Assembly: GCF_000732325.1 (NCBI RefSeq)
Contig: NZ_BBIW01000009.1
Coordinates: 186,001-250,000 of the forward strand
Length of the DNA: 64,000 bases
Source of the DNA: Paenibacillus sp. TCA20
Lineage (GTDB): Bacteria; Bacillota; Bacilli; Paenibacillales; Paenibacillaceae
Direction of reading: 5' to 3'
Part shown: positions 1-64,000 of the stretch, piece after piece
Layout: every line of letters begins with the position of its first letter
How positions within the stretch are numbered: position 1 is the stretch's first letter
Notes under the pieces: generated by a model
Told to the model about the DNA's origin: nothing
Database searches by the model: none
The model's input: the letters and a program-made list of their open reading frames with translations, nothing else
Made by a program: the position numbers and the translations under genes

Positions 1-1498
1 CACACCGGATGCAGCTACGCCGGCCTGGCAGCTTGATACGAAGGAAGAGACTACAGAGCTGACTTGGTATGTAAATGCGGATTGGTGGAACACCGATTAC
101 GGCAATGATGTCGTAACGAAGAAGATCAAGGAAGACTTGAACATTAACATCAAATTCATCACAGGAGATGATACGAAGCTGAATACATTCTTTGCGGGCG
201 GCGATATGCCGGATCTCATTACGACCTTCGGCATCAATTCCCCCGTCGTGCAGAAGGCTTCGACTTGGGCGCTTCCGCTGAATGATCTGGCTGAGAAATA
301 CGATCCTTATTTCAACACCGTGGCGGCGCAGGATACATTGAACTGGTTCCAGCTCGCAGACGGCAAGACGTATGGCTACCCGAACTACTCCAATACGCAG
401 GAGGACTACGATCAAGGAACGATTCCGGCCAAGACCGCCTTCATTATCCGCAAGGATGTGTATGAAGCGATCGGCAGTCCGAGCATAGGCACACCAGAGG
501 AATTCCAGGCTGTCATGAAGGACATTAAGGCACAGTTCCCTGAGCTTATTCCACTTGGTTTTAACTCGATTGGCGAAGGTACTGGATCTCTAGGCGACGT
601 GCTGCAGGACTTCATCGGCGTACCGCTGGAGGGTGAGAACGGCGGCTTCTACAACCGTAATCTGGATGAGGATTATCTCACTTGGCTGAAGACATTCAAT
701 CTGGTATATCGTGACGGCAACATTAGCGATGACAGCTTTGCCGATGATGGAACGGCATTTGAGGAAAAAGTAAAATCCGGCAAGTATGCAACGATTATGC
801 TGGATGGCACACCGCAGCAGGGAGGCAATCTCCAGATCTTCATGACGGCCAATCCGGGCAAGGAGTATATCGCCATTGACGGACCGCAGAGCACCGTTGG
901 CAACGCACCGAAGCTGAATCAATCCGGGATCTCCGGCTGGATGGTCAGCTTCATTACGAAGCAGAACGCCGATCCTGCCAAATCCATGCAGCTGTTCACC
1001 TATCTCCTCAGTGAGGAAGGGCAAATGCTGATGAACTATGGCATCGAAGGCGAGACATATGTGAAGAACGCTGACGGAACCGTACAGTTTACACCAGAGG
1101 TCAAAGAAATCCAGCAGAACAATGCAGATCAGTTCAAGAAGGAATACCGGATGGGTGAATTCATGTTCTTCGGACATGACAAGCACAAGACACTGAGTGA
1201 GGATGCATTCCCTGAATCAATCAAGCAGATGCAGGCTTGGGGTGAAGGTAAGCTCGTGCCGCATTTTATCCTTGAAAATATCGACCCGGATCAAGGGACT
1301 CCCGAAGCCCGCGCTCTTACCGCAATTAATACGAAGTGGAACACTTCCATGGTCAGTATGATCCGGTCGAAGGACGATGCCCAATTTGAAGCGGTACTGA
1401 ATGAATACAAGCAGTTCCTCGATGCGAACAGCTGGGAGAAGATCGTAGAAGTCCGCAGTGAGAAGATGAAGTCGAACAAAGAGAAGCTTGGACTTTAA
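1..1498 (+). CDS. ABC transporter sugar-binding lipoprotein, 5'-truncated by the window edge
   Basis: The reading frame is open from base 2 without a start, so signal peptide and lipobox lie upstream of the window. The visible part (about 499 residues) is a family 1 extracellular solute-binding protein of the LipO/YtcQ type, which captures an oligosaccharide outside the membrane and delivers it to LplB/YtcP-like permeases. It is clearly paralogous to the binding protein at 22445-24112: both carry PLNxLAExYDPYF, YxYPN, RKDxYEAIGSP and GISGW in the same order. The GH30 gene follows 67 bp downstream with its own ribosome binding site, so the pair is probably the end of a polysaccharide-utilisation operon whose permease genes lie to the left. 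The substrate cannot be read from the sequence. Confidence 0.9.
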   Translation, partial: TPDAATPAWQLDTKEETTELTWYVNADWWNTDYGNDVVTKKIKEDLNINIKFITGDDTKLNTFFAGGDMPDLITTFGINSPVVQKASTWALPLNDLAEKYDPYFNTVAAQDTLNWFQLADGKTYGYPNYSNTQEDYDQGTIPAKTAFIIRKDVYEAIGSPSIGTPEEFQAVMKDIKAQFPELIPLGFNSIGEGTGSLGDVLQDFIGVPLEGENGGFYNRNLDEDYLTWLKTFNLVYRDGNISDDSFADDGTAFEEKVKSGKYATIMLDGTPQQGGNLQIFMTANPGKEYIAIDGPQSTVGNAPKLNQSGISGWMVSFITKQNADPAKSMQLFTYLLSEEGQMLMNYGIEGETYVKNADGTVQFTPEVKEIQQNNADQFKKEYRMGEFMFFGHDKHKTLSEDAFPESIKQMQAWGEGKLVPHFILENIDPDQGTPEARALTAINTKWNTSMVSMIRSKDDAQFEAVLNEYKQFLDANSWEKIVEVRSEKMKSNKEKLGL

Positions 1499-1565
1499 TT
1501 GAGTTTGAACTTAGAGCATACAGCGAAGAACGGAAATAAAGTACGGGGTCACGGAGGAGAACAGC

Positions 1566-2921
1566 ATGCAGAACTTGAAGGACCTGAACATCTACGAATC
1601 AAATGGAGAACAATCCTTGTTTGTGAACAAAACGAGAGCAGAGCTTGCACCGCCGGATACTCAGGCACAGACATATAACATCATCATCGATGACAGTGAG
1701 CAGTATCAGGAGATGGATGGCTTCGGAGCATCGTTTACCGATTCGGCAGCCTATCTAATTCATCAGGTGCTCTCGCCTGAGCAGCGTGAGGAGCTGATGC
1801 GCCGGCTGTTTGACGCTGCAGAAGGGATCGGCCTGTCCGTTATACGGAATCCGATGGGAGCCTCGGATTATGCCCGGGACTTCTACAGCTACAATGATCT
1901 GCCGGAGGGAGACACCGACCCTGAGCTGGTGAAATTCTCTATCGGGCATGATGAAGCAGACATTATTCCGCTCATGAAAGAAGCAGTGCGGCTGAATCCT
2001 CAGCTCAAGCTGATGGGCTCCCCCTGGAGCCCGCCGGGCTGGATGAAGACAAGCGGCTCCATGATCGGCGGCGAGCTGATTGAGGAGTACTATCCGGTAT
2101 ATGCAGAATATTTTGTACGGTACATTAAGGCTTATGCAGAGCATGGCTCGTCAGTCTATGCGATCACGCCGCAGAATGAATCCTTGTATTCGCCAGGTCA
2201 TTATCCAGGCATGATATTTCCGGCGGAGGATCAGGCACGGTTCATTAAGGAGCATCTGAAGCCAAGCTTCATCAGAAATGGAATAGATACCAAGATATTG
2301 TGCTACGATCACAACTGGGATAAGCCAGAGTACCCGCTGACCGTGCTTAACCAGGCGCTGGAAGCAGTGGACGGTGTTGCATGGCATTGGTATGGGGGCC
2401 GCCCAACTGCACAGACCGATGTATTCCAGGCCTTCCCGGACAAAGAAGTTCATTTCACGGAAGGCTCCGGAGGAGAATGGATTCCGCCATTTGAGCAGGC
2501 CTTCTCCAATGTTATGCGTACAGGCATCGAAATTTTGCGCAATTACAGCAAATCGTTTGTGCTGTGGAATATGGCACTCGATGAGAACAATGGGCCGGCG
2601 GTGCCAGGCTTTGGCAAGAGTACCTGCCGCGGTATTGTGACCGTTCATCAAGAGACCCGGGACCTGACGTATACGCTTGATTATTATGCGCTTGCCCATT
2701 TCAGCAAGCATATTCGCCCGAAGGCAGTGCGCATCGGCTCCAGCAGTAATGAAACCGTTCGTTCCGTGGCGTTCAGGAATACGGACGGCTCCATCGCCGT
2801 CGTACTCTTCAATGACAGTGAGGAAGCAAATAATGTACAGGTCCAGATGCCGGGTACAGAAGAAGCTCTAAGCTTCCGAATGGAAGCGAAAAGCGCGGTA
2901 ACTCTCGCCTTCGGCGCTTAA
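1566..2921 (+). CDS. GH30 family glycosidase (glucosylceramidase-like)
   Basis: A 451-residue cytoplasmic glycoside hydrolase of family 30, with no signal peptide. The (beta/alpha)8 barrel begins at DGFGASFTDSAA (about 51-62). NPMGASDYARDFYSY (95-109) and SPWSPPGWMKT (152-162) are family signatures. Glu205 in TPQNES is the expected acid/base and Glu299 in HFTEGSGG the expected nucleophile; the last 80 residues form the usual beta-sandwich that completes GH30. The start is supported by GGAGGAG six bases upstream. Family members act on beta-glucosides, beta-xylosides or beta-1,6-glucans. Lack of a secretion signal and the preceding sugar-binding protein suggest it cleaves imported oligosaccharides. 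The exact subfamily is not resolved. Confidence 0.93.
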   Translation: MQNLKDLNIYESNGEQSLFVNKTRAELAPPDTQAQTYNIIIDDSEQYQEMDGFGASFTDSAAYLIHQVLSPEQREELMRRLFDAAEGIGLSVIRNPMGASDYARDFYSYNDLPEGDTDPELVKFSIGHDEADIIPLMKEAVRLNPQLKLMGSPWSPPGWMKTSGSMIGGELIEEYYPVYAEYFVRYIKAYAEHGSSVYAITPQNESLYSPGHYPGMIFPAEDQARFIKEHLKPSFIRNGIDTKILCYDHNWDKPEYPLTVLNQALEAVDGVAWHWYGGRPTAQTDVFQAFPDKEVHFTEGSGGEWIPPFEQAFSNVMRTGIEILRNYSKSFVLWNMALDENNGPAVPGFGKSTCRGIVTVHQETRDLTYTLDYYALAHFSKHIRPKAVRIGSSSNETVRSVAFRNTDGSIAVVLFNDSEEANNVQVQMPGTEEALSFRMEAKSAVTLAFGA

Positions 2922-2947
2922 CCATTTTTCAATTTCCTTCAATTCAT

Positions 2948-2997
2948 AAAGGCAGCAATAGTGGAGAATCATCTCACCTTTTGCTGCCTTTATTTTT
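2948..2997 (+). terminator. Rho-independent terminator after the GH30 gene
   Basis: An 11-bp perfect stem (AAAGGCAGCAA paired with TTGCTGCCTTT) closes a 22-nt loop that contains a shorter GAGA/TCTC pairing, and is followed by ATTTTTT. It can also serve the converging minus-strand gene that ends at 3025. Confidence 0.85.
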
Positions 2998-3024
2998 TGG
3001 TAGTGAAGATTTGTCCCTCCATTT

Positions 3025-3678
3025 TTATGTCTGTAGACTAAACCCGTTCAACAAATCATCCCATGTTGCATCATCGCCGGCTCGGTTCGGAATGCCTAGA
3101 GAGCAGATGCCTGGAAGTGCCCAACCGTTATCGACGACGGAAGTCAGTCCATCGATACCGTTCACGATCAGAATGTTATAGCTGCCGCCAGTAAGGGGGC
3201 GAAGTACCTTTTGCAGCTGAATCGCTTCCTCATATGTGCTGCCCCAGCGAATGAACAACACTCTTGTGCTCCTGCTTAATACTTCCAGAAGACGCTGGCT
3301 GCGTATGTCGATTTTCTGCTTGAACTCGGGATAGACTGCTGTCCATGTCTGCCCCTCAACGACCGGGAAATCATGAACCGAAATGACATTATAATAGTGG
3401 TCTTTCACAAAATAGGATTTGAGCGGTGTCACCTTCTCATTGTCCACAAAGGTGGCATATCCGTCGATCAGTCCCATGTTGGGGAGCTCCATGTATCCCT
3501 GGAAACGATTCTGCAGCAGCCGATTTACATCAGTCAGTGATAAGGAGACAGACCAGTCGAGCGGGGCAGAGAAGGTGCGAAGCCCTTTCCGCCGCAAGTG
3601 GGCTGCCGGCTCGCATGAGCTTCCGAGGCTTACGTAGCAATCATAGGCACCTTGAATTTCTTGCAGAATCATGTCCAA
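3025..3678 (-). CDS. DUF1796 family protein (putative papain-like cysteine peptidase)
   Basis: A 217-residue soluble protein. Residues 15-42 carry the motif SLGSSCEPAAHLRRKGLR followed by PLDW, which I recognise as the start of the DUF1796 family; Cys22 in GSSC would be the proposed nucleophile. KDHYYNVISVHDF near residue 95 and LFIRW near 145 fit the rest of that fold. There is no signal peptide or membrane segment. Members are common in Paenibacillus and Bacillus, sometimes near surface-polysaccharide genes, but a proven activity is not known to me. It stands alone here, separated from the chemoreceptor gene by 315 bp that include a terminator. Family assignment is good; the peptidase role is only a fold-based proposal. 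Confidence 0.75.
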   Translation of the reverse strand: MDMILQEIQGAYDCYVSLGSSCEPAAHLRRKGLRTFSAPLDWSVSLSLTDVNRLLQNRFQGYMELPNMGLIDGYATFVDNEKVTPLKSYFVKDHYYNVISVHDFPVVEGQTWTAVYPEFKQKIDIRSQRLLEVLSRSTRVLFIRWGSTYEEAIQLQKVLRPLTGGSYNILIVNGIDGLTSVVDNGWALPGICSLGIPNRAGDDATWDDLLNGFSLQT

Positions 3679-3837
3679 TCACTTCTTCCTGATCATTTAT
3701 ACATTCTATGTGCGATCCGGCAGGAAGGACTAGACCTTCGAGGAGATGAGCGGCAGCTTTTTTTGATATGTCACTGGAATTGGGCTGTGTTTCACCAAGG
3801 CGAAGGCTGACAGGAGCAGCCCTCTATTATAAACGAG

Positions 3838-3916
3838 AAAAAGGAAGCATCTCTGGCTGTTCATTAAACGACTCACAGTCCGGGTCATCGTTTAAAACGC
3901 AGGGAGGCTTCCTTTT
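3838..3916 (-). terminator. Long hairpin terminator downstream of the chemoreceptor gene
   Basis: The 315-bp stretch 3679-3993 holds no convincing gene. Its main feature is this hairpin: outer arms AAAAGGAAGC and GCTTCCTTTT, and inner arms TTAAACGA and TCGTTTAA around a 16-nt loop, with imperfect pairing between. Read on the minus strand it ends GCTTCCTTTTTC, so it fits a terminator for the gene ending at 3994. Confidence 0.7.
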
Positions 3917-3993
3917 ATATGAGTGGTTCACTGAAATGGGTATGATTAGTCTGAAGAATCAATGATCTTGTATTGCTGCTGTTACCGTTAACG

Positions 3994-5436
3994 TTACTGC
4001 AAGGTCTTGTCGATAGCTTGAGCGATTTCATTGAGCTTCTGAATACTTGACACAATTTCGTTCACCCGATGCTGCTGCAGCTCGGCGCTTGCCAGCACTT
4101 CCTCGACGGAGGCAGCAGATTGTTCTGTGACCGAGGATACGGAGGCAATCTCATCGGTAATTTGAGTGGATGCAGACTGGAGCTGTATATTCAGATCGAG
4201 CAGATGATCTGCCTGATCCATAACCTCCTTCGTATTTGCATTGATTTCCTGAAATAATGCCGTGATGATATCCGCAGATTCCGCGCCAGAGCGAGACGCC
4301 GTCTGGCCTTCTGTAATGCGGACCGCGGCTGAGCTGATATTATTCTGAATCGAAGATAGAATACCTCCGATATCTGATGATGCACGGTGTGTCAGCTGAG
4401 CAAGCTGGCGGATCTCCTCGGCGACAACCGCGAAGCCTCTGCCGTGTTCTCCTGCGCGAGCCGCTTCAATCGAAGCGTTGAAGGACAGGAGATTGGTCTG
4501 CTTGGCGATCTCCTCAATGGAAGACAGGATGCCGCCAATTTTAACATTTTCCGAATTGACCTTACCCATAATCACGGCTGTATTATCAACGAGCTCAGAG
4601 ACTTGATGCATTTTGGCTGCAAGATCGGTAATTTGGTCTTGGCCTTCCTTCGTCAGCTCGGCAGCCATATTGGCCTTTTCACTTGTTGTCTCTGAGGCCG
4701 CAAATGTGCGCTGCACCGAATCATTCAGACTCTCCATCGCGGAGCTGATGTCCGAAACACTGCTTGCCTGGGATTCGATGCCTGCTGACATTTCGTGAAA
4801 TGCAGCGAGGACCTCGCCGTTGATCTTTCCTGCCATGACGGCATTTTCATTCAGTTCTTCGCCTGAGGTATTCAGCGTTGTAGAAACCGTTCTTGCTTCA
4901 TTAATGAGCACTTCGACTCGTTCTTTGGCTTCGTTCGCTTCCTTCATACTGACGTCCATATTTTTCAGTATTCGGGTACCGACCGTACTCTGGCCAATCA
5001 AGGTCAGGAGGACGACGATATAGAACGTGTTGAGGCTGATGACATCCACATTGATATAGGCGGTAGCGGCAAAATAATTCAACAGAGCCAGCCCGATGAT
5101 TCCGTTGAATATCATAATAAATCGATCCATATAAAGGGAGCAGAAGGCCAGTCCCAGGTACAATACGAGAGAGTTGGTCACAGCCGAGCCCATCGACATA
5201 ATTGAGAAGCTAATAATGTTGATACCGATAACCATTAAGTATTTAATTTGCGGTATGAAGAGCTTTTTCCAATATAAGAAGGTGCTTAATAGACAAACAG
5301 GAATGGCGGGATAGGCGATCGACAGCACCCCATCCAATGAATCCATTGTCGATACGATACCAAGGGTGGTACATATCCACAGCAGTAATACCAGCAGACC
5401 GTTTCTTTTGTGAAGTTCGAGTAAATCTTGCGTCAT
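3994..5436 (-). CDS. Methyl-accepting chemotaxis protein with six membrane segments and no extracellular sensor domain
   Basis: A 480-residue chemoreceptor. Six hydrophobic segments (about 12-30, 37-56, 65-83, 88-102, 105-125, 135-152) form the N-terminal third with only short loops, so there is no classical periplasmic ligand domain and the stimulus is probably sensed within the membrane. The rest is a long coiled-coil signalling domain; its hairpin tip (about 305-350) has the conserved [20 protein letters not shown], then [12 protein letters not shown], which contacts CheA and CheW. There is no HAMP domain. The start is supported by AGGGGGA seven bases before the ATG. No flagellar or other che genes are nearby, so it works with a remote chemotaxis core. 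Confidence 0.93.
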
Positions 5437-5684
5437 TCATGTTCCCCCTGTAATTGAAAAATAGAGTTAGATGTTTATCTTCTCACAAAAGAATATTGCT
5501 CCAATAATGGCCTGGTATCTTATTAAAATGTTAAGATAAACATGATTGGTCCAAATCACATGCGTCGATTTACGTATTTATGAATTGGATTCAATATATA
5601 ACTATATCGTCCAAAATAATTACATATCTTAGCGAATTTTTCATTTTGGTATAAATTACCTTGAGGCAGGAGGAAGAAGATTGA

Positions 5685-5843
5685 ATGAAGGCAATTATTA
5701 ATATGATGTATTCGGTTCTGATCCTTATCTCCATCTTGGGCTTGCTCATCACCGATATGTCGTCAAGCAACGTCATGCTGTCCATCACAGCGATCATAAT
5801 CTGTGGATTAGGACTCTATCTGGTTAATCGGAAGAAGAAGTGA
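5685..5843 (+). CDS. Small membrane protein, 52 residues
   Basis: A short reading frame with a perfect AGGAGG at 5668-5673, 11 bases before the ATG. The product has two hydrophobic helices (about 8-24 and 31-47) separated by a short polar turn TDMSSSN and ends in a basic RKKK tail, which predicts a helical hairpin with a cytoplasmic C-terminus. I do not recognise the family. It lies divergent from the chemoreceptor and 38 bp before a second tiny membrane protein, and the two share one terminator at 6031-6063. The strong ribosome binding site and the coding-like pairing with its neighbour argue for a real gene. Confidence 0.6.
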   Translation: MKAIINMMYSVLILISILGLLITDMSSSNVMLSITAIIICGLGLYLVNRKKK

Positions 5844-5881
5844 GTAATACAGGGGTTAATTCAATTCAGGAAGGAAGGGAT

Positions 5882-6019
5882 ATGTTGGACATTCTTGGCA
5901 TCGTCCTTGTTATTGTTATTATAGGTGTCACTCCTGCTATTTATCGGATACACAAACGTATTGCGAAATTGGAGGAACGGGTCAGACAACTTGAAGGAAG
6001 CTCCGAGGATGCCAGATAG
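5882..6019 (+). CDS. Small membrane protein with a coiled-coil tail, 45 residues
   Basis: A reading frame preceded by GGAAGGAAGGG just before the ATG. Residues 3-20 are a single hydrophobic helix; residues 25-38 (KRIAKLEERVRQLE) form a heptad-patterned amphipathic helix, so the protein is probably an inner-membrane anchor with a short cytoplasmic coiled coil. The layout resembles phage-shock-type or DUF-type small membrane proteins, but I cannot name a family. It follows the 52-residue gene and ends 11 bases before a strong terminator. Confidence 0.6.
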   Translation: MLDILGIVLVIVIIGVTPAIYRIHKRIAKLEERVRQLEGSSEDAR

Positions 6020-6030
6020 TAAGCAGCTAA

Positions 6031-6063
6031 AAGAAGCCTGGATTTAACCGATCCAGGCTTCTT
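6031..6063. terminator. Bidirectional terminator between convergent genes
   Basis: A perfect 13-bp stem AAGAAGCCTGGAT / ATCCAGGCTTCTT with a 7-nt loop. The minus-strand reading ends in CTTCTTTT, the plus-strand reading in CTTCTTACTT. It sits between the small membrane genes and the lipoprotein gene that ends at 6087. Confidence 0.85.
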
Positions 6064-6086
6064 ACTTACTAGCAATAGATTTCAGT

Positions 6087-6908
6087 TTACTCATAGACCC
6101 TCACATTCCCTCTGCTTGTTACTAATTGAGCCTCATTAAAGCCGTTTCCCTTGGCGATCATTCGGCCATCATCCTCGTAAACTTCTCCTAGCAATTCGAC
6201 CTTACCGCTCCCGGTCTGGGCCATGAATTGATAATGCTTCGGCTCGCTGATCTTGAAGAACACATCGCCGGCTCCGGTCTCACCCTCCAGCTCCTCGGCA
6301 TTGACCTGCTTCATATCCAGATTTCCTGCGCCGGTCTTTGCCTGCAGGAATGCAGCATTCATTCGCTCCACCGTGATGTAGCCGCTCTTCGTTGTGAGTG
6401 ACATTTCTTCATACAGCTTCTCAGGCACGATAATGGATAGTGTCGCGCTCTCTTGAGCTGCCGCATTGCCAATGGTGTGATTCACCTGCTCACTCGCAGT
6501 TCCTTCCGGATATCGGATTCCTGCGGTCAAGGTCTGATCCACCGTGTTAACGAACAGCAGTGGCTGCTCCTCCTGTGACCAATGCTCAATGTTAAGTGTA
6601 GCGGTAATGCGATCTGCATTCGGTTCCATTTTGACGAAGATATTACCCTCAAAATCTTCTGCCATCCGTATAGAACGAATGTCTGTGGCATCCACTTCCT
6701 GCGTCTGTGTTACATGCTGCGGCTTAACTGCATGACCTGAACCCGTACGTTTCTCTTCACCGACTGATGATGCAGGGCTCTGACTGAGCGTGGCCTGCTG
6801 CTCTACGGTACTGCTGCTTCCGGTCTGGCGATATGACGGATCATTCCCGCATGAAGTTATTGCAAGGGCGGCCGTCACCAATATCATGACATTTATCTGC
6901 TTCTTCAT
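6087..6908 (-). CDS. DUF4097-like beta-strand-repeat lipoprotein
   Basis: A 273-residue secreted lipoprotein. The N-terminus has a signal peptide ending in the lipobox ITSC with Cys20 as the lipidated residue, followed by a Ser/Gly/Gln-rich linker to about residue 75. The C-terminal half is built of short beta-strand repeats with the spacing seen in DUF4097 proteins: TKSGYITVERM, TGAGNLDMKQV, TGAGDVFFKI, TGSGKVELLG, SRGNVRVYE. Such proteins are often found with envelope-stress or anti-sigma functions in Firmicutes, but no partner gene is adjacent here. The function is therefore unknown. Confidence 0.75.
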   Translation of the reverse strand: MKKQINVMILVTAALAITSCGNDPSYRQTGSSSTVEQQATLSQSPASSVGEEKRTGSGHAVKPQHVTQTQEVDATDIRSIRMAEDFEGNIFVKMEPNADRITATLNIEHWSQEEQPLLFVNTVDQTLTAGIRYPEGTASEQVNHTIGNAAAQESATLSIIVPEKLYEEMSLTTKSGYITVERMNAAFLQAKTGAGNLDMKQVNAEELEGETGAGDVFFKISEPKHYQFMAQTGSGKVELLGEVYEDDGRMIAKGNGFNEAQLVTSRGNVRVYE

Positions 6909-7086
6909 GCGCCTTCCTCCTTTTGTGTTAGAGTCGTTTACACTTTATTACCCTCTAACGGAAGGAGTAAAAGTAAGACGGCAAGCGAAAAACAAGGCAA
7001 ATGGTTGAATCATACGAAAAAACCGGACCGCTTCAGCAGCAGTACCGGCAGGTAGATCTGACATATGATGTCGCTATTTCTATTGA

Positions 7087-7707
7087 TCAATTCTTACTTT
7101 GCGGACGACCATCATCGAATTTGCTGGAAATAGGGTGCACATTGTCTGCAGCTGGCTCAGCGAGTGCGGACTCGATCTGGTTCTTGATAATGTCTGCATA
7201 GATGGTCTGATCGATCTCGATTAAGCTGGGGTAGAGCATGTCGACCAGATCGCGGATCGTTTCCAGCGTAGACCGGAGCTCCCGCTCTCTGGCCGATGCT
7301 CTGCTGGTCTTGGATGCTTGGGGTCTGTCAGGCTCTTGATGGATAGGAGATGGGAGCTGCTGCAGGTCCTCATGAAGAAGCTGAAGCTTATCGGTTAGGG
7401 TCTGTATCTTCTGAAGCTGTTCTATACAGATGAGATGCCCGTTGCCTTGCTCATCCCACTGCTGGTAAATATCGTATAGGGAGAAGGGCTGCTTCCTCGT
7501 GTTCATAATGAGTTCAACTCTTGTGCCAGAGTGAACGGGCGAAATGAACCGTTTAGCTTTGGTGATGGAACCTTCGTCCAGCCAATCTGTGAAATGGGAA
7601 GCCGGCTCGAATATAGGGGACGCCGATTCGGAGCAAGAGATGATGCCCAGCTCTGCGTCAATTACAATATATGGGACAGGAATATTAGATGGATGGAATA
7701 ACTTCAA
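7087..7707 (-). CDS. PAS-like sensory protein of unknown function, coupled to the cobalamin-binding gene
   Basis: A 206-residue soluble protein. The first 90 residues (PVPYIVIDAELGIISCSESASPIF ... LYDIYQQW ... HLICIEQ, split here) have the strand-helix rhythm of a PAS fold. A central segment (95-150) is helical and rich in Gln, Pro and charge, and a C-terminal helical region (150-190) contains LVDMLYPSLIEIDQTIYADI. The start codon is TTG at 7707, nine bases after the stop of the cobalamin-binding gene, with GAGGTGAG overlapping that stop; translation is therefore probably coupled to the upstream gene. I do not recognise a named family beyond the PAS-like impression. It is most likely a partner that reads or relays the state of the B12 sensor. 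Confidence 0.55.
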   Translation of the reverse strand: MKLFHPSNIPVPYIVIDAELGIISCSESASPIFEPASHFTDWLDEGSITKAKRFISPVHSGTRVELIMNTRKQPFSLYDIYQQWDEQGNGHLICIEQLQKIQTLTDKLQLLHEDLQQLPSPIHQEPDRPQASKTSRASARERELRSTLETIRDLVDMLYPSLIEIDQTIYADIIKNQIESALAEPAADNVHPISSKFDDGRPQSKN

Positions 7708-7716
7708 GATGAAGAC

Positions 7717-8373
7717 TCACCTCACATGCTGCTGCTGATTGGCTCTGTTGTAAGACATGATCCACTGTTCAAGCTCATGCATATCGGACAGAAAGACTGC
7801 TCTGCCGTCTACAGCCTCATGGACACTGTATTTCTCAATGATACGACCGCCAATCATAATGACAGGCCGGGGGATGAGTTTCTCAAAAGCTTCAACGTAC
7901 TCCAGCAAGGTTGGCAGATGATAGACAATAGAGACGGACAGAGCAACAATATCCGGCTTCCAGCTGAGTGCGCTTAGACTTGCATATTCCAAGGGCAGAT
8001 TAGGTCCGTAAAAGCGTGTATCAAATCCATTCTCCTCGAACATGGTATTCACCATCTTAAGCCCGAAATAATGAGCCTCACCCTTCACACATAACAGCAT
8101 GGCACGGTAGCCATGGATGGCAGGCTTTTTTTTGAGCGCCGCATATCTCGACAGGAGGACGTCACATACCCCAGAAGCAAGATGTTCATCAGCTACCGTA
8201 ATCTGATTGGTTTCCCATAAGGAACCCACGTAACGCATGGCGGGTGCAAGCAGCTGCTCAAATATGAAGAGACTGTTTCGGCCGGACTCAACATGTTGTA
8301 GTAAGTTTTTCCAGCAGGTCTCTGTATTTCCTTGCAACATATTCTCTGCAAATTGTTCTGCTTCCATATACAT
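7717..8373 (-). CDS. Stand-alone cobalamin-binding sensor with CarH/LitR-type signature
   Basis: A 218-residue protein in two parts: a helical cap (about 1-80) and a Rossmann-like B12-binding domain (about 85-205). With the start used here the cap contains Trp53, nine residues, then Glu63-His64, exactly the W-x9-EH signature of the CarH/LitR light-sensing adenosylcobalamin proteins. The second half has GEAHYFG, a variant of the DxHxxG motif; His101 would be the lower axial ligand of base-off cobalamin. Unlike CarH there is no MerR DNA-binding domain, so the output must be protein-protein. An upstream in-frame ATG at 8415 lacks a ribosome binding site, whereas AGGTG lies seven bases before the ATG at 8373, so that start was chosen. 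Corrinoid-methyltransferase partners are absent from the neighbourhood, which favours sensing over catalysis. Confidence 0.85.
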   Translation of the reverse strand: MYMEAEQFAENMLQGNTETCWKNLLQHVESGRNSLFIFEQLLAPAMRYVGSLWETNQITVADEHLASGVCDVLLSRYAALKKKPAIHGYRAMLLCVKGEAHYFGLKMVNTMFEENGFDTRFYGPNLPLEYASLSALSWKPDIVALSVSIVYHLPTLLEYVEAFEKLIPRPVIMIGGRIIEKYSVHEAVDGRAVFLSDMHELEQWIMSYNRANQQQHVR

Positions 8374-8419
8374 GACATGACACCTACTTCGGATATTGTG
8401 TGTAATGCTACTCATTTTA

Positions 8420-8552
8420 ATATAAACGAATCGAAAGAACTAGGGAGAAAGAAAGGGACTGGTAGAAGCTTTTGTCGAAATTGACCCATATTCAAAAATA
8501 TCCTATATGATGGAGAGACTCACTGATATACTGATAATATCGTCGTTTATAT
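8420..8552. repeat. 10-bp inverted repeat spanning the divergent sensor promoters
   Basis: ATATAAACGA at 8420-8429 is repeated in inverse orientation as TCGTTTATAT at 8543-8552. The arms lie 113 bp apart on either side of the divergent promoter region between the B12 sensor and the small helical protein. They could be two sites for one regulator; no known operator is recognised. Confidence 0.45.
8481..8509 (+). promoter_or_regulatory. Candidate sigma-A promoter for the 8624 gene and CheBR hybrid
   Basis: TTGACC, a 17-bp spacer and TATATG. It would give a leader of about 110 nt before the ATG at 8624. Confidence 0.5.
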
Positions 8553-8623
8553 GAAAATAATGACACTTCTAATTAATTACATCTAATTCTTCTGGTTTAA
8601 TCAAAAAACAAGGTGATGTACTC

Positions 8624-8995
8624 ATGACAGACGGAACAATGCACTATGAACATCTTATAGCAGAGGTCGTTTCAAAGATCTATGCGAATGCTCCTGAGCT
8701 GGCGGACCGATATGGGGAGCAGGGAATCATGAAATGCAAAGAGGATAATCTTCATCATATGAAGCATCTTCATACCGCATCTGCACTGCGCAATTCTAAA
8801 TTATTTATTGATTATGCCGTATGGCTGAATGGAATACTTGTCATTCATGGGATGCAGACACGTCACTTAACAGATAACTTTCGTTATATCTCCGAGTCTC
8901 TTTATTTGCTTGAAGATCTGGACGAACCTACATTAGAATTCTATCGTTATTGTCTGATCGCAGCAATGGACCAGCTTGAGCCCGATATGGAATAG
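8624..8995 (+). CDS. Small helical protein of unknown function, divergent from the B12 sensor
   Basis: A 123-residue soluble protein predicted to be entirely helical. Conserved-looking features are KCKEDNLHHMKHL (37-49), with three histidines near two acidic residues, and FIDYAVWLNGILVIHGM (61-77) followed by HLTDNFRYISESL. The His/Glu clustering could suit cofactor or metal binding, but that is only a suggestion from composition. AAGGTGATG precedes the ATG. It shares a divergent promoter region with the cobalamin sensor and is followed after 57 bp by the CheBR-PAS-kinase hybrid, so it is best read as a component of the same sensory cluster. I cannot name its family. Confidence 0.7.
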   Translation: MTDGTMHYEHLIAEVVSKIYANAPELADRYGEQGIMKCKEDNLHHMKHLHTASALRNSKLFIDYAVWLNGILVIHGMQTRHLTDNFRYISESLYLLEDLDEPTLEFYRYCLIAAMDQLEPDME

Positions 8996-9052
8996 TCCGA
9001 AACAGTTCGTAACGACGTAACTTACGCAGGGACATGGAAGGGGAGTAAGCAC

Positions 9053-12000
9053 ATGGAACGCGAGTCTTGGAACATCATGGTGAATGGAGAAGAGGAAGAG
9101 AAGCACCCAGAATCCTCCTCTCCGGTATGTGTAGTAGGCATTGGTGCTTCTGCAGGTTGACTTGAAGCATTAGAAGTTTTTTTTGATCATATGCTTCCTG
9201 ATTCGGGCATGTCCTTTGTCGTGGTCCAGCATTTATCGCCGGACTACAAGAGCTTGATGTCAGAAATTTTGTCAAAGTATACGACGATGCCGATATGGGT
9301 CGCAGAGCATGAAATGGAGATCCTGCCTAATCATGTCTACTTGATTCCTCCCCGTAAGACAATGACCATCCGGGATGGTAAATTACAGCTGGCAGATGCA
9401 GTTAGGCAATCTGCCATTCATTTGTCCATTGATGATTTCTTCGTCTCGCTGGCTGCCGAATACGGCAACAGAGCGGTAGGGGTTGTCCTGTCCGGGACCG
9501 GAACAGACGGCTCCAAGGGAGTCATTGAAATTAAAAAAGCAGGCGGTCTTGTCATCGTTCAGGACGGGCAGTCAGCCAAATTTGACGGCATGCCAAGCTC
9601 TGCGAAAATGACCGGCAAGGTCGATGAAATATTAAACCCAAAGGATATGTCGGAGAGGCTTCTCCAGCATATACGATCCTTTGGAGTATACCCACTTGCA
9701 GGAGAGCAGGAACGAATGAGTACGGAGCAATTTATTCAACTGATTTTTGAGAAAATAAAAGAAGAGAGCGGCATTGACTTCACCTATTACAAGCGAAACA
9801 GTGTGCTGCGCCGGATTGAGCGCCGGATGGCGATGAACAACGTTGCCTCCGTTCAGGAGTACATGACCTATCTTGAAGAGCATCGAGATGAGCTTACCTC
9901 GTTAAGAAAGGATCTGCTTATAGGTGTAACCAATTTTTTTCGGGATGCAGAAGCGTTTCAAATTATTTATGACCAGGTGCTGCCCCGTATCTTTGAGAAG
10001 AAGAGCTATTCTAAGGAAATCAGGGTATGGGTGGCTGGATGTTCAACCGGAGAAGAAGCTTATTCAATAGCCATCCTTCTTAAGAAGTATGCACAACAGC
10101 TGGGTGATGATTATAATATCAAGATTTTTGCAACCGACCTGGACAAGGAATCCATAGAGTATGCGAGTCAAGGGATCTACTCGGAGAGCAATATTCATCA
10201 TTTGTCAGAAGAGGACGTGGAACGGTTTTTTATCAGAGATGATGATATGTTTCATGTGAGCAAGGATATTCGCAAGATGGTTATTTTTGCACCCCAAAAT
10301 ATTATCAAGGATCCGCCCTTCCGCAATTTGGATATGGTTACCTGCCGGAATATGCTCATTTATTTGCAGCCGGAGATGCAAGTCAAGGTATTATCGTTAT
10401 TTCATTTTGCACTGAATCCGGAGGGCTTTCTCTTCCTGGGTCCGAGTGAAACGTTAGGTAGGTTTGCGAATCAATTTGAGGCTTTTGACCGGAGATGGAA
10501 TATCTTCTGTCACAAGAGTGGTAAAATGTCCTCGGATTCCGAGTCTGATTCTCAGTCATTCTCTATGGAAGGAAGAAGCTCCGGCCAGCATTCCTATCGA
10601 AGGACTGCCGCAGCTACGGTTCAGCCGAGAGAGCAGGTTCATGTTAAACGATCAGGCGATCTGTATACCATGCTTGCAGAAGAGCATATTTCGCCGGGGA
10701 TGGTCGTTAATCATCATAATGATGTGATTCATTTGGTTGGAGCCATTAATGAGTATTTAGTGCTGTCGCAAGGTAAGCCTAGTTGGAATCTGTACAAAAT
10801 GATCGATCAGAATGTAGCGGTGACCGTGTCCACTGGAATTCAGAAGGTGCGTGATTCATTGCAAAATGTGGTGTACCCTGCACTTCGTATCCATACGAAC
10901 CAGGGAGATCGTTTAATCGATTTGCATATCCGCCCTTTTTCGCGCAAGAACAAGGCCTATGATAAATATGTACTGCTCTTGTTTGAGGATCCGCAGCATT
11001 TGAAGCAGGCTGAGGAAGTCGTGATGGAGCCTGTGCATATTGATAACACATTGAAGATGCGTATCTTTGAGCTGGAGCAGGAGCTCCAGCGTTCTGAGGA
11101 AAGTCTGCAGGCGACGGTAGAGGAGCTCGAGACCTCCAACGAGGAGCTTCAGGCCACCAATGAAGAGCTCGTTGCGGCAAACGAGGAGCTGCAGAGTGCA
11201 AACGAAGAGCTGCAGTCGGTTAATGAAGAGCTGGTAACGGTAAATACCGAGTTTCAATTCAAGATCCAAGAGCTCACGGATGTCAATAATGACATGAATA
11301 ATTTCCTGGGGAGCACCCGAATCGGGACCATTTTCCTGGACAAGCGGATGTGTATCCGGCGATTTACTCCTGCGATTACGAAGGAGATTAATCTGATGGA
11401 TGTGGACTATGGACGTCCCATTCAGCATATTTCACATCACTTTAGATATGAAGGTCTTGTGGATGATGCGCAGCATGTGCTGAAGACATTAGAGCCTTTG
11501 GAGAAGGAAATTCAAAGCCAGGACGGCACCTGGTACAGCATGAGAATACTGCCTTATCGTACAGAGGATAACTTCACTAGCGGTGTCGTGCTCACTTTTG
11601 TCAATATTACAGATTTGAAGGCAGTGAATGAAGAGCTGCTGAAGCTCTCTTATGCGATCGAACAGAGTCCGAGCATGACAATCATAACCGATGTGGCAGG
11701 GAAGATCGAATATGCGAATCCGAAGTTCACTGAAGTGACGGGCTACGCTTTGCAGGAAGCGAAGGGGCGAGATTTAGGCTGCTACAGCTATAGTGAATTT
11801 TCAATGAAGGACGTATTCAAGACTTCTCTGGACGGTGAAACGTGGAAAGGGGAAATCTTAAGCTATCGCAAGAACGGAGAGGAATTCTGGGAATCGGTCA
11901 AGATCATTCCGATTACAGATAAGCAGGGCCAAATTATTCACTTCGTGAAATTATCGGAGGACATCAGCGAACGCAAAAATGCGGAGGAGATGCTGCGCAA

Positions 12001-12691
12001 GACAGAAATGCTCTCGGCAGTAGGGCAGCTTGCCGCCGGCATTGCCCATGAAATCCGCAACCCGCTCACTGCCCTGAAGGGCTTCACCAAGCTGCTCTCC
12101 AAAAAAGAGGACGGGAATGCCTATATCGAAATTATGCTGACCGAGCTTAACCGGATTGAGCAGATTGTAAGCGAGCTGCTGGTGCTCGCGAAGCCGCAGG
12201 CTATTGAGTTCTCAGAGCATGAGCTGGAACCGATCATTCAGGATGTCATTATGCTGCTGGAGACACAGGCCATCATGAATAATGTCGAGATCACGGTGAT
12301 GTATGAACAGAAGCTCAAAGTCATGTGTGTAGAGAATCAGCTGAAGCAGGTATTCATTAATGTATTAAAAAATGCGATTGAGGCCATGCCAGGCGGAGGG
12401 AAAATCGATATATCGGTCACATTGAACGAAAATGACAATATCGTGATCTCGTTTGTGGATAACGGGGCAGGGATACCGGAAGCCAAGCTCGCCCGAATTG
12501 GTGAACCGTTCTACTCAACGAAGGATAAGGGAACGGGACTGGGTCTCATGGTCAGCTATAAGATTATCCAGAATCACCAAGGAACCATACACATTGAAAG
12601 TGAAGTAGGAAGAGGAACCGGTGTAATCATTCAAATTCCAACCTCGAACAACCAAGCTCGAAGCTTGTTGCCTGTAGAGGGGAGTTTATAA
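9053..12691 (+). pseudogene. CheB-CheR-PAS-histidine kinase hybrid interrupted by an in-frame TGA
   Basis: The full frame starts at ATG 9053 (GGAAGGGGAG seven bases upstream) and would encode 1212 residues, but codon 36 is TGA. The stop falls in the CheB active-site loop, GIGASAG-stop-LEALE, where relatives have a second glycine; GGA to TGA is one base change. Catalytic Ser33 is thus upstream of the stop, while the His60 (VVVQHLSP) and Asp152 (GTGTDG) partners are downstream. A long downstream frame from ATG 9191 (1166 residues, no clear ribosome binding site) keeps the rest: CheR methyltransferase with the SAM loop VAGCSTGEEAYS, a PAS-like region, a coiled coil of NEELQ repeats, another PAS, HisKA with His953 (9191 numbering) in GIAHEIRNPL, and an ATPase domain with DNGAGIP and GTGLGL. 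Either the gene is recently broken, or only the CheR-kinase part is made. Family members link chemoreceptor-like methylation chemistry to phosphorelay. Confidence 0.85.
9158..9160 (+). other. In-frame TGA within the CheB GASAGG motif
   Basis: The codons around it read A-S-A-G-stop-L-E-A-L-E, and the frame before and after is identical, so no indel is involved. It separates catalytic Ser33 from the rest of the methylesterase domain. Confidence 0.9.
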
Positions 12692-12717
12692 TACGCTCTT
12701 CTTGGCATTCAAATCAA

Positions 12718-12756
12718 AAGCGCAGGACCTAAGTGCTGCAAGCGTGTCCTGCGCTT
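12718..12756 (+). terminator. Terminator hairpin after the CheBR hybrid
   Basis: An 11-bp stem AAGCGCAGGAC / GTCCTGCGCTT with a 17-nt loop. The following U-tract is short (CTTATAC), so termination may be partial. Confidence 0.65.
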
Positions 12757-12771
12757 CTTATACGAGATAAT

Positions 12772-12805
12772 TGATGTACGAACATCATCAAATGTATGAT
12801 TACAT
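12772..12805. promoter_or_regulatory. Two palindromic operator candidates upstream of the LacI-type gene
   Basis: TGATGT-ACGA-ACATCA (12772-12787) is a perfect 6+6 palindrome, and ATGTA-TGAT-TACAT (12792-12805) is a second one whose centre lies 19 bp away. The first shares its half-site TGATGTAC with the perfect palindrome before the transport operon at 14062-14085. They lie just upstream of the -35 of the regulator promoter, which suggests autoregulation. Confidence 0.7.
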
Positions 12806-12815
12806 CAATTTTTGA

Positions 12816-12844
12816 TTGACAGATAGTGATAAGAGCGATATGAT
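12816..12844 (+). promoter_or_regulatory. Sigma-A promoter of the LacI-type regulator gene
   Basis: TTGACA, 17-bp spacer, TATGAT: near consensus. The operators end 10 bp upstream of the -35. Confidence 0.75.
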
Positions 12845-12894
12845 CAGAAACATATTAAATCCGCCAATGAAATGAAACAGGAAAGCGGATACAA

Positions 12895-13962
12895 ATGATG
12901 GAGAATGCGATGAAAGAAACGAAACGACTAACGATCAAGGAGATTTCACAGCGGATCGGGATTTCTGCTGCTACTGTGGATCGCGTGCTGAATAACAGGG
13001 GTAATGTGAAGCCCGAGACGTACCGTAAGGTTATGGATAAATTGAATGAAATGAATTATAGACCTAATAAATCGGCGAGCTTTCTCTCACGGAAGAAGGA
13101 AGTGTCCATAGCAGTGGTATTCCCTGAGCTGCCGGATTACTTCTGGTGGCAGGTCGAGAAGGGTGTCCATATCGCTTACGAGGAGCTGAGAGATTACGGT
13201 CTAAGGATTGAGCTCTTCAAATCCGAGAAGTATGACATGGAGAAGCAGAAGCAGGTCGTGCAGGATATTATCAGCTCCAAGGAATTTGATGCGATTGCGA
13301 TTTCACCCAACGATTCGGAAGAGATGGCAGATCTTATTGATCAAGCTATGGATTCCGGTATGGGAATCTGTACGTTCAATAATGATTCTCCGCTCAGCAA
13401 GCGCCTGTTCTATGTAGGGTGTGACTATCGTATTGCGGGAAGGCTTGCGGCAGATCTGCTCTGCAAAATGACTGGGCGTGATGCCAAGCTTGGCCTCATT
13501 ACATCGGATGCTTCATCGGTTCCGTCGGCAACGACGTTCCAGCTGCAGCAGAAGATTATGGGGTTCCGTGAGGTTATTGCTGACCAGCATGTGGAGATGA
13601 CCCATCTGCTGAAGCTGAAGCAAGAGGATTATGAGCAGGCTGATGTGTTTAGGTCATTATTTGAGCAAGTGGATGCGGTCTATGTAACCAGCGCCAAGCT
13701 TAATGTGGTCGCACAGCATCTGGAGCGGTCAGGTCTCGCCGGCCAGGTGGCTCTCATTGGTCATGACATGACAGAAGAGATTTACAGCTATATGCGGAAT
13801 GATGTTGTAACCGCCACGATCTGTCAGGACCCGGTTAATCAAGGGTATCTGGCTGTTAAGACTCTATTTGCCTATCTCGCGTATGGTGAGAAAATAAATG
13901 TGAAGGAAAACATCACGAAGCTGGAGCTTGTCACGAAGGAGAATGCAAGGTACTATATCTAG
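12895..13962 (+). CDS. LacI-family transcriptional regulator of the alpha-xyloside operon
   Basis: A 355-residue repressor-type regulator. Residues 12-58 form the LacI helix-turn-helix (LTIKEISQRIGISAATVDRV, then LNNRGNVKPET) and hinge; the rest is a periplasmic-binding-protein-like sugar domain with IAISPNDSEEMADLIDQAM and the late GHDMTEEIYSYM typical of the RbsB-like branch. A second in-frame ATG at 12910 has GGAG six bases ahead and may be the true start. The neighbouring operon of importer and alpha-xylosidase, and the shared palindrome before both, identify it as the likely local regulator. The inducer is inferred to be an alpha-xyloside such as isoprimeverose or a xyloglucan fragment. 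Confidence 0.9.
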   Translation: MMENAMKETKRLTIKEISQRIGISAATVDRVLNNRGNVKPETYRKVMDKLNEMNYRPNKSASFLSRKKEVSIAVVFPELPDYFWWQVEKGVHIAYEELRDYGLRIELFKSEKYDMEKQKQVVQDIISSKEFDAIAISPNDSEEMADLIDQAMDSGMGICTFNNDSPLSKRLFYVGCDYRIAGRLAADLLCKMTGRDAKLGLITSDASSVPSATTFQLQQKIMGFREVIADQHVEMTHLLKLKQEDYEQADVFRSLFEQVDAVYVTSAKLNVVAQHLERSGLAGQVALIGHDMTEEIYSYMRNDVVTATICQDPVNQGYLAVKTLFAYLAYGEKINVKENITKLELVTKENARYYI

Positions 13963-13968
13963 GTTTTG

Positions 13969-14042
13969 TCCTGCGGTATAGGCTTAATGCTTGCGTGCAA
14001 GTAGCGTTTATTGCTATGGAAGCGAAAGCCTATATCGCAGGA
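13969..14042 (+). terminator. Long hairpin between the regulator and the transport operon
   Basis: A 17-bp stem, TCCTGCGGTATAGGCTT with AAGCCTATATCGCAGGA (one G-U pair), encloses a 40-nt loop and is followed by TTGCATTTCTTTTTG. It probably terminates the regulator mRNA; its closeness to the operator at 14062 leaves room for a leader role. Confidence 0.7.
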
Positions 14043-14061
14043 ATTGCATTTCTTTTTGCAT

Positions 14062-14085
14062 AAAATGATGTACGTACATCATTTT
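14062..14085. promoter_or_regulatory. Perfect 24-bp palindromic operator before the alpha-xyloside operon
   Basis: The half-site AAAATGATGTAC is followed at once by its exact reverse complement. The core TGATGTACGTACATCA matches the palindrome at 12772-12787 except in its centre. It is the best candidate for LacI-type repressor binding in front of the operon that starts at 14211. Confidence 0.8.
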
Positions 14086-14210
14086 GCTTGAAATTTATAT
14101 CATTGAGGATGATAAAGGACCTTGAGAGGGGTGATTTTTATAAACCACATGTTCAGGAGAGTTAATGGCAATTAGAAGAATCAATGTCTGCACGAAGAGG
14201 GGAGCGTATT

Positions 14211-15455
14211 ATGAACAACAAAATGAAGGCGTTATCAATATTGCTAGCCGTGTTCTTGCTGCTGACTGCTTGTTCCAGCGGATCAGGATCCGCAGATTCA
14301 GGCGGCAAAAAAGTCATCACCTGGTGGGATACGATGACAACGGACGGAAGTGTCAATGCAATTAACAAGATTATTGCGGAGTATGAGGCGGAGCATCCTG
14401 ATGTCGATATCAAGAGAACTTATGTGGCCTACTCCGATATCAAGACGAAGCTGCTTCTCGGTTCTATCGGTAATTCGGGACCGGACATTCTATGGATCGA
14501 CAGTGCAGATCATCAGACCTTCTCGGCCGCAGGGGTACTCGCAGACATCACGGAAGAAGTCGAAGCCTGGGGAGAAGCGGATCGTTACATAGAAGGACCT
14601 TGGTCTTCAACAATGTATAACGGACGAAACTATGGCGTGCCTGTAGGGAGCAATAACCTTGCGCTCTACTATAACACCGATCTTTTTGAAGAAGCCGGAC
14701 TAGCACCGCCCACGAACTGGGAAGAGCTGCAGGAAGCGGCTGCGAAGCTGACTAAGAATAACGTGTTTGGTTTCGCTGTAAGTGCTGTGAAGACGGAAGA
14801 AGGAACCTTTCAATTTCTCCCCTTCATGCTGCAGGCAGGGGCTGACATTCCGGAATTTGATGCTCCGGGAACTTTGAAAGCGCTAACTATGATGACCGAT
14901 ATGGTGGATCAGGGTTATATGTCCAGGGACGTAGTGACTCAGAAACAGGCCGACACCGCTACACAGTTTGCAGCAGGCAAAGTGGCCATGATGGTCAACG
15001 GCACATGGCAGATCCCATTCCTCGAAGCCAATTCCGAGGTGAACTGGGATGTGGCCGAGCTTCCTGCAGATGAGCAGTCGGCGACGGTGCTGGGTGGGGA
15101 GAACTGGGCGATATCTGAAGCATCCAAAAACAAGGAGACTGCCTTTGATGTCATTCAGTTTGCTAATGAGCCGGAGCGTCTGAAGGAGCTGCTTCAAACG
15201 AATGGTCGTCTGCCAAGCCGGGGAGATCTGCTTGAGGATCCGTTCTGGCAGGATGATGAGCATATGAAGGTGTTTGCCGACAGCATGCTGGATTCCACAG
15301 CGAGAGCGTACGGTCCGAACTATGCGAGCATTTCGGAAGCGATTCAGACGATGCTTCAGGAATCCCTGACAGGGGCCAAATCGCCTGAAGCAGCACAAGA
15401 GACAGCGAGCAATACGATCCAAGAGCTGCTCAAGGAACAACAAGAGAATGAATAA
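14211..15455 (+). CDS. Sugar ABC transporter substrate-binding lipoprotein (alpha-xyloside operon)
   Basis: A 414-residue family 1 binding protein. The signal peptide ends in the lipobox LTAC with Cys21 lipidated, followed by a Ser/Gly linker; the mature part opens with VITWWDTMTTDGS, as in MalE-like proteins, and contains GVPVGSNNLALYYNTDLFEEAG and MMVNGTWQI (given in parts). AGGGGAG six bases before ATG 14211 favours this start over an upstream ATG at 14184. It is the first gene of an operon with MalF- and MalG-like permeases and YicI. It is inferred to bind an alpha-xyloside or xyloglucan oligosaccharide. Confidence 0.93.
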   Translation: MNNKMKALSILLAVFLLLTACSSGSGSADSGGKKVITWWDTMTTDGSVNAINKIIAEYEAEHPDVDIKRTYVAYSDIKTKLLLGSIGNSGPDILWIDSADHQTFSAAGVLADITEEVEAWGEADRYIEGPWSSTMYNGRNYGVPVGSNNLALYYNTDLFEEAGLAPPTNWEELQEAAAKLTKNNVFGFAVSAVKTEEGTFQFLPFMLQAGADIPEFDAPGTLKALTMMTDMVDQGYMSRDVVTQKQADTATQFAAGKVAMMVNGTWQIPFLEANSEVNWDVAELPADEQSATVLGGENWAISEASKNKETAFDVIQFANEPERLKELLQTNGRLPSRGDLLEDPFWQDDEHMKVFADSMLDSTARAYGPNYASISEAIQTMLQESLTGAKSPEAAQETASNTIQELLKEQQENE

Positions 15456-15472
15456 GAAAGGGGGAACTGACG

Positions 15473-16396
15473 ATGGAGCCAAGCACAGTGCCTTCGGTGA
15501 AGCGCCCTAGTCCTACCAAACGTTTTTCAACATGGTCCAACTATTTGTTTATACTGCCCATCATTCTGTTTATGCTTGTGTTCGTCCTGTTTCCGATTAT
15601 TTATAACATTACACTGAGTCTGCAGGATGTGAATGTCTACAACTTCAAGAAGGAGCACAGCTTTGTAGGCCTCGATAATTATATCGATACGTTTAAGGAT
15701 CCGGTGTTCTTCACCGCACTTCGTAATTCATTGGTATTTACCGTATTTAGTCTCCTATTTCAATTCGGGATTGGATTTGCACTTGCCCTGTTCTTCAATC
15801 GCACCTTCCCGGGACGCAATGTGATGCGTTCGCTGATGCTCCTTGCCTGGATGCTGCCGGTTGTTATTACGGCCTCTGTGTTCCAGTGGATGCTGAACGG
15901 TGATTACGGCGTGATTAACTTTATTCTGCAGTGGCTGGGTATCCTCAGCGAGCCTCACAGCTGGCTCAGTGACAACAGCACCGCGCTGCTGTCGACAATC
16001 GTAGCCAATATCTGGATTGGGATACCGTTCAATATGATCATCCTGCTGACCGGTCTTCAGGGTATGCCGGAGCAGCTATATGAAGCGGCCAGACTGGATG
16101 GAGCCGGCAAGTGGAAGCAGTTCCGCCACATTACACTTCCACTCATGAGACCGACCATATTGATCCTTGTTATGCTGGGCATCATCAATACATTTAAAGT
16201 GTTTGATCTCATCTTTATCATGACAGCGGGTGGTCCGGTCAACTCGTCAAATGTACTGCCGATTTATTCATATCAGATGTCCTTCCTCAAATTTGAGTTC
16301 AGCCAGGGGGCAGCAGTATCCATGATCATGTTCATCATTCTGATCCTGCTTGCTATCGTTTACCTGCGGATGACGAGTAAGGAGGAGGCTCAATAA
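15473..16396 (+). CDS. Sugar ABC transporter permease, MalF type
   Basis: A 307-residue integral membrane protein with six hydrophobic segments; the first is at about 19-42 after a basic N-terminus. The cytoplasmic coupling loop EAARLDGAGKWKQFRHITLPLMRP (split as EAARLDGAGKW and RHITLPLMRP) is the EAA motif that docks the ATPase. It starts 17 bp after the binding-protein gene with AAAGGGGG ahead of the ATG, and its stop overlaps the start of the next permease by one base. No ATPase gene is present, so a shared MsmX-like ATPase is expected. Confidence 0.94.
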   Translation: MEPSTVPSVKRPSPTKRFSTWSNYLFILPIILFMLVFVLFPIIYNITLSLQDVNVYNFKKEHSFVGLDNYIDTFKDPVFFTALRNSLVFTVFSLLFQFGIGFALALFFNRTFPGRNVMRSLMLLAWMLPVVITASVFQWMLNGDYGVINFILQWLGILSEPHSWLSDNSTALLSTIVANIWIGIPFNMIILLTGLQGMPEQLYEAARLDGAGKWKQFRHITLPLMRPTILILVMLGIINTFKVFDLIFIMTAGGPVNSSNVLPIYSYQMSFLKFEFSQGAAVSMIMFIILILLAIVYLRMTSKEEAQ

Positions 16397-17226
16397 TGGC
16401 ACAATCCCAGAAAAAATACTTCATGACGTTCGTGTCCATTCTGATCACAGCCATGTTTTTGTTCCCGGTGTATTGGATGATCAAGACGTCACTTACACCG
16501 ATAACCGACCTGTTTGCAACGCCGCCGAAGTTTGGCGTACTGAATGCGACCTTCCAGGCTTATGTCGATAATTTCATCAAGAATCAGGATATGCTGCGGT
16601 ATATCGGCAACAGCTTTATCGTGGCGATCGGCACGATGCTCATGACACTGCTGTTCGCTGTTCCAGGTGCTTATGCGATGGCGAGGCTGAATATCAGAGG
16701 CAAATCCATCATCATGATTCTGCTGCTCGCGATTCAAATGCTGCCGGGGATTACCATGGCGATGCCGCTCTTCATTATGTTCTCCAAGGTACAGCTCGTT
16801 GACAGCTATTTGGGGCTGATCCTTGCAGACATGATTCATGCACTTCCCTTTGCAGTACTCATTCTGAGACCTGCCTTTATGGCGCTTCCCAAGGGACTTG
16901 AAGAGGCAGCAGCCATTGACGGATGCAACCGGTTTACAGCCTTCACACGGATTATGCTTCCGCTCGTTGTACCGAGCATGATGACGGTAGCTGTGTTCTG
17001 CTTCCTGTTTGGCTGGGGAGATTTTGTCTTCGCTCTGACATTAACGACCGATGACAGTGTACGTCCGCTGACACTCGGCTTGTACCGATTCATCGGACAA
17101 TACGGGACGGAGTGGAACAACCTGATGGCGGTAGCTACCATTGCTGCACTGCCGATTATCGTTATCTTTATTGCTCTGCAGCGCTATGTGGTCGGAGGCA
17201 TCGTCGCAGGTTCGATGAAAGATTAA
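16396..17226 (+). CDS. Sugar ABC transporter permease, MalG type
   Basis: A 276-residue membrane protein with six hydrophobic segments, partner of the preceding MalF-like subunit. The EAA loop reads EEAAAIDGCNRFTAFTRIMLPLVVP (in parts: EEAAAIDGCNR, RIMLPLVVP). The C-terminus ends in VVGGIVAGSMKD, the usual ending of MalG proteins. The TAATG overlap with the preceding gene indicates translational coupling. The alpha-xylosidase gene follows after 23 bp. Confidence 0.94.
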   Translation: MAQSQKKYFMTFVSILITAMFLFPVYWMIKTSLTPITDLFATPPKFGVLNATFQAYVDNFIKNQDMLRYIGNSFIVAIGTMLMTLLFAVPGAYAMARLNIRGKSIIMILLLAIQMLPGITMAMPLFIMFSKVQLVDSYLGLILADMIHALPFAVLILRPAFMALPKGLEEAAAIDGCNRFTAFTRIMLPLVVPSMMTVAVFCFLFGWGDFVFALTLTTDDSVRPLTLGLYRFIGQYGTEWNNLMAVATIAALPIIVIFIALQRYVVGGIVAGSMKD

Positions 17227-17249
17227 TTAAAAGAGATAGGAGAATGGCT

Positions 17250-19571
17250 ATGAAATTTACTGACGGCTACTGGCATGTAAGATCTGGACTAAACGTACTT
17301 TACCCTGTGGAAATTCGTGATGTTGAGGTGAAGGAGGATTCCGTTACTGTATACGCATCGACCAAAAAAATCGAGCACAAAGGCCATACACTCAATACCA
17401 CCCTTCTTACGGTAAAATACAGCTCACCGATGAAGGACGTGATCTGTGTTGAGTATATTCACAACGATGTGGATGAGGTATTGCCTCAATTTCATATCCA
17501 TGAGGATGCAAATTCAACCGTTGATATTGCACAGGATAACACCAAGATAAGCCTAGCGAGTGGTGACCTCCGTGTGAACGTCGATCTTACAAGCGGCTGG
17601 AAAGTAGATTATAACTATGGTGAGAGAAGACTGACAGGCACCGGCTATAAAGGCCCGGCCTACATTAAGTCCACACTGGAGCCTGTCGTGCATATGCGCG
17701 AGCAATTAGATCTGGGAATCGGAGAATACATCTACGGGCTTGGCGAACGCTTTACTCCATTTGTGAAAAATGGCCAGGTCGTCGATATGTGGAATGAAGA
17801 CGGTGGAACCTCCAGCGAGCAGGCTTACAAAAATGTACCGTTTTATATGTCCAACTACGGTTATGGCATTTTTGTAGATCATCCAGAGCGTGTGTCCTAT
17901 GAGATTGCCTCCGAGAATGTATCCAAGGTGCAGTTCAGCGTTCCCGGCGAAAGCCTCAAATATTACATCATAGGCGGCAGCGATATGAAGGAAGTGCTGA
18001 ACAACTATACGACCCTGACGGGCAAACCGGCTCTGCCTCCGGCATGGTCATACGGGCTCTGGCTGACGACCTCCTTTACGACGAACTATGATGAGGCGAC
18101 CGTAAACAGCTTCGTGGACGGGATGCTGGAGAGAAATATTCCGCTGTCTGTCTTCCACTTTGACTGCTTCTGGATGAAGGAATTCCAGTGGTGTGATTTC
18201 AAATGGGATGAGGATGTATTCCCTGATCCTAAAGGCATGCTGGAGCGTCTGAAGAGCAAAGGACTGTCGATATGTGTCTGGATCAACCCTTATATCGGGC
18301 AGAAATCCTATCTGTTCCACGAAGGGAAGAAGCACGGCTATCTCGTCAAGAATCCGGATGGAACCGTATGGCAGTGGGATCGCTGGCAATCCGGCATGGG
18401 CCTCGTCGACTTTACCAATCCGGACGCGGTCCGTTGGTACAAAGACAAGCTCATTGAACTGGTGGACATGGGCGTAGACAGCTTCAAGACCGATTTTGGT
18501 GAGCGCATACCGACCCATGTCGTATACCATGACGGCTCCGATCCTGTGAAGATGCATAACTATTACACGTATCTCTACAACAAGACGGTGTTTGAGGCGC
18601 TTGAAGAATCCCGCGGCAAGAATGAAGCCATGCTGTTTGCCCGTTCTGCAACAGCCGGTGGTCAGCAGTTCCCGGTACATTGGGGCGGAGACTGCTCTGC
18701 GACCTATGCGTCCATGGCGGAAACACTGCGCGGCGGACTGTCTCTTGGCATGAGCGGATTCGGCTTCTGGAGCCATGACATCAGCGGCTTCGAGCAGACG
18801 GCTACGCCGGATCTGTATAAGCGCTGGAGTGCCTTTGGCCTGCTGTCCTCCCACAGTCGTCTGCATGGGAATGAGTCATACCGTGTACCGTGGCTGTTTG
18901 ATGAGGAAGCGGTGGATGTGCTGCGTTATTTTACGAACCTGAAGAGCACGCTTATGCCTTATCTGTATGCTGCATCTGTAGATGCTACAAAACAAGGTGT
19001 ACCGATGATGAGATCCATGGTGCTTGAATTTATGGACGATCTCAATTGTGCGCCGCTTGATCTACAATATATGCTGGGTGATTCCATGCTTGTCGCACCC
19101 ATCTTCAATGATCAGGGGGCAGGGCGTTATTATCTGCCGAAGGGAAGATGGACGCATTTCCTCACAGGCGAGACGAGAGAAGGCGGTCAGTGGTACAGCG
19201 AGCAGTATCATTATTTCAGCCTCCCGCTGTTTGTACGGGAGAACAGCCTCATTGCGGTGGGTCAGAACGATTCGCGCACGGATTATGACTTTGCGGATCA
19301 AGTACAGCTTCATCTGTTTGAATTGCAGGAGGGAGCTACTGCCACAACGGTTGTGTACAATACGGCAGCAGAAGAAGAACTCTCGGTGCAGGCAGAGCGT
19401 AAGGGCGGCGTGATTCGCGTGACCTCATCAGGCGCAGGGAAACCGTGGCAGCTTCTATTGAGAGGCTTACCAGAGCTGAGCCGTGTAGAAGGAGCATCTC
19501 TGGAGACAACAGAACAAGGGGTACTTCTTACGCCGTTGTCTACGACAGGAACATTTGAAATGACGGTGTAG
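17250..19571 (+). CDS. yicI: Alpha-xylosidase, GH31 (YicI)
   Basis: A 773-residue cytoplasmic GH31 enzyme that removes alpha-linked xylose from the non-reducing end of oligosaccharides such as isoprimeverose. It opens with MKFTDGYWHVRSGLNVLYP, characteristic of YicI. Asp415 in KTDFGERIPTHV is the nucleophile and Asp481 in HWGGDCSATY the acid/base, one residue away from E. coli YicI numbering (416 and 482). GLGERFTPFVKNGQ near 160 is also typical. AGGAG lies seven bases before ATG 17250; another in-frame ATG at 17244 is too close to it. It is the last gene of the operon and is followed by a strong terminator. Confidence 0.96.
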   Translation: MKFTDGYWHVRSGLNVLYPVEIRDVEVKEDSVTVYASTKKIEHKGHTLNTTLLTVKYSSPMKDVICVEYIHNDVDEVLPQFHIHEDANSTVDIAQDNTKISLASGDLRVNVDLTSGWKVDYNYGERRLTGTGYKGPAYIKSTLEPVVHMREQLDLGIGEYIYGLGERFTPFVKNGQVVDMWNEDGGTSSEQAYKNVPFYMSNYGYGIFVDHPERVSYEIASENVSKVQFSVPGESLKYYIIGGSDMKEVLNNYTTLTGKPALPPAWSYGLWLTTSFTTNYDEATVNSFVDGMLERNIPLSVFHFDCFWMKEFQWCDFKWDEDVFPDPKGMLERLKSKGLSICVWINPYIGQKSYLFHEGKKHGYLVKNPDGTVWQWDRWQSGMGLVDFTNPDAVRWYKDKLIELVDMGVDSFKTDFGERIPTHVVYHDGSDPVKMHNYYTYLYNKTVFEALEESRGKNEAMLFARSATAGGQQFPVHWGGDCSATYASMAETLRGGLSLGMSGFGFWSHDISGFEQTATPDLYKRWSAFGLLSSHSRLHGNESYRVPWLFDEEAVDVLRYFTNLKSTLMPYLYAASVDATKQGVPMMRSMVLEFMDDLNCAPLDLQYMLGDSMLVAPIFNDQGAGRYYLPKGRWTHFLTGETREGGQWYSEQYHYFSLPLFVRENSLIAVGQNDSRTDYDFADQVQLHLFELQEGATATTVVYNTAAEEELSVQAERKGGVIRVTSSGAGKPWQLLLRGLPELSRVEGASLETTEQGVLLTPLSTTGTFEMTV

Positions 19572-19593
19572 TATAAAATTAGACGAATTCAGT

Positions 19594-19632
19594 AAAACAG
19601 GCCGGGTCGCTGTGAAGTGACCCGGCCTGTTT
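19594..19632. terminator. Bidirectional terminator after yicI
   Basis: A 14-bp GC-rich stem AAACAGGCCGGGTC / GACCCGGCCTGTTT with a 10-nt loop, between convergent genes. Confidence 0.9.
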
Positions 19633-19673
19633 ATTGTAAGGTTCTTTGGATCTGAACCACTCGATATGATGAT

Positions 19674-19742
19674 GATGATGATGATATTAGAACTCTGATG
19701 ATGATGATATTAGAACTCTGATGATGATGATATTAGAACTCT
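19674..19742. repeat. Three perfect 23-bp tandem repeats over the 3' end of the acetyltransferase gene
   Basis: The unit is (GAT)4 followed by ATTAGAACTCT; three exact copies follow one another, preceded by further GAT triplets from 19664. The last copy contains the stop codon and final residues of the minus-strand acetyltransferase gene, so the gene end has been copied twice outward. Confidence 0.95.
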
Positions 19743-20317
19743 TGACCCCGAACCTTCGAGAATACATAAGTGTCACGCATCGTACCGTCTACCCCAATAC
19801 TGTCTCCCCGCAGTGTACCTTCCAGTACAAACCCTGCCCGTTTGGCTACATTAGCACTGTTTGTATTTCGGGCATCGCAGCGAATCTCAATTCGATTCGC
19901 GCCAAACTCCTTCACTGCAAAATCGGTAACGGCATGCACTGCTTCCGTGATGTAGCCTTGTCCCGCATAAGCGCTGTGGACCCAGTAGCCGATCTCGAAC
20001 TTCCGGGTCTCCCAGTTGATCCGGTGCAGTCCACTGCTGCCGATGAGACTGCCGGAATCCCTCTTAAACAGCAGGAGCTGCAGATCCGTGCGCTCTGCGA
20101 AGCGAATCGCGGACTGCCTGATCTGCGTTTCGGATTCCGCTATCGTTGGTGCAGTCTTGGCCCAAGGCATCCAGGGTGCCAGCTCCGCGAGGCTTTCTTT
20201 AACAGCCTGGTTTATTAGCGTACCGTCACCCGGTCTCGGTGCACGTATGATCAGCCTTTCGCTATCTATGCTGTCCGGGAAATTGAGCAGAATCGGATTG
20301 ATCTTGGCGTTGCTCAT
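19733..20317 (-). CDS. GNAT family N-acetyltransferase (RimJ/RimL type)
   Basis: A 194-residue acetyl-CoA-dependent acetyltransferase. The beta-bulge and acetyl-CoA pyrophosphate loop are seen in EIGYWVHSAYAGQGYITEAV (about 128-147, with QGY in place of RGx), followed by IEIRCDARNTNSANVAKRAGF, both typical of RimJ/RimL-like enzymes that modify protein N-termini or small amines. AGGAGGGG is placed six bases before the ATG. The gene stands alone, convergent with yicI; its stop codon lies in the third copy of a tandem repeat. The substrate is unknown. Confidence 0.93.
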   Translation of the reverse strand: MSNAKINPILLNFPDSIDSERLIIRAPRPGDGTLINQAVKESLAELAPWMPWAKTAPTIAESETQIRQSAIRFAERTDLQLLLFKRDSGSLIGSSGLHRINWETRKFEIGYWVHSAYAGQGYITEAVHAVTDFAVKEFGANRIEIRCDARNTNSANVAKRAGFVLEGTLRGDSIGVDGTMRDTYVFSKVRGQEF

Positions 20318-20378
20318 AGCAGCCCCTCCTAGAAAATTTTTCTAATAAACATAACATGGTACGTGACGATGATCAACC

Positions 20379-20441
20379 CGAAAAATGAGCACCAAAAACG
20401 AAATTTCACACCTTATCAATCGCTTGAATTGAAAGTATGAT
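20379..20441 (+). promoter_or_regulatory. Candidate activator-dependent promoter of the 20500 importer operon
   Basis: CGAAA occurs at 20379 and again exactly 20 bp later at 20399, in partly similar contexts. The second copy runs into TTATCA (20413-20418), 17-bp spacer, TATGAT (20436-20441). Direct half-sites two helical turns apart next to a poor -35 are what AraC-type response regulators such as the one at 26124 use. Confidence 0.45.
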
Positions 20442-20453
20442 GGATTTATCAAA

Positions 20454-20467
20454 TGTAAGTGCTTACA
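20454..20467. promoter_or_regulatory. cre-like site (CcpA operator candidate)
   Basis: TGTAAGTGCTTACA matches the cre consensus TGWAANCGNTNWCA except for T in place of the central C. It lies just downstream of the predicted transcription start and would block the operon when preferred sugars are present. Confidence 0.6.
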
Positions 20468-20499
20468 CATGAATATTACAAAATGAAGGGGGCTCCTCT

Positions 20500-21477
20500 A
20501 TGGACATGGAACCTCGCCAAGCACCATCCGTTTCTGCTAAGAATGCCAAGGCTCCCCGAGCTTCAGCAGCACTCCAGCTGGGGAAGAAATTTCTTAGACA
20601 GAAGCACATACAGACAATGGCTCTGCTTGGTGTAGTCTGGATGTTCATATTCAACTACATCCCGATGTACGGCATTATTATCGCTTTCAAGGAGTACGAC
20701 ATTATCGGCTCCATATCCGAAGCGCCCTGGGTAGGGCTGGAGCACTTCAGAGAGTTCCTGGATGATGATAGTCTCGGTAATGTGATTCGAAACACGCTCG
20801 GAATGAGCTTGCTCAAGCTCATCATCGGTTTTCCGCTTCCGATCCTGTTCGCCCTGTTCCTCAATGAGCTGAGGAGCATTAAATTCAAACGCACAGTACA
20901 GACGATCTCCTACCTGCCTCACTTTCTATCATGGGTTGTTCTTGGAGGCATTCTGGCGACATGGCTGTCGGATATCGGGGTGCTCAATAACATTCTGATG
21001 GCACTGAATATCATCGATGAGCCGATTAGCTATCTGGCCGAGCCAAAATATTTCTGGACGATTATTATTGCCTCTGATATATGGAAGGAGCTTGGCTGGT
21101 CTGCAATTATCTATCTGGCCGCCATATCCAGTGTATCGCCTGAAATGTATGAAGCAGCAACGATTGATGGCGCTGGACGATTCCAGAAGATGTGGTACGT
21201 TACGCTGCCTTCCATCAAATCAACGATTACAATTCTGTTTATTCTCGCGGTGAGCGGTGTGCTGAATTCTAACTTTGACCAGATTCTCGTGCTGCGCAAC
21301 TCCCTGAACGACAGTGCAAGTAATGTTATCGACTACTATGTGTACCAGACCGGAATTTTGTCCGGACGTTATTCCTATTCGACGGCAGTTGGCTTGATCA
21401 AATCGGTCATCGCGCTTATTCTCCTGCTGCTTGCTAACAAGGTATCGAAGAAGATTAACGGAACATCCCTTTATTAG
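20500..21477 (+). CDS. Oligosaccharide ABC transporter permease, LplB/YtcP-associated type
   Basis: A 325-residue membrane protein with six hydrophobic segments after a basic 40-residue cytoplasmic N-terminus. NYIPMYGIIIAFKEYD near residue 50 and the EAA loop YEAATIDGAGRFQKMWYVTLP mark it as LplB-like, the larger of the two permeases in this CUT1 subgroup. AAGGGGG precedes the ATG. It opens an operon of permease, permease, binding protein, histidine kinase and response regulator. Confidence 0.94.
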   Translation: MDMEPRQAPSVSAKNAKAPRASAALQLGKKFLRQKHIQTMALLGVVWMFIFNYIPMYGIIIAFKEYDIIGSISEAPWVGLEHFREFLDDDSLGNVIRNTLGMSLLKLIIGFPLPILFALFLNELRSIKFKRTVQTISYLPHFLSWVVLGGILATWLSDIGVLNNILMALNIIDEPISYLAEPKYFWTIIIASDIWKELGWSAIIYLAAISSVSPEMYEAATIDGAGRFQKMWYVTLPSIKSTITILFILAVSGVLNSNFDQILVLRNSLNDSASNVIDYYVYQTGILSGRYSYSTAVGLIKSVIALILLLLANKVSKKINGTSLY

Positions 21478-21498
21478 GAGAAAGGAGGGTCTATAGCC

Positions 21499-22389
21499 TT
21501 GTGGACGCTTAATCGCAGAACCAAAGGGGAGTTCGCTTTTGATACATTGAATACCCTGATTATGCTCATTGTTTGTTTTCTGACGATGTATCCCATCTGG
21601 TATGTTCTTGTAAATGCCTTTAACGATGGAACGGATGCCATGCGCGGCGGGATTTACTGGTGGCCTCGTGAATTCAGTCTCGATAATTTCAAGGCCGTGT
21701 TTGACAGCCCTGGCATTATGACAGCAATGGGGATTACCGTTGCAAAGACAGTGGTTGGTACCGCAGTGCACGTCTTTTTTACCGCCATGGTGGCTTACGC
21801 CTTCTCTCGCAAGGATTTGATCGGAGGCAAGCTGTACATTCTGATGGGAACCGTCACTTTATTCTTCGGGGGAGGACTCATTCCGACCTTCCTGCTCATT
21901 CGGGATTTGCATTTGCTGGACAATTTTCTCGTCTACATCATTCCCGTTATGTTCAGCTTCTTCGACCTCATCATCTTTATGACCTTCTTCAGGGAAATTC
22001 CCGAAGGACTGGAGGAAGCTGCACGTATTGATGGTGCCAACGACTGGTCGATCTTCCTGAGAATTGTGCTCCCGGTATCCCTGCCTGTCATTGCGACCAT
22101 TTCTCTCTTCCATGGTGTTTATCAGTGGAATGACTATTTTACCGGAATGATCTATATCAACAATACCGACCTGCAGCCGATACAGACTTATCTGTACCGC
22201 GTCGTTGCCCAGTCGAGCTCCAATCAGATGGTAGCGGCTGTGCAGGGAACGGCAGCGACCAAGACGGTGACTTCACAGTCGATTAAACTGGCGACCATGG
22301 TCGTCACGACGCTTCCGATTGTGTTCGTATATCCATTTCTGCAAAAGTACTTCGTAAAGGGGATGATGATCGGATCCATCAAAGGTTAA
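21499..22389 (+). CDS. Oligosaccharide ABC transporter permease, YtcP type
   Basis: A 296-residue membrane protein, partner of the LplB-like permease 21 bp upstream. The start codon is TTG with AAAGGAGGG nine bases ahead. NAFNDGTDAMRGGIYWWPREF near residue 38 (given as NAFND and GGIYWWPREF) and the EAA loop EAARIDGANDWSIF are YtcP features; the end, KYFVKGMMIGSIKG, is the invariant C-terminal signature of the group. It has six membrane segments. Confidence 0.94.
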   Translation: MWTLNRRTKGEFAFDTLNTLIMLIVCFLTMYPIWYVLVNAFNDGTDAMRGGIYWWPREFSLDNFKAVFDSPGIMTAMGITVAKTVVGTAVHVFFTAMVAYAFSRKDLIGGKLYILMGTVTLFFGGGLIPTFLLIRDLHLLDNFLVYIIPVMFSFFDLIIFMTFFREIPEGLEEAARIDGANDWSIFLRIVLPVSLPVIATISLFHGVYQWNDYFTGMIYINNTDLQPIQTYLYRVVAQSSSNQMVAAVQGTAATKTVTSQSIKLATMVVTTLPIVFVYPFLQKYFVKGMMIGSIKG

Positions 22390-22444
22390 GTGTACGACAT
22401 CGTATAGGAACGGTATACAAATAAGCCGAAAAGGGGTTAAATGC

Positions 22445-24112
22445 ATGAACCAAACATGGGGCTTGAAAAGAGTTCTGATTCTGCTGGCTTCACTCGTACT
22501 TATCTTTACCACGGCATGTTCTTCCTCGGGAGGAGCAGAAGAGACCGATACAGAGACACCGGACACAGAGACGCCAGCGGTTCAGCTGACGAAGGATGAT
22601 CCGGGCTGGAAAGTGGATACTTCACCGATTACATTCGATTGGTACTTGAATTTCTCCTGGTTTCCAAACCAGTGGGGTGTAGATCCTACAACAAAATATA
22701 TTACAGAAAAAACAGGCGTCAGTCTTAATTTTATCGTACCGGCAGGAAATGAAAGCGAAAAAATGAATACTTTAATAGCATCCGGTAAACTCCCGGATTT
22801 CATTACGCTCGATAAAGGTGAAGATGCCGTTCAGAAGATGATCGACGGAGGTCTGGTGCTTCCGCTGAATGAGCTCGCTGAAGAATATGATCCATACTTC
22901 TTTACTGCATCGGATGCAGCGAAGCTGTCCTGGTACACACAGCCGGACGGTAAAGTATATGCTTATCCGAATGCTTCTTCCTCACCGAAGGATTATGAGC
23001 AGTATGCTGACACCTATATTTCAAACCAAGTATTTCTCGTAAGAAAAGATATGTATGAAGCGATCGGCAGCCCGGATATGCGAACACCGGAAGGCTTCCT
23101 TGCCGCACTTGAGGCGGCCAAAGAGAAGTTCCCTGATGTGAATGGTCAGCCGCTCATTCCACTGGGTATGCATGAATTTACGGAGAACGGCAACTACTCG
23201 CTTGAAGGATATATTCAGAACCTGCTCGCAATTCCGAAGGAGAAGGACGGCAAGCTCTACGACCGTGCAACGGATCCCGAGTATGTGAGATGGCTGAAGA
23301 CCTTGCGTACTGCAAATGAAAAAGGATTGTTATCCAAGGATATCTTCATCGATAAACGTCCACAAATGGAAGAGAAAATTGCGCAAGGCAGATACTTTGC
23401 CATGATTTATCAGCGCAGTGACCTTGCTGCTCAGCAAAATACGCTGTATGCAAATGATCCGAATTCCGTATACATCGCTGTAGATGGACCATCAAACACC
23501 AACTTGGATACACCAACGCTGGATGGACCGGGAATTTCAGGCTGGACGGTGACACTGATCTCCAAGAATGTGAAGGATAAGGCACGTGCGATCCGCTTCC
23601 TGAGCTACCTGAACAGTGAAGAAGGCAACAAGGACCTCTACCTAGGTGAGAAAGGTGTCACCTATGACACGATTGACGGCAAGGATCAGTTTAAGCCGGA
23701 AGCCTTAGAACTGCTGAATAAGGATCGTTCCGCCTTCGACAAAGAGTACGGTGCTTCATTTACCTTCTGGATGCTGATGAACACGAATATTACTGCACAG
23801 TGGACTCCGCCGTCAGTTGAGCCGTTCAAGCAAATGGAGGATTGGACCAAGGGCAAAACAGTAAGCGCTTCCGAATTTGAATTACTCAATCCGACAGGGA
23901 ACTCGCCGGAAGGAATTATTAATACGAAGCTTGCTCAGCTGTGGGGCAAGACGCTGCCGAAGCTGCTGATGTCAGAATCCGAAGCGGAGTTTGATTCCGT
24001 CTGGACGGAATATCAAGAGAAGCGTGAGAAGGAAGGACTTGCAGAGGTTCAGGCCTTCCAGCAGAAGAAATACGAGGAGAACGTTTCGAAGCTGGCTGAA
24101 TTTCTGAAATAG
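22445..24112 (+). CDS. Oligosaccharide-binding lipoprotein (LipO/YtcQ type)
   Basis: A 555-residue binding protein. The signal peptide ends in TTAC with Cys25 lipidated, followed by a linker of repeated Thr-Glu-Thr-Pro. The mature region contains FDWYLNFSWFPNQWG, PDFITLDKGEDAVQKMID and PLNELAEEYDPYF, and closely parallels the truncated protein at the left edge of the window. AAAAGGGG precedes the ATG. It lies between the two permeases and the sensory pair that probably controls it. The ligand is not evident. Confidence 0.93.
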   Translation: MNQTWGLKRVLILLASLVLIFTTACSSSGGAEETDTETPDTETPAVQLTKDDPGWKVDTSPITFDWYLNFSWFPNQWGVDPTTKYITEKTGVSLNFIVPAGNESEKMNTLIASGKLPDFITLDKGEDAVQKMIDGGLVLPLNELAEEYDPYFFTASDAAKLSWYTQPDGKVYAYPNASSSPKDYEQYADTYISNQVFLVRKDMYEAIGSPDMRTPEGFLAALEAAKEKFPDVNGQPLIPLGMHEFTENGNYSLEGYIQNLLAIPKEKDGKLYDRATDPEYVRWLKTLRTANEKGLLSKDIFIDKRPQMEEKIAQGRYFAMIYQRSDLAAQQNTLYANDPNSVYIAVDGPSNTNLDTPTLDGPGISGWTVTLISKNVKDKARAIRFLSYLNSEEGNKDLYLGEKGVTYDTIDGKDQFKPEALELLNKDRSAFDKEYGASFTFWMLMNTNITAQWTPPSVEPFKQMEDWTKGKTVSASEFELLNPTGNSPEGIINTKLAQLWGKTLPKLLMSESEAEFDSVWTEYQEKREKEGLAEVQAFQQKKYEENVSKLAEFLK

Positions 24113-24148
24113 GCTGATCATGTAATGAAATGAAATGTTAAGGTTCGA

Positions 24149-26149
24149 ATGACCCGCAGACTGCGGGTTTTTCGAGCTTTTACCCGCAAATACATGCAGA
24201 AATGGGATGGGTTTATTGTGATGAGAAGAGGAACCAATCTGGTGCAGAGCTTTGTCTCCTGGTGGGAGCACAGATCCCTGCAGAGTCGTCTGATTGCAGC
24301 GTATATTGCCATAATATTGGTGCCAAGTCTGCTCGTATCCATCGTTTCTTTTCGTGCGATTAATGAGACTTATATGAAGGATGCGGTAGACAAGAGTGCC
24401 TATATTCTCGATATGGAGAAGCTGCATATCATGAACCAGATTGAGTCCATGGAGCGTTCGGCGCAGCTTGCTGTTTCGGACAAAGAGGTGCTGAATTATT
24501 TGACGAGGAAGACAGAGCCTCCTCTGGGAGAACTGGTCGATTTTAATATGAGCGCTTTTGTTAATCTGACAAGAATCCAGTTCAACAATCCGAACATTGA
24601 GCATTTGCATCTGTTCACGGACAATCCATATGCCTATGAAATATGGCCGATTATTTTTAATGAACGACGAATCAAGGATGAGATCTGGTACGAGGATACG
24701 TATGGTCTTGGTGATCTGCAGATGTGGTCATTTCAGAACACCGACCTCGATCTTATTAAACGAACGGTAGAGCAGGAGCCCAAGGTATCTTTGCTGCGTG
24801 AGATCAGTGTCATTAGTGGAGAACATTCCGGCATTATTCAGGTAGATATGCTGCTCTCGGAATTCTCACCCCGAACCTTTACGGTCCAGGATGAGCAGTC
24901 CCAGCTGTTTCTGATTGATGAAGAAGGAGAGATCTTCTCTCGCGCGAAACAGTCACTGCTCAGCGATGCTCCCATGATGGAGCAGGCCATTCAGGCTAAA
25001 TTCCAAGCGTTGTCTGATGGTGAGCCTTGGCAGATGGAATACAAGGAGGCGGGCAAATCCTATATATTTCTGAGCGTCCCGCTAGAGGGTTTGAATGCCC
25101 ATTTGCTAAATGTACTGTCCATGGAAGATGTGCTGGCGCAAATTTCCAAGATCCGTAACACGACGATCGGGATTAATATTTTGTTCATTATTATTTTTAC
25201 AATTATTGCTTATGTGCTCAACTCCTTCATTCTGAAAAATCTCGTCAGACTCACAGATGCGATGAAAATGGCGCGTCGCGGAGAGCTGTATACGGGAGTC
25301 GTTATCCGGGGCGGCGGGGAGATTGGCGAGCTGGCCTTTCATTTCAATAAGCTGATGAACAAGATTAACGAGCTGGTCGCTGTGGCTGTCCGTAAGGAAG
25401 CGATGTCCAAGGAAGCCGAACTCAGAACACTGCATAATCAGATTGACTCTCATTTTCTGTACAATACACTGGAGAATATCCGAATGCTGGCCGAGATGGA
25501 GGATCAGCGGGCAATCGCGGATTCGCTTACCTCACTTGGAGGGATGATGCGGTATAACTTCAAATGGTCAGGGGATTATGTGAAGCTGAGAGATGAGCTG
25601 AGGCATATCCGAAATTATATTGAAGTCATGAATATCCGGTTTGATACACCGATTACGCTGAGTGTCGATGTGCCGAACGCGATGCTGGAAACCGAAGTGC
25701 TGAAGATGTCGCTTCAGCCCATTGTGGAGAACAGCGTCAAGCATGGCTGGTATGAGGAAGCCGAGGAGGGCGGATCCAAGGATAAGACGATTATTATCCG
25801 GGCAGAGGCGGTCCGCGGCAAATGCCGAATCTGGATCCAGGATAACGGATCGGGCATGGCGGAGGAAGATCTGAAGCTGCTAAGGAATCAGCTCCACAGC
25901 TCAAGCTCCGAGAAGGTGAATTCAGAAACCGTACCTGCTTCGAGTGCAGCGAATGAGGTCAGCCGATCGAATCCATCTGCTGGGATTGGGCTGATGAATG
26001 TACATCAGCGGATTCAGCTTTTTTTTGGAGCACAATACGGTCTGATGATCCATAGTACACAGGGGGTCGGTACGATCGTTACCATTACTTTGCCAACAGT
26101 GGTCATGACAGGGGGAGATGAAGGTGAGGAAACTCATAATCGTGGATGA
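24149..26149 (+). CDS. Membrane histidine kinase, YesM type
   Basis: A 666-residue sensor kinase. One membrane segment at about 48-68 (LIAAYIAIILVPSLLVSIVS) is followed by a Cache-like extracellular domain to about 330, a second membrane segment at about 334-356, a HAMP linker, the YesM-type phosphoacceptor region NQIDSHFLYNTLENIRML and an ATPase domain with QPIVENSVKHG, DNGSGM and GIGLMNVH. The start at 24149 has no good ribosome binding site; ATG 24221 is an alternative that keeps both membrane segments. The 3' end overlaps the response regulator gene. It is inferred to sense sugar outside the cell or at the binding protein, and to phosphorylate the next gene product. Confidence 0.92.
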   Translation: MTRRLRVFRAFTRKYMQKWDGFIVMRRGTNLVQSFVSWWEHRSLQSRLIAAYIAIILVPSLLVSIVSFRAINETYMKDAVDKSAYILDMEKLHIMNQIESMERSAQLAVSDKEVLNYLTRKTEPPLGELVDFNMSAFVNLTRIQFNNPNIEHLHLFTDNPYAYEIWPIIFNERRIKDEIWYEDTYGLGDLQMWSFQNTDLDLIKRTVEQEPKVSLLREISVISGEHSGIIQVDMLLSEFSPRTFTVQDEQSQLFLIDEEGEIFSRAKQSLLSDAPMMEQAIQAKFQALSDGEPWQMEYKEAGKSYIFLSVPLEGLNAHLLNVLSMEDVLAQISKIRNTTIGINILFIIIFTIIAYVLNSFILKNLVRLTDAMKMARRGELYTGVVIRGGGEIGELAFHFNKLMNKINELVAVAVRKEAMSKEAELRTLHNQIDSHFLYNTLENIRMLAEMEDQRAIADSLTSLGGMMRYNFKWSGDYVKLRDELRHIRNYIEVMNIRFDTPITLSVDVPNAMLETEVLKMSLQPIVENSVKHGWYEEAEEGGSKDKTIIIRAEAVRGKCRIWIQDNGSGMAEEDLKLLRNQLHSSSSEKVNSETVPASSAANEVSRSNPSAGIGLMNVHQRIQLFFGAQYGLMIHSTQGVGTIVTITLPTVVMTGGDEGEETHNRG

Positions 26150-27695
26150 TGAGAAAAATATTCGCCTGGGACTTAAAACGATGATAGAGCGGGAATATCC
26201 ATCAGCCTATCATATTGAACTGGCCTCGAATGGACAAATGGCGCTTGAGCTGAACCGTGCAGCCCGTGCAGATCTGATATTAACCGATATTCGTATGCCT
26301 GTACTTGATGGCATCCGGCTGCTGGAGGAGCTGGATCGTGAGACGGGAGGAAGAAAGCCGGCCGTCGTGCTGCTGAGCGGCTATGATGATTTTGAATATG
26401 CGAAGACGGCGATCCGGTACAAGGTAAAGGATTATTTGCTGAAGCCGATTCAGAGAACGGAGCTGTTCGATATGCTGAATCGCGTAGATAAGGAATTGAG
26501 CGAATTAGAAGCCGCGAATCTGGAACGAACTCAGGAAAAACATGAGCTGCAAATGGAGCAGCGCAAGAATCGGCTGCGTCAGCTTCTATTTGGCAGAGGG
26601 CCCGTGATGGAAGAAGAACTGCAGCAGGCAGCTCGTATTTTACCAGCAAGCTCTTATGCTGTCGCGATGGTGCTGTGCAGATATGTGGATGGGTCTGTCA
26701 TGCCTACAGGGGAAATTCAGCGTCTGGTCGAACGGCTTAGTCATTCGATGGATGTTCGGGCAGAGCTTGTCCTCACGGATATAGAGGGAAGGCTTATTCT
26801 CGCAGGAAATACCTCAGACTGGTATCAGGAGCTGGCAAGACAGGCAGAAGAGAAGGGATGGAACGGCTTCCGTATCGGAATCAGCACGGAGCAGAACGAT
26901 CTGGCACAGGTTCGGGAGCAATATCTTGAGGCACAGGCTGCGCTGAGATATACCTTCTTGCATCCAAGCGCTTATTATATTGAATACGATGCAGCACTTA
27001 CGAATCGGATGAATTATCCACTGCCGTATGGAAGCCTGCGGAAGCTCGGAAATATGCTGGGGACGGATCGGGTGGATGAGATGAAGAAGCTGCTCGCCTC
27101 CATTTTTGAGCTGGATCATCTGAAGCAGATGGATATGACTTATCTGGAGAAGGTAAGCGGACTGATCAATGAGAATGTGTTCGATGAGGTGTTTAGGAAA
27201 TACGGGGAGTCTTCGGTGGAAGTGCTGAAGATGTATAGGCTGGTCGGCAGCCTGAACAATTTTCAGAGCTTTAACGAGTATTACAGAAAGCTGGAATACC
27301 TGCTTGTCAGCGTAAATGATTATGTGTCCCGAATCCGGCTGGCGCATAGTGAGCATGCGGATATGAAAGAGGCGGTCCGTTATATACAGGAGCATTACGA
27401 GCGTCCTCTGAATATGGCAATGGTCAGCAATCATGTATCGCTTAATTATTCGTATTTCAGCGAGGCGTTCAAGGCGTATACGGGAGACAACTTTGTATCC
27501 TATCTCAAAAAGGTACGTATCCAGCGGGCCAAGGAGCTGCTGCTTAACAAGTCTACCATGAAAATGGCGGAGATTAGTCTCGCAGTGGGCTTTGAGAACA
27601 GCAAACAGTTCTCCCGTGTATTTAAGGAACTGGAGGGCGTATCTCCGCATGAATATCGTCAGCTCGGAGGTATGGAATCAGAACGTGGAGAGTGA
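26124..27695 (+). CDS. AraC-type response regulator, YesN type
   Basis: A 523-residue regulator that overlaps the kinase gene. The N-terminal receiver domain opens RKLIIVDDEKNIRLGL and has the phosphoacceptor Asp in LILTDIRMPVLDG (about residue 54) and Lys in DYLLKPI. A long middle region precedes two helix-turn-helices (about 415-515), LNMAMVSNHVSLNYSYFSEAF and ISLAVGFENSKQFSRVFKE. GTG at 26124 is preferred because GGGGGAG lies six bases ahead; an ATG two codons earlier abuts that sequence. The likely target is its own operon promoter near 20379-20441. Confidence 0.93.
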   Translation: MRKLIIVDDEKNIRLGLKTMIEREYPSAYHIELASNGQMALELNRAARADLILTDIRMPVLDGIRLLEELDRETGGRKPAVVLLSGYDDFEYAKTAIRYKVKDYLLKPIQRTELFDMLNRVDKELSELEAANLERTQEKHELQMEQRKNRLRQLLFGRGPVMEEELQQAARILPASSYAVAMVLCRYVDGSVMPTGEIQRLVERLSHSMDVRAELVLTDIEGRLILAGNTSDWYQELARQAEEKGWNGFRIGISTEQNDLAQVREQYLEAQAALRYTFLHPSAYYIEYDAALTNRMNYPLPYGSLRKLGNMLGTDRVDEMKKLLASIFELDHLKQMDMTYLEKVSGLINENVFDEVFRKYGESSVEVLKMYRLVGSLNNFQSFNEYYRKLEYLLVSVNDYVSRIRLAHSEHADMKEAVRYIQEHYERPLNMAMVSNHVSLNYSYFSEAFKAYTGDNFVSYLKKVRIQRAKELLLNKSTMKMAEISLAVGFENSKQFSRVFKELEGVSPHEYRQLGGMESERGE

Positions 27696-27751
27696 AGCGG
27701 AGCATTATTGAAGCTGCAAGCGGTGAGACGATGGAGTAAACAGACATGAGG

Positions 27752-27801
27752 AAGGCTGGACAATGAGCTTACGGGGGGCGTAAAGCTTAAGGTCCAGCCT
27801 T
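27752..27801. terminator. Bidirectional terminator between the response regulator and the reductase
   Basis: A 10-bp stem AAGGCTGGAC / GTCCAGCCTT, with inner AGCTT pairing in a 30-nt loop, ends on the plus strand in TTTGTATT. Genes converge here. Confidence 0.75.
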
Positions 27802-27805
27802 TGTA

Positions 27806-28783
27806 TTATTCTATGCGGTAGGTAGCAAAAGGTTTCGAATATATAAATCGGTCGCTGATCTCACCCAGCTTCTCGGCAAGCTCGGTATTGATCTCGATGT
27901 CGAGACTTCTTAAGTTGTCATCCAGCTGCTCGGTACGAGTTGCTCCAACGATAACGGTAGATACGGCAGGCCGGTTCATGAGCCAGGCGATGGATAATGC
28001 ACTCGGAGCATGTCCGGTCTCCGCTGCAAGATCAGCCACCTGCTGTCCGAGTGTTACATTATGATCCTCCAAGAATCGCTGAAAATTCGGATCTGTCTCT
28101 GCCCGGGAGCCGGCGGGAGCAGAAGACTTCTCTGTATATTTTCCAGTGAGAATGCCGCCAGCTAGTGGGAAATAAGGAATGATGCCGACGCCTTGGTCCA
28201 GGCACATGGGCACGAGCTCACGCTCCGGCGTTCGGTCTGCCAGCGAATAGCTGACCTGATTGGAGACAAAACGCTCATATCCTCTCAGATCACTGATGCC
28301 AAGTGCCTTCATCAGCTCCCAAGCTGCATAGTTGGAGGCACCGATATAGCGCACCTTGCCTGCCCGCACCATGTCATCCAGCGTACGAAGTGTTTCTTCC
28401 AGCGGTGTATTCGGATCGAAGGTATGAATCTGATACAGATCCACATAGTCCGTTTGCAGCCGCTTCAGGCTGTTCTCCAGCTCCTGCTGCAGATGATAAC
28501 GGGAAGAGCCGCGTCCATTCGGGGAATCGCTTCTTGCGACGAGTCCGGCCTTGGTCGTGAGCACAACCTGGTCTCTTCTGCCTTTTAGTGCTTGTCCGAT
28601 TATGCGCTCGGATTCCGTTCCGGCGTAAATATTGGCGGTATCAATAAAGTTAATTCCGCTGTCGATCGCATGATGCAGAATGCGGGCTGAAGTCTGTTCA
28701 TCCGCTCTTTTGCCGAAGGAGTTGGTGCCAAGACCGAGAAGAGAAACTTGCATGCCACTGCGTCCGAGGTATGTATATTTCAT
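27806..28783 (-). CDS. Aldo/keto reductase
   Basis: A 325-residue NADPH-dependent oxidoreductase of the voltage-channel-beta/YhdN-like branch. MKYTYLGRSGMQVSLLGLGT opens the barrel; the catalytic tetrad residues are visible in FIDTANIYAG (Asp, Tyr), LTTKAGL (Lys) and YQIHTFDP (His). STVIVGATRTEQLDDNL near the C-terminus binds the cofactor. AAAGGAGCG precedes the ATG. It lies 36 bp after the Fic gene on the same strand, so the two may share a transcript, without an obvious functional link. The substrate is unknown. Confidence 0.93.
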   Translation of the reverse strand: MKYTYLGRSGMQVSLLGLGTNSFGKRADEQTSARILHHAIDSGINFIDTANIYAGTESERIIGQALKGRRDQVVLTTKAGLVARSDSPNGRGSSRYHLQQELENSLKRLQTDYVDLYQIHTFDPNTPLEETLRTLDDMVRAGKVRYIGASNYAAWELMKALGISDLRGYERFVSNQVSYSLADRTPERELVPMCLDQGVGIIPYFPLAGGILTGKYTEKSSAPAGSRAETDPNFQRFLEDHNVTLGQQVADLAAETGHAPSALSIAWLMNRPAVSTVIVGATRTEQLDDNLRSLDIEINTELAEKLGEISDRFIYSKPFATYRIE

Positions 28784-28819
28784 AAGTATCGCTCCTTTGC
28801 TAGATGGTATAAGTGAGGT

Positions 28820-29560
28820 TTAAGTGACAGATAGCATTAGTTCTAGATTAGACTTAACTTCAGCAGAGATGAGATCAATTAAGGGTTCTAGTTCCCCGTT
28901 ATCTGCCTGCTCCAGTGCGGAGTAATAATCTTGGCGCTTTTCATTACGAATGATGGCAGGAGGATAACCATGCTTTAGCAACACAAAGTTCATCGCAAGC
29001 CGACTGACTCTCCCGTTACCATCTGTAAATGGATGGATCGCTGTGAGCTTATGATGAAGTAATGATGCAAGCTTCACGGGATGCATGTCTGAATTTTCGG
29101 TGTACCATTGTATTAGGCGTTCCATTTCATAAGGTACTTGGACTGCAGGAACATATTGATGGATATTCCCCGAAATCGTGAGCACATGATTATCCATCTT
29201 TTTGTAGTCACCAGGAGAAAAGTCAATATCTCTCACTCCCTGAAAAAGAATGGCATGAAAATCTTTAATAATCCGCTCTGTTAAATCTCTCTGTTGAATG
29301 GCTTCGTGAAGATAATCAATTGCTTCCGCATGGTTTATTATTTCAAGATGCTCTCTTAAAGATTTCCCCTTGACCGTCAGTCCTTCTCTTAAGAAGAATG
29401 CTGTTTCACGATAAGTAAAAGTATTTCCTTCAATTGCATTCGTATGATAAGTCCACTCTTCACGAAATTTCTGAGCGATGGTACTCATCAGCTTTGGGTC
29501 GATGGGACGTTTCTTGTCCACTTCTGTTCGAAGAGCATCAATTTGATTAAACATGAGCAT
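28820..29560 (-). CDS. Fic family protein (AMP transferase fold) with N-terminal inhibitory motif
   Basis: A 246-residue Fic protein. The catalytic motif HPFTDGNGR is at 176-184 with His176 as the general base, preceded by a flap (GNIHQYVPAVQVP). Residues 40-46, TNAIEGN, fit the self-inhibitory helix (S/T-x-x-x-E-G/N) with Glu44, so this is a class II, self-regulated Fic protein and no separate antitoxin gene is expected or seen. Known members attach AMP to target proteins or DNA gyrase-like enzymes; the target here is unknown. It precedes the reductase gene. Confidence 0.92.
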   Translation of the reverse strand: MLMFNQIDALRTEVDKKRPIDPKLMSTIAQKFREEWTYHTNAIEGNTFTYRETAFFLREGLTVKGKSLREHLEIINHAEAIDYLHEAIQQRDLTERIIKDFHAILFQGVRDIDFSPGDYKKMDNHVLTISGNIHQYVPAVQVPYEMERLIQWYTENSDMHPVKLASLLHHKLTAIHPFTDGNGRVSRLAMNFVLLKHGYPPAIIRNEKRQDYYSALEQADNGELEPLIDLISAEVKSNLELMLSVT

Positions 29561-29750
29561 TGTTCCTTCCCTCTTCTTCTTACTAGCATTATATCAAACG
29601 AAACTAGTTTCAATACTACTCCTATTGTTGCGATATGGCTTGAGCATAGTAATCATATTCCTTTTCTTGAAGAAGCAGAAGCGTTTGCTACGTTTGTTGC
29701 AATGACAATAGAGTGAAGCCAATGACATCAGATAGGAAATAAAACTTCAT

Positions 29751-29789
29751 AAAAAAAGGCCTGTCCTCAATTTATGAGGTACAGACCTT
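29751..29789 (-). terminator. Terminator of the NTF2-like gene
   Basis: On the minus strand a stem AAGGTCTGT-ACCTCA pairs with TGAGG-ACAGGCCTT and is followed by seven T. The stretch 29561-29836 otherwise shows no supportable gene. Confidence 0.8.
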
Positions 29790-29836
29790 CTATTGTATAG
29801 GATAACTCCGAATTGGAATCCCTGGATATTGCCTCA

Positions 29837-30172
29837 TTATCCAATGAATCTTACGTGTGTAATCAGACCATTCTCGACACGATACACTGGCACAGCCAGC
29901 AGTATGTCTGTTCTGCCGCGATGTCCTGTGACGGATTCATGGTCAATGACATAGTTATTGTGCACAATGCGGTTCGTAATGGTTGCGTTCAGCTCAGGGC
30001 TGATCTCGAACAAAGCCGTATAGCGCTCGCGGATTTCTTCTTTGCCAGAGTTCTGAATGTTGCCGACAGCATCTTCAATGACGCAGTCCTCGTGATAGGT
30101 AGCGAGCAGATCTTCAATATTTCGCGCATTGTACGCGGTTAGCTGTGCATCAATAACATCAGTAATGGACAC
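29837..30172 (-). CDS. NTF2-like (SnoaL-type) small protein
   Basis: A 111-residue protein with the cone-like NTF2 fold pattern: an N-terminal helix (VIDAQLTAYNARNIEDLLATY), the typical HEDCVIEDAVGN, GKEEIRERYTALFE, then four strands ending in ENGLITHVRFIG. Such proteins bind small hydrophobic ligands or act as isomerases. The start is GTG at 30172 with AAAAAAGGAG eight bases ahead; an upstream ATG at 30229 has no ribosome binding site. It has its own terminator and no functional neighbours. Confidence 0.8.
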   Translation of the reverse strand: MSITDVIDAQLTAYNARNIEDLLATYHEDCVIEDAVGNIQNSGKEEIRERYTALFEISPELNATITNRIVHNNYVIDHESVTGHRGRTDILLAVPVYRVENGLITHVRFIG

Positions 30173-30380
30173 GGTAATTTCTCCTTTTTTCTCGTAAAAT
30201 GAGTTTAATGTATTAAAGCTTCTCCGCATTGTATCACAAAATTATCCATTAACATATATCATTTTTTGAGCTGCTTACCCTCTTTACAGGAGACATATGC
30301 TCATTCTGCTGGCTCTACAATGTTCAGGGTTCAATCAACCAAATGTACACAGAACAAACCGAATCGTTTTTGCAGGAATG

Positions 30381-30445
30381 TGATGCTTTGGGATACGGTT
30401 TGGAGATTTGCGCCATTGTTCTGCCCATGGACTGGAATTTATTCT
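30381..30445 (+). promoter_or_regulatory. Candidate promoter and direct repeat before the GH105 gene
   Basis: The 310-bp stretch 30173-30482 has no supportable gene. TTGTTC, 17-bp spacer, TATTCT (30417-30445) is a possible promoter. TGATGCTTTGGG (30381) and TGGAGATTTGCG (30401) share 8 of 12 bases at a 20-bp offset just upstream, a possible AraC-type site; the second copy resembles TGCTGATTTGCC at 35588. Confidence 0.35.
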
Positions 30446-30482
30446 AACCATATCATTTCGTCGTTAGGAGGCGCTGCAGGCG

Positions 30483-32933
30483 ATGCCATATGTAAACAAA
30501 GAACGTTCTTTTGGAGCTTCACTGGACAGAACAGAGGATGTACTTAGAGCCGTTGTAAACCGATACATCGGTGCGAATCCGAAGACCCTGCCAACGTACC
30601 GGGTGCTGAATGTGGAAGGCTTTATTAGAGATAACGAATACCGTTACGATATGAATCTTATGGTAAAGCTTCCTCAGCTGCAGGATGGACAGTTCGTCTA
30701 TGCCTGGGCCAAAATTTGGGCTGATGAGGAAACGACACAGGCTTATCGGATCAGCTGTTACAGCCATACACGGGTGTTTATCAACGGACTGCTGGCATTT
30801 GAATCGAATCATCGCGAGGATGTGATGCCGGAGAGCAAGGCTGGACTACGCGGCAAGCTGCGTAAGGGCTGGAACTTCTTTGTTCTGGAGTTTGAGAAAA
30901 CACCCACTGGCTGCGGTGCCAGCTTCGGCACAGGTTCTGTTAAAGGCGCGCCCGTCCATTTTCTTGCTCCAACCATGGAGCGTGATGGGCAGGAAGGCTG
31001 GGTGTACAGCGAACCTCAGCATACACGCTGGATACCAGGCAATGCCAAGGAGGTGGTCTCTCATGAGATCGACTCCAAGCTGGCACGTGTTTTTGTGACG
31101 GAAATATCGGCATCAGAGGAAGCTACAGATATGACTTGGTATCCCCGAAGGGAATGGAGCGAGGAGGAGCAGCAGCTTGGTGCCTTCGCAAGAGTGTTTG
31201 ATCCAGGGACAGGGATTGGAGAGAAAGCGACGGTTAACGCCAATGCCAAGGCCGATGCCAGCGTAAGTGTGGATGCGAACGTGATTGAAGATGAAAATGA
31301 CAGAGCCAATGCCCGCACCAATGCAAGTGCCGAAACAGTAGTCACATCCGATGGATATGGAGTACGATGTCCCTTTGGGGCCGTTGCGCTGGCATGGTCC
31401 AAGCTGGATCACCGGAGCACCGCAAGCGAACGGAAAGTGACATGGAAAGGGCTGCACGAAGGAACATTCAAGCTATATGTGGACGGGAATTTGTTGTACA
31501 CCAGTGATCAGGAGCAGGGCTACTTCGAGGTGGAGAAGGAGCTGGACTACGGTGTACATGATATTGTCATTGTGTCAGCGCGTACCCGTAAAGCCTGGGG
31601 CTTTGATCTGGAAGTACTGACCGAAGATGAAACAGGCGAAGCTCTAACCTGGGCCAAGCCATACCCCGTTGAAGGCTTAACAGGGCACTGGCTGTATCTG
31701 GGTCCTTTTTCTAAGGATCATGTGCCTCCGCCGCGAGACGTTCCTCATATGGACCGCCTATTTGGAGAGGGAGAAGAACGGACTTATTACAGAGCTGACC
31801 AGCCGGCCGCTCGGATTCGCCCTTATCTGGAATCCCGCTTATATGGTAAATGGAATTATCCTCTAGGTGTGACGCTGTATGGCATTCTGGAGACGGGAAG
31901 AGAGCTGTCCCGCCCGGATTATATTGAATATGCTGAGGATCATATTGAACAGTGTACGTCTCTGGATGAGCTGGTCATGTGGGATAGCAAGCGGCATGGT
32001 GCCCCAGGGATAAACCATCAGCTTGCGCTGATTGATAGTCTGGATGACTGTGGTTCCTTCGGCGCCACCATGCTCAGAGCTCATGAGCTGAAGAAACTGA
32101 GAGGAGCCGAGGAGGCAGCGCATCGTATTGCGGACTATATTACACGTGAGCAGGATCGACTGCCTGATGGAACGTTATATCGCTACCGCAGCTTCAGCGA
32201 GCTGATGGTTAATACGATATGGTGCGATGACCTGTACATGAGCACCCCGTTTCTTAGCCAGTATTATAAGCTTACCGGCGAGACCCGGTATTTGGATGAT
32301 GCCGCTGCCCAGTTTCTGCTGTATAAGAAAAGATTGTATATGCCTGAGCAGAAAATGATGCATCATGTGTACAATTTGAATTTTGATAAAGGCTGTACTG
32401 TGCCCTGGGGACGGGGGAATGGCTGGGTATTATTTTCTCTAACGGAGCTGCTGGCTGTTCTTCCGAAGACGCATTCGGATTATGACGAGCTGCTGCATTT
32501 CTACAGGGAGCTGTGCGAGGGCTATCTTGCGGTTCAGGATGAGCAGGGCTTGTGGCATCAGGTGCTGACCGATCATGAATCCTACAGCGAGACGTCCTGC
32601 TCTTCCATGTTTATTTATGCTTTTTCCCGCGGGATAAGGTATGGCTGGCTTCCAGAGGGAATTCAGCACCTATACGCCGATGCGGTCTTCCGTGGCTGCG
32701 AAGGCATTATACGCCATTGTATTGATCGTGAAGGGAATGTATACGGCGTATGCCGAGGCTCGGGATACTCTTTCTCTCCGCATTACTACAAGGAGCGTTT
32801 GTCTTGGCTGCTGAATGACACCCACGGCATCGGTATTGTGCTGCTGGCGGGAATCGAGTCCTTAAGGCTGCTCGAATATTTGAAGGAGCGTCGTACAGAT
32901 CGGGCAAGATCATCGGTAGTCCACAGCCAATAA
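30483..32933 (+). CDS. GH105-type unsaturated rhamnogalacturonyl hydrolase with N-terminal beta domains
   Basis: An 816-residue protein. The C-terminal 400 residues are a six-hairpin barrel of GH88/GH105 type: WCDDLYMSTPFLSQYYKLTG contains the catalytic Asp region of YteR/YesR, and VPWGRGNGWVLFSL and SETSCSSMFIYAFSRGI are family motifs. These enzymes remove the unsaturated uronic acid left by pectin lyases. The first 390 residues form beta-sandwich-like domains with no signal peptide, interrupted by an Ala/Asn/Asp-rich segment (about 247-285) that looks like a flexible linker. AGGAGG is 11 bases before the ATG. It is followed by a terminator and the YesS-like regulator gene, so it probably belongs to the same pectin/rhamnogalacturonan regulon. 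Confidence 0.88.
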   Translation: MPYVNKERSFGASLDRTEDVLRAVVNRYIGANPKTLPTYRVLNVEGFIRDNEYRYDMNLMVKLPQLQDGQFVYAWAKIWADEETTQAYRISCYSHTRVFINGLLAFESNHREDVMPESKAGLRGKLRKGWNFFVLEFEKTPTGCGASFGTGSVKGAPVHFLAPTMERDGQEGWVYSEPQHTRWIPGNAKEVVSHEIDSKLARVFVTEISASEEATDMTWYPRREWSEEEQQLGAFARVFDPGTGIGEKATVNANAKADASVSVDANVIEDENDRANARTNASAETVVTSDGYGVRCPFGAVALAWSKLDHRSTASERKVTWKGLHEGTFKLYVDGNLLYTSDQEQGYFEVEKELDYGVHDIVIVSARTRKAWGFDLEVLTEDETGEALTWAKPYPVEGLTGHWLYLGPFSKDHVPPPRDVPHMDRLFGEGEERTYYRADQPAARIRPYLESRLYGKWNYPLGVTLYGILETGRELSRPDYIEYAEDHIEQCTSLDELVMWDSKRHGAPGINHQLALIDSLDDCGSFGATMLRAHELKKLRGAEEAAHRIADYITREQDRLPDGTLYRYRSFSELMVNTIWCDDLYMSTPFLSQYYKLTGETRYLDDAAAQFLLYKKRLYMPEQKMMHHVYNLNFDKGCTVPWGRGNGWVLFSLTELLAVLPKTHSDYDELLHFYRELCEGYLAVQDEQGLWHQVLTDHESYSETSCSSMFIYAFSRGIRYGWLPEGIQHLYADAVFRGCEGIIRHCIDREGNVYGVCRGSGYSFSPHYYKERLSWLLNDTHGIGIVLLAGIESLRLLEYLKERRTDRARSSVVHSQ

Positions 32934-32970
32934 CGGAAGGTATGCAGGGGCCAACGATATGAATTCACCG

Positions 32971-33006
32971 AATAACCGGGCTATACAGTCCGGTTATTTC
33001 TTTTTC
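32971..33006 (+). terminator. Terminator after the GH105 gene
   Basis: A 9-bp stem AATAACCGG / CCGGTTATT with a 10-nt loop, followed by TCTTTTT. Confidence 0.8.
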
Positions 33007-33203
33007 ACAAATGAATCCATTTCATAAATCATTAAAAAGGTGGATTGGATTGAAGCAGCTAAAGGGATTATGAAATGGATTCAAATAGGTAAAAATTTAA
33101 ATTTTTGTGAACGCCAGTCATACAAGTTGTGATAACATATGGAAAGAAAATGTTAATTAAAACGATACGGATATCCAAGCGAATAAAGGATGGGGGAAGG
33201 CGA

Positions 33204-35492
33204 ATGATGTCCAAAGTGTCAAACTCGCTCCGCGCATTACTCTCAACGACTCAGACGAGACTTGTTTTTGCGCTGACCATTGCGGTGTTCGTCATTATAC
33301 TTGCGGTCAGCCTGACTTCCTATTACACATCCAAGTCGGTGCTCCAAAGTGAACTGAGCGAGATGCATCACCAGCTGCTCAGCGATAAGATGAATTTTAT
33401 CGAGGATTATATCAAGGATACGGACAGCACAGCCATCAAGATGGCACTGCATTCGGGTGTATATGGCTACCTCTCCAAGGGGGAGCAGATCACGCAAACG
33501 GAAATCCGGCAGCTCATTGAGTATTTGAAATATGTGGTCATTAATTCACCCATTATAGAAAGCGCATACATTTTTAATGCAGATGAAGAGAGCTTTGTAT
33601 CTTATCCCATGGGCTACAGCTCCCGGTTCAGCACATTTCCGGATTCCGACTGGGTGAGCGTAGGGAGCGAGCTTGAGGAGAAGACCATGCTTGTCAAATC
33701 GAGAACGGCAGCAGGCGGGAGCGGCAAGAACGGAACGAACGAAATTACCTATTTTCGAAAAATTGTCGTCCAAGGCGAGATGAAGGGCATACTTGCTCTG
33801 AATTTCAATAAGTCAGAGCTGTTCGCGCAGATGAGACCAAGTGCCGTTTCGAAGATCGAGAGTGCCCAGTATATTCTCGACAGCGAAGGAAATCTGGTGT
33901 ATCAGATCGGGGATGCCCATGCTGAACCCTCCGATATCTATGTGCACACACAGCAGCTGAGAGATCAAAGATACGATGATGTTAAGCTGAACGGGGAGTC
34001 ATTGCTGCTGACCTACAATCCTTCTCCTCTGACCGACTGGAGATATGTTTCCATTGCTTCTCAGGACGATATATTGGCAAATTCCAAGAAGATCCGCAGC
34101 GTCGTGCTGCTGGTCTCCCTCATTATGCTGGTGCTCGGAGCCTGGCTGATCATTCAGCTTCATGCGGTGACCTTCAAGCCCATTCGCCGGCTGCATTCCC
34201 TTCTCAAAAATTATGAACGTGAAGAGAACAGTCTCGATCTAGGCAAGCTTGAGAATATTACCGTCCGGCTGCTGCGGGCACATGAAGACCTGTCTCAGCA
34301 GATCCGTCATACGAAGGCAGAAGCCTCATCGAAGTTCGTACAGGATATTTTCATGGGTAATTTGTCCGGGCGGCGAGAGATGGAAGCAAGGTGGAGTCAA
34401 TATTTCAAGGAATGGACGAACAGGCCGCTTCGTGTCGTGCTGATATCCATTGATCGGTATTCGGAATGGGCGGATAAATGGAGTGACAATGATCAGTTTC
34501 TATATAAATATGCAATGAATAATATTGCAGAGGAGCTGCTTGCTCCATCTTACCGCAGTGTCAGCGTGGATCTAGGCAAGGATAAGCTGGCCCTAGTACT
34601 CCAGCCCAGTGTGGATAAGGAGGAGCCGATGGAAGCGGAGCTCAGCCAGATCCTTCCGATGCTGCAGGATATTCTGCAGACCAAGGCGTCGATCGGGATC
34701 AGCCATCAGGCGGAGAACGTCATGAAGCTGCAGCGTGCGTATTATGAAGCGGAGAATGCACTAAGCTACCGTTTATATAAAGGGTATGGGACGGTCATTA
34801 CCTTTGAAGAAGTAGCCTCCCATGAGCGGACCGATTCCGTAGAGGATGAATCCATCGTTTCGGCATTACTCCAGGCGGTAGAGTCAGGCTCGAAGGAGCA
34901 GGCTACTCGAATGTTAAGCAAGCTGGAGGAACAGATGAGGACAGAAGGATGGTATCCTTCGGAGGTGACGGGCATGCTCACCCATATTCGTCAGCGATTG
35001 ATGAAGCTGGAAGTGTCCAAGGAAGGGGCCGATCCGGAGGAAGTCATTCAGATTCGCCAGCTGTATACGCTTGATCTGCCGGATATGATGGAGCTTCTCT
35101 ATGAATACACGAGCAGGCTGGCAGATCATTTTGCATCGCTTGCTGTCAGCAGGGAAGCTGTGATGGTGCAGCAGATGATTGATTTTATGACACGGCATTT
35201 GGACGGGAATGTAGGGGTACAGGAGATTGCTTCCTCTGTGCATATCAGTGTCAGTCTGGCGAGCCAGTTGTTCAAGCAAGAGACGGGAGAGACGATTCAC
35301 GATTATTTTACCAAGCTGCGTGTGGAAAAAGCGGGCGAGCTGCTGATCGAGACCGACTACAAGCTGGCGGAGATTGCAAGAATGGTCGGCTATCAGCATG
35401 AGAACAGCTTCATCCGTGTATTCCGCAAGCTGAAGGATATTACGCCCGGAAAATACAGAGAGCATATGAAATACAAAAAATATACTGTTTGA
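33204..35492 (+). CDS. Membrane-bound AraC-family regulator, YesS type
   Basis: A 762-residue one-component regulator. After a short cytoplasmic tail, a membrane segment (about 19-42) leads to a Cache-like extracellular sensor domain, a second membrane segment (about 288-310), a long linker and, at the C-terminus, two AraC helix-turn-helices: VGVQEIASSVHISVSLASQLF and AEIARMVGYQHENSFIRVFRK. Length and layout match B. subtilis YesS, which activates rhamnogalacturonan genes. The start at 33204 is set by GGGGGAAGG three bases earlier; an ATG at 33129 has no ribosome binding site. It is flanked by the GH105 gene and an importer operon, its likely targets. Confidence 0.92.
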   Translation: MMSKVSNSLRALLSTTQTRLVFALTIAVFVIILAVSLTSYYTSKSVLQSELSEMHHQLLSDKMNFIEDYIKDTDSTAIKMALHSGVYGYLSKGEQITQTEIRQLIEYLKYVVINSPIIESAYIFNADEESFVSYPMGYSSRFSTFPDSDWVSVGSELEEKTMLVKSRTAAGGSGKNGTNEITYFRKIVVQGEMKGILALNFNKSELFAQMRPSAVSKIESAQYILDSEGNLVYQIGDAHAEPSDIYVHTQQLRDQRYDDVKLNGESLLLTYNPSPLTDWRYVSIASQDDILANSKKIRSVVLLVSLIMLVLGAWLIIQLHAVTFKPIRRLHSLLKNYEREENSLDLGKLENITVRLLRAHEDLSQQIRHTKAEASSKFVQDIFMGNLSGRREMEARWSQYFKEWTNRPLRVVLISIDRYSEWADKWSDNDQFLYKYAMNNIAEELLAPSYRSVSVDLGKDKLALVLQPSVDKEEPMEAELSQILPMLQDILQTKASIGISHQAENVMKLQRAYYEAENALSYRLYKGYGTVITFEEVASHERTDSVEDESIVSALLQAVESGSKEQATRMLSKLEEQMRTEGWYPSEVTGMLTHIRQRLMKLEVSKEGADPEEVIQIRQLYTLDLPDMMELLYEYTSRLADHFASLAVSREAVMVQQMIDFMTRHLDGNVGVQEIASSVHISVSLASQLFKQETGETIHDYFTKLRVEKAGELLIETDYKLAEIARMVGYQHENSFIRVFRKLKDITPGKYREHMKYKKYTV

Positions 35493-35514
35493 TCAAAACA
35501 TGATGAACCGAAGC

Positions 35515-35553
35515 TCCACCCTATGAGCAAATACTGCAGAAGGGTGGATTTTT
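35515..35553 (+). terminator. Terminator after the YesS-like gene
   Basis: An 8-bp stem TCCACCCT / AGGGTGGA with an 18-nt loop, followed by TTTTTC. Confidence 0.8.
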
Positions 35554-35671
35554 CTCTTTATGTCCATATTTTGGCGGAATGGTCAATTGCTGATTTGCCC
35601 CGTCAGTCGTACATTGAGGGTGTCCCTCGTGGCATTACGACTATAGAAGAGAAAGGCGGGCGAACATACAC

Positions 35672-36628
35672 ATGGCTGACATCACAGCGAAACCGGAGGT
35701 GTCTCATTCCACACCGAAACGAGGATCCATTCGTCCTTACCTGCATAATGTCCGCAAGTACTGGATGCTCTACCTCATGATCCTGCCGGGAATTGTGTAT
35801 TACATCTTATTTAAATACGTTCCGTTAGCTGGCAGCATCATTACCTTTCAGGATTATCAGATTATGAATGGGATATGGGGCAGTCCCTGGGTTGGCTTCG
35901 ATAATTTCAAGTTCATTTTTACGTATCCGGATTTCTGGAACGTGCTCCGCAATACAGCGCTCATTGCGCTCTATCAGCTTGTATTCAGCTTCCCGGCGCC
36001 GATTATTCTCGCGCTGCTGTTCAATGAGGTTGCAGGGAGATTCATGAAGCGCACGTATCAGAGTATTTTTTATCTTCCGCACTTCTTGTCCTGGGTCGTT
36101 GTAGGCGGCATTGTATTCGAGCTGCTGGCCACAGGAGGACTTGTGAACGTAATCCGTGGCTGGTTCGGGTATGAGCCTGTTCTATTTATGCAGCAGGAAG
36201 GGGCTTTCCGGACGATCGTCATTCTGTCAGGAATTTGGAAGGAAGTGGGCTGGGGAACGATTATTTATCTTGCAGCTCTCACAGCGATCAATCCAAATCT
36301 ATACGAAGCAGCCGTCGTCGACGGTGCCGGCAAATGGAAGCAGGCAATCTATATTACGCTGCCGTCTCTGCTGCCGACCATTACAGTACTGTTCCTACTG
36401 AATATCGGTAATTTCCTGGAGCTTGGATTTGATCAAATATTTAACCTGCTGACACCAATGACGTATTCGGTGGGAGATATTATCGAGACTTATGTGTATA
36501 GGGCAGGGGTACTTCAGGGGCAGTACAGCATGACAACAGCCATTGGTCTGTTCCAGTCCGTCATTGGGTTTATTTTGCTCTATATCTTTAATCGGCTTGC
36601 GAGAAAAACAGAGCAGGGGTTGTGGTGA
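35672..36628 (+). CDS. Oligosaccharide ABC transporter permease, LplB type
   Basis: A 318-residue permease with six membrane segments. FKYVPLAGSIITFQDYQI near residue 48 and the EAA loop YEAAVVDGAGKWKQAIYITLP identify it as the LplB/YesP-like subunit. The ribosome binding site is weak (AAAGGCGGG well upstream of ATG). It opens the operon of two permeases, a binding protein and a GH65-like glycosidase, located right after the YesS-like regulator. Its stop overlaps the next start (TGATG). Confidence 0.93.
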   Translation: MADITAKPEVSHSTPKRGSIRPYLHNVRKYWMLYLMILPGIVYYILFKYVPLAGSIITFQDYQIMNGIWGSPWVGFDNFKFIFTYPDFWNVLRNTALIALYQLVFSFPAPIILALLFNEVAGRFMKRTYQSIFYLPHFLSWVVVGGIVFELLATGGLVNVIRGWFGYEPVLFMQQEGAFRTIVILSGIWKEVGWGTIIYLAALTAINPNLYEAAVVDGAGKWKQAIYITLPSLLPTITVLFLLNIGNFLELGFDQIFNLLTPMTYSVGDIIETYVYRAGVLQGQYSMTTAIGLFQSVIGFILLYIFNRLARKTEQGLW

Positions 36629-37494
36629 TGAAAAATACATTTGGAGAAAAAGTGTTCAAGGTCGTCAATTACACCTTCTTGACGTTGGCTGCATTTACGA
36701 TGCTCGCACCGCTCGTGCAAATGCTGGCCATGTCCTTCAGTTCGCCGATTGCGGCGGATTCAAAGAAAGTATTCTTGTTCCCGGTCGAATTTACATTCGG
36801 AGCGTGGGAGTACATTCTGAATCGGCAGGATTTGTGGAATTCGTTTGCCGTCACGATCTTCATTACGGTGGTGGGTACGCTGCTCAGTGTCTTATTCTCT
36901 GTGCTCACCGCCTATCCGCTGGCGCATCCGAAGTTCATGATCAAGAGACATGTCATGTTCGGCATTGTGATCACGATGATATTCAATGCACCGCTCATCC
37001 CGTTCTATCTGACGGTCAAATCGCTCGGGATGCTGGATTCCATCTGGGCACTGATTATTCCAGGACTGATCGGCACGTTCAACATGGTCATTATTCGTAC
37101 CTTCTTCATGGGTATACCTGCTGAGTTGTCTGACTCGGCACAGATCGACGGCTGCCATGATTTCAGAGTATTGTTCCAGATCTTCCTGCCGTTATCGAAG
37201 CCCGTACTTGCAACAGTCAGCTTATTCTATGCTGTAGGTTATTGGAACACGTTCCAGCGGGCCATTCTGTTCATCCGAGATCCGAATCTCCATCCGCTTC
37301 AGGTGAAGCTGAGGGAATATATTGTATCGCCGGAAATGCTGAGTGTGACAGATATGCTCGGCAGCTTCGATTACAACATTACAACACTGAAGGCGGCCAC
37401 TATTATATTTGCGGCAACGCCGATCATTCTGGTATATCCCTTCCTGCAAAAATATTTTGTCAAAGGAGCGATGCTGGGTTCATTAAAGGGCTAG
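36628..37494 (+). CDS. Oligosaccharide ABC transporter permease, YtcP type
   Basis: A 288-residue permease with six membrane segments. MSFSSPIAADSKKVFLFPVEF near residue 35 (in parts: MSFSSPIAADS, VFLFPVEF), the EAA-like loop ELSDSAQIDGCHDFRVLFQ and the ending KYFVKGAMLGSLKG are YtcP/YesQ features. The ATG at 36628 overlaps the stop of the preceding gene; two GTG codons just upstream are less likely starts. No ATPase gene follows. Confidence 0.93.
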   Translation: MKNTFGEKVFKVVNYTFLTLAAFTMLAPLVQMLAMSFSSPIAADSKKVFLFPVEFTFGAWEYILNRQDLWNSFAVTIFITVVGTLLSVLFSVLTAYPLAHPKFMIKRHVMFGIVITMIFNAPLIPFYLTVKSLGMLDSIWALIIPGLIGTFNMVIIRTFFMGIPAELSDSAQIDGCHDFRVLFQIFLPLSKPVLATVSLFYAVGYWNTFQRAILFIRDPNLHPLQVKLREYIVSPEMLSVTDMLGSFDYNITTLKAATIIFAATPIILVYPFLQKYFVKGAMLGSLKG

Positions 37495-37596
37495 CCCATC
37501 CGGCGGAATCACTGCATGTGATGAATTCATGATTTTGAATATGCGAATGGTGTAAATCGCGGGTCATATAACCTATTGAAAAAGGGGAGATCTCAC

Positions 37597-39153
37597 TTGT
37601 GGAATCGTAATCAGTGGACTCATAAAGGATGGACTTGGTCTGTTCTGGCATTGACGCTAGGGATAACGACGGTGCTGGCTGGCTGCAGCAGCAATACGGA
37701 TACAGGCAGCTCAGCTGCGCCGACCAATCCGGATTATGTGGTAGTCGATGTCTATAAGACGCATCTGAGCAAGGGCAAGCTGCCAACGCCGGATGATGCG
37801 CATGTGCAGTATATCGCAGAGAGGACGGGAGTGCAGTATAATCTGCAGACAACCTCGTCAGGCGGTGATCCGGTGGAAAGCATGAACGTGATGATCGCTT
37901 CCGGTGATCTGCCGGATATTATGAGACCGGTGGGTGGCGTAGAGCAGACGCTGATCTCGCAGAATGGCGCTCTTGCGCTCGACGATTTGCTGCCGAAGTA
38001 TGCTCCGAACTTATGGAAGCGCATTCCTCAGGAAGCCTGGGATATTGTACGTTCAGCCTCACCAGACGGTAAGATTTATTATGTTCCCAAGATCTATATG
38101 ATTCCAGAGCGTGCGCCAATGATTCGGCAGGACTGGCTGGATGCAGTAGGGCTCGAAATGCCGACAACACAGGAAGAATACGTGGAAGTATTGAAGGCTT
38201 TCCTGAACGAGGATCCTAACGGCAATGGTCAGGCTGATGAGATTCCAACGACAGGCAGGGAGTTCGGAACCTGGATGGATCATCTGTTCGCCATGTACGG
38301 TGTGGCAATGTGGGAAGGGAAGCCGGAATGGGATATTTACGACGGCAAGCTGCAGTATGCAGGTGTTACACAGAACATGAAGGATGCCATTGTCTTTGTA
38401 CGTGATCTGTACGAACAGAAGCTGCTGGATAACGAGACCTTCCTGAACAAGGGCGAAATCTGGACAGCGAAGATTAACAACAATCTGGTTGGCAGCTGGT
38501 ATCATCTGCCTGGAAACTTGAAGGATCGGCTGGCCGCGATCCAGACGCTTGCCCCAGAAGCCGTCGTCAAAGGAATGCCGATCCCGACCGTGGAAGGATA
38601 CGAAGGCTATGTCACCCAAAAAAGTGTAGGCGAGCCGGAGTGGATGATTCCGAAGGTATCCGAGGACAAGGCAGAGGCATCGCTGAAGCTGCTTGACTTC
38701 TTCTACGATCCGGCGAACGAGGATTTTATTCGCTTCGGTATTGAAGGCGTGCACCATGAAGTGGTAGACGGCAAGAAACAGCTGCTCCCTGCGGATGACA
38801 ATACACCGATTGGGCTGGGTATGCTGAATTACAATACGAAGGAGACCATGGATGTTCGAATTGAACAGACCTTCCCGGAGGATCAGGTTCAGATGGTCAA
38901 GGACATCTTTGAAGTGGCAACAGCGGATGCCCGCCGTATTGCGGGAGACGGATTACCTTCGTCTGTATACCAAGGGTATCCGGATATTCAGTCTCATAAG
39001 CTGTTCCAGGAATATTTGTCCAAGATCGTAATCGGTGAATGGCCGCTGGAGAAATTTGATGAGTTCGTGGAGCGCTGGAACAGCTCTGGCGGTGCAGAGG
39101 TCACGAAGCGGGCACAGGAATGGTATGAGAAGGTGCAGAGCTACCAGCAGTAA
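37597..39153 (+). CDS. Oligosaccharide-binding lipoprotein
   Basis: A 518-residue family 1 binding protein. The signal peptide ends in VLAGC; the mature part has VVDVYKTHLSKGKLPTPDDA, ASGDLPDIMRPVGG and YYVPKIYMIPERAPMIRQDW (LipO-like). The start is TTG at 37597 because AAGGGGAG lies seven bases ahead; a TTG at 37576 lies upstream of that sequence. It follows its two permeases and is separated from the GH65-like gene by 147 bp that contain a 13-bp inverted repeat. It is inferred to bind a pectin-derived oligosaccharide. Confidence 0.91.
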   Translation: MWNRNQWTHKGWTWSVLALTLGITTVLAGCSSNTDTGSSAAPTNPDYVVVDVYKTHLSKGKLPTPDDAHVQYIAERTGVQYNLQTTSSGGDPVESMNVMIASGDLPDIMRPVGGVEQTLISQNGALALDDLLPKYAPNLWKRIPQEAWDIVRSASPDGKIYYVPKIYMIPERAPMIRQDWLDAVGLEMPTTQEEYVEVLKAFLNEDPNGNGQADEIPTTGREFGTWMDHLFAMYGVAMWEGKPEWDIYDGKLQYAGVTQNMKDAIVFVRDLYEQKLLDNETFLNKGEIWTAKINNNLVGSWYHLPGNLKDRLAAIQTLAPEAVVKGMPIPTVEGYEGYVTQKSVGEPEWMIPKVSEDKAEASLKLLDFFYDPANEDFIRFGIEGVHHEVVDGKKQLLPADDNTPIGLGMLNYNTKETMDVRIEQTFPEDQVQMVKDIFEVATADARRIAGDGLPSSVYQGYPDIQSHKLFQEYLSKIVIGEWPLEKFDEFVERWNSSGGAEVTKRAQEWYEKVQSYQQ

Positions 39154-39170
39154 CGGAGCAACCAGGTTCA

Positions 39171-39247
39171 CATTCAATGAGGCCGTCCGCCATAAGCACA
39201 GTACTTACCGCTTAATATGATCCGAGAAGGCACCGCCTCATTGAATG
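39171..39247. repeat. 13-bp inverted repeat between binding-protein and glycosidase genes
   Basis: CATTCAATGAGGC (39171-39183) is mirrored exactly by GCCTCATTGAATG (39235-39247) around a 51-nt loop, with no U-tract. It probably folds in the mRNA and may protect or separate the binding-protein message from the downstream cistron. Confidence 0.7.
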
Positions 39248-39300
39248 GTTCGAAAAAACATGCTGGGCATCAAAAAAATACCAGGAGGACTTCTAGCCTT

Positions 39301-41370
39301 ATGCAAAAAATTGATCGCAAATCGCTTGTCACCCGGCATAATCCGGTGCTGCGGCAGGCCGAGACCCTATCACCACTGTCTGTAGGGAATGGGGAGTTTG
39401 CCTACACCGTAGATATTACCGGTATGCAAAGCTTCCCTGAAGAGTATACGTTCCCGCTAGGAACCCAGTCCAACTGGGGATGGCACAGTACGGGCGGGCA
39501 TGATCTGTATCGGTACGAGGATGTAAAGCTCACTTCATTTGAAACGCACGGACGCCAAGTGGGATATGCTACCGATGCTGCCGGTCAGGAGGAGGTATTC
39601 CACTGGCTGAGACAGAATCCGCATCGGGTCCAGCTCGGTGTCATCGGACTTGAACTGCTATCCTCGGAAGGAAGCCGTATTCGGCTCCAGGACCTTGGCG
39701 ACATTGAACAAGAGCTTGATTTGTGGACCGGAATCATCAAGAGCCGGTTCTGTGTAGAGGGCGTACCTGTTACCGTTCTCACCAGCTGCCATGACCGGCT
39801 GGATCAGATCGGGTTGACTGTAGAGTCAGAGCTCATCGAGCAAGGCAGGCTGTTTGTATCCGTCCGGTTTCCTGCTCCCCACCCACAGTCCCGCGGCTGG
39901 GGCAGCAGTATAGGTCTGAACTGGGAGATCAAAGAGGAGCATAAGAGCGAGCTGCATCATGCAGATCAGCATGGAGCTGAGATCCGGAGAATCATGGACG
40001 AAGACAAGTATGTAGTGAAGCTCGCATGGACTGACGGCGAACTTGTCCAGCTCGGCCGGCATGCCTATCGCCTGGTTCCGAACAGCTCCTTATCGCAGCT
40101 CGATTTGACGGTCTGTTATGCACCTTCTGCCGATGAGGTCAAGGAGCTGGCTTCCGCCGAGGCTATCCGATCTTCTTCTGGCGTACATTGGGAGCAGTTC
40201 TGGAAGAGCGGCGGGGCTATTGAGCTCGCGGGCAGCCGTGATCCGCGGGGTGCCGAGCTGGAGCGCAGAATCATCTTGTCCCAATATCAGACTGCGCTGC
40301 ATTCCGCAGGGACCATTCCCCCGCAGGAGACCGGGCTGATGTACAACAGCTGGTTTGGTAAGCCCCACCTCGAAATGCACTGGTGGCATGCGGCTCACTT
40401 TGCCCAGTGGGGAAGAATTCATCTGCTGGAGCGCAGCCTGTCCTGGTACGATAAGATTCTGCCGAAGGCACGTGAACTGGCAGTGTCACAAGGGTATACC
40501 GGTGCCCGATGGCCGAAGATGGTGGGTCCGGAAGGCGATCAGAGCCCGTCCAGCGTCGCGACGCTGCTGATCTGGCAACAGCCGCATCCGATTGATCTGG
40601 CCTATCTGTGCTATCAGGCCAATCCGGGAGAGGCTGTGCTTGAACGGTACAAGGAGATTGTGATGGAAACTGCTGAATTTATGGCTTCCTTCGCGGTGTG
40701 GGATGAGCCTGGGCAGCGTTATGTGCTCGGTCCGCCCGTTATCCCGGCACAAGAGAACCACCGGGGCAGCGAGACGATGAATCCCGTATATGAACTGGAA
40801 TATTGGCGGCATGGTCTTGAGATTGCACTCTTGTGGCGAGAGAGACTTGGGCTGCCAGACGAGCCGAAGTGGCGTCATGTCATGGAGCATTTATCAGTAC
40901 CGAAGCCGGTAAATGGTGTATATGAGGCGCATGAGCTATGTACGGATACGTATAGAAGAGCGAATATAGATCACCCGTCCATGCTGGCGGCGCTTGGTGT
41001 TCTGCCCGGCAAGCTGATCGACCGGTCGGTTATGCTCTCTACTCTGCACCGAGTAAGAGAAGCGTGGCGGTGGGAAACTTCATGGGGATGGGATTTTCCA
41101 ACGGCAGCGATGACGGCGGCGAGACTGGGCGAAGGTGACTTCGCCGTAGACATGCTGCTCATGGACCAGGTGAAAAATACGTATTTGAAAAATGGGCACA
41201 ATTATCAGCGGGATGATCTGCTGGCCTATTTACCGGGCAATGGAGGACTCCTTGCAGCAGTCGCCCTGATGGCGGCGGGCTGGATTGACGGACCTAACGG
41301 TGATGCTCCCGGCTTCCCTCAGGATGGCAGCTGGACCGTCAAGCAGGAGGGGCTTGTTCAGAGGTTGTGA
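39301..41370 (+). CDS. GH65-like six-hairpin glycosidase
   Basis: A 689-residue cytoplasmic protein. An N-terminal beta-rich domain (NPVLRQAETLSPLSVGNGEFAYTVDITG, in parts NPVLRQ and LSVGNGEFAYTVDITG) is followed by an (alpha/alpha)6 barrel with GLMYNSWFGKPHLEMHWWHAAHFAQWG (motif HLEMHWWHA), TGARWPKMVGPEG and WGWDFPTAAMTAARLG. These features fit the GH65/GH95-like clan; I cannot assign the exact family or linkage. AGGAGG at 39283-39288 supports ATG 39301 over the upstream in-frame start at 39217. It ends the operon and is followed by a terminator. It is inferred to degrade the imported oligosaccharide. Confidence 0.75.
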   Translation: MQKIDRKSLVTRHNPVLRQAETLSPLSVGNGEFAYTVDITGMQSFPEEYTFPLGTQSNWGWHSTGGHDLYRYEDVKLTSFETHGRQVGYATDAAGQEEVFHWLRQNPHRVQLGVIGLELLSSEGSRIRLQDLGDIEQELDLWTGIIKSRFCVEGVPVTVLTSCHDRLDQIGLTVESELIEQGRLFVSVRFPAPHPQSRGWGSSIGLNWEIKEEHKSELHHADQHGAEIRRIMDEDKYVVKLAWTDGELVQLGRHAYRLVPNSSLSQLDLTVCYAPSADEVKELASAEAIRSSSGVHWEQFWKSGGAIELAGSRDPRGAELERRIILSQYQTALHSAGTIPPQETGLMYNSWFGKPHLEMHWWHAAHFAQWGRIHLLERSLSWYDKILPKARELAVSQGYTGARWPKMVGPEGDQSPSSVATLLIWQQPHPIDLAYLCYQANPGEAVLERYKEIVMETAEFMASFAVWDEPGQRYVLGPPVIPAQENHRGSETMNPVYELEYWRHGLEIALLWRERLGLPDEPKWRHVMEHLSVPKPVNGVYEAHELCTDTYRRANIDHPSMLAALGVLPGKLIDRSVMLSTLHRVREAWRWETSWGWDFPTAAMTAARLGEGDFAVDMLLMDQVKNTYLKNGHNYQRDDLLAYLPGNGGLLAAVALMAAGWIDGPNGDAPGFPQDGSWTVKQEGLVQRL

Positions 41371-41431
41371 GATGCTATCCAGCTTAAAGAACATAATTAG
41401 TTCTCTATATAAAGCGTTCATCCGTAATTAG

Positions 41432-41476
41432 AGAAGCTTCATGCATGATAACTCATGCCTGGAGCTTCTTTTTTTA
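41432..41476 (+). terminator. Terminator after the GH65-like gene
   Basis: Stems AGAAGCT / AGCTTCT and, inside, GCATGA / TCATGC, followed by eight T. Confidence 0.85.
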
Positions 41477-41566
41477 TTTTTAGCGATTAATTGGGCTGCA
41501 GATTGTAGGCCTGCCTTCTGTGGCAGCTATTGAGCGATCAAGGATAGGATATCCCCCTAAATAAAG

Positions 41567-41620
41567 TCCAGATGACCTGAACATAATCCAGTGTAGCGCT
41601 TACATTTTGGGGCTTATAAT
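41567..41620 (+). promoter_or_regulatory. Activator-type promoter of the 41688 binding-protein gene
   Basis: TCCAG at 41567 and again at 41587 (20 bp apart) lead directly into a poor -35 (TGTAGC) and a perfect TATAAT at 41615-41620, 28 bp after the second TCCAG. The same arrangement recurs at 43110-43163. GCGCTTACA (41596-41604) is a half cre-like sequence. Confidence 0.7.
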
Positions 41621-41687
41621 CTGAGGTGCAAGCAAGTGAGTGTAAGTATAACCATCCATCCAAACGGAATGAAAAGGAAGTGTTGAT

Positions 41688-43004
41688 GTGAAGAAATCAC
41701 CAGTATGGCTAACGCTGACACTACTAGGTTCACTGGCTTTATCCGCATGCAGTTCGGGTTCAACCTCGGCGCCTGCCGGGGGCGAAGCCACCGGAGGAGA
41801 AGGAACGGCACCGCCTGCTTCGACGGACAGTAAGCAGGTTGAAATATTCAGCTGGTGGACGGGTGCCGGAGAAGAAGCAGGCCTCAAAGCACTGATTCAA
41901 GTATTTAAGGATAAACAACCGAGCATTGAGGTTATTAATGCTGCTGTTGCCGGCGGGGCAGGAACGAATGCGAAGGCCGTGCTGGCCAGCCGGATGCAAG
42001 GGGGAGATCCTCCGGGGACATTTCAGGTTCACGGCGGTTCAGAGCTCAATTCGGGCTGGGTGGCGGCTGGCAAGATGGAGCCGCTGAATGAGCTGTATGA
42101 AGCGGAAGGGTGGAACGATAAGTTCCCTCAGGATTTGATCGATCTCGTCAGCAGTGACGGCAGCATCTGGTCTGTACCGGTTAATATCCATCGGGGCAAT
42201 GTGCTGTGGTATAACAAGAAAGTGTTCGATGATAACGGACTTACAGTGCCGACAACGTTCGATGAGTTCTTTGCAGCAGCGGATGCATTGAAGGGAAAAG
42301 GCATTACACCGCTGGCACTTGGAGACAAGGAGCCTTGGGCGGCAACGCATTTATTTGAGACGGTGCTTCTCGGTACACTCGGTGCCGATGGTTACAGACA
42401 GCTGTGGACAGGAGACATCAGCTTTGACGATCCGAAGGTGAAGGAAGCACTCGAAACCTTCAAGAGAATGCTGACATATGTAAATGAAGACCACGCGGCT
42501 CGCAACTGGCAGGATGCTTCCCAGCTCGTATCGAGCGGAGAGGCAGCCATGAACGTGATGGGTGACTGGGCAAAGGGTTACTTCACGGGCGACCTGAAGC
42601 TTGAGGTGGGTGTTGATTTTGGATACGCGCCTACACCGGGTACAGACGGCAGCTTCATGGTGATCACGGATACGTTCGGATTACCAACCGGAGTGAAGGA
42701 TCCCGAGTCGGTGAAGGAATTTCTGAAGGTGCTGGGCTCTGTGGAAGGACAGGATGCCTTTAATCCGGAGAAAGGATCCATTCCTGCCCGCATTGATGCG
42801 GATGTGGAGAAGTACGACGTGTACGGCAAGGAAACGATAGAGGATTTCAAGAACAGTGCGCTTACACCAAGTCTTGCGCACGGATCTGCCGCTTCTGAAG
42901 GATTCCTGACACAGGCGAATCAGGTCATCAATATTTTCGTTACCGGTGGAGATGTAGAGCAGGCAGTACAAGGGCTTAAGTCGGCAGCCTCCCAAGGATT
43001 GTAA
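41688..43004 (+). CDS. Sugar ABC transporter substrate-binding lipoprotein
   Basis: A 438-residue family 1 (UgpB/MalE-like) binding protein starting with GTG. The signal peptide ends in LSAC, followed by a Ser/Gly/Ala linker; EIFSWWTGAGEEAGL opens the mature domain and NVLWYNKKVFDDNGL and MNVMGDWAKGYF are typical. It resembles binding proteins of glucose/cellobiose or inositol-type CUT1 systems, but the sugar is not certain. It has its own promoter and a strong terminator at 43017-43056, so it can be made in excess over the permeases. Confidence 0.92.
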   Translation: MKKSPVWLTLTLLGSLALSACSSGSTSAPAGGEATGGEGTAPPASTDSKQVEIFSWWTGAGEEAGLKALIQVFKDKQPSIEVINAAVAGGAGTNAKAVLASRMQGGDPPGTFQVHGGSELNSGWVAAGKMEPLNELYEAEGWNDKFPQDLIDLVSSDGSIWSVPVNIHRGNVLWYNKKVFDDNGLTVPTTFDEFFAAADALKGKGITPLALGDKEPWAATHLFETVLLGTLGADGYRQLWTGDISFDDPKVKEALETFKRMLTYVNEDHAARNWQDASQLVSSGEAAMNVMGDWAKGYFTGDLKLEVGVDFGYAPTPGTDGSFMVITDTFGLPTGVKDPESVKEFLKVLGSVEGQDAFNPEKGSIPARIDADVEKYDVYGKETIEDFKNSALTPSLAHGSAASEGFLTQANQVINIFVTGGDVEQAVQGLKSAASQGL

Positions 43005-43016
43005 TTGACCACCAGG

Positions 43017-43056
43017 CAGCCTCCCGGGCCATATGATCCGGGGAGGCTGTTTTTTT
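43017..43056 (+). terminator. Strong terminator between binding-protein and permease genes
   Basis: CAGCCTCCC pairs with GGGAGGCTG around a GC-closed loop, followed by seven T. It separates two transcripts of one transport system. Confidence 0.88.
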
Positions 43057-43109
43057 CAAATGGAGTTACCCACCTGTATGATCTGGCCAATTGCGTAAGC
43101 TCATAAATG

Positions 43110-43163
43110 TCCAGATCATCTGAAGATAGTCCAGCTTTGCAGTCAGCTCCCTGATTCTATAAT
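43110..43163 (+). promoter_or_regulatory. Activator-type promoter of the permease-sensor operon
   Basis: TCCAG at 43110 and 43130 (20 bp apart), -35 CTTTGC at 43135, and TATAAT at 43158-43163, 28 bp after the second TCCAG: the same geometry as 41567-41620. Confidence 0.7.
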
Positions 43164-43186
43164 CAGGATAGAAAGGAGCGAAAACA

Positions 43187-44122
43187 ATGGGAACACCATC
43201 GACTCTTCGCAAAAAAAGAATACCTGATACCGTATGGGCGATCTTGCTGCTCATGCCCTCTCTGATTGCAATCGGCATCTTTGTATACGGTTTCATCAGC
43301 TGGACGGGATATGTATCACTTAGTAACTGGAACAGTCTTGTGAAGGATTTATCCTTTGCCGGACTCAAGAACTTCGCTTTTCTATTCCAGGATTTCCGGT
43401 TTCAATCCGATATCCGCAATACGATCATGTTTACTGTGTTCTTCATCTTCGCGTGCTTGGCGATCGGGCTGCTGCTCGCGATGCTGGTGAATTCGAAAAT
43501 TAAAGGCGAAGGCTTTTTTCGCAACATTTTCATTTTTCCGATGGCCGTTTCCTTTATCGTAACCGGAGTGGTCTGGCAATGGCTGCTGAATCCTTCCTCG
43601 GGAATCAATATTTTGCTGCAAAATCTTGGTGTATCCAGTCCTCCCAAATGGTATGTCAGTACAGAGATTATATCTTTTTTCAAAATGGGGCAGATTGAAT
43701 TCGGTTTCCCTGTGGCATTGGTTGCCGTCATTATTGCGGCTGTTTGGCAGATGGCGGGTTATACCATGGCGATGCTCCTCGCCGGTCTTCGGGCTATCGG
43801 GGAGGATTTATTCGAAGCTGCACGCGTGGATGGAGCTACAGAGCGCAAGATTTTTACCTCCATTATATTGCCGCTGTTGAAGCCTGTTATCGTTAGTGCT
43901 GTTATTATTCTTGGACATATTTCCTTGAAGATCTTTGACCTTGTCTATTCGATGACGGGCCCTGGAGCGATGTTTGTCACCGATATGCCAGGCGTGTATA
44001 TGTTTGAAACGACATTCCGTGGCAACTTCTACGGAAATGGGTCTGCGATTGCCATTCTGCTGCTGCTGTTCGTCTCGTTCCTCATCGTACCTTACCTCAT
44101 CTCCAGCCGAAAGGGGGATTAG
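43187..44122 (+). CDS. Sugar ABC transporter permease, MalF type
   Basis: A 311-residue membrane protein with six hydrophobic segments. FISWTGYVSLSNWNSLVKDL near residue 38 and the EAA loop FEAARVDGATERKIFTSIILP are characteristic of CUT1 permeases. AAAGGAGCG precedes the ATG. It begins the second transcript of this system: two permeases, then a binding-protein-like sensor, a kinase and a response regulator. Confidence 0.93.
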   Translation: MGTPSTLRKKRIPDTVWAILLLMPSLIAIGIFVYGFISWTGYVSLSNWNSLVKDLSFAGLKNFAFLFQDFRFQSDIRNTIMFTVFFIFACLAIGLLLAMLVNSKIKGEGFFRNIFIFPMAVSFIVTGVVWQWLLNPSSGINILLQNLGVSSPPKWYVSTEIISFFKMGQIEFGFPVALVAVIIAAVWQMAGYTMAMLLAGLRAIGEDLFEAARVDGATERKIFTSIILPLLKPVIVSAVIILGHISLKIFDLVYSMTGPGAMFVTDMPGVYMFETTFRGNFYGNGSAIAILLLLFVSFLIVPYLISSRKGD

Positions 44123-44125
44123 AGC

Positions 44126-44947
44126 GTGGCACAGAGAAGACTTTCCCGCTTTTTCGTATATGCGCTGCTCGCTGTGTTTGCAGTTCTGTTTCTGGTTCCG
44201 GTCTATGTCGTACTTGTCACCAGCTTCAAATCCATTGATGCCATTACACTGAATCAAATGTGGTCCCTTCCCAAAAGAGTCGACTTGTCCGGCTACAGCC
44301 AAGCTTTTGCAAGACTGGCTCCGCATTTGTGGAACAGCATGCTGCTCGTCATTCCGGCAACGATATTGTCCGCTCTTCTTGGGTCGCTGAACGGTTATGT
44401 ATTCGCCAAATGGCGGTTCAAAGGCTCGGAAACGATCTTTACGCTGATTCTGTTCGGCATGTTTATTCCTTACCAGAGCATACTGATTCCGCTCATTCAA
44501 TTCATGCAGCAGATTCAGCTGTACAATACACTGCCGGGGCTCATTTTGGTGCATGTCATATATGGTCTGCCTATATCAACGCTCATCTTCCGCAACTTCT
44601 ATGTGAGCATCCCGAATGAAATTATGGAATCGGCACAGATCGACGGGACGGGGTTCCTCGGTATTTACAGGTATATTATTCTTCCTCTGTCGGTGACGAG
44701 CTTTGTCGTCGTTGGCATCTGGCAGTTCACGAACATCTGGAATGAGTTCCTGTTTGCGGTCACACTGACGACGCAGAGCCAGCAGCCGATCATGGTGGCG
44801 CTGCAGAATTTGTCCGGCAGTCAGGTTGTCCATTGGAATGTGCAGATGGCAGGAGCGGTCCTTGCTGCATTACCTACACTGATTGTATATATACTGCTTG
44901 GAAGATATTTTATTAGAGGACTGCTCGCAGGTTCTGTTAAAGGATAG
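44126..44947 (+). CDS. Sugar ABC transporter permease, MalG type
   Basis: A 273-residue membrane protein with six hydrophobic segments, starting with GTG three bases after the stop of its partner; AAAGGGGG precedes it. The EAA loop is MESAQIDGTGFLGIYRYIILP, and the end GRYFIRGLLAGSVKG is typical of MalG subunits. The ATPase must come from elsewhere. Confidence 0.93.
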   Translation: MAQRRLSRFFVYALLAVFAVLFLVPVYVVLVTSFKSIDAITLNQMWSLPKRVDLSGYSQAFARLAPHLWNSMLLVIPATILSALLGSLNGYVFAKWRFKGSETIFTLILFGMFIPYQSILIPLIQFMQQIQLYNTLPGLILVHVIYGLPISTLIFRNFYVSIPNEIMESAQIDGTGFLGIYRYIILPLSVTSFVVVGIWQFTNIWNEFLFAVTLTTQSQQPIMVALQNLSGSQVVHWNVQMAGAVLAALPTLIVYILLGRYFIRGLLAGSVKG

Positions 44948-45089
44948 CTGATTCATATAAATCAAGGATTGCGATTTGTGATGGAAATGATTAAGCTCAG
45001 CATAAGGAGCCGCATTAAGCAAGAAAACGGCTCTCTATATGAGCTTTTTCAGATTTATGATCCCATATCAAGCTAAGGGGGGCTCCCGC

Positions 45090-46109
45090 TTGTTCAAGCC
45101 TTGGCTGCGGCCGCATTATATTTTGATTGCCATGCTGCTTCTACTGACGGTGTCCATATCGTTGACTCATTTTATGAAAGCGCTTCATTATGAATCCGGC
45201 ATGTCTTCCATTCCGCATTCCCGTAACCCTGAGATTCATCTGGTCCTCATATCACAGGAGCTTGATAATCCCTATTGGCGCCTGATTGAGCATGGCGCAA
45301 GAAGCGCAGCGGAGCAAAACCATGCCACGCTCGAATATATCGGTCCGGTGGAAGCCAGTGTCAGTGAGCAGATTCGGCTGATTGAAATGGCGGTAGCCGC
45401 AAAGATCGATGGTATTCTGACGCAAGGACTTGATGATGAGCAGTTCGCTGCAATTGTGGATCAAGCCATTGAGATGGGGATTCCTGTCATCACCATTGAT
45501 TCCGATGCCCCCGATAGCCGACGTCTTGCGTATGTGGGAACCGACAATTACGCGGCAGGGTTTATGGCGGGAAAAGCGCTGATCCAGGATACTGCTGGCA
45601 ATGCAAACGTAGGTATTGTAACCGGCAGCTTCCATGCGGCTAATCTGAAGGAGCGTGTGCGCGGCTTTCTGGATGCAGTGAAACGTGAGGAGGGCATTCG
45701 CATTCTTGATATGAAGGAGTCGAATATTGACCGAATCGGTTCCGCGTCCGCAGCTTATACGATGTCCAGAGAGCATGAAGCGCTCGATACTTTTTTCGGT
45801 ACCAGTGCCCTGGATGCGATGGGGATCGCTCAGATGCTTAGTGACAGAAGTCCGGATTCCCAAGCCAGCGAGCAAAAGAATATTCGAGTATTCGGATTTG
45901 ATGACCTTCCGGAAACGTTAGAGCTCATTGATCAGGGCATTGTTACGGCATCCATTGTACAGAAGCCGTATCAAATGGGAGCGGAGGGCGTGGAGCTGAT
46001 GCTGGACTATCTTGGCGGCAAGCGAATTGTCAGTGTATATAACACGGATGCCCGCATTATTCGAAAGGACGATCTGCTGATGTACAAGGGAGGGAACGGA
46101 GGCTTATGA
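45090..46109 (+). CDS. Membrane-anchored periplasmic-binding-protein sensor
   Basis: A 339-residue protein with one N-terminal hydrophobic segment (YILIAMLLLLTVSISLTHF) and no lipobox or clear cleavage site, followed by an RbsB/LacI-like sugar-binding domain: IHLVLISQELDNPYWRLIE, IDGILTQGLDD, ITIDSDAPDSRRLAYVGTDN and FGFDDLPETLELI. TTG at 45090 is favoured by AAGGGGGG seven bases earlier over an ATG at 45039. ATGA overlap with the kinase gene shows coupling. It probably binds sugar outside the membrane and passes the signal to the kinase, as in three-part sugar-sensing systems of Firmicutes. Confidence 0.85.
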   Translation: MFKPWLRPHYILIAMLLLLTVSISLTHFMKALHYESGMSSIPHSRNPEIHLVLISQELDNPYWRLIEHGARSAAEQNHATLEYIGPVEASVSEQIRLIEMAVAAKIDGILTQGLDDEQFAAIVDQAIEMGIPVITIDSDAPDSRRLAYVGTDNYAAGFMAGKALIQDTAGNANVGIVTGSFHAANLKERVRGFLDAVKREEGIRILDMKESNIDRIGSASAAYTMSREHEALDTFFGTSALDAMGIAQMLSDRSPDSQASEQKNIRVFGFDDLPETLELIDQGIVTASIVQKPYQMGAEGVELMLDYLGGKRIVSVYNTDARIIRKDDLLMYKGGNGGL

Positions 46110-47632
46110 TCCACATCAAAACAAAGCTGATGCTGTTCTTCACCGTACTGATCGTCCTCTTATCTGCTCTCGCCTTGTATTTATATCAGAATAACAGCAA
46201 TTCTCTTACACAATATGATCAAATACTTAAACGATTCTTTCTGCTTAACGAGATCAATCAGCGTACGGTGCAGCAGGTTAACGGTTCAATCCAAACTTTT
46301 GTGCAAAGCTCAGCCTCTGACCCCAAGCTGCTCGAGAGTTATGAAAGACAGGCATATGAGCTTGGATACTTAAATGAAACACTGCTGGCGGAGATGGAGA
46401 ACGACATGAATTATGTGCTCTTGAAGAATTACAGCAATATGATAACGAGCTTCTTGGAGCAAGGCAGACAGACCATCGATCAGGCTCAAGGGTCGGATCT
46501 GGCAGCTTACTATGAACGGATGACACAAACGGACCGGACTGCCGGGTTCATCCAGGACACGACGCTGAAGCTGATCAACAGCGAGCTGTCTAATTACCAG
46601 ACTTTCTATGACATGATGAATGCGAAGAATGAGCATCTGCAAAAAATGGCCGTGTATGCTTTTTTGGCTGCCGCCCTATTATGCACCCTGTTTACATTCT
46701 GGTTCTCGGAAGGGATAACGAACCCCATACGCCGATTGTCTGCGGCTGCGAAGCAAATCTCACGCGGGAATCTGGCGGTCGGCGATATCAAGGTGAACAG
46801 CCGGGATGAACTGCAGTTTCTGGCGGAGACGTTTAATGGAATGTGCGCGAATATTCGTCAGCTTGTGGCAGAAATGAAGCAGCAATCAGAGCTTGATGCG
46901 CTCGTCAAAAAAATGGAGATCCGAAGCCTCCAAAATCAGATCAATCCGCATTTTTTGTTCAATACACTCAATATGGTGTCCAAAATGGCGTACGTGGAAG
47001 GGGCGGAGAAGACCAGCGATTTGGTGGACTCTATTTCGACACTGCTGAGGTATAACCTGAAGAAAATGCATCACGATGTGGTGCTGAGGGATGAGATTGC
47101 GATTGTGAGGGAGTACTTTTACATCCAACAAATGAGATTCGGCGGGCGAATTCGCTTCTCGGAGACGATTGATGAGTCCTGCCTAAGCTATGTGGTGCCC
47201 TCCTTGACCATCCAGCCGCTGATCGAAAACAGCTTTGTACATGGAATAGAGTCTTGTGAGGAAGGAGGAGAGCTGTCGCTGCATATTTATAGACACGGCG
47301 GCTTGATCATGGTCGAGATTCGGGATAACGGAGCCGGTATGAGAGAAGAACAGATATCGAAGCTGCTCGGCTCATCGGAGCCACCTCCGGATGAAGCAGC
47401 AGCAGGGCATAGCGCAGGAAAGAAAGAGCTGTATGGATCCGAGAGCCCGCCCTCACCGCCGTCATCTAGTGGTATTGGTCTTACGAATGTGCTGAAACGT
47501 CTGCGGCTATATTATCAGCGGGAAGACATCATGGAGATTGAATCCTCCCCGGGACAGGGGACGGTTATACGGTTAAAGCTGCCTTGCGCGAAGGAGGAGA
47601 AGTCCGTCTATGTTCAAAATGCTTATTGTTGA
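46106..47632 (+). CDS. Membrane histidine kinase, YesM type
   Basis: A 508-residue kinase with membrane segments at about 8-26 and 182-202, enclosing a helical extracellular domain of about 155 residues that is rich in Gln, Asn and Tyr and has no Cache look. HAMP (about 200-255), then the phosphoacceptor QINPHFLFNTLNMVSKMAY and ATPase motifs QPLIENSFVHG, DNGAGM and GIGLTNVLKRL. The helical sensor suits contact with a binding protein, fitting the sensor gene just upstream. It overlaps the response regulator gene by 23 bp. Confidence 0.93.
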   Translation: MIHIKTKLMLFFTVLIVLLSALALYLYQNNSNSLTQYDQILKRFFLLNEINQRTVQQVNGSIQTFVQSSASDPKLLESYERQAYELGYLNETLLAEMENDMNYVLLKNYSNMITSFLEQGRQTIDQAQGSDLAAYYERMTQTDRTAGFIQDTTLKLINSELSNYQTFYDMMNAKNEHLQKMAVYAFLAAALLCTLFTFWFSEGITNPIRRLSAAAKQISRGNLAVGDIKVNSRDELQFLAETFNGMCANIRQLVAEMKQQSELDALVKKMEIRSLQNQINPHFLFNTLNMVSKMAYVEGAEKTSDLVDSISTLLRYNLKKMHHDVVLRDEIAIVREYFYIQQMRFGGRIRFSETIDESCLSYVVPSLTIQPLIENSFVHGIESCEEGGELSLHIYRHGGLIMVEIRDNGAGMREEQISKLLGSSEPPPDEAAAGHSAGKKELYGSESPPSPPSSSGIGLTNVLKRLRLYYQREDIMEIESSPGQGTVIRLKLPCAKEEKSVYVQNAYC

Positions 47633-49187
47633 TGATGAACAGATAGAACGCAGTGCTCTCAGAATGATCGTGGACAGGAATCTGCCCGATGTCGAGGTCG
47701 TGGGCGAAGCGGAGAACGGAAGAGCGGCCATCGAAATGGCACAAAGGCTTCTGCCAGATCTGGTGACGATGGATATTAAAATGCCGGGTACTGACGGAAT
47801 CGAAGCTGTATCGGTACTGTATAACCTTCTGCCTGACACGAAGGTGATTATGGTCTCGGCCTTTGATGAGTTCGAGTATGCACGTTGTGTGATGAAATAT
47901 GGAGTAAAGGAGTATCTGCTGAAGCCCTGCAAGAAGGATCAAATTGTAAGCTCGATTCAAGCGGTGGTGAAGGATATTGAGGCTGAGAGACGTAAGCTTT
48001 CACAGATGAATGCGCTGAGGCATCAGGCGGAACAGACCCAGGCGCTGCTTGAAACAGACTGGGTGTCCTCCATCTGTCAATCACGCACGCTTGGAGCCGA
48101 GCTGATCGGTTGGCAGCAAGCAGCAGGCATACTTTCGGAATCAGCTGGATACGCGTGTGTATTGAAGATCGCTGTTGATCAGGAGAGGAGCCAGGCAGAG
48201 CGTATTCCAATCCATCAATGGGTACGTAACCGTACATCGATATATGAATTCTGTCATGCAGGACCTTTCATTGGACAGTATCTTCCGCTGCTGCTATTTC
48301 CGGAACGGATGAGTAAGGGAAGCAGTTTATCTGTGCGCTCAAGAGCTGTTCATCTCATGAGAAGCCTGCTGCAGGAAGCGCAGCGTATGTTTCCTTCCAG
48401 CGGGATGACCGCTGGAATTGGGACGCTGAAGCACAGCAGAGAAGGCTGGATGAGATCTTATCAAGAGGCGGTGCTCGCTTCTGGTGAACCCCGTGCCTTT
48501 TGCAGCTGTTTCTATGAGGATCTGCCCGCTGGGACGGAAGAATCCAACCCTTATCCACTTGCTTGTGAGCAGCAGCTGCTGCTTATGGTGGATCGCGGTA
48601 AGGTGGAGGAAGCAAGGGGCATGTTTTCCCAGTACATGAATGAGCTGCTTGAGTTGACAAGATATCAGACGGCAAGGGTTCAGTATGATCTGAACAAGCT
48701 ATTTGCTCAAATGCGGAGCCAGGCGAAGGAGAAGGGGATATCTCTTCCTAAGCTTGGTGGTTTTCATGATATGAATGACATCGAGGATTTACGCCGGTAT
48801 GCTCTATTTCAATTGGATCTTGTGCTGGATGCGGTGGACACATGGTATACGGATGAACACAGATGCGGTATCGAGAAAGCGAAGTCATATATAGCTGACC
48901 ACTACAGCACGGAGCTGTCCCTTGAGGAAGTTGCTGATTATGCGGGGCTGAATCCTCATTATTTCAGTAAAATTTTTCATGAGAGATGCGGCATTACCTT
49001 TATTGATTATTTGACCGGAATCCGAATCGCCAAAGCTCGGGAGCTGCTTGGTGATCCCCGCCATATCTTGAAGGACATTAGCCAGAGGATCGGGTACAGG
49101 GACCCGAATTACTTCAGCCGTGTCTTCAAGAAGATGGTCGGCATGTCACCATCCGAATATCGAAGTGCTGCGCTTAAGGAATACTAA
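47610..49187 (+). CDS. AraC-type response regulator, YesN type
   Basis: A 525-residue regulator. The receiver domain opens MFKMLIVDDEQIERSALR and has the phosphoacceptor Asp in DLVTMDIKMPGTDG and Lys in EYLLKPCKK. The C-terminal 100 residues have two helix-turn-helices, LEEVADYAGLNPHYFSKIFHE and ISQRIGYRDPNYFSRVFKKM. AAGGAGGAG precedes the ATG. It is the likely binder of the paired TCCAG boxes at 41567 and 43110, which head the two transcripts of its own system. A terminator follows. Confidence 0.94.
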   Translation: MFKMLIVDDEQIERSALRMIVDRNLPDVEVVGEAENGRAAIEMAQRLLPDLVTMDIKMPGTDGIEAVSVLYNLLPDTKVIMVSAFDEFEYARCVMKYGVKEYLLKPCKKDQIVSSIQAVVKDIEAERRKLSQMNALRHQAEQTQALLETDWVSSICQSRTLGAELIGWQQAAGILSESAGYACVLKIAVDQERSQAERIPIHQWVRNRTSIYEFCHAGPFIGQYLPLLLFPERMSKGSSLSVRSRAVHLMRSLLQEAQRMFPSSGMTAGIGTLKHSREGWMRSYQEAVLASGEPRAFCSCFYEDLPAGTEESNPYPLACEQQLLLMVDRGKVEEARGMFSQYMNELLELTRYQTARVQYDLNKLFAQMRSQAKEKGISLPKLGGFHDMNDIEDLRRYALFQLDLVLDAVDTWYTDEHRCGIEKAKSYIADHYSTELSLEEVADYAGLNPHYFSKIFHERCGITFIDYLTGIRIAKARELLGDPRHILKDISQRIGYRDPNYFSRVFKKMVGMSPSEYRSAALKEY

Positions 49188-49211
49188 GCTTAAGAGCAGA
49201 AGATGAACCAA

Positions 49212-49238
49212 GGACACGACATCCCCGTGTCCTTTTTT
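49212..49238 (+). terminator. Terminator after the response regulator
   Basis: GGACACG / CGTGTCC stem with a 7-nt loop and six T. Confidence 0.88.
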
Positions 49239-49261
49239 GTTGTATACCAACAAAAAATGGA

Positions 49262-49290
49262 TTGTATTTTTATACATAAGGACGTATAAT
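49262..49290 (+). promoter_or_regulatory. Sigma-A promoter of the TetR-NCS1-DUF917-HyuA operon
   Basis: TTGTAT, 17-bp spacer, TATAAT. The palindromic operator begins four bases after the -10. Confidence 0.75.
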
Positions 49291-49294
49291 CCAC

Positions 49295-49312
49295 TTAATT
49301 AACGTTAATTAA
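49295..49312. promoter_or_regulatory. Perfect 18-bp palindrome, probable TetR operator
   Basis: TTAATTAAC followed by its exact reverse complement GTTAATTAA, placed over the transcription start. TetR-type regulators commonly repress their own operon this way. Confidence 0.75.
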
Positions 49313-49330
49313 AACTAGGATGTGACATTG

Positions 49331-49927
49331 TTGACGACCAGAAATAAGTTAAGAGATACCGCCATCAGGCTGTTCGGAGAGAAGGGCTACGACGGAACAG
49401 CACTATCCGAGATTGCAAAGGCAGTCGGAGTGAAAACACCGGCCATCTATGCTTTTTATGCCAATAAAGAGGATCTGTTCATCACTGCCTTTAAGGAGGC
49501 TATGCAGGCTTATAACCAGTTTATTCAGGAACTGCATACTTCGAAGGTACGGGCGGACGCCAAGACCACCCTTCGTAACGTACTTGCTAGACAGTATGAA
49601 TTTTACGTAGAGAGCACGGAAACCAATCTATTCGTGATTCGGACACTCCTATTTCCTCCTTTATTTCTCAAACAGGAAGTGGAAGAGGCATTTGCGGACT
49701 CAGATCAGCTGCTAGCTCAGGTACTGGAGAGCATTATGGTACAGGGTATGGAGGAGAACCTCATTCCGGATCAGAAGATACAGCCGCTGGTGGATGCTTT
49801 CTTAACTTTAATGGACGGACTTGCTATGCAGTATTTCTATTACGGCTCCAAAGAAGTTTTTGAACGTAAACTGGAACATGCCTTTGACGTGTTCTGGAGA
49901 AGTGCAGAGTACGTGACGACAACTTAA
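49331..49927 (+). CDS. TetR-family transcriptional regulator
   Basis: A 198-residue regulator. Residues 6-50 form the TetR helix-turn-helix: AIRLFGEKGYDGTALSEIAKA and VGVKTPAIYAFYANKEDLF. The C-terminal helical domain binds an unknown effector. TTG at 49331 is preferred because AGGATGTG lies six bases ahead; GTG 49322 and TTG 49328 are alternatives. A perfect palindrome lies between promoter and gene. It heads an operon with an NCS1 permease, a DUF917 protein and a hydantoinase/oxoprolinase, so the effector may be a hydantoin or related cyclic amide. Confidence 0.92.
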   Translation: MTTRNKLRDTAIRLFGEKGYDGTALSEIAKAVGVKTPAIYAFYANKEDLFITAFKEAMQAYNQFIQELHTSKVRADAKTTLRNVLARQYEFYVESTETNLFVIRTLLFPPLFLKQEVEEAFADSDQLLAQVLESIMVQGMEENLIPDQKIQPLVDAFLTLMDGLAMQYFYYGSKEVFERKLEHAFDVFWRSAEYVTTT

Positions 49928-49956
49928 GAGCCGGTTCAACCAAGGGGGATCTTGAC

Positions 49957-51276
49957 ATGAATGAGGCGAACAGCGTAATTGAGAACAGCAACGAAGCGAA
50001 AGTAATTGAAGACTTTGAACGGGAGCCCGTACCGCAGCATCTGCGCAAGAAATGGCTGACCATGGCCTTCGTATGGATTGCCATCGGAATCGACCTGTCT
50101 GCAATGTTTCTTGGTGCTGAGCTAGGGGCAGGAATGAATTTGTCCAGCTCACTGACTGCAACCTTTATTGGTTCCTTGATTCTTGGTCTTATCGGCGCGT
50201 TATGTGCTTATGTAGGAGCAAAAACAGGACTCTCAACAGCAATGATAAGCCGGTTTCTTTTTGGAAACAGGGGAGCTCGGATCATATCCGTAGCCTTGGG
50301 GATATCCTCACTCGGCTGGTTTGGTGTTCAGACCGGGTTCTTCGCCAGCAACATGCAGACTGCCTTTCGTGAACTGTGGGGAGTGGATCTGTCGCTTGGC
50401 CTATTATCCTTTATCGGCGGCATGCTGATGATGTCTACGGCGATCTGGGGTTACCGTGCGATTGAGAAGCTCAGCGTATGGTCTGTGCCGCTGCTGGTGA
50501 TTTTTATATTTATTGCTTTGTATATGGCTTTTCATTTAAACGGAACAGCTGCCATCTGGGAGCCAATCAGCACACAGCCGATACCCATGGGCACAGCGAT
50601 CTCGCTCGTTATCGGTATTTTCATGCTGGGAACCGTGCTTTCACCGGATATTGCCCGCTGGGCAAGAACGCCGAAGCATGCCATTATGGCTGCATTTGTC
50701 GGTTTTTTTGTAGGGAACAGCTTTATGACGATTATTGCTATCTTCCTCTCCAGAGTTATGGATTCGAGCGATCTAACAGGCATATTCCTTACGATTGGTC
50801 TTGGACTTCCTGCCATCATTGTACTGACACTGGCACAGTGGACAACGAACACGAACAATCTGTATTCCGCTTCGCTTGGGTTCTCGGTCGTATTCTCCAA
50901 GGTGCCGAAATCAGTCATCACTATTGTGGCAGGTCTCGTTGCAACCTTGCTTGGGGTATTTGGAATATATGACAGCTTCCTCTCATTCCTGACCTTTATT
51001 ACGATGCTGATTGCCCCGATCGGCGGTATTTACACAGCGGAGTATTTACTCGTGGACAGATCGAAGTTTACGTTTGAGGGTCTGGATAAGAACAAAAATT
51101 GGATAGTACGTTCACTCGTTGTATGGGCCGTATCCAGCTTATTCGCATACATGACAACGGCAGCGCCGGACGGGCTCGGTTTGTTCCAGCTTACGCAGGT
51201 TCCTGCGCTAGACGGCTTTCTGTTCGCTTTTGTAGTGCAGTGGCTGGTTGCCAAGGTATTCAGCAAGAAAGGATGA
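49957..51276 (+). CDS. NCS1-family (purine-cytosine permease-like) transporter
   Basis: A 439-residue membrane protein with about twelve hydrophobic segments, cation-symport type. GAELGAGMNLSSSLTATFIGS near residue 50 (in parts GAELGAGM and TATFIGS), the early GAKTGLSTAMISRFLFGNRG and ARWARTPKHAIMAAFVG are NCS1/CodB-like. Such carriers take up cytosine, allantoin, hydantoins or related rings. The neighbouring HyuA-type enzyme makes a hydantoin-like or lactam substrate the best guess. AAGGGGGA precedes the ATG. Confidence 0.92.
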   Translation: MNEANSVIENSNEAKVIEDFEREPVPQHLRKKWLTMAFVWIAIGIDLSAMFLGAELGAGMNLSSSLTATFIGSLILGLIGALCAYVGAKTGLSTAMISRFLFGNRGARIISVALGISSLGWFGVQTGFFASNMQTAFRELWGVDLSLGLLSFIGGMLMMSTAIWGYRAIEKLSVWSVPLLVIFIFIALYMAFHLNGTAAIWEPISTQPIPMGTAISLVIGIFMLGTVLSPDIARWARTPKHAIMAAFVGFFVGNSFMTIIAIFLSRVMDSSDLTGIFLTIGLGLPAIIVLTLAQWTTNTNNLYSASLGFSVVFSKVPKSVITIVAGLVATLLGVFGIYDSFLSFLTFITMLIAPIGGIYTAEYLLVDRSKFTFEGLDKNKNWIVRSLVVWAVSSLFAYMTTAAPDGLGLFQLTQVPALDGFLFAFVVQWLVAKVFSKKG

Positions 51277-51280
51277 CAAC

Positions 51281-52408
51281 ATGACAAGCATAAACGAAAT
51301 GAATCGACTAACAGAGCTTACAGAAGAAGCGATTGAATATATTGCGGTAGGTGCGGCGGTCCTCGGTACAGGGGGCGGTGGCGATCCGCATATCGGCAAA
51401 CTGATGGCTATAGGAGCCATAAAGAAATATGGGCCGGTAAAAGTAATCTCTCCCGATGAGCTCGGGGACGACGATCTTGTAGTACCGTTCTCCATGATAG
51501 GTGCACCAACGGTCATGAATGAGAAAATTCCGGCGCAGGAGCAGATGAGTAAGCCATTAGATCTGATCGAAAAAGAGCTCGGCAGAAAGATTTCCGCTAT
51601 TATGCCGATTGAGGTTGGAGGAGGCAATTCACTTATTCCCGTCATTGCCGCAGCAGAGCGGGGCATCCCTGTGCTTGATGCGGATGCGATGGGGCGGGCT
51701 TTTCCTGAATCGCAAATGGTAACCTTCTATCTCGATGGCATGGACCCGAGTCCGATTACGATGGCGGATGAACGGGGAAATGCCGTGCTTATGCATGCGA
51801 TTGATGGTATATGGGAGGAACGAATGGCGCGTGCAGTAACGATTCAAATGGGCGGGTCTGCCTCCATCTGTGATTATCCAGCTACCGGTGCGCAGATGAA
51901 GAAAAGTGTCATTCCACATACGTTATCCCTCGCATACGAGATCGGTAAAACGTTGTTTGAATCGAAGGAGCAGAAGCAGCACCCTATTGAAGCGCTGCTT
52001 AAGCAGCTGAATGGATATGCCTTGTTCCATGGCAAGGCGTCGGATATCCGCCGCCGGATGGAGGGCGGCTTCACACGTGGTGAAGCGACCTTTGAAGGTA
52101 CAGGCGAGCATAAAGGCCGGACAATGAAGCTGTTTTTCCAAAATGAGTTCCTGCTGGCGAAGGAGGGAGAGCGTTCTCTTGCGGTGACACCCGATTTAAT
52201 ATCCCTATTGGATCAGGACACAGGCATGCCGATTACTACAGAGAACCTGAAATACGGTGCCCGGATTACAGCTGTCGGCTTCCCTTGTGATCCGAAGTGG
52301 CGAACACCGAAGGGGCTTGATACCGTTGGACCGAAGTATTTTGGCTATGACGTTCCTTTTGTGCCAATTGAAGAGCTGGCAGCGAAGAAAGGAGCGAATC
52401 AGGCATGA
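51281..52408 (+). CDS. DUF917 family protein (hydantoinase-associated)
   Basis: A 375-residue soluble protein. ALGxGGGGDP-type N-terminal motif AAVLGTGGGGDPHIGKLMA, ISAIMPIEVGGGNSLIPVIAA and DADAMGRAFPESQM are typical of DUF917, a family regularly encoded beside hydantoinase/oxoprolinase genes and assumed to be a subunit or partner. AAAGGATG lies before ATG 51281; an upstream in-frame start lies inside the permease gene. ATGA overlap with the next gene shows coupling. The chemical role is not established. Confidence 0.88.
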   Translation: MTSINEMNRLTELTEEAIEYIAVGAAVLGTGGGGDPHIGKLMAIGAIKKYGPVKVISPDELGDDDLVVPFSMIGAPTVMNEKIPAQEQMSKPLDLIEKELGRKISAIMPIEVGGGNSLIPVIAAAERGIPVLDADAMGRAFPESQMVTFYLDGMDPSPITMADERGNAVLMHAIDGIWEERMARAVTIQMGGSASICDYPATGAQMKKSVIPHTLSLAYEIGKTLFESKEQKQHPIEALLKQLNGYALFHGKASDIRRRMEGGFTRGEATFEGTGEHKGRTMKLFFQNEFLLAKEGERSLAVTPDLISLLDQDTGMPITTENLKYGARITAVGFPCDPKWRTPKGLDTVGPKYFGYDVPFVPIEELAAKKGANQA

Positions 52409-54006
52409 CTGTGAATAGAGAATCCCAATTAAGCAGTATGGAATCATATCGCATCGGTATTGATGTAGGGGGTACGAATACAGATGCGGCACTACTTGAT
52501 TCCAAGCTGAATACGATTCATACGGTGAAGGTGCATACCACGAAGGATGTGAATGAGGGTATAGTTGAAGCCGTGCGTAAGCTGCTGGAAGAAAGCACGG
52601 TGAACCCTGCACTAATCAAGTTTGCCATGCTGGGAACGACCCATTGTACGAATGCAATCGTGGAAAGAAAAAATTTGGGCAAAGTGGGACTTATTCGGAT
52701 TGGAGCACCTGCGGCAACGACCATTCCTCCGCTGACAGGATGGGATCAAACACTTGCTTCCGTCATCGGCGATCATGCCTATATGGCCAAGGGGGGTTAT
52801 GAATATGACGGACGCACCATCGTTGATATGGATGAAGAGGAAATTCGAAATTTATGTGAGCGAATGAAGGGTGAGGTAGCATCCGTTGCCGTTTGTGGTA
52901 TCTTCTCTCCGGTGAATACTTCACAGGAGAGACGGGCTGCGGAGATTGTTCGAGAAGTGCTCGGTGAGGACATGGTAGTTACCCTCTCCCATGAAATTGG
53001 CAGCATCGGTCTCCTGGAACGGGAGAATGCCTCAATATTGAACGGCGCTCTTCTTGGCGTCATTTCGGGTGTAGTCCAGGGATTTGAAGCAGCGCTTGAG
53101 AGCTTCGGCATTCAAGCCGGCGTTTATATCTGTCAAAATGACGGGACTCTGATGCGCAGTGATTATGCGCTGCGTTATCCAATCTTGACAATTGCGTGCG
53201 GACCAACCAACTCGATTCGTGGAGCTGCACATCTATCCGGACTGAGTGACGCACTTGTCGTGGATATTGGGGGCACAACAACGGACATCGGTGTTCTTAG
53301 CCAGGGTTTTCCCCGGCAGTCCTCTGCTGCTGTAACGCTGGGTGGTGTAAGAACCAACTTCCGTATGCCGGATATTCTATCCATCGGCATAGGGGGCGGT
53401 ACAATTATTCGTACGCAGGCTTCGAGTGATGGCGAGAGTAGGGGCGTTGTTACCGTAGGTCCTGACAGTGTCGGTTATGAGCTGACTAAACGAGGGACCA
53501 TCTTTGGAGGGGATACGTTGACGGCGACGGATGTTGTGGTGAAGCTTGGTAGGACACATTGGGAAGGTGCTCAAATCGAGAGGATTGACGAGGAAATTTG
53601 TCTCCAAGCAGATGAAATCATAAAGACCGATATAGAAGATGCTATTGATCGGATGAAATCGAGCAGTGCGCCTGTCGATGTCATTCTGGTCGGCGGTGGA
53701 AGTATATTGGTGCCAGAGGAGCTTGAGGGTGTAGCCCGCATTATACGTCCAGCCTATTATGGTGCGGCTAATGCAATTGGTGCAGCACTAGGTGAAGTGA
53801 GCGGAGAAACCGAACGCATCTATTCACTCGAGGAACTGACCTATGATGAAGTAATGGAGGATGCCCGCAGCCATGCGGTAGAGCAGGCTGTTCGGGCAGG
53901 AGCGGACCGAGATACCGTCCAAATCGTCTTTACCGAGGATATTCCACTGGCGTACCTGCCAGGGAATGCACTGCTTGTTAAGGTGAAGGCAGCAGGAAGA
54001 TTATAA
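52405..54006 (+). CDS. Hydantoinase/oxoprolinase family protein, HyuA type
   Basis: A 533-residue protein of the ATP-dependent hydantoinase/5-oxoprolinase fold (actin-like ATPase core). N-terminal RIGIDVGGTNTDAALLDSK and the later VVDIGGTTTDIGVL are the two phosphate-binding loops; LGTTHCTNAIVERKNLGKVG and GGGSILVPEEL are also conserved. At about 530 residues it is the short form that pairs with DUF917 rather than with HyuB. AAAGGAG precedes the ATG. With the permease and DUF917 protein it probably opens an imported cyclic amide; substrate unknown. Confidence 0.92.
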   Translation: MTVNRESQLSSMESYRIGIDVGGTNTDAALLDSKLNTIHTVKVHTTKDVNEGIVEAVRKLLEESTVNPALIKFAMLGTTHCTNAIVERKNLGKVGLIRIGAPAATTIPPLTGWDQTLASVIGDHAYMAKGGYEYDGRTIVDMDEEEIRNLCERMKGEVASVAVCGIFSPVNTSQERRAAEIVREVLGEDMVVTLSHEIGSIGLLERENASILNGALLGVISGVVQGFEAALESFGIQAGVYICQNDGTLMRSDYALRYPILTIACGPTNSIRGAAHLSGLSDALVVDIGGTTTDIGVLSQGFPRQSSAAVTLGGVRTNFRMPDILSIGIGGGTIIRTQASSDGESRGVVTVGPDSVGYELTKRGTIFGGDTLTATDVVVKLGRTHWEGAQIERIDEEICLQADEIIKTDIEDAIDRMKSSSAPVDVILVGGGSILVPEELEGVARIIRPAYYGAANAIGAALGEVSGETERIYSLEELTYDEVMEDARSHAVEQAVRAGADRDTVQIVFTEDIPLAYLPGNALLVKVKAAGRL

Positions 54007-54035
54007 GAGAATATCATTAGTAAAAGATCATTAAC

Positions 54036-54083
54036 AAAAGGCATCCTTCTCGGGTCTATGGACCTTGGAAGGATGCCTTTTTT
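54036..54083. terminator. Terminator between convergent hydantoinase and serine dehydratase operons
   Basis: A 13-bp stem AAAAGGCATCCTT / AAGGATGCCTTTT with a 20-nt loop and a run of T on the plus strand. Confidence 0.88.
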
Positions 54084-54154
54084 GCAAAGGAAATTCATTT
54101 GGTTGTTGATTATCCACTTCATTATTCAAGAAACTAATACTTGAGCTGTGAGAA

Positions 54155-55036
54155 TTAAGATGGGTTATGCTGCAAATCTCTTGTTATCTTACGACCTGTC
54201 GGGGTCTGAGCCAAGCCGCCGCCAGCCGTTTCCCGCAGCGATTCAGGCATGGCCGATCCTACTTCGAGCATGACCTGAACCACTTCGTCCGAAGGGATGA
54301 CACTTCGAACCCCGGCCAGTGCCATGTCGGCTGCTCCGAGTGCCGTAATGGCGCCGAATCCGTTGCGAACGATACATGGGATCTCGACCAGGCCTGCCAC
54401 TGGATCGCAGATCAGGCCAAGCGTATTTTTCAAGGCAAGTCCTACAGCATGAATGGCCTGAGCAGGTGATCCACCCTGAATATCGACGAGGGCACCTGCC
54501 GCCATACCGATGGCGGATCCCACTTCCGCCTGGCAACCGCCTTCTGCTCCAGAGATAAAGGAGTTATTTGCGATCACATAACCAATGGCGCCGGAAGCGA
54601 ACAGGCCATAAACCATCTGCTCATCTGTCCACCCGAACCTTTCCTGGCTGCTGATGAATACACCGGGAATAATGCCGCAGGAGCCGGCTGTCGGTGTCGC
54701 AATGATCCGTCCCATGGAAGCGTTGACCTCGGATACCGCGAGGGCATACGTCATTGACAAGCTGGCATGATCTCCGAGCATGGATTGTCCGTTGTCGCGA
54801 TAGCTTCGCATCTTTCTTGCATCTCCGCCCGTTAGCCCGCTCTTAGAGGTCGTATCGGTATGCAGTCCCTGATGGACCGCTTTTTTCATAATTTCGTAGT
54901 ATTCCTTCATTTGAGCAAATACGACATCCTGGTCCTCGCCTGATTCCAGACATTGTTCCTCCAGCATGAGTCTGCCAAGGGAGAGCTCTCTGGATTCGGC
55001 GAGCTCTGCCAGTTGTTTTAATGTTCGAAAGTTCAT
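54155..55036 (-). CDS. sdaAA: L-serine dehydratase, iron-sulfur-dependent, alpha subunit
   Basis: A 293-residue subunit of the two-chain enzyme that converts L-serine to pyruvate and ammonia. Fe-S ligand cysteines are seen in TPTAGSCGIIPG and CDPVAGLVEIPC, and the middle has SGAEGGCQAEVGSAIGMAAGA, all hallmarks of SdaAA. AAAGGAG lies ten bases before the ATG. It follows sdaAB in one operon with an M20 amidohydrolase and an MFS transporter, so serine is probably released from an imported conjugate. Confidence 0.96.
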   Translation of the reverse strand: MNFRTLKQLAELAESRELSLGRLMLEEQCLESGEDQDVVFAQMKEYYEIMKKAVHQGLHTDTTSKSGLTGGDARKMRSYRDNGQSMLGDHASLSMTYALAVSEVNASMGRIIATPTAGSCGIIPGVFISSQERFGWTDEQMVYGLFASGAIGYVIANNSFISGAEGGCQAEVGSAIGMAAGALVDIQGGSPAQAIHAVGLALKNTLGLICDPVAGLVEIPCIVRNGFGAITALGAADMALAGVRSVIPSDEVVQVMLEVGSAMPESLRETAGGGLAQTPTGRKITRDLQHNPS

Positions 55037-55083
55037 AAGCGTAAGACTCCTTTATACATGAGATACAGAAAAATAGGACTTGC

Positions 55084-55761
55084 TTACAAGATGAGAAGAT
55101 TGACTTCCTGAATCTCAGGTAAAGCCTTTATTCGTTCAACCAAGGGTGAATTGATCTTACCGTCGCATTCCATGACCATCATGGCTTCACCGCGGCGGTT
55201 TTTTCGATCGACAGACATATGACCAATATTAATGCCGGCATCAACCAGCATTCTGGTAACTACGGCGATAACGCCTGGCTCGTCAATATGGCGAAGGATC
55301 AGTGTTGGATACAGCCCCGTCATCTTTAGGTGATAGCCGTTGATCCGAACAATTTCGATATTCCCGCCTCCGATCGAAGTGCCCACCAAGTTAAGCAGGC
55401 GGTCTCCCCCTTTATTTGTCAGGATAATCTCAGCTGTATTGGGATGAGGATAGAGTCCGGTTCCGGGGCCAATGGTAGTGTACATTCCAGCCGCTTCTGC
55501 ATGAACAAAGGCATCAGGAAGTCTTGGATCATCCGTATTCATGTCAAGTAGTCCTCCAACGATAGCTGTATCCGTCCCGTGCCCGCGGTATGTTGCCGCA
55601 AACGAGCCGAACATCTTGATCTCAGCATGTGCCGGGCATTCTCCGAACAGTAGTCTTGCTGTACGTCCGATACGTGCCGCACCCGCAGTATGGGAGCTGG
55701 ACGGTCCGACCATGGCCGGACCTATGATGGAAAAAACGTCTTTAAATCTCAATTCGATCAA
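55084..55761 (-). CDS. sdaAB: L-serine dehydratase, iron-sulfur-dependent, beta subunit
   Basis: A 225-residue subunit. The first 150 residues have FSIIGPAMVGPSSSHTAGAAR and GHGTDTAIVGGLL, typical of SdaAB, and the C-terminal 75 residues form an ACT domain (HIDEPGVIAVVTRMLVDAGIN) that may bind serine. The start codon is TTG, overlapping the stop of the M20 gene by four bases, with GAGGAG just ahead. Confidence 0.95.
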   Translation of the reverse strand: MIELRFKDVFSIIGPAMVGPSSSHTAGAARIGRTARLLFGECPAHAEIKMFGSFAATYRGHGTDTAIVGGLLDMNTDDPRLPDAFVHAEAAGMYTTIGPGTGLYPHPNTAEIILTNKGGDRLLNLVGTSIGGGNIEIVRINGYHLKMTGLYPTLILRHIDEPGVIAVVTRMLVDAGINIGHMSVDRKNRRGEAMMVMECDGKINSPLVERIKALPEIQEVNLLIL

Positions 55762-57200
55762 GCTCCTCGTTTTGGGGGCTGCACATCTTGTGGAACAAGA
55801 CAGTCGTACACTTCGCCGCCCAATCTTTCTTTAAATTCCTTATTTGCTTCGGCGACGATACTTGGATCAAGTATGGATTCAATCGCTGTTGCCGCCATCG
55901 CTTTAGCCGCGAGCAGCATTCCTTTGTGAGCATAAGTGCTCTTACCCTGCGCTACTGTCTGCCATGCATGAAGGGGGGTTCCGAACGCCATTGTTGTTGT
56001 TACACACTGTGCGGTCGGTACGTTCCAGCTGACATCAGCCACATCAGTTGACCCGCTCATAAACGTTTCTTTATCTTCAGAGAACGGTGCGATAAAGCCA
56101 GGGAGCGGCCGCTCGGTAAGCACACCTGCAAGCTGGGGACCAACCATAGCTTCTGCTTCCTGTTTATTTTGAAGGGGCAAAGTTTCATAAATAGCCTTGG
56201 CGTAGGCATATTCTTCCTCTTCATATTCAGGGACTCCCAATTGAGTCAAATTCTTATGCAGCACTTTTTCGAGCGTACTGTTCGGAATGAGGTTGGCACA
56301 GGCACCTTCATATTTAAATTCCATTTGTGTTTCGGTCATGAGGGAAGCCCCCTCAGCAATTTTGATCAGCCGTTCGAACAGGCTGCGTACTTGATGTGTC
56401 TTAGGAGCACGGACCAGGTAAGTCACTTCGGCCTCTGCCTGTACCACATTCGGTGCAAACCCGCCTGAGTTTGTTATTGCGTAGTGCAATCTCGCCTGAT
56501 CAATCATATGCTCGCGCATATAGTTCGCCCCGATGTTCATGAGCTCAACAGCATCTAATGCGCTTCGTCCTTGATGAGGGGCTGAAGCTGCATGGGCACT
56601 GATCCCCTTGAAAGTAAAAGTGCCATGAATAACAGCATTCGAGCTGCCATGCATAACCGCGTTCATGGAGTGGGGATGCCAGGAGAGTGCGGCATCCACA
56701 TCCTTGAAGTAACCTTCACGGGCAAGATAGGTTTTGCCATAGCCGCTTTCCTCGGCGGGACAGCCGTAGAAGCGGATCGTTCCGCTTGTACCGGGATGAT
56801 CCTTAAGGTAATCTTTCACAGCGACAGCTGCTGCAAGTGCCCCGACGCCAAGCAGATTGTGCCCGCATCCATGACCATTTCCGCGAGCAGTGACAGGACT
56901 ATACGCAGCAGTCCCTGCCTTTTGGCTCAAATCAGCCAGTGCATCATATTCACCTAACAAGGCGATGACCGGGCTGCCTGTCCCATAGGAGGCGATAAAT
57001 CCGGTTTCAAGTCCAGCGACTTCTTTCTCCACAGAGAAATCTTCAGCTTCTAGAACATCGATGAGAAGCTTGGCTGATTGGAATTCATCGAATCTGGTTT
57101 CTGCAAAAGACCATACCTGGTCGCTTGCATTAGTGAACAGCTCACTTTTTCCTTCGATGGCGTCAGATACATACTTGCTTAAATCGATCGTTGTTGTCAT
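55758..57200 (-). CDS. M20 family amidohydrolase, AbgB-like
   Basis: A 480-residue zinc-dependent amidohydrolase like the B subunit of p-aminobenzoyl-glutamate hydrolase. LLGEYDALADLSQ, NGHGCGHNLLGVGA, CPAEESGYGK and SAHAASAPHQGRSALDAVELM give the metal ligands and the lid/dimer domain. It has no signal peptide. Its neighbours are an MFS transporter upstream and serine dehydratase downstream with overlapping genes, which suggests it frees L-serine from an N-acylated or peptide-like compound; this is inference. AbgA-like partners are absent. Confidence 0.9.
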   Translation of the reverse strand: MTTTIDLSKYVSDAIEGKSELFTNASDQVWSFAETRFDEFQSAKLLIDVLEAEDFSVEKEVAGLETGFIASYGTGSPVIALLGEYDALADLSQKAGTAAYSPVTARGNGHGCGHNLLGVGALAAAVAVKDYLKDHPGTSGTIRFYGCPAEESGYGKTYLAREGYFKDVDAALSWHPHSMNAVMHGSSNAVIHGTFTFKGISAHAASAPHQGRSALDAVELMNIGANYMREHMIDQARLHYAITNSGGFAPNVVQAEAEVTYLVRAPKTHQVRSLFERLIKIAEGASLMTETQMEFKYEGACANLIPNSTLEKVLHKNLTQLGVPEYEEEEYAYAKAIYETLPLQNKQEAEAMVGPQLAGVLTERPLPGFIAPFSEDKETFMSGSTDVADVSWNVPTAQCVTTTMAFGTPLHAWQTVAQGKSTYAHKGMLLAAKAMAATAIESILDPSIVAEANKEFKERLGGEVYDCLVPQDVQPPKRGA

Positions 57201-57273
57201 AGGAACACACCTCTCTATTGGCAGTAATTGATTATTGTAAGCTGGTTATTGAAGCATAACCGCATGATTCAAC

Positions 57274-58512
57274 TTACACAGTGGTGGGCTGAATATCGGT
57301 TGGTTTGATCTTGTCTGAACGGCGAGACAGCATAAGTGAAGCGGAGCAGATTACAGCAAATGCGATCAGCATCACGAAGGCTGCAGTATAAGATCCGCCT
57401 GAAGCTTCAACCAGGAAGCCTATAAGCATTGGCGTAAGGAAGCCGGCAAGCTGAGCACCGGTATTGATGAATCCATTTGCAGTTGCTACAACCGTTTCCG
57501 GCATCGTTTTAAGGGACTTTGAAATAATGAGTGTTGAAATGAAACCAGCGAGTGCTGTAACGATAGTTTGATGGGTAATGAACATGGCGATACTGCCGGC
57601 AGTACTCATCAAGTACAGGAAAAGGGCCACGAAAATGCCGAATACGGAAGCAATAATCCGGTCTTTACCTGCGGGAATGCGGTCAAGTATATAGCCGCTG
57701 AGCAGCATGGTGAAAATGCTGATGACAGCCGGAATAGCAGAAAGTAGACCCATTTGCGTCATATCAAGCCCTCTGACATTGACCATATAAGTAGGCATCC
57801 AGGATTGCAGCCCCCAGTTCACGGCGTAAATGCTGAAGTAACCGATAAACAGGTTCCAGATCATAGGGGTTTTAAGAACAATCTTAAATGGCACCTTTTC
57901 TTTAGGCGCAGGAACTGCCGCTGATTGCAGAGGCTGAGCCGGCTCTTTTAATAGGAAGAACATAAGGATTGTAACGAGAATTCCTACGGCACCGATGATA
58001 TAGAACAGGGTCCGCCAGCCGATTGTTTCAAGCGCCTGACTCGTAAGGATCGGAGTTACAACACCCATAATTGCACCGGAGGCGAGCATAATTGACATTG
58101 CACTGCTTCTTTGATTTATCGGGAATGTAGTTGCAATGGCCTTTGATCCAGAGGGAAAAAAGCTGCCTTCTCCAATCCCGAACAGGAAACGGACGAAGAT
58201 GAGAGAGAACAGAGACCAGGCTGAGCCGGTCAAGATGGTGAAGATGGACCAGGCGAAGACTGAGACGAGAATGACTTTCCGATAGCCAAAACGGTCAGCG
58301 AGTGCCCCGCCCGGTATTTGCATAATAGCGTAGCCGAGGAAAAAACTGCTCAGAATGATTCCTTGGGCGGACGCGCTGAGACCCAGATCTTGTGTGATCC
58401 CTACAATGGCATAGTTCATCACAAACCGATCGAGATTGCCTAGACACCAGCCGAGAAATAAAAGAGTGAGAACAATGTACTTAAAGTTTTTGCTTTGTAC
58501 GACCTTCGACAT
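57274..58512 (-). CDS. MFS transporter, anion:cation symporter-like
   Basis: A 412-residue membrane protein with about twelve segments. GWCLGNLDRFVMNYAIVGI in the first helix and GGALADRFGYRKVI after the second place it in the ACS-type branch of the major facilitator family, which carries organic anions. AAGGAAGGT precedes the ATG. It is the first gene of the operon with the M20 hydrolase and serine dehydratase, hence a likely importer of their substrate. The regulator gene at 58627 is divergent. Confidence 0.92.
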   Translation of the reverse strand: MSKVVQSKNFKYIVLTLLFLGWCLGNLDRFVMNYAIVGITQDLGLSASAQGIILSSFFLGYAIMQIPGGALADRFGYRKVILVSVFAWSIFTILTGSAWSLFSLIFVRFLFGIGEGSFFPSGSKAIATTFPINQRSSAMSIMLASGAIMGVVTPILTSQALETIGWRTLFYIIGAVGILVTILMFFLLKEPAQPLQSAAVPAPKEKVPFKIVLKTPMIWNLFIGYFSIYAVNWGLQSWMPTYMVNVRGLDMTQMGLLSAIPAVISIFTMLLSGYILDRIPAGKDRIIASVFGIFVALFLYLMSTAGSIAMFITHQTIVTALAGFISTLIISKSLKTMPETVVATANGFINTGAQLAGFLTPMLIGFLVEASGGSYTAAFVMLIAFAVICSASLMLSRRSDKIKPTDIQPTTV

Positions 58513-58626
58513 TGTGTTACCTTCCTTCTCATCAATTGTTATATGTATGCGTTTGTTATATTAAAGTTACAGGAGGAAGGGGTTTTAATACAATGTATAT
58601 CTTTGTATAATTAGCTCTATTATTAT

Positions 58627-60726
58627 GTGAAAACCTACATTGACATGGGGGCGGAGCTATTGAACGGAGTGCTGCATGAAATCTTACATCAACGTTTAGG
58701 TAATTGGGATTATGAGGTTTGGATGAGTGGGAATTGGTCGGATTGGCGGTTGATTACTTCGATTGGGGATAAGAAGACAGCTGCTCCTGAATTCCGACGC
58801 AATTCCCCCCTTCATCATCCGGAGTATCGGCTGGAAAAAGAAAATGTCACGTTAGCTTTTCTTCCATATAACAACAACGTGTGTATAGCTGTCCGACTGT
58901 TTTCAAAATGTGATTTTTCTGCAGAACAACTGGTGGAGATTTCATCTCTCTTGTATCCGTATTATGCAGAAGCGGTAGCTGCGAAGCATGAGCGGGCGCT
59001 CAATGAGGTCATGAACAGCATTCGGGATGTGACTCAGCTGCTCGATCTAAATGAACTACTCAGCCGGATTCTTGTAAGTGCGCTGTCTGTTATTCCTTAT
59101 GAATGCATTGGTGTTCTGTGGCAATATGATCCTGAAATCGATGCCTTGACGGTTAAAGCGAGAGCAGGGGGGCTTGGAGAGGGGATGCTTCAAATGAAGC
59201 TGAAGCCAGGAGAAGGAATCATTGGGCATACATTCAGCAGAGGCACACCTAAATTGTATAACAATATGCTGATGCTGGAGGATGATTTCGGAAATATGAC
59301 GCTCGAAAATAGGCGTCATTTGAATACAGCTTATGATTTTGAAGATATTTGCGGTATTATTTCCGTTCCCATCAAGGTTGAAGGTCAAACGGAATGTGTG
59401 CTCATTGTATATCAAAGGGGAAATGTACCGCTGTTTACGGAATCGGATGTGAGGCTTCTACAGAGCTTCGCGGATCAGGTATCTATTGCACTGACGAATG
59501 CGAGGCTGTATGACAACTTAAGCAGACAGAACGAAACACTTGTCAGACGGGATGAGATCCATTCTTCTTTGATGCGTCTATCGCTGCAAAATAAAGGTGT
59601 GGTGTCCATCGTCAGTGAGCTGACGCGTATTATCGGCATACCGCTGACCTTTGTGGACTTTATTGATAATGAATGGTTTCCTAAGCGGGGAAAGGCGATA
59701 AGTAAATGGAGCATTGAGAGTCTGAGAGAACTATATCGATCATTGAATCATTCTGATTACTTGACCTTTGTTGCAGGAGTAGAAGGGGAGATGAATCAGT
59801 ATCTATATCCCATTGCTTCCGCAAATCAATGCCTCGGCTACCTCATTATCCGTATGAACGAAAGACTCTCACCGCTGCAGCTGGTTGCACTTGAGCAGGG
59901 TAGCTCTGTACTCGCGCTTGAGCTGATGAGAAAGCAGTCTCTCGCTGAATTTTATTTCAAAAGAACACAGCAATTCTTTAATGACCTCAGGCTCAGCAAA
60001 GATTCGGAGGAATACTGGGTGAGATCTGCAGAGATCGGTATTACTCCCAGTACACAAATTATCGTTGGTCTACTTGAATTCACGGAGCTGGTAAGTCCGG
60101 TTATGCTCAGCACTCTTTCACTTCAGCTTGTGTCCTATTTGCGGGAGAAGCTGCCCTCGGGGAACATGCCCATCGCATTTGGCAGTGAAAGACGTATCAC
60201 CGTCATGCTTGTCCCATCGGAAGCCCATAGGCCTGGAGAAATTGAAGAGAAGTTTATTACCTCCTTGCCGAAATGGGAGAGCAAAAATAATACAAAGCTG
60301 TTCGGGGGCTTAGGTTCAATGCGGTCAGGATTGGATGCAATTAATACGAGCTATCAGGAAGCGGATAAGGCGCTGTCCTATCAGAAGACTCGTGGTGCAC
60401 AGGGGACGATACGTTACATGGATATCGGAGTAAATCGATTGTTTATCCGGCAGCCTGCTGAGGATCTGAATGATTTTATAGCAGAGGTGTTTGAGCCGCT
60501 CAGAACAGCCAAAGGGCAAGCCGGGGGTCTTGAGGAAACGCTGATTACCTATATGGCCTGTGGTGGATCTGCGGCACAAGCTGCGAGCGAGCTTCATATT
60601 CATATCAACACACTGTATCAGCGCATCCATAAGATTGAAGAGATATTAGGCATGTCCTTTAATAATCAGGAGCATCTTCTTCACTTGCAGCTGGCTTGTT
60701 ACCTTCGGCAGTCGACTCGTTTATAG
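58627..60726 (+). CDS. GAF-domain transcriptional regulator with PucR-type C-terminal HTH
   Basis: A 699-residue regulator. Residues about 135-300 form a GAF domain (LLSRILVSALSVIPYECIGVL), the middle is a PucR/CdaR-like region, and the C-terminal 60 residues hold the helix-turn-helix GGSAAQAASELHIHINTLYQR with IHKIEEILG, as in PucR/CdaR activators. The start is uncertain: GTG 58627 has no clear ribosome binding site. It is transcribed away from the MFS-M20-serine dehydratase operon, which it most likely activates; the 114-bp gap 58513-58626 holds both promoters. The ligand is unknown. Confidence 0.88.
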   Translation: MKTYIDMGAELLNGVLHEILHQRLGNWDYEVWMSGNWSDWRLITSIGDKKTAAPEFRRNSPLHHPEYRLEKENVTLAFLPYNNNVCIAVRLFSKCDFSAEQLVEISSLLYPYYAEAVAAKHERALNEVMNSIRDVTQLLDLNELLSRILVSALSVIPYECIGVLWQYDPEIDALTVKARAGGLGEGMLQMKLKPGEGIIGHTFSRGTPKLYNNMLMLEDDFGNMTLENRRHLNTAYDFEDICGIISVPIKVEGQTECVLIVYQRGNVPLFTESDVRLLQSFADQVSIALTNARLYDNLSRQNETLVRRDEIHSSLMRLSLQNKGVVSIVSELTRIIGIPLTFVDFIDNEWFPKRGKAISKWSIESLRELYRSLNHSDYLTFVAGVEGEMNQYLYPIASANQCLGYLIIRMNERLSPLQLVALEQGSSVLALELMRKQSLAEFYFKRTQQFFNDLRLSKDSEEYWVRSAEIGITPSTQIIVGLLEFTELVSPVMLSTLSLQLVSYLREKLPSGNMPIAFGSERRITVMLVPSEAHRPGEIEEKFITSLPKWESKNNTKLFGGLGSMRSGLDAINTSYQEADKALSYQKTRGAQGTIRYMDIGVNRLFIRQPAEDLNDFIAEVFEPLRTAKGQAGGLEETLITYMACGGSAAQAASELHIHINTLYQRIHKIEEILGMSFNNQEHLLHLQLACYLRQSTRL

Positions 60727-60861
60727 GTCATGAAGTTTCCACCTTCTAAAATATATATGAGGACAAGTTCAATATTGCTCACATGAATTTACCTCCTACA
60801 TGAAGGATCGAGCCTATTTTAATCGAAGTTATAGCTGATTGGGTTGATTTCAAATCCAAAC

Positions 60862-60891
60862 TTGACATCAATTTTTCCAATATGATATATA
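60862..60891 (+). promoter_or_regulatory. Sigma-A promoter of htpG
   Basis: Consensus TTGACA, 18-bp spacer, TATATA. The CIRCE element starts 10 bp after the -10. Confidence 0.8.
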
Positions 60892-60901
60892 AGTAGAAGA
60901 G

Positions 60902-60928
60902 TTAGCACTCTAAGGTTTAGAGTGCTAA
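60902..60928. promoter_or_regulatory. Perfect CIRCE element (HrcA operator)
   Basis: TTAGCACTC, nine bases, GAGTGCTAA: an exact CIRCE inverted repeat located at the transcription start of htpG. Confidence 0.97.
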
Positions 60929-60971
60929 AAATTTGAGCAAGGACGCTCATAGAATAGAAGGGAGACTAATC

Positions 60972-62858
60972 ATGGCAACAAAGCAGTTTAAGGCCGAATC
61001 CAAGCGCTTGCTGGAGATGATGGTTAATTCTATTTACACGCAAAAAGAGATTTTTCTAAGAGAGCTTATCTCCAACGCCAGTGATGCGATCGACAAGATG
61101 TACTATAAGGCATTGGTCGAGGATCAGCTGACATTCAATAACGAGGATTACTTCATTAAGATTATCGCAGATAAAGAAAACCGCACGCTTACGATTTCTG
61201 ATACAGGAATCGGGATGACGCAGGAGGAGCTGGAGAATAACCTCGGGATCATCGCGAACAGCGGATCTTTTGCGTTCAAGAGCGAGAATGAACTGAAGGA
61301 CGGCCACAACATTATCGGTCAATTCGGGGTCGGCTTCTATTCCGCGTTCATGGTTGCGGATGAGATTACAGTGATTACGAAGGCTTGGGGCAGCGATCAG
61401 GCCTATAAATGGCAGTCTCAGGGCGCAGATGGATACACGATCGATCCTGCTGACAAGGAGAGTGTGGGCACCGATATCATTCTTCACATCAGAGAGAATA
61501 CGGAAGAGGATTCTTATGATGAATTCCTGGAGGAGTATCGTCTTAGAACGATCATCAAGAAATATTCCGACTTCATTCGTTATCCGATCAAGATGGACGT
61601 GAAGACGCAGAAGCCGAAGGAAGATGCGGAGAACGAGTTCGAGGAAGTTACCGAAGAGCAAACCGTAAACAGCATGGTTCCGATCTGGCGGAAGAACAAG
61701 AGTGAGCTGACAGATGAAGACTATGAGAACTTCTATTTCGAGAAACGCTACGGCTTCGACAAGCCGCTGAAGCACGTACATATCAGTGCTGACGGTGCTG
61801 TTGTGTACAACGCCATTCTGTTTATTCCAGAGAAAACGCCGTTCGACTATTACACCAAGGAATATGAGAAAGGCCTTGAGCTCTACTCCAACGGTGTATT
61901 GATCATGGATAAATGCGGAGATTTGCTGCCGGATTACTTCAGCTTTGTCAAAGGGATGGTCGACTCCGAGGATCTGTCCTTGAACATTTCCCGCGAACTG
62001 CTGCAACATGATCGTCAATTAAAGCTGATCGCGAAGAACATCAAGAACAAGATCAAATCTGCGCTGCAATCCATGATGAAGGATGAGCGTGAGAATTATG
62101 AGAAATTCTACGAATCGTTTGGCAGACAGCTTAAATTTGGTGTATACAACGATTATGGCATGAACAAGGGCGATCTTCAGGATCTCCTGCTGTTCTATTC
62201 ATCCAAGGAGCAGAAGCTGGTCAGTCTGGCTGAATACGTCTCCCGTATGCCGGAGGATCAGAAATATATTTACTATGCAACAGGTGAGTCCGTACAGCGT
62301 ATCGAACGTCTGCCGCAAACCGAGCTCGTGGCGGATAAAGGCTATGAAATTCTCTATTTCACCGACGATGTGGATGAGTTCGCCATTAAGATGCTGATGA
62401 ACTATCAGGAGAAAGAATTCCGTTCCGTATCAAGCGGCGATCTTGGATTTGAAGCAGATAGCAGCGAAGAGGAAGCAGAAGCGAAGGAATCCGAGAACAA
62501 GGAATTGTTTGAGAAAATGCAGGAGCTCTTGAGCGGTAAAGTGAAGAGTGTCAAGGCTTCCAAGCGTCTCAAATCCCATCCGGTCTGCCTATCCGCCGAC
62601 GGTGAAATCACCATCGAGATGGAGAAAGTGCTGAATGCGATGCCGAATGCCGACGGCCAGCAGGTCAGAGCCGACAAAGTGCTGGAGATTAATGCGAATC
62701 ATGACGTGTTCAGTGCATTGAAGCAGGCGTTTGAGAATGATCAAGATAAATTCGCGGTGTACACCAGCGTTCTGTACAACCAGGCGCTGCTGATTGAAGG
62801 TCTTCAGGTAGAAGATCCCGTCGCGTTCACGAATGATATTTGCAAAATCATGGCGTAA
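60972..62858 (+). CDS. htpG: Chaperone HtpG (Hsp90)
   Basis: A 628-residue Hsp90. The ATP-binding domain has [20 protein letters not shown] and [16 protein letters not shown] and [15 protein letters not shown]; the middle domain has [26 protein letters not shown] precedes ATG 60972; an in-frame ATG at 60933 lies too far upstream. It folds and maintains client proteins in the cytoplasm. The perfect CIRCE element in front places it under HrcA control, unlike B. subtilis htpG, which is not a CIRCE gene. It is monocistronic, with a terminator after the stop. Confidence 0.98.
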
Positions 62859-62860
62859 GG

Positions 62861-62889
62861 TTTACTACAGCTTCATGCCACGTTAAAAT
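62861..62889 (+). promoter_or_regulatory. Candidate promoter of the leader-rlmA transcript
   Basis: TTTACT, 17-bp spacer, TAAAAT, starting three bases after the htpG stop. Transcription would begin near 62896, inside the htpG terminator hairpin. Confidence 0.45.
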
Positions 62890-62922
62890 AAAATGAGAAC
62901 AGAGGTTTCTGTTCTCATTTTT
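62890..62922 (+). terminator. Terminator after htpG
   Basis: AAAATGAGAACAGA pairs with TCTGTTCTCATTTT over a 4-nt loop, followed by further T. The 3' arm GTTCTC can alternatively pair with GAGAAC at 62933-62938, next to the leader ribosome binding site. Confidence 0.88.
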
Positions 62923-62943
62923 CTATTTTAAGGAGAACGACGT

Positions 62944-62973
62944 ATGCTAATTCAATTCATTCGCTATCGTTAA
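62944..62973 (+). CDS. Nine-codon leader ORF, possible attenuator peptide
   Basis: MLIQFIRYR, with AAGGAG nine bases ahead of ATG. It ends in Arg-Tyr-Arg, a form of the Arg/Lys-x-Arg/Lys motif at which macrolide-bound ribosomes stall on other resistance-gene leaders. A terminator-like hairpin follows 21 bases later and the rRNA methyltransferase gene after that. The ORF is too short to prove coding by composition. Confidence 0.45.
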   Translation: MLIQFIRYR

Positions 62974-62993
62974 TGAGAGGTACAGATTATAAG

Positions 62994-63038
62994 TAAGCCC
63001 AGGCGTTTTTAAAAATAACAAGCCAGGGGTTTATTTTT
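62994..63038 (+). terminator. Terminator-like hairpin between leader ORF and rlmA (possible attenuator)
   Basis: TAAGCCCAGGC pairs with GCCAGGGGTTTA (one A-A mismatch, one bulge, one wobble) around a 17-nt loop, followed by TTTTTC. It lies upstream of rlmA, so it would stop transcription before that gene unless opened. Confidence 0.6.
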
Positions 63039-63086
63039 CTGTGCCTTTTTCATTCCTACGATAAATGAATGAACGGGGTGTACTAC

Positions 63087-63971
63087 GTGTTGAATTCTCA
63101 TATGATTCATTTGCTTCGTTGTCCCGTGTGTCACGGAGTAATGGATTTAAAGTCTGGAAAAAGCTTGTTTTGTCCACAAGGACATACTTTTGATATATCG
63201 AAATTTGGTTACATTAATCTGCTGCTGCGTGCAGTTAAAACCAAATATGATCGCACGTTATTCCGTGCACGCAAGCAGCTGATCTCCGCTGGCAAGCTTG
63301 AACCGCTCATTAAGGCGATCACGGTAGGCATGATAAATCACTTACCGGATCACTTTCTGTACAATAAGGCTTCCGAACCGAATATGCTGCTGGATGCCGG
63401 ATGTGGCGAAGGGTCATTATTAATCCAGCTTCAGCAGCAGCTTGTCTCCCTGACGAGACATGAATGGTGTGGCGTTGGGCTCGATATTTCTAAGGAAGGA
63501 ATCTTGCTCGCAGCCAAGGAAGACGCGGATAACCTCTGGTGCGTCGCTGATTTGGCCAGAATGCCGTTTAGGAGCAGCAGCTTTCCTTGTGTTCTGAATA
63601 TTCTGTCACCGTCAAACTATGAAGAGTTTCACAGACTGCTTACAGATGATGGCATCATCATTAAGGTTATTCCGGGCAGCGGGTATTTGCAGGAGCTGAG
63701 AAGCCGATTCTATGAGCATACGGCGCAGCAGGCGTACGATAATATACGTACAATCGAGCATTTTTCCTATCATTATCACATGATTCATGAGGAGAAGGTA
63801 AGCTATACGCTTCAGCTTAACACAGAGGAAATGGCTCACTTGGTGCATATGACACCGCTGACCTGGGGAATTGCAGAACATAAGCTGAAGGAAGCTCTCA
63901 AGGAGCAGAGCATTACTTTTGAGTATCATATTTTGTATGGAACAAAGAAGAATAACAACTTAAAGATATAG
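63087..63971 (+). CDS. rlmA: 23S rRNA (guanine-N1)-methyltransferase, RlmA type
   Basis: A 294-residue SAM-dependent methyltransferase. The N-terminal zinc finger is LRCPVCHGVMDLKSGKSLFC with C-x2-C and C-x2-GH (PQGHTFD), followed by KFGYINLLLR, the RlmA signature; DAGCGEGSLL is the SAM loop and VLNILSPSNYEEFHRLL the later catalytic strand region. RlmA(I) acts on G745 and RlmA(II)/TlrB on G748 of 23S rRNA, in the macrolide exit-tunnel site; which of these applies here is not clear. GGGGTG lies eight bases before GTG 63087; an ATG at 63069 lacks a ribosome binding site. Confidence 0.88.
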   Translation: MLNSHMIHLLRCPVCHGVMDLKSGKSLFCPQGHTFDISKFGYINLLLRAVKTKYDRTLFRARKQLISAGKLEPLIKAITVGMINHLPDHFLYNKASEPNMLLDAGCGEGSLLIQLQQQLVSLTRHEWCGVGLDISKEGILLAAKEDADNLWCVADLARMPFRSSSFPCVLNILSPSNYEEFHRLLTDDGIIIKVIPGSGYLQELRSRFYEHTAQQAYDNIRTIEHFSYHYHMIHEEKVSYTLQLNTEEMAHLVHMTPLTWGIAEHKLKEALKEQSITFEYHILYGTKKNNNLKI

Positions 63972-63985
63972 AAGGTGTGATTCCA

Positions 63986-64000
63986 TTGAAGACGGTGGCT
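63986..64000 (+). CDS. Start of the next gene, cut by the window edge
   Basis: GAAGGTGTG is followed by TTG AAG ACG GTG GCT, which would start MKTVA. Only five codons are visible, so nothing can be said about function. Confidence 0.35.

Follow-up and report, generated by a model that had tools for sequence, protein, structure and literature searches.

The region upstream of rlmA in the window (the whole stretch of 64,000 nucleotides analyzed here, from a Paenibacillus-like genome) is very probably an antibiotic-responsive attenuator of the tlrB type (rlmA/yxjB), judging from its likeness to the system already known from B. subtilis, of which the window is a further case. By the same analogy, its likely inducers are 16-membered macrolides and not erythromycin. 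The same leader was also found upstream of alpha/beta-fold macrolide esterases in other Bacilli, an arrangement that is new relative to the literature searched.

The B. subtilis gene yxjB has been renamed tlrB and encodes RlmA-II (Yakhnin et al. 2019, mBio, PMC6851288). As described in the main text of that paper, which also sets out an R/K-X-R/K motif, the tlrB leader encodes the peptide MIIQFIRYR and ends in tandem stops. Ribosomes bound by tylosin come to a halt at RYR, Tyr occupying the P site and Arg the A site, whereas with erythromycin neither a toeprint nor induction was seen. In the proposed scheme, the halted ribosome keeps both a NusA-dependent terminator and a hairpin sequestering the Shine-Dalgarno sequence (SD) from being completed, and NusG-dependent pausing provides time for leader translation. 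Induction was eliminated without the leader start codon and virtually eliminated when RYR was changed to AYA; the SD hairpin was mapped, and a translational fusion stayed silent in the absence of drug and was induced in its presence. Like tlrB, the window has a nine-residue leader ending in RYR, tandem stops and an RlmA gene downstream, as well as a terminator base just past the stop codons, an apex hairpin with a T-rich stretch, and a predicted leader-SD pairing; the two leaders differ by a single residue, Leu2 in the window for Ile2 in B. subtilis. With the window, the tylosin switch proven in B. subtilis probably reaches to a Paenibacillus-like genome and to numerous relatives. The word Paenibacillus is absent from the main text of PMC6851288, the supplementary tree of 180 leaders lying outside the search.

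Organization of the leader region and rlmA

The leader lies downstream of htpG (60933-62858, matched by the HtpG model), and the elements from the promoter to rlmA are all on the + strand. A weak candidate promoter of the leader transcript (TTTACT-17-TAAAAT, consensus score 9/12) is located at 62861-62889; two promoter-like sites were seen against 2.8 expected in shuffles, and the count of such sites is in itself no evidence. Directly 3' of htpG, a predicted 14-bp hairpin with a T-rich tail (62890-62921) is most simply the htpG terminator. Its 3' arm holds GTTCTC (62911-62916), for which an alternative pairing with GAGAAC had been put forward in the earlier note as a second switch. This proposal was not borne out, as the hairpin holding GTTCTC is kept in the fold of 62861-63070 (z -7.20 against dinucleotide shuffles), and a hairpin just 5' of the leader is no general family feature. 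Among 37 diverse rlmA loci the median z of this upstream region was -0.4, with ten below -1.5 and the window lowest at -6.54, and among 13 diverse esterase loci it was -0.61, with two below -1.5.

As the earlier note described, a strong ribosome binding site (SD AAGGAG, 62930-62935) precedes a nine-codon ORF encoding MLIQFIRYR (62944-62973). The ORF starts with ATG at 62944 and stops with TAA at 62971-62973, and an adjoining TGA gives tandem stops (62944-62976 in all); the RYR arrest motif corresponds to codons 7-9. Element A (TTCATTCG, 62956-62963), within codons 5-7, is predicted to pair with element D upstream of the rlmA SD, and its conservation is consistent with this. Downstream follows the predicted intrinsic terminator (62975-63050), also supported by covariation, with a base formed by 62978-62986 and 63038-63046. 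Its hairpin arms span 62975-63045 and are followed by T5 (63046-63050); the terminator-like hairpin with T5 reported earlier was thus recovered, and it folds far better than shuffles. An apex stem-loop is predicted at 62991-63036, with a T-rich TTTATTTTT in the apex region (63030-63038). In position it corresponds to the NusG-pause hairpin described in the main text for B. subtilis (PMC6851288), and it may have the same role. Element C (TTTTTCATTC, 63046-63055) is predicted to extend the terminator by pairing with the stop-codon context, and an alternative pairing with element D and the rlmA SD is also predicted to be possible. Element D (TGAATGAA) and the rlmA SD GGGGTG (63075-63080) together occupy 63066-63080. 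The predicted fold of 62922-63100 has an energy of -57.6 kcal/mol (z -6.46), and none of 200 dinucleotide shuffles was equally good. Rfam gave no family at gathering score over the whole window; a single opposite-strand match at E <= 1 (21.2 bits against a gathering score of 50) was taken as chance.

The downstream gene (63087-63971) encodes a 23S rRNA (guanine-N1) methyltransferase of the RlmA family with 294 aa and a GTG start, identified by Pfam and by its relatives. That this gene is rlmA, as had been claimed, was confirmed by an RlmA zinc ribbon (Zn_ribbon_RlmA over cut-off) next to a methyltransferase domain, and by 1p91, ribosomal RNA large subunit methyltransferase A (E. coli-type RlmA), as the sole PDB sequence matched. 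The NCBIfam hits to RlmA-I (151.4 bits against a cut-off of 303) and to three G748 enzymes (at most 100 bits) all stayed below their cut-offs. The gene downstream of the leader is of the RlmA family and not an Erm (A2058 N6 methyltransferase) gene. The most likely start is GTG 63087; ATG 63069 was considered and is unlikely, with the SD GGGGTG at 63075-63080 and an ATG in the relatives L005 and L006 at the place of GTG 63087. Five nt past the rlmA stop begins a protoporphyrinogen oxidase-like gene (63977-64000 in the window; 2391-3791 in L003), which may be co-transcribed with rlmA and hence co-regulated by the leader.

Conservation of the leader and selection on peptide and RNA

In order to follow the leader through the genus, the RlmA protein was used as query against 75 congeneric genomes. 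A near full-length match (E <= 2e-48) turned up in 33 of them, and the leader was present in all 33 (30, plus G051, G053 and G071), so that the conservation of the leader ORF asked about in the earlier note was found. A strict DNA pattern for MIIQFIR.R matched 30 of the 75 genomes, once each and within ~200 nt of the rlmA match. The three remaining RlmA genomes carry variants, namely MLIQFIRYR in G000 (the window's own) and G031, and a TTG-started LIIKFIRLR in G023. The strict pattern gave no match in the other 42 congeneric genomes, one of which (G008) holds broken RlmA pieces only, and its reversed control gave none in the 75. The leader is not a chance feature, since it occurs once per genome just 5' of rlmA in 30 of 75 genomes and the reversed control never does. 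With its Leu2, the window leader falls outside the strict pattern and inside a looser class-wide one; among 99 leader loci, Leu2 is shared with one other only (L005).

At class level, 110 RlmA matches were obtained, from which 100 loci were examined (30 given with the search and 70 fetched) and 95 parsed; the remaining ten matches comprise eight of the window's genus and two others. In the parsing of the genome sets, five of 103 rlmA loci and one of 30 esterase loci were left out. A leader of the general kind was found in 30 of the 95 parsed loci and none by script in 65, and the switch is therefore an optional and not a constant attachment to rlmA in Bacilli. Divergent class-level leaders include MVMIQFVR[NY]R, M[ST]MSPQF[MI]RYR and MGIHFIRIR. 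Those in L115, L124, L133, L116, L123, L130, L148, L095 and L125 keep a C-terminal R-X-R, and they offer natural variants for tests of drug specificity.

Codon usage was counted in 76 rlmA-type leaders of the form.II[QK]FIR.R. Arg9 is constant over five codons (CGT 19, AGA 19, CGG 18, AGG 16 and CGA 4), as would be expected if the peptide matters, and the Ile codons 2 and 3 alternate between ATC and ATT. Codons 5-7 are near-frozen as TTC-ATT-CG (TTC in 74 and ATT in 73 of the 76, with codon 7 always CGN), and their pairing partner is CGAATGAA 5' of the rlmA SD. Such freezing is expected if TTCATTCG must also pair with CGAATGAA.

Covariation was assessed in 24 diverse rlmA leaders out of 80 sequences, with their own consensus as the structure, which favours it. 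In the terminator base 97.7% of cells were paired, with two-sided changes at four of nine pairs; the 8-bp helix between leader codons and SD region had 99.0% paired and no two-sided changes. Both helices together gave 98.3% of cells paired against 33.9-52.1% with the partner slid. In 500 shuffles the observed cells paired, cells with a two-sided change and covariation score were never matched; the number of pairs with a two-sided change was attained in 11 of them and the number of further pair types in 44. A permutation test was made on 14 diverse loci, taken from the 72 of 80 whose elements could be delimited. The stop-codon context covaries with its pairing partner past the T run (0/300 permutations as good), and the leader codons do not covary with the SD region (105/300 as good). 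A terminator-like hairpin was detected by script in 75 of the 80 rlmA-type loci, so the hairpin as well as the leader proved conserved. Its base is at leader nt 34 or 35 in 73 of these 75, which is where a ribosome halted at codon 8 would have its front edge. A TTNTTT motif, present in 79 of 80, is only consistent with a NusG-dependent pause of the B. subtilis kind. Each of the 80 rlmA-type leaders is more stably folded than its shuffles (z -3.5 to -11.0, median -6.25).

Proposed mechanism and rival explanations

The model for this locus joins the leader, gene, conservation, structure prediction and covariation established here with drug-dependent stalling, termination, NusG pausing and methylation, which were demonstrated in B. 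subtilis and which we infer for the window's organism. Without drug, MLIQFIRYR would be translated and released and the terminator (62975-63050) would halt many transcripts, and in read-through RNA translation would be limited by leader codons pairing with the stretch 5' of the rlmA SD. Once tylosin or another 16-membered macrolide occupies the exit tunnel, the ribosome would stall, Tyr8 being in the P site and Arg9 in the A site, and its front edge would lie over the first bases of the terminator 5' arm (about 62980-62982). With this arm covered, transcription would read through and the leader-SD pairing could not form; RlmA would be made and would methylate 23S rRNA (at G748 if the enzyme is RlmA-II, as in B. 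subtilis). Combined control of this kind is also described in the text searched for the B. subtilis vmlR leader, where RNA polymerase pausing goes together with transcription attenuation and translation attenuation; vmlR differs in being an ABC-F gene and in its drugs, pleuromutilins, lincosamides and type A streptogramins (PMC9226507). That stalling at RYR blocks the terminator and turns rlmA on, as the earlier note suggested, has been proven in the homologous tlrB leader according to its main text, where tylosin is the proven inducer and erythromycin, also named in the note, gave no induction or toeprint (PMC6851288). Such a stalling and attenuation model is supported here, by analogy, by the conservation of leader, terminator base, geometry and gene with the tlrB system. 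What the note overlooked is a proposed second layer of control, SD sequestration by leader codons pairing with the region 5' of the rlmA SD.

This second layer was probed by mimicking a stalled ribosome in equilibrium folding, with pairing of leader nt 1-38 forbidden, at the 75 of 80 rlmA-type loci where SD exposure was measurable. Counting changes above 0.1, the rlmA SD became more paired in 70 of the 75 and less paired in none, and its median unpaired probability fell from 0.26 to 0.04, because CC-T5-CATTC pairs with GAATGAA-n-GGGG. This alternative SD-sequestering pairing (63044-63055 with 63067-63079) is predicted across the family, and as a local hairpin in the window it has -10.8 kcal/mol. 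The predicted leader/SD-region pairing is conserved, yet masking leaves the SD unfreed in these equilibrium folds; as far as equilibrium goes, this modelled result counts against the translational part of the model. Since the translational fusion was induced in B. subtilis, either kinetics, a translating ribosome or RNA remodelling overrides the re-pairing, or relief of termination does most of the work. As a selected third state, the hairpin between the post-terminator element and the SD region was set aside; it is thermodynamically available and not clearly selected (23/300 permutations as good).

In the leaders of erm genes (ErmDL and its kin), which precede a 23S rRNA methyltransferase gene, macrolides cause arrest at a +x+ motif, and the window resembles them in both motif and position. 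The likeness to ErmDL drawn in the earlier note stands for this motif, but the closest relative of the leader is that of tlrB, and the Erm leaders have another peptide, another methyltransferase and probably another drug specificity. An Erm-type attenuator responding to erythromycin or ketolides by ErmDL-like arrest is accordingly suggested by the shared +x+ motif and is highly improbable: the downstream gene is RlmA, not Erm; a one-residue variant of the leader showed no erythromycin induction or toeprint in B. subtilis, according to the main text of PMC6851288; and the leader also stands before esterases, of which six tested family members raised the MICs of 16-membered and not of 14-/15-membered macrolides. 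It is hardly credible that rlmA is unregulated, with a common htpG terminator ahead of it and an intervening ORF due to chance, for although 65 of the 95 parsed class-level rlmA loci have no recognisable leader, its conservation, codon pattern and association with rlmA or esterase genes argue against chance.

A pure transcription attenuator, in which termination alone is regulated and the SD pairing is incidental, appears unlikely. It would agree with the finding that, at rlmA-type loci, masking the stalled ribosome leaves the SD unreleased at equilibrium, and with the terminator base being the site of clearest covariation. Against it, codons 5-7 are frozen down to their nucleotides and form pairs with the stretch ahead of the SD, the stop-codon context and the post-T-run element covary with 0/300 permutations as good, and according to the main text of PMC6851288 the SD hairpin of B. 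subtilis has been mapped, with the translational fusion staying silent when no drug is present. The tlrB-type attenuator, acting on both transcription and translation, is the reading retained here. Sequence constraints across the relatives can guide mutational tests of it.

The same leader upstream of macrolide esterases

The looser class-wide pattern was run over 398 genomes and matched 30 places in 28 of them, 25 beside RlmA matches and five elsewhere, with zero matches for its reversed control. All five non-RlmA places lie about 135-142 nt 5' of an alpha/beta hydrolase ORF of 282-303 aa. One such hydrolase scored 483.3 bits with the NCBIfam model for alpha/beta fold macrolide esterases (cut-off 420) and stayed below the cut-offs of narrower models (BCA family, 501.2/570; EstT, 367.8/450; also EstX, CBF and BRB). 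Its best PDB match was EstT (11tu, whole length, 452.6 bits). Counting the homologs that came with a locus, 14 of 15 esterase homologs at 66-100% identity in the 398 genomes have an SD with MII[QK]FIRLR or MNIHFIRLR, and the fifteenth (L172) shows a degenerate leader trace only. Of two homologs at 57-60% identity, one has MIIKWIKQR and one no leader, and at 51-55% identity no leader was found in the 12 parsed (L179 left out). A family-wide pattern, which allows Lys4 and GTG or TTG starts and demands a stop codon, gave 45 leaders in 45 of 245 genomes. In 38 cases the leader precedes rlmA and in seven an esterase; none stood before any other gene in these genomes, and the reversed control was zero. 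Among the 38 rlmA copies, three (L213, L237 and L239) give matches in pieces or in part and seem broken or truncated, as though rlmA were decaying behind an intact leader. Leader-esterase loci are spread over many Bacilli, further genera of the window's family among them; MII[QK]FIRLR precedes esterases in L154-L158, L159-L171 (MNIHFIRLR in L171), L173, L224-L228, L232 and L233. In the window's own genome, no macrolide esterase gene was detected at E <= 1e-30.

The esterase leaders keep the frozen codons (TTC and ATT each in 16/17), and their alignment retains stretches like GGGTTTATTT, TGTGCC-T run and CGAATGAA, so the leader regions of rlmA and of the esterases appear related. Weaker RNA structure is predicted for the esterase type, with a median z of -2.5 (range -4.8 to 0.4) against -6.25 for the rlmA type, and a terminator-like hairpin was found by script in 9/19 esterase loci against 75/80. 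No two-sided changes were seen in the esterase leader-SD helix. Masking, measurable in 13 of the 19 esterase loci, raised SD exposure in four and lowered it in six. At the esterase loci the leader is well supported, and the attenuator, judged from modelled folds, less so. The BCA/EstT-type esterases, treated in the main text of PMC12704417, resemble the window in their leader, MII[QK]FIRLR in other Bacilli, and in the related hairpin region, and differ from rlmA in hydrolyzing the drug and in their weaker, more variable predicted RNA structure.

Tests of six Gram-positive esterases from this superfamily, among them BCA-1, showed raised MICs for 16-membered and not for 14-/15-membered macrolides (Zhou et al. 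2025, main text, PMC12704417). A leader common to rlmA and macrolide esterases supports a 16-membered-macrolide sensor, and MII[QK]FIR[YLF]R with its hairpin region is probably a portable cassette of this kind, placed before methylation by rlmA/tlrB and hydrolysis by EstT/BCA-type enzymes. One drug-sensing leader would then seem to serve two unrelated enzymes against the same drug class. If this holds, Gram-positive macrolide esterases would be drug-induced via ribosome stalling, a regulation absent from the literature searched, and the esterase leaders would use RLR as their form of the arrest motif. The natural variants RYR, RLR and RFR, and Q or K at position 4, make the drug specificity of arrest testable. 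The prediction that these esterases are inducible also implies that susceptibility tests without prior drug exposure could miss them. The main text of PMC12704417 contains no word beginning with regulat, attenuat or rlmA and no 'leader peptide', and in the text searched of the EstX paper (PMC11214618) none of attenuat, leader or regulat occurs. In the text searched of PMC12190993, 'macrolide esterase' and 'leader peptide' both appear and are not connected. In the literature searched (subscription papers and supplements outside), MIIQFIR was found in PMC6851288 only and MIIKFIR nowhere.

Among the viral contigs of IMG/VR, eight leader matches were found, seven of them before an esterase with nearly identical DNA. 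The eighth (L258) has no esterase gene and ends in Ser, not Arg, and was taken as chance. The seven leader-esterase contigs (L253-L257, L259 and L260, the gene being cut by the end of the stretch in L260) may represent either phage cargo or host flank.
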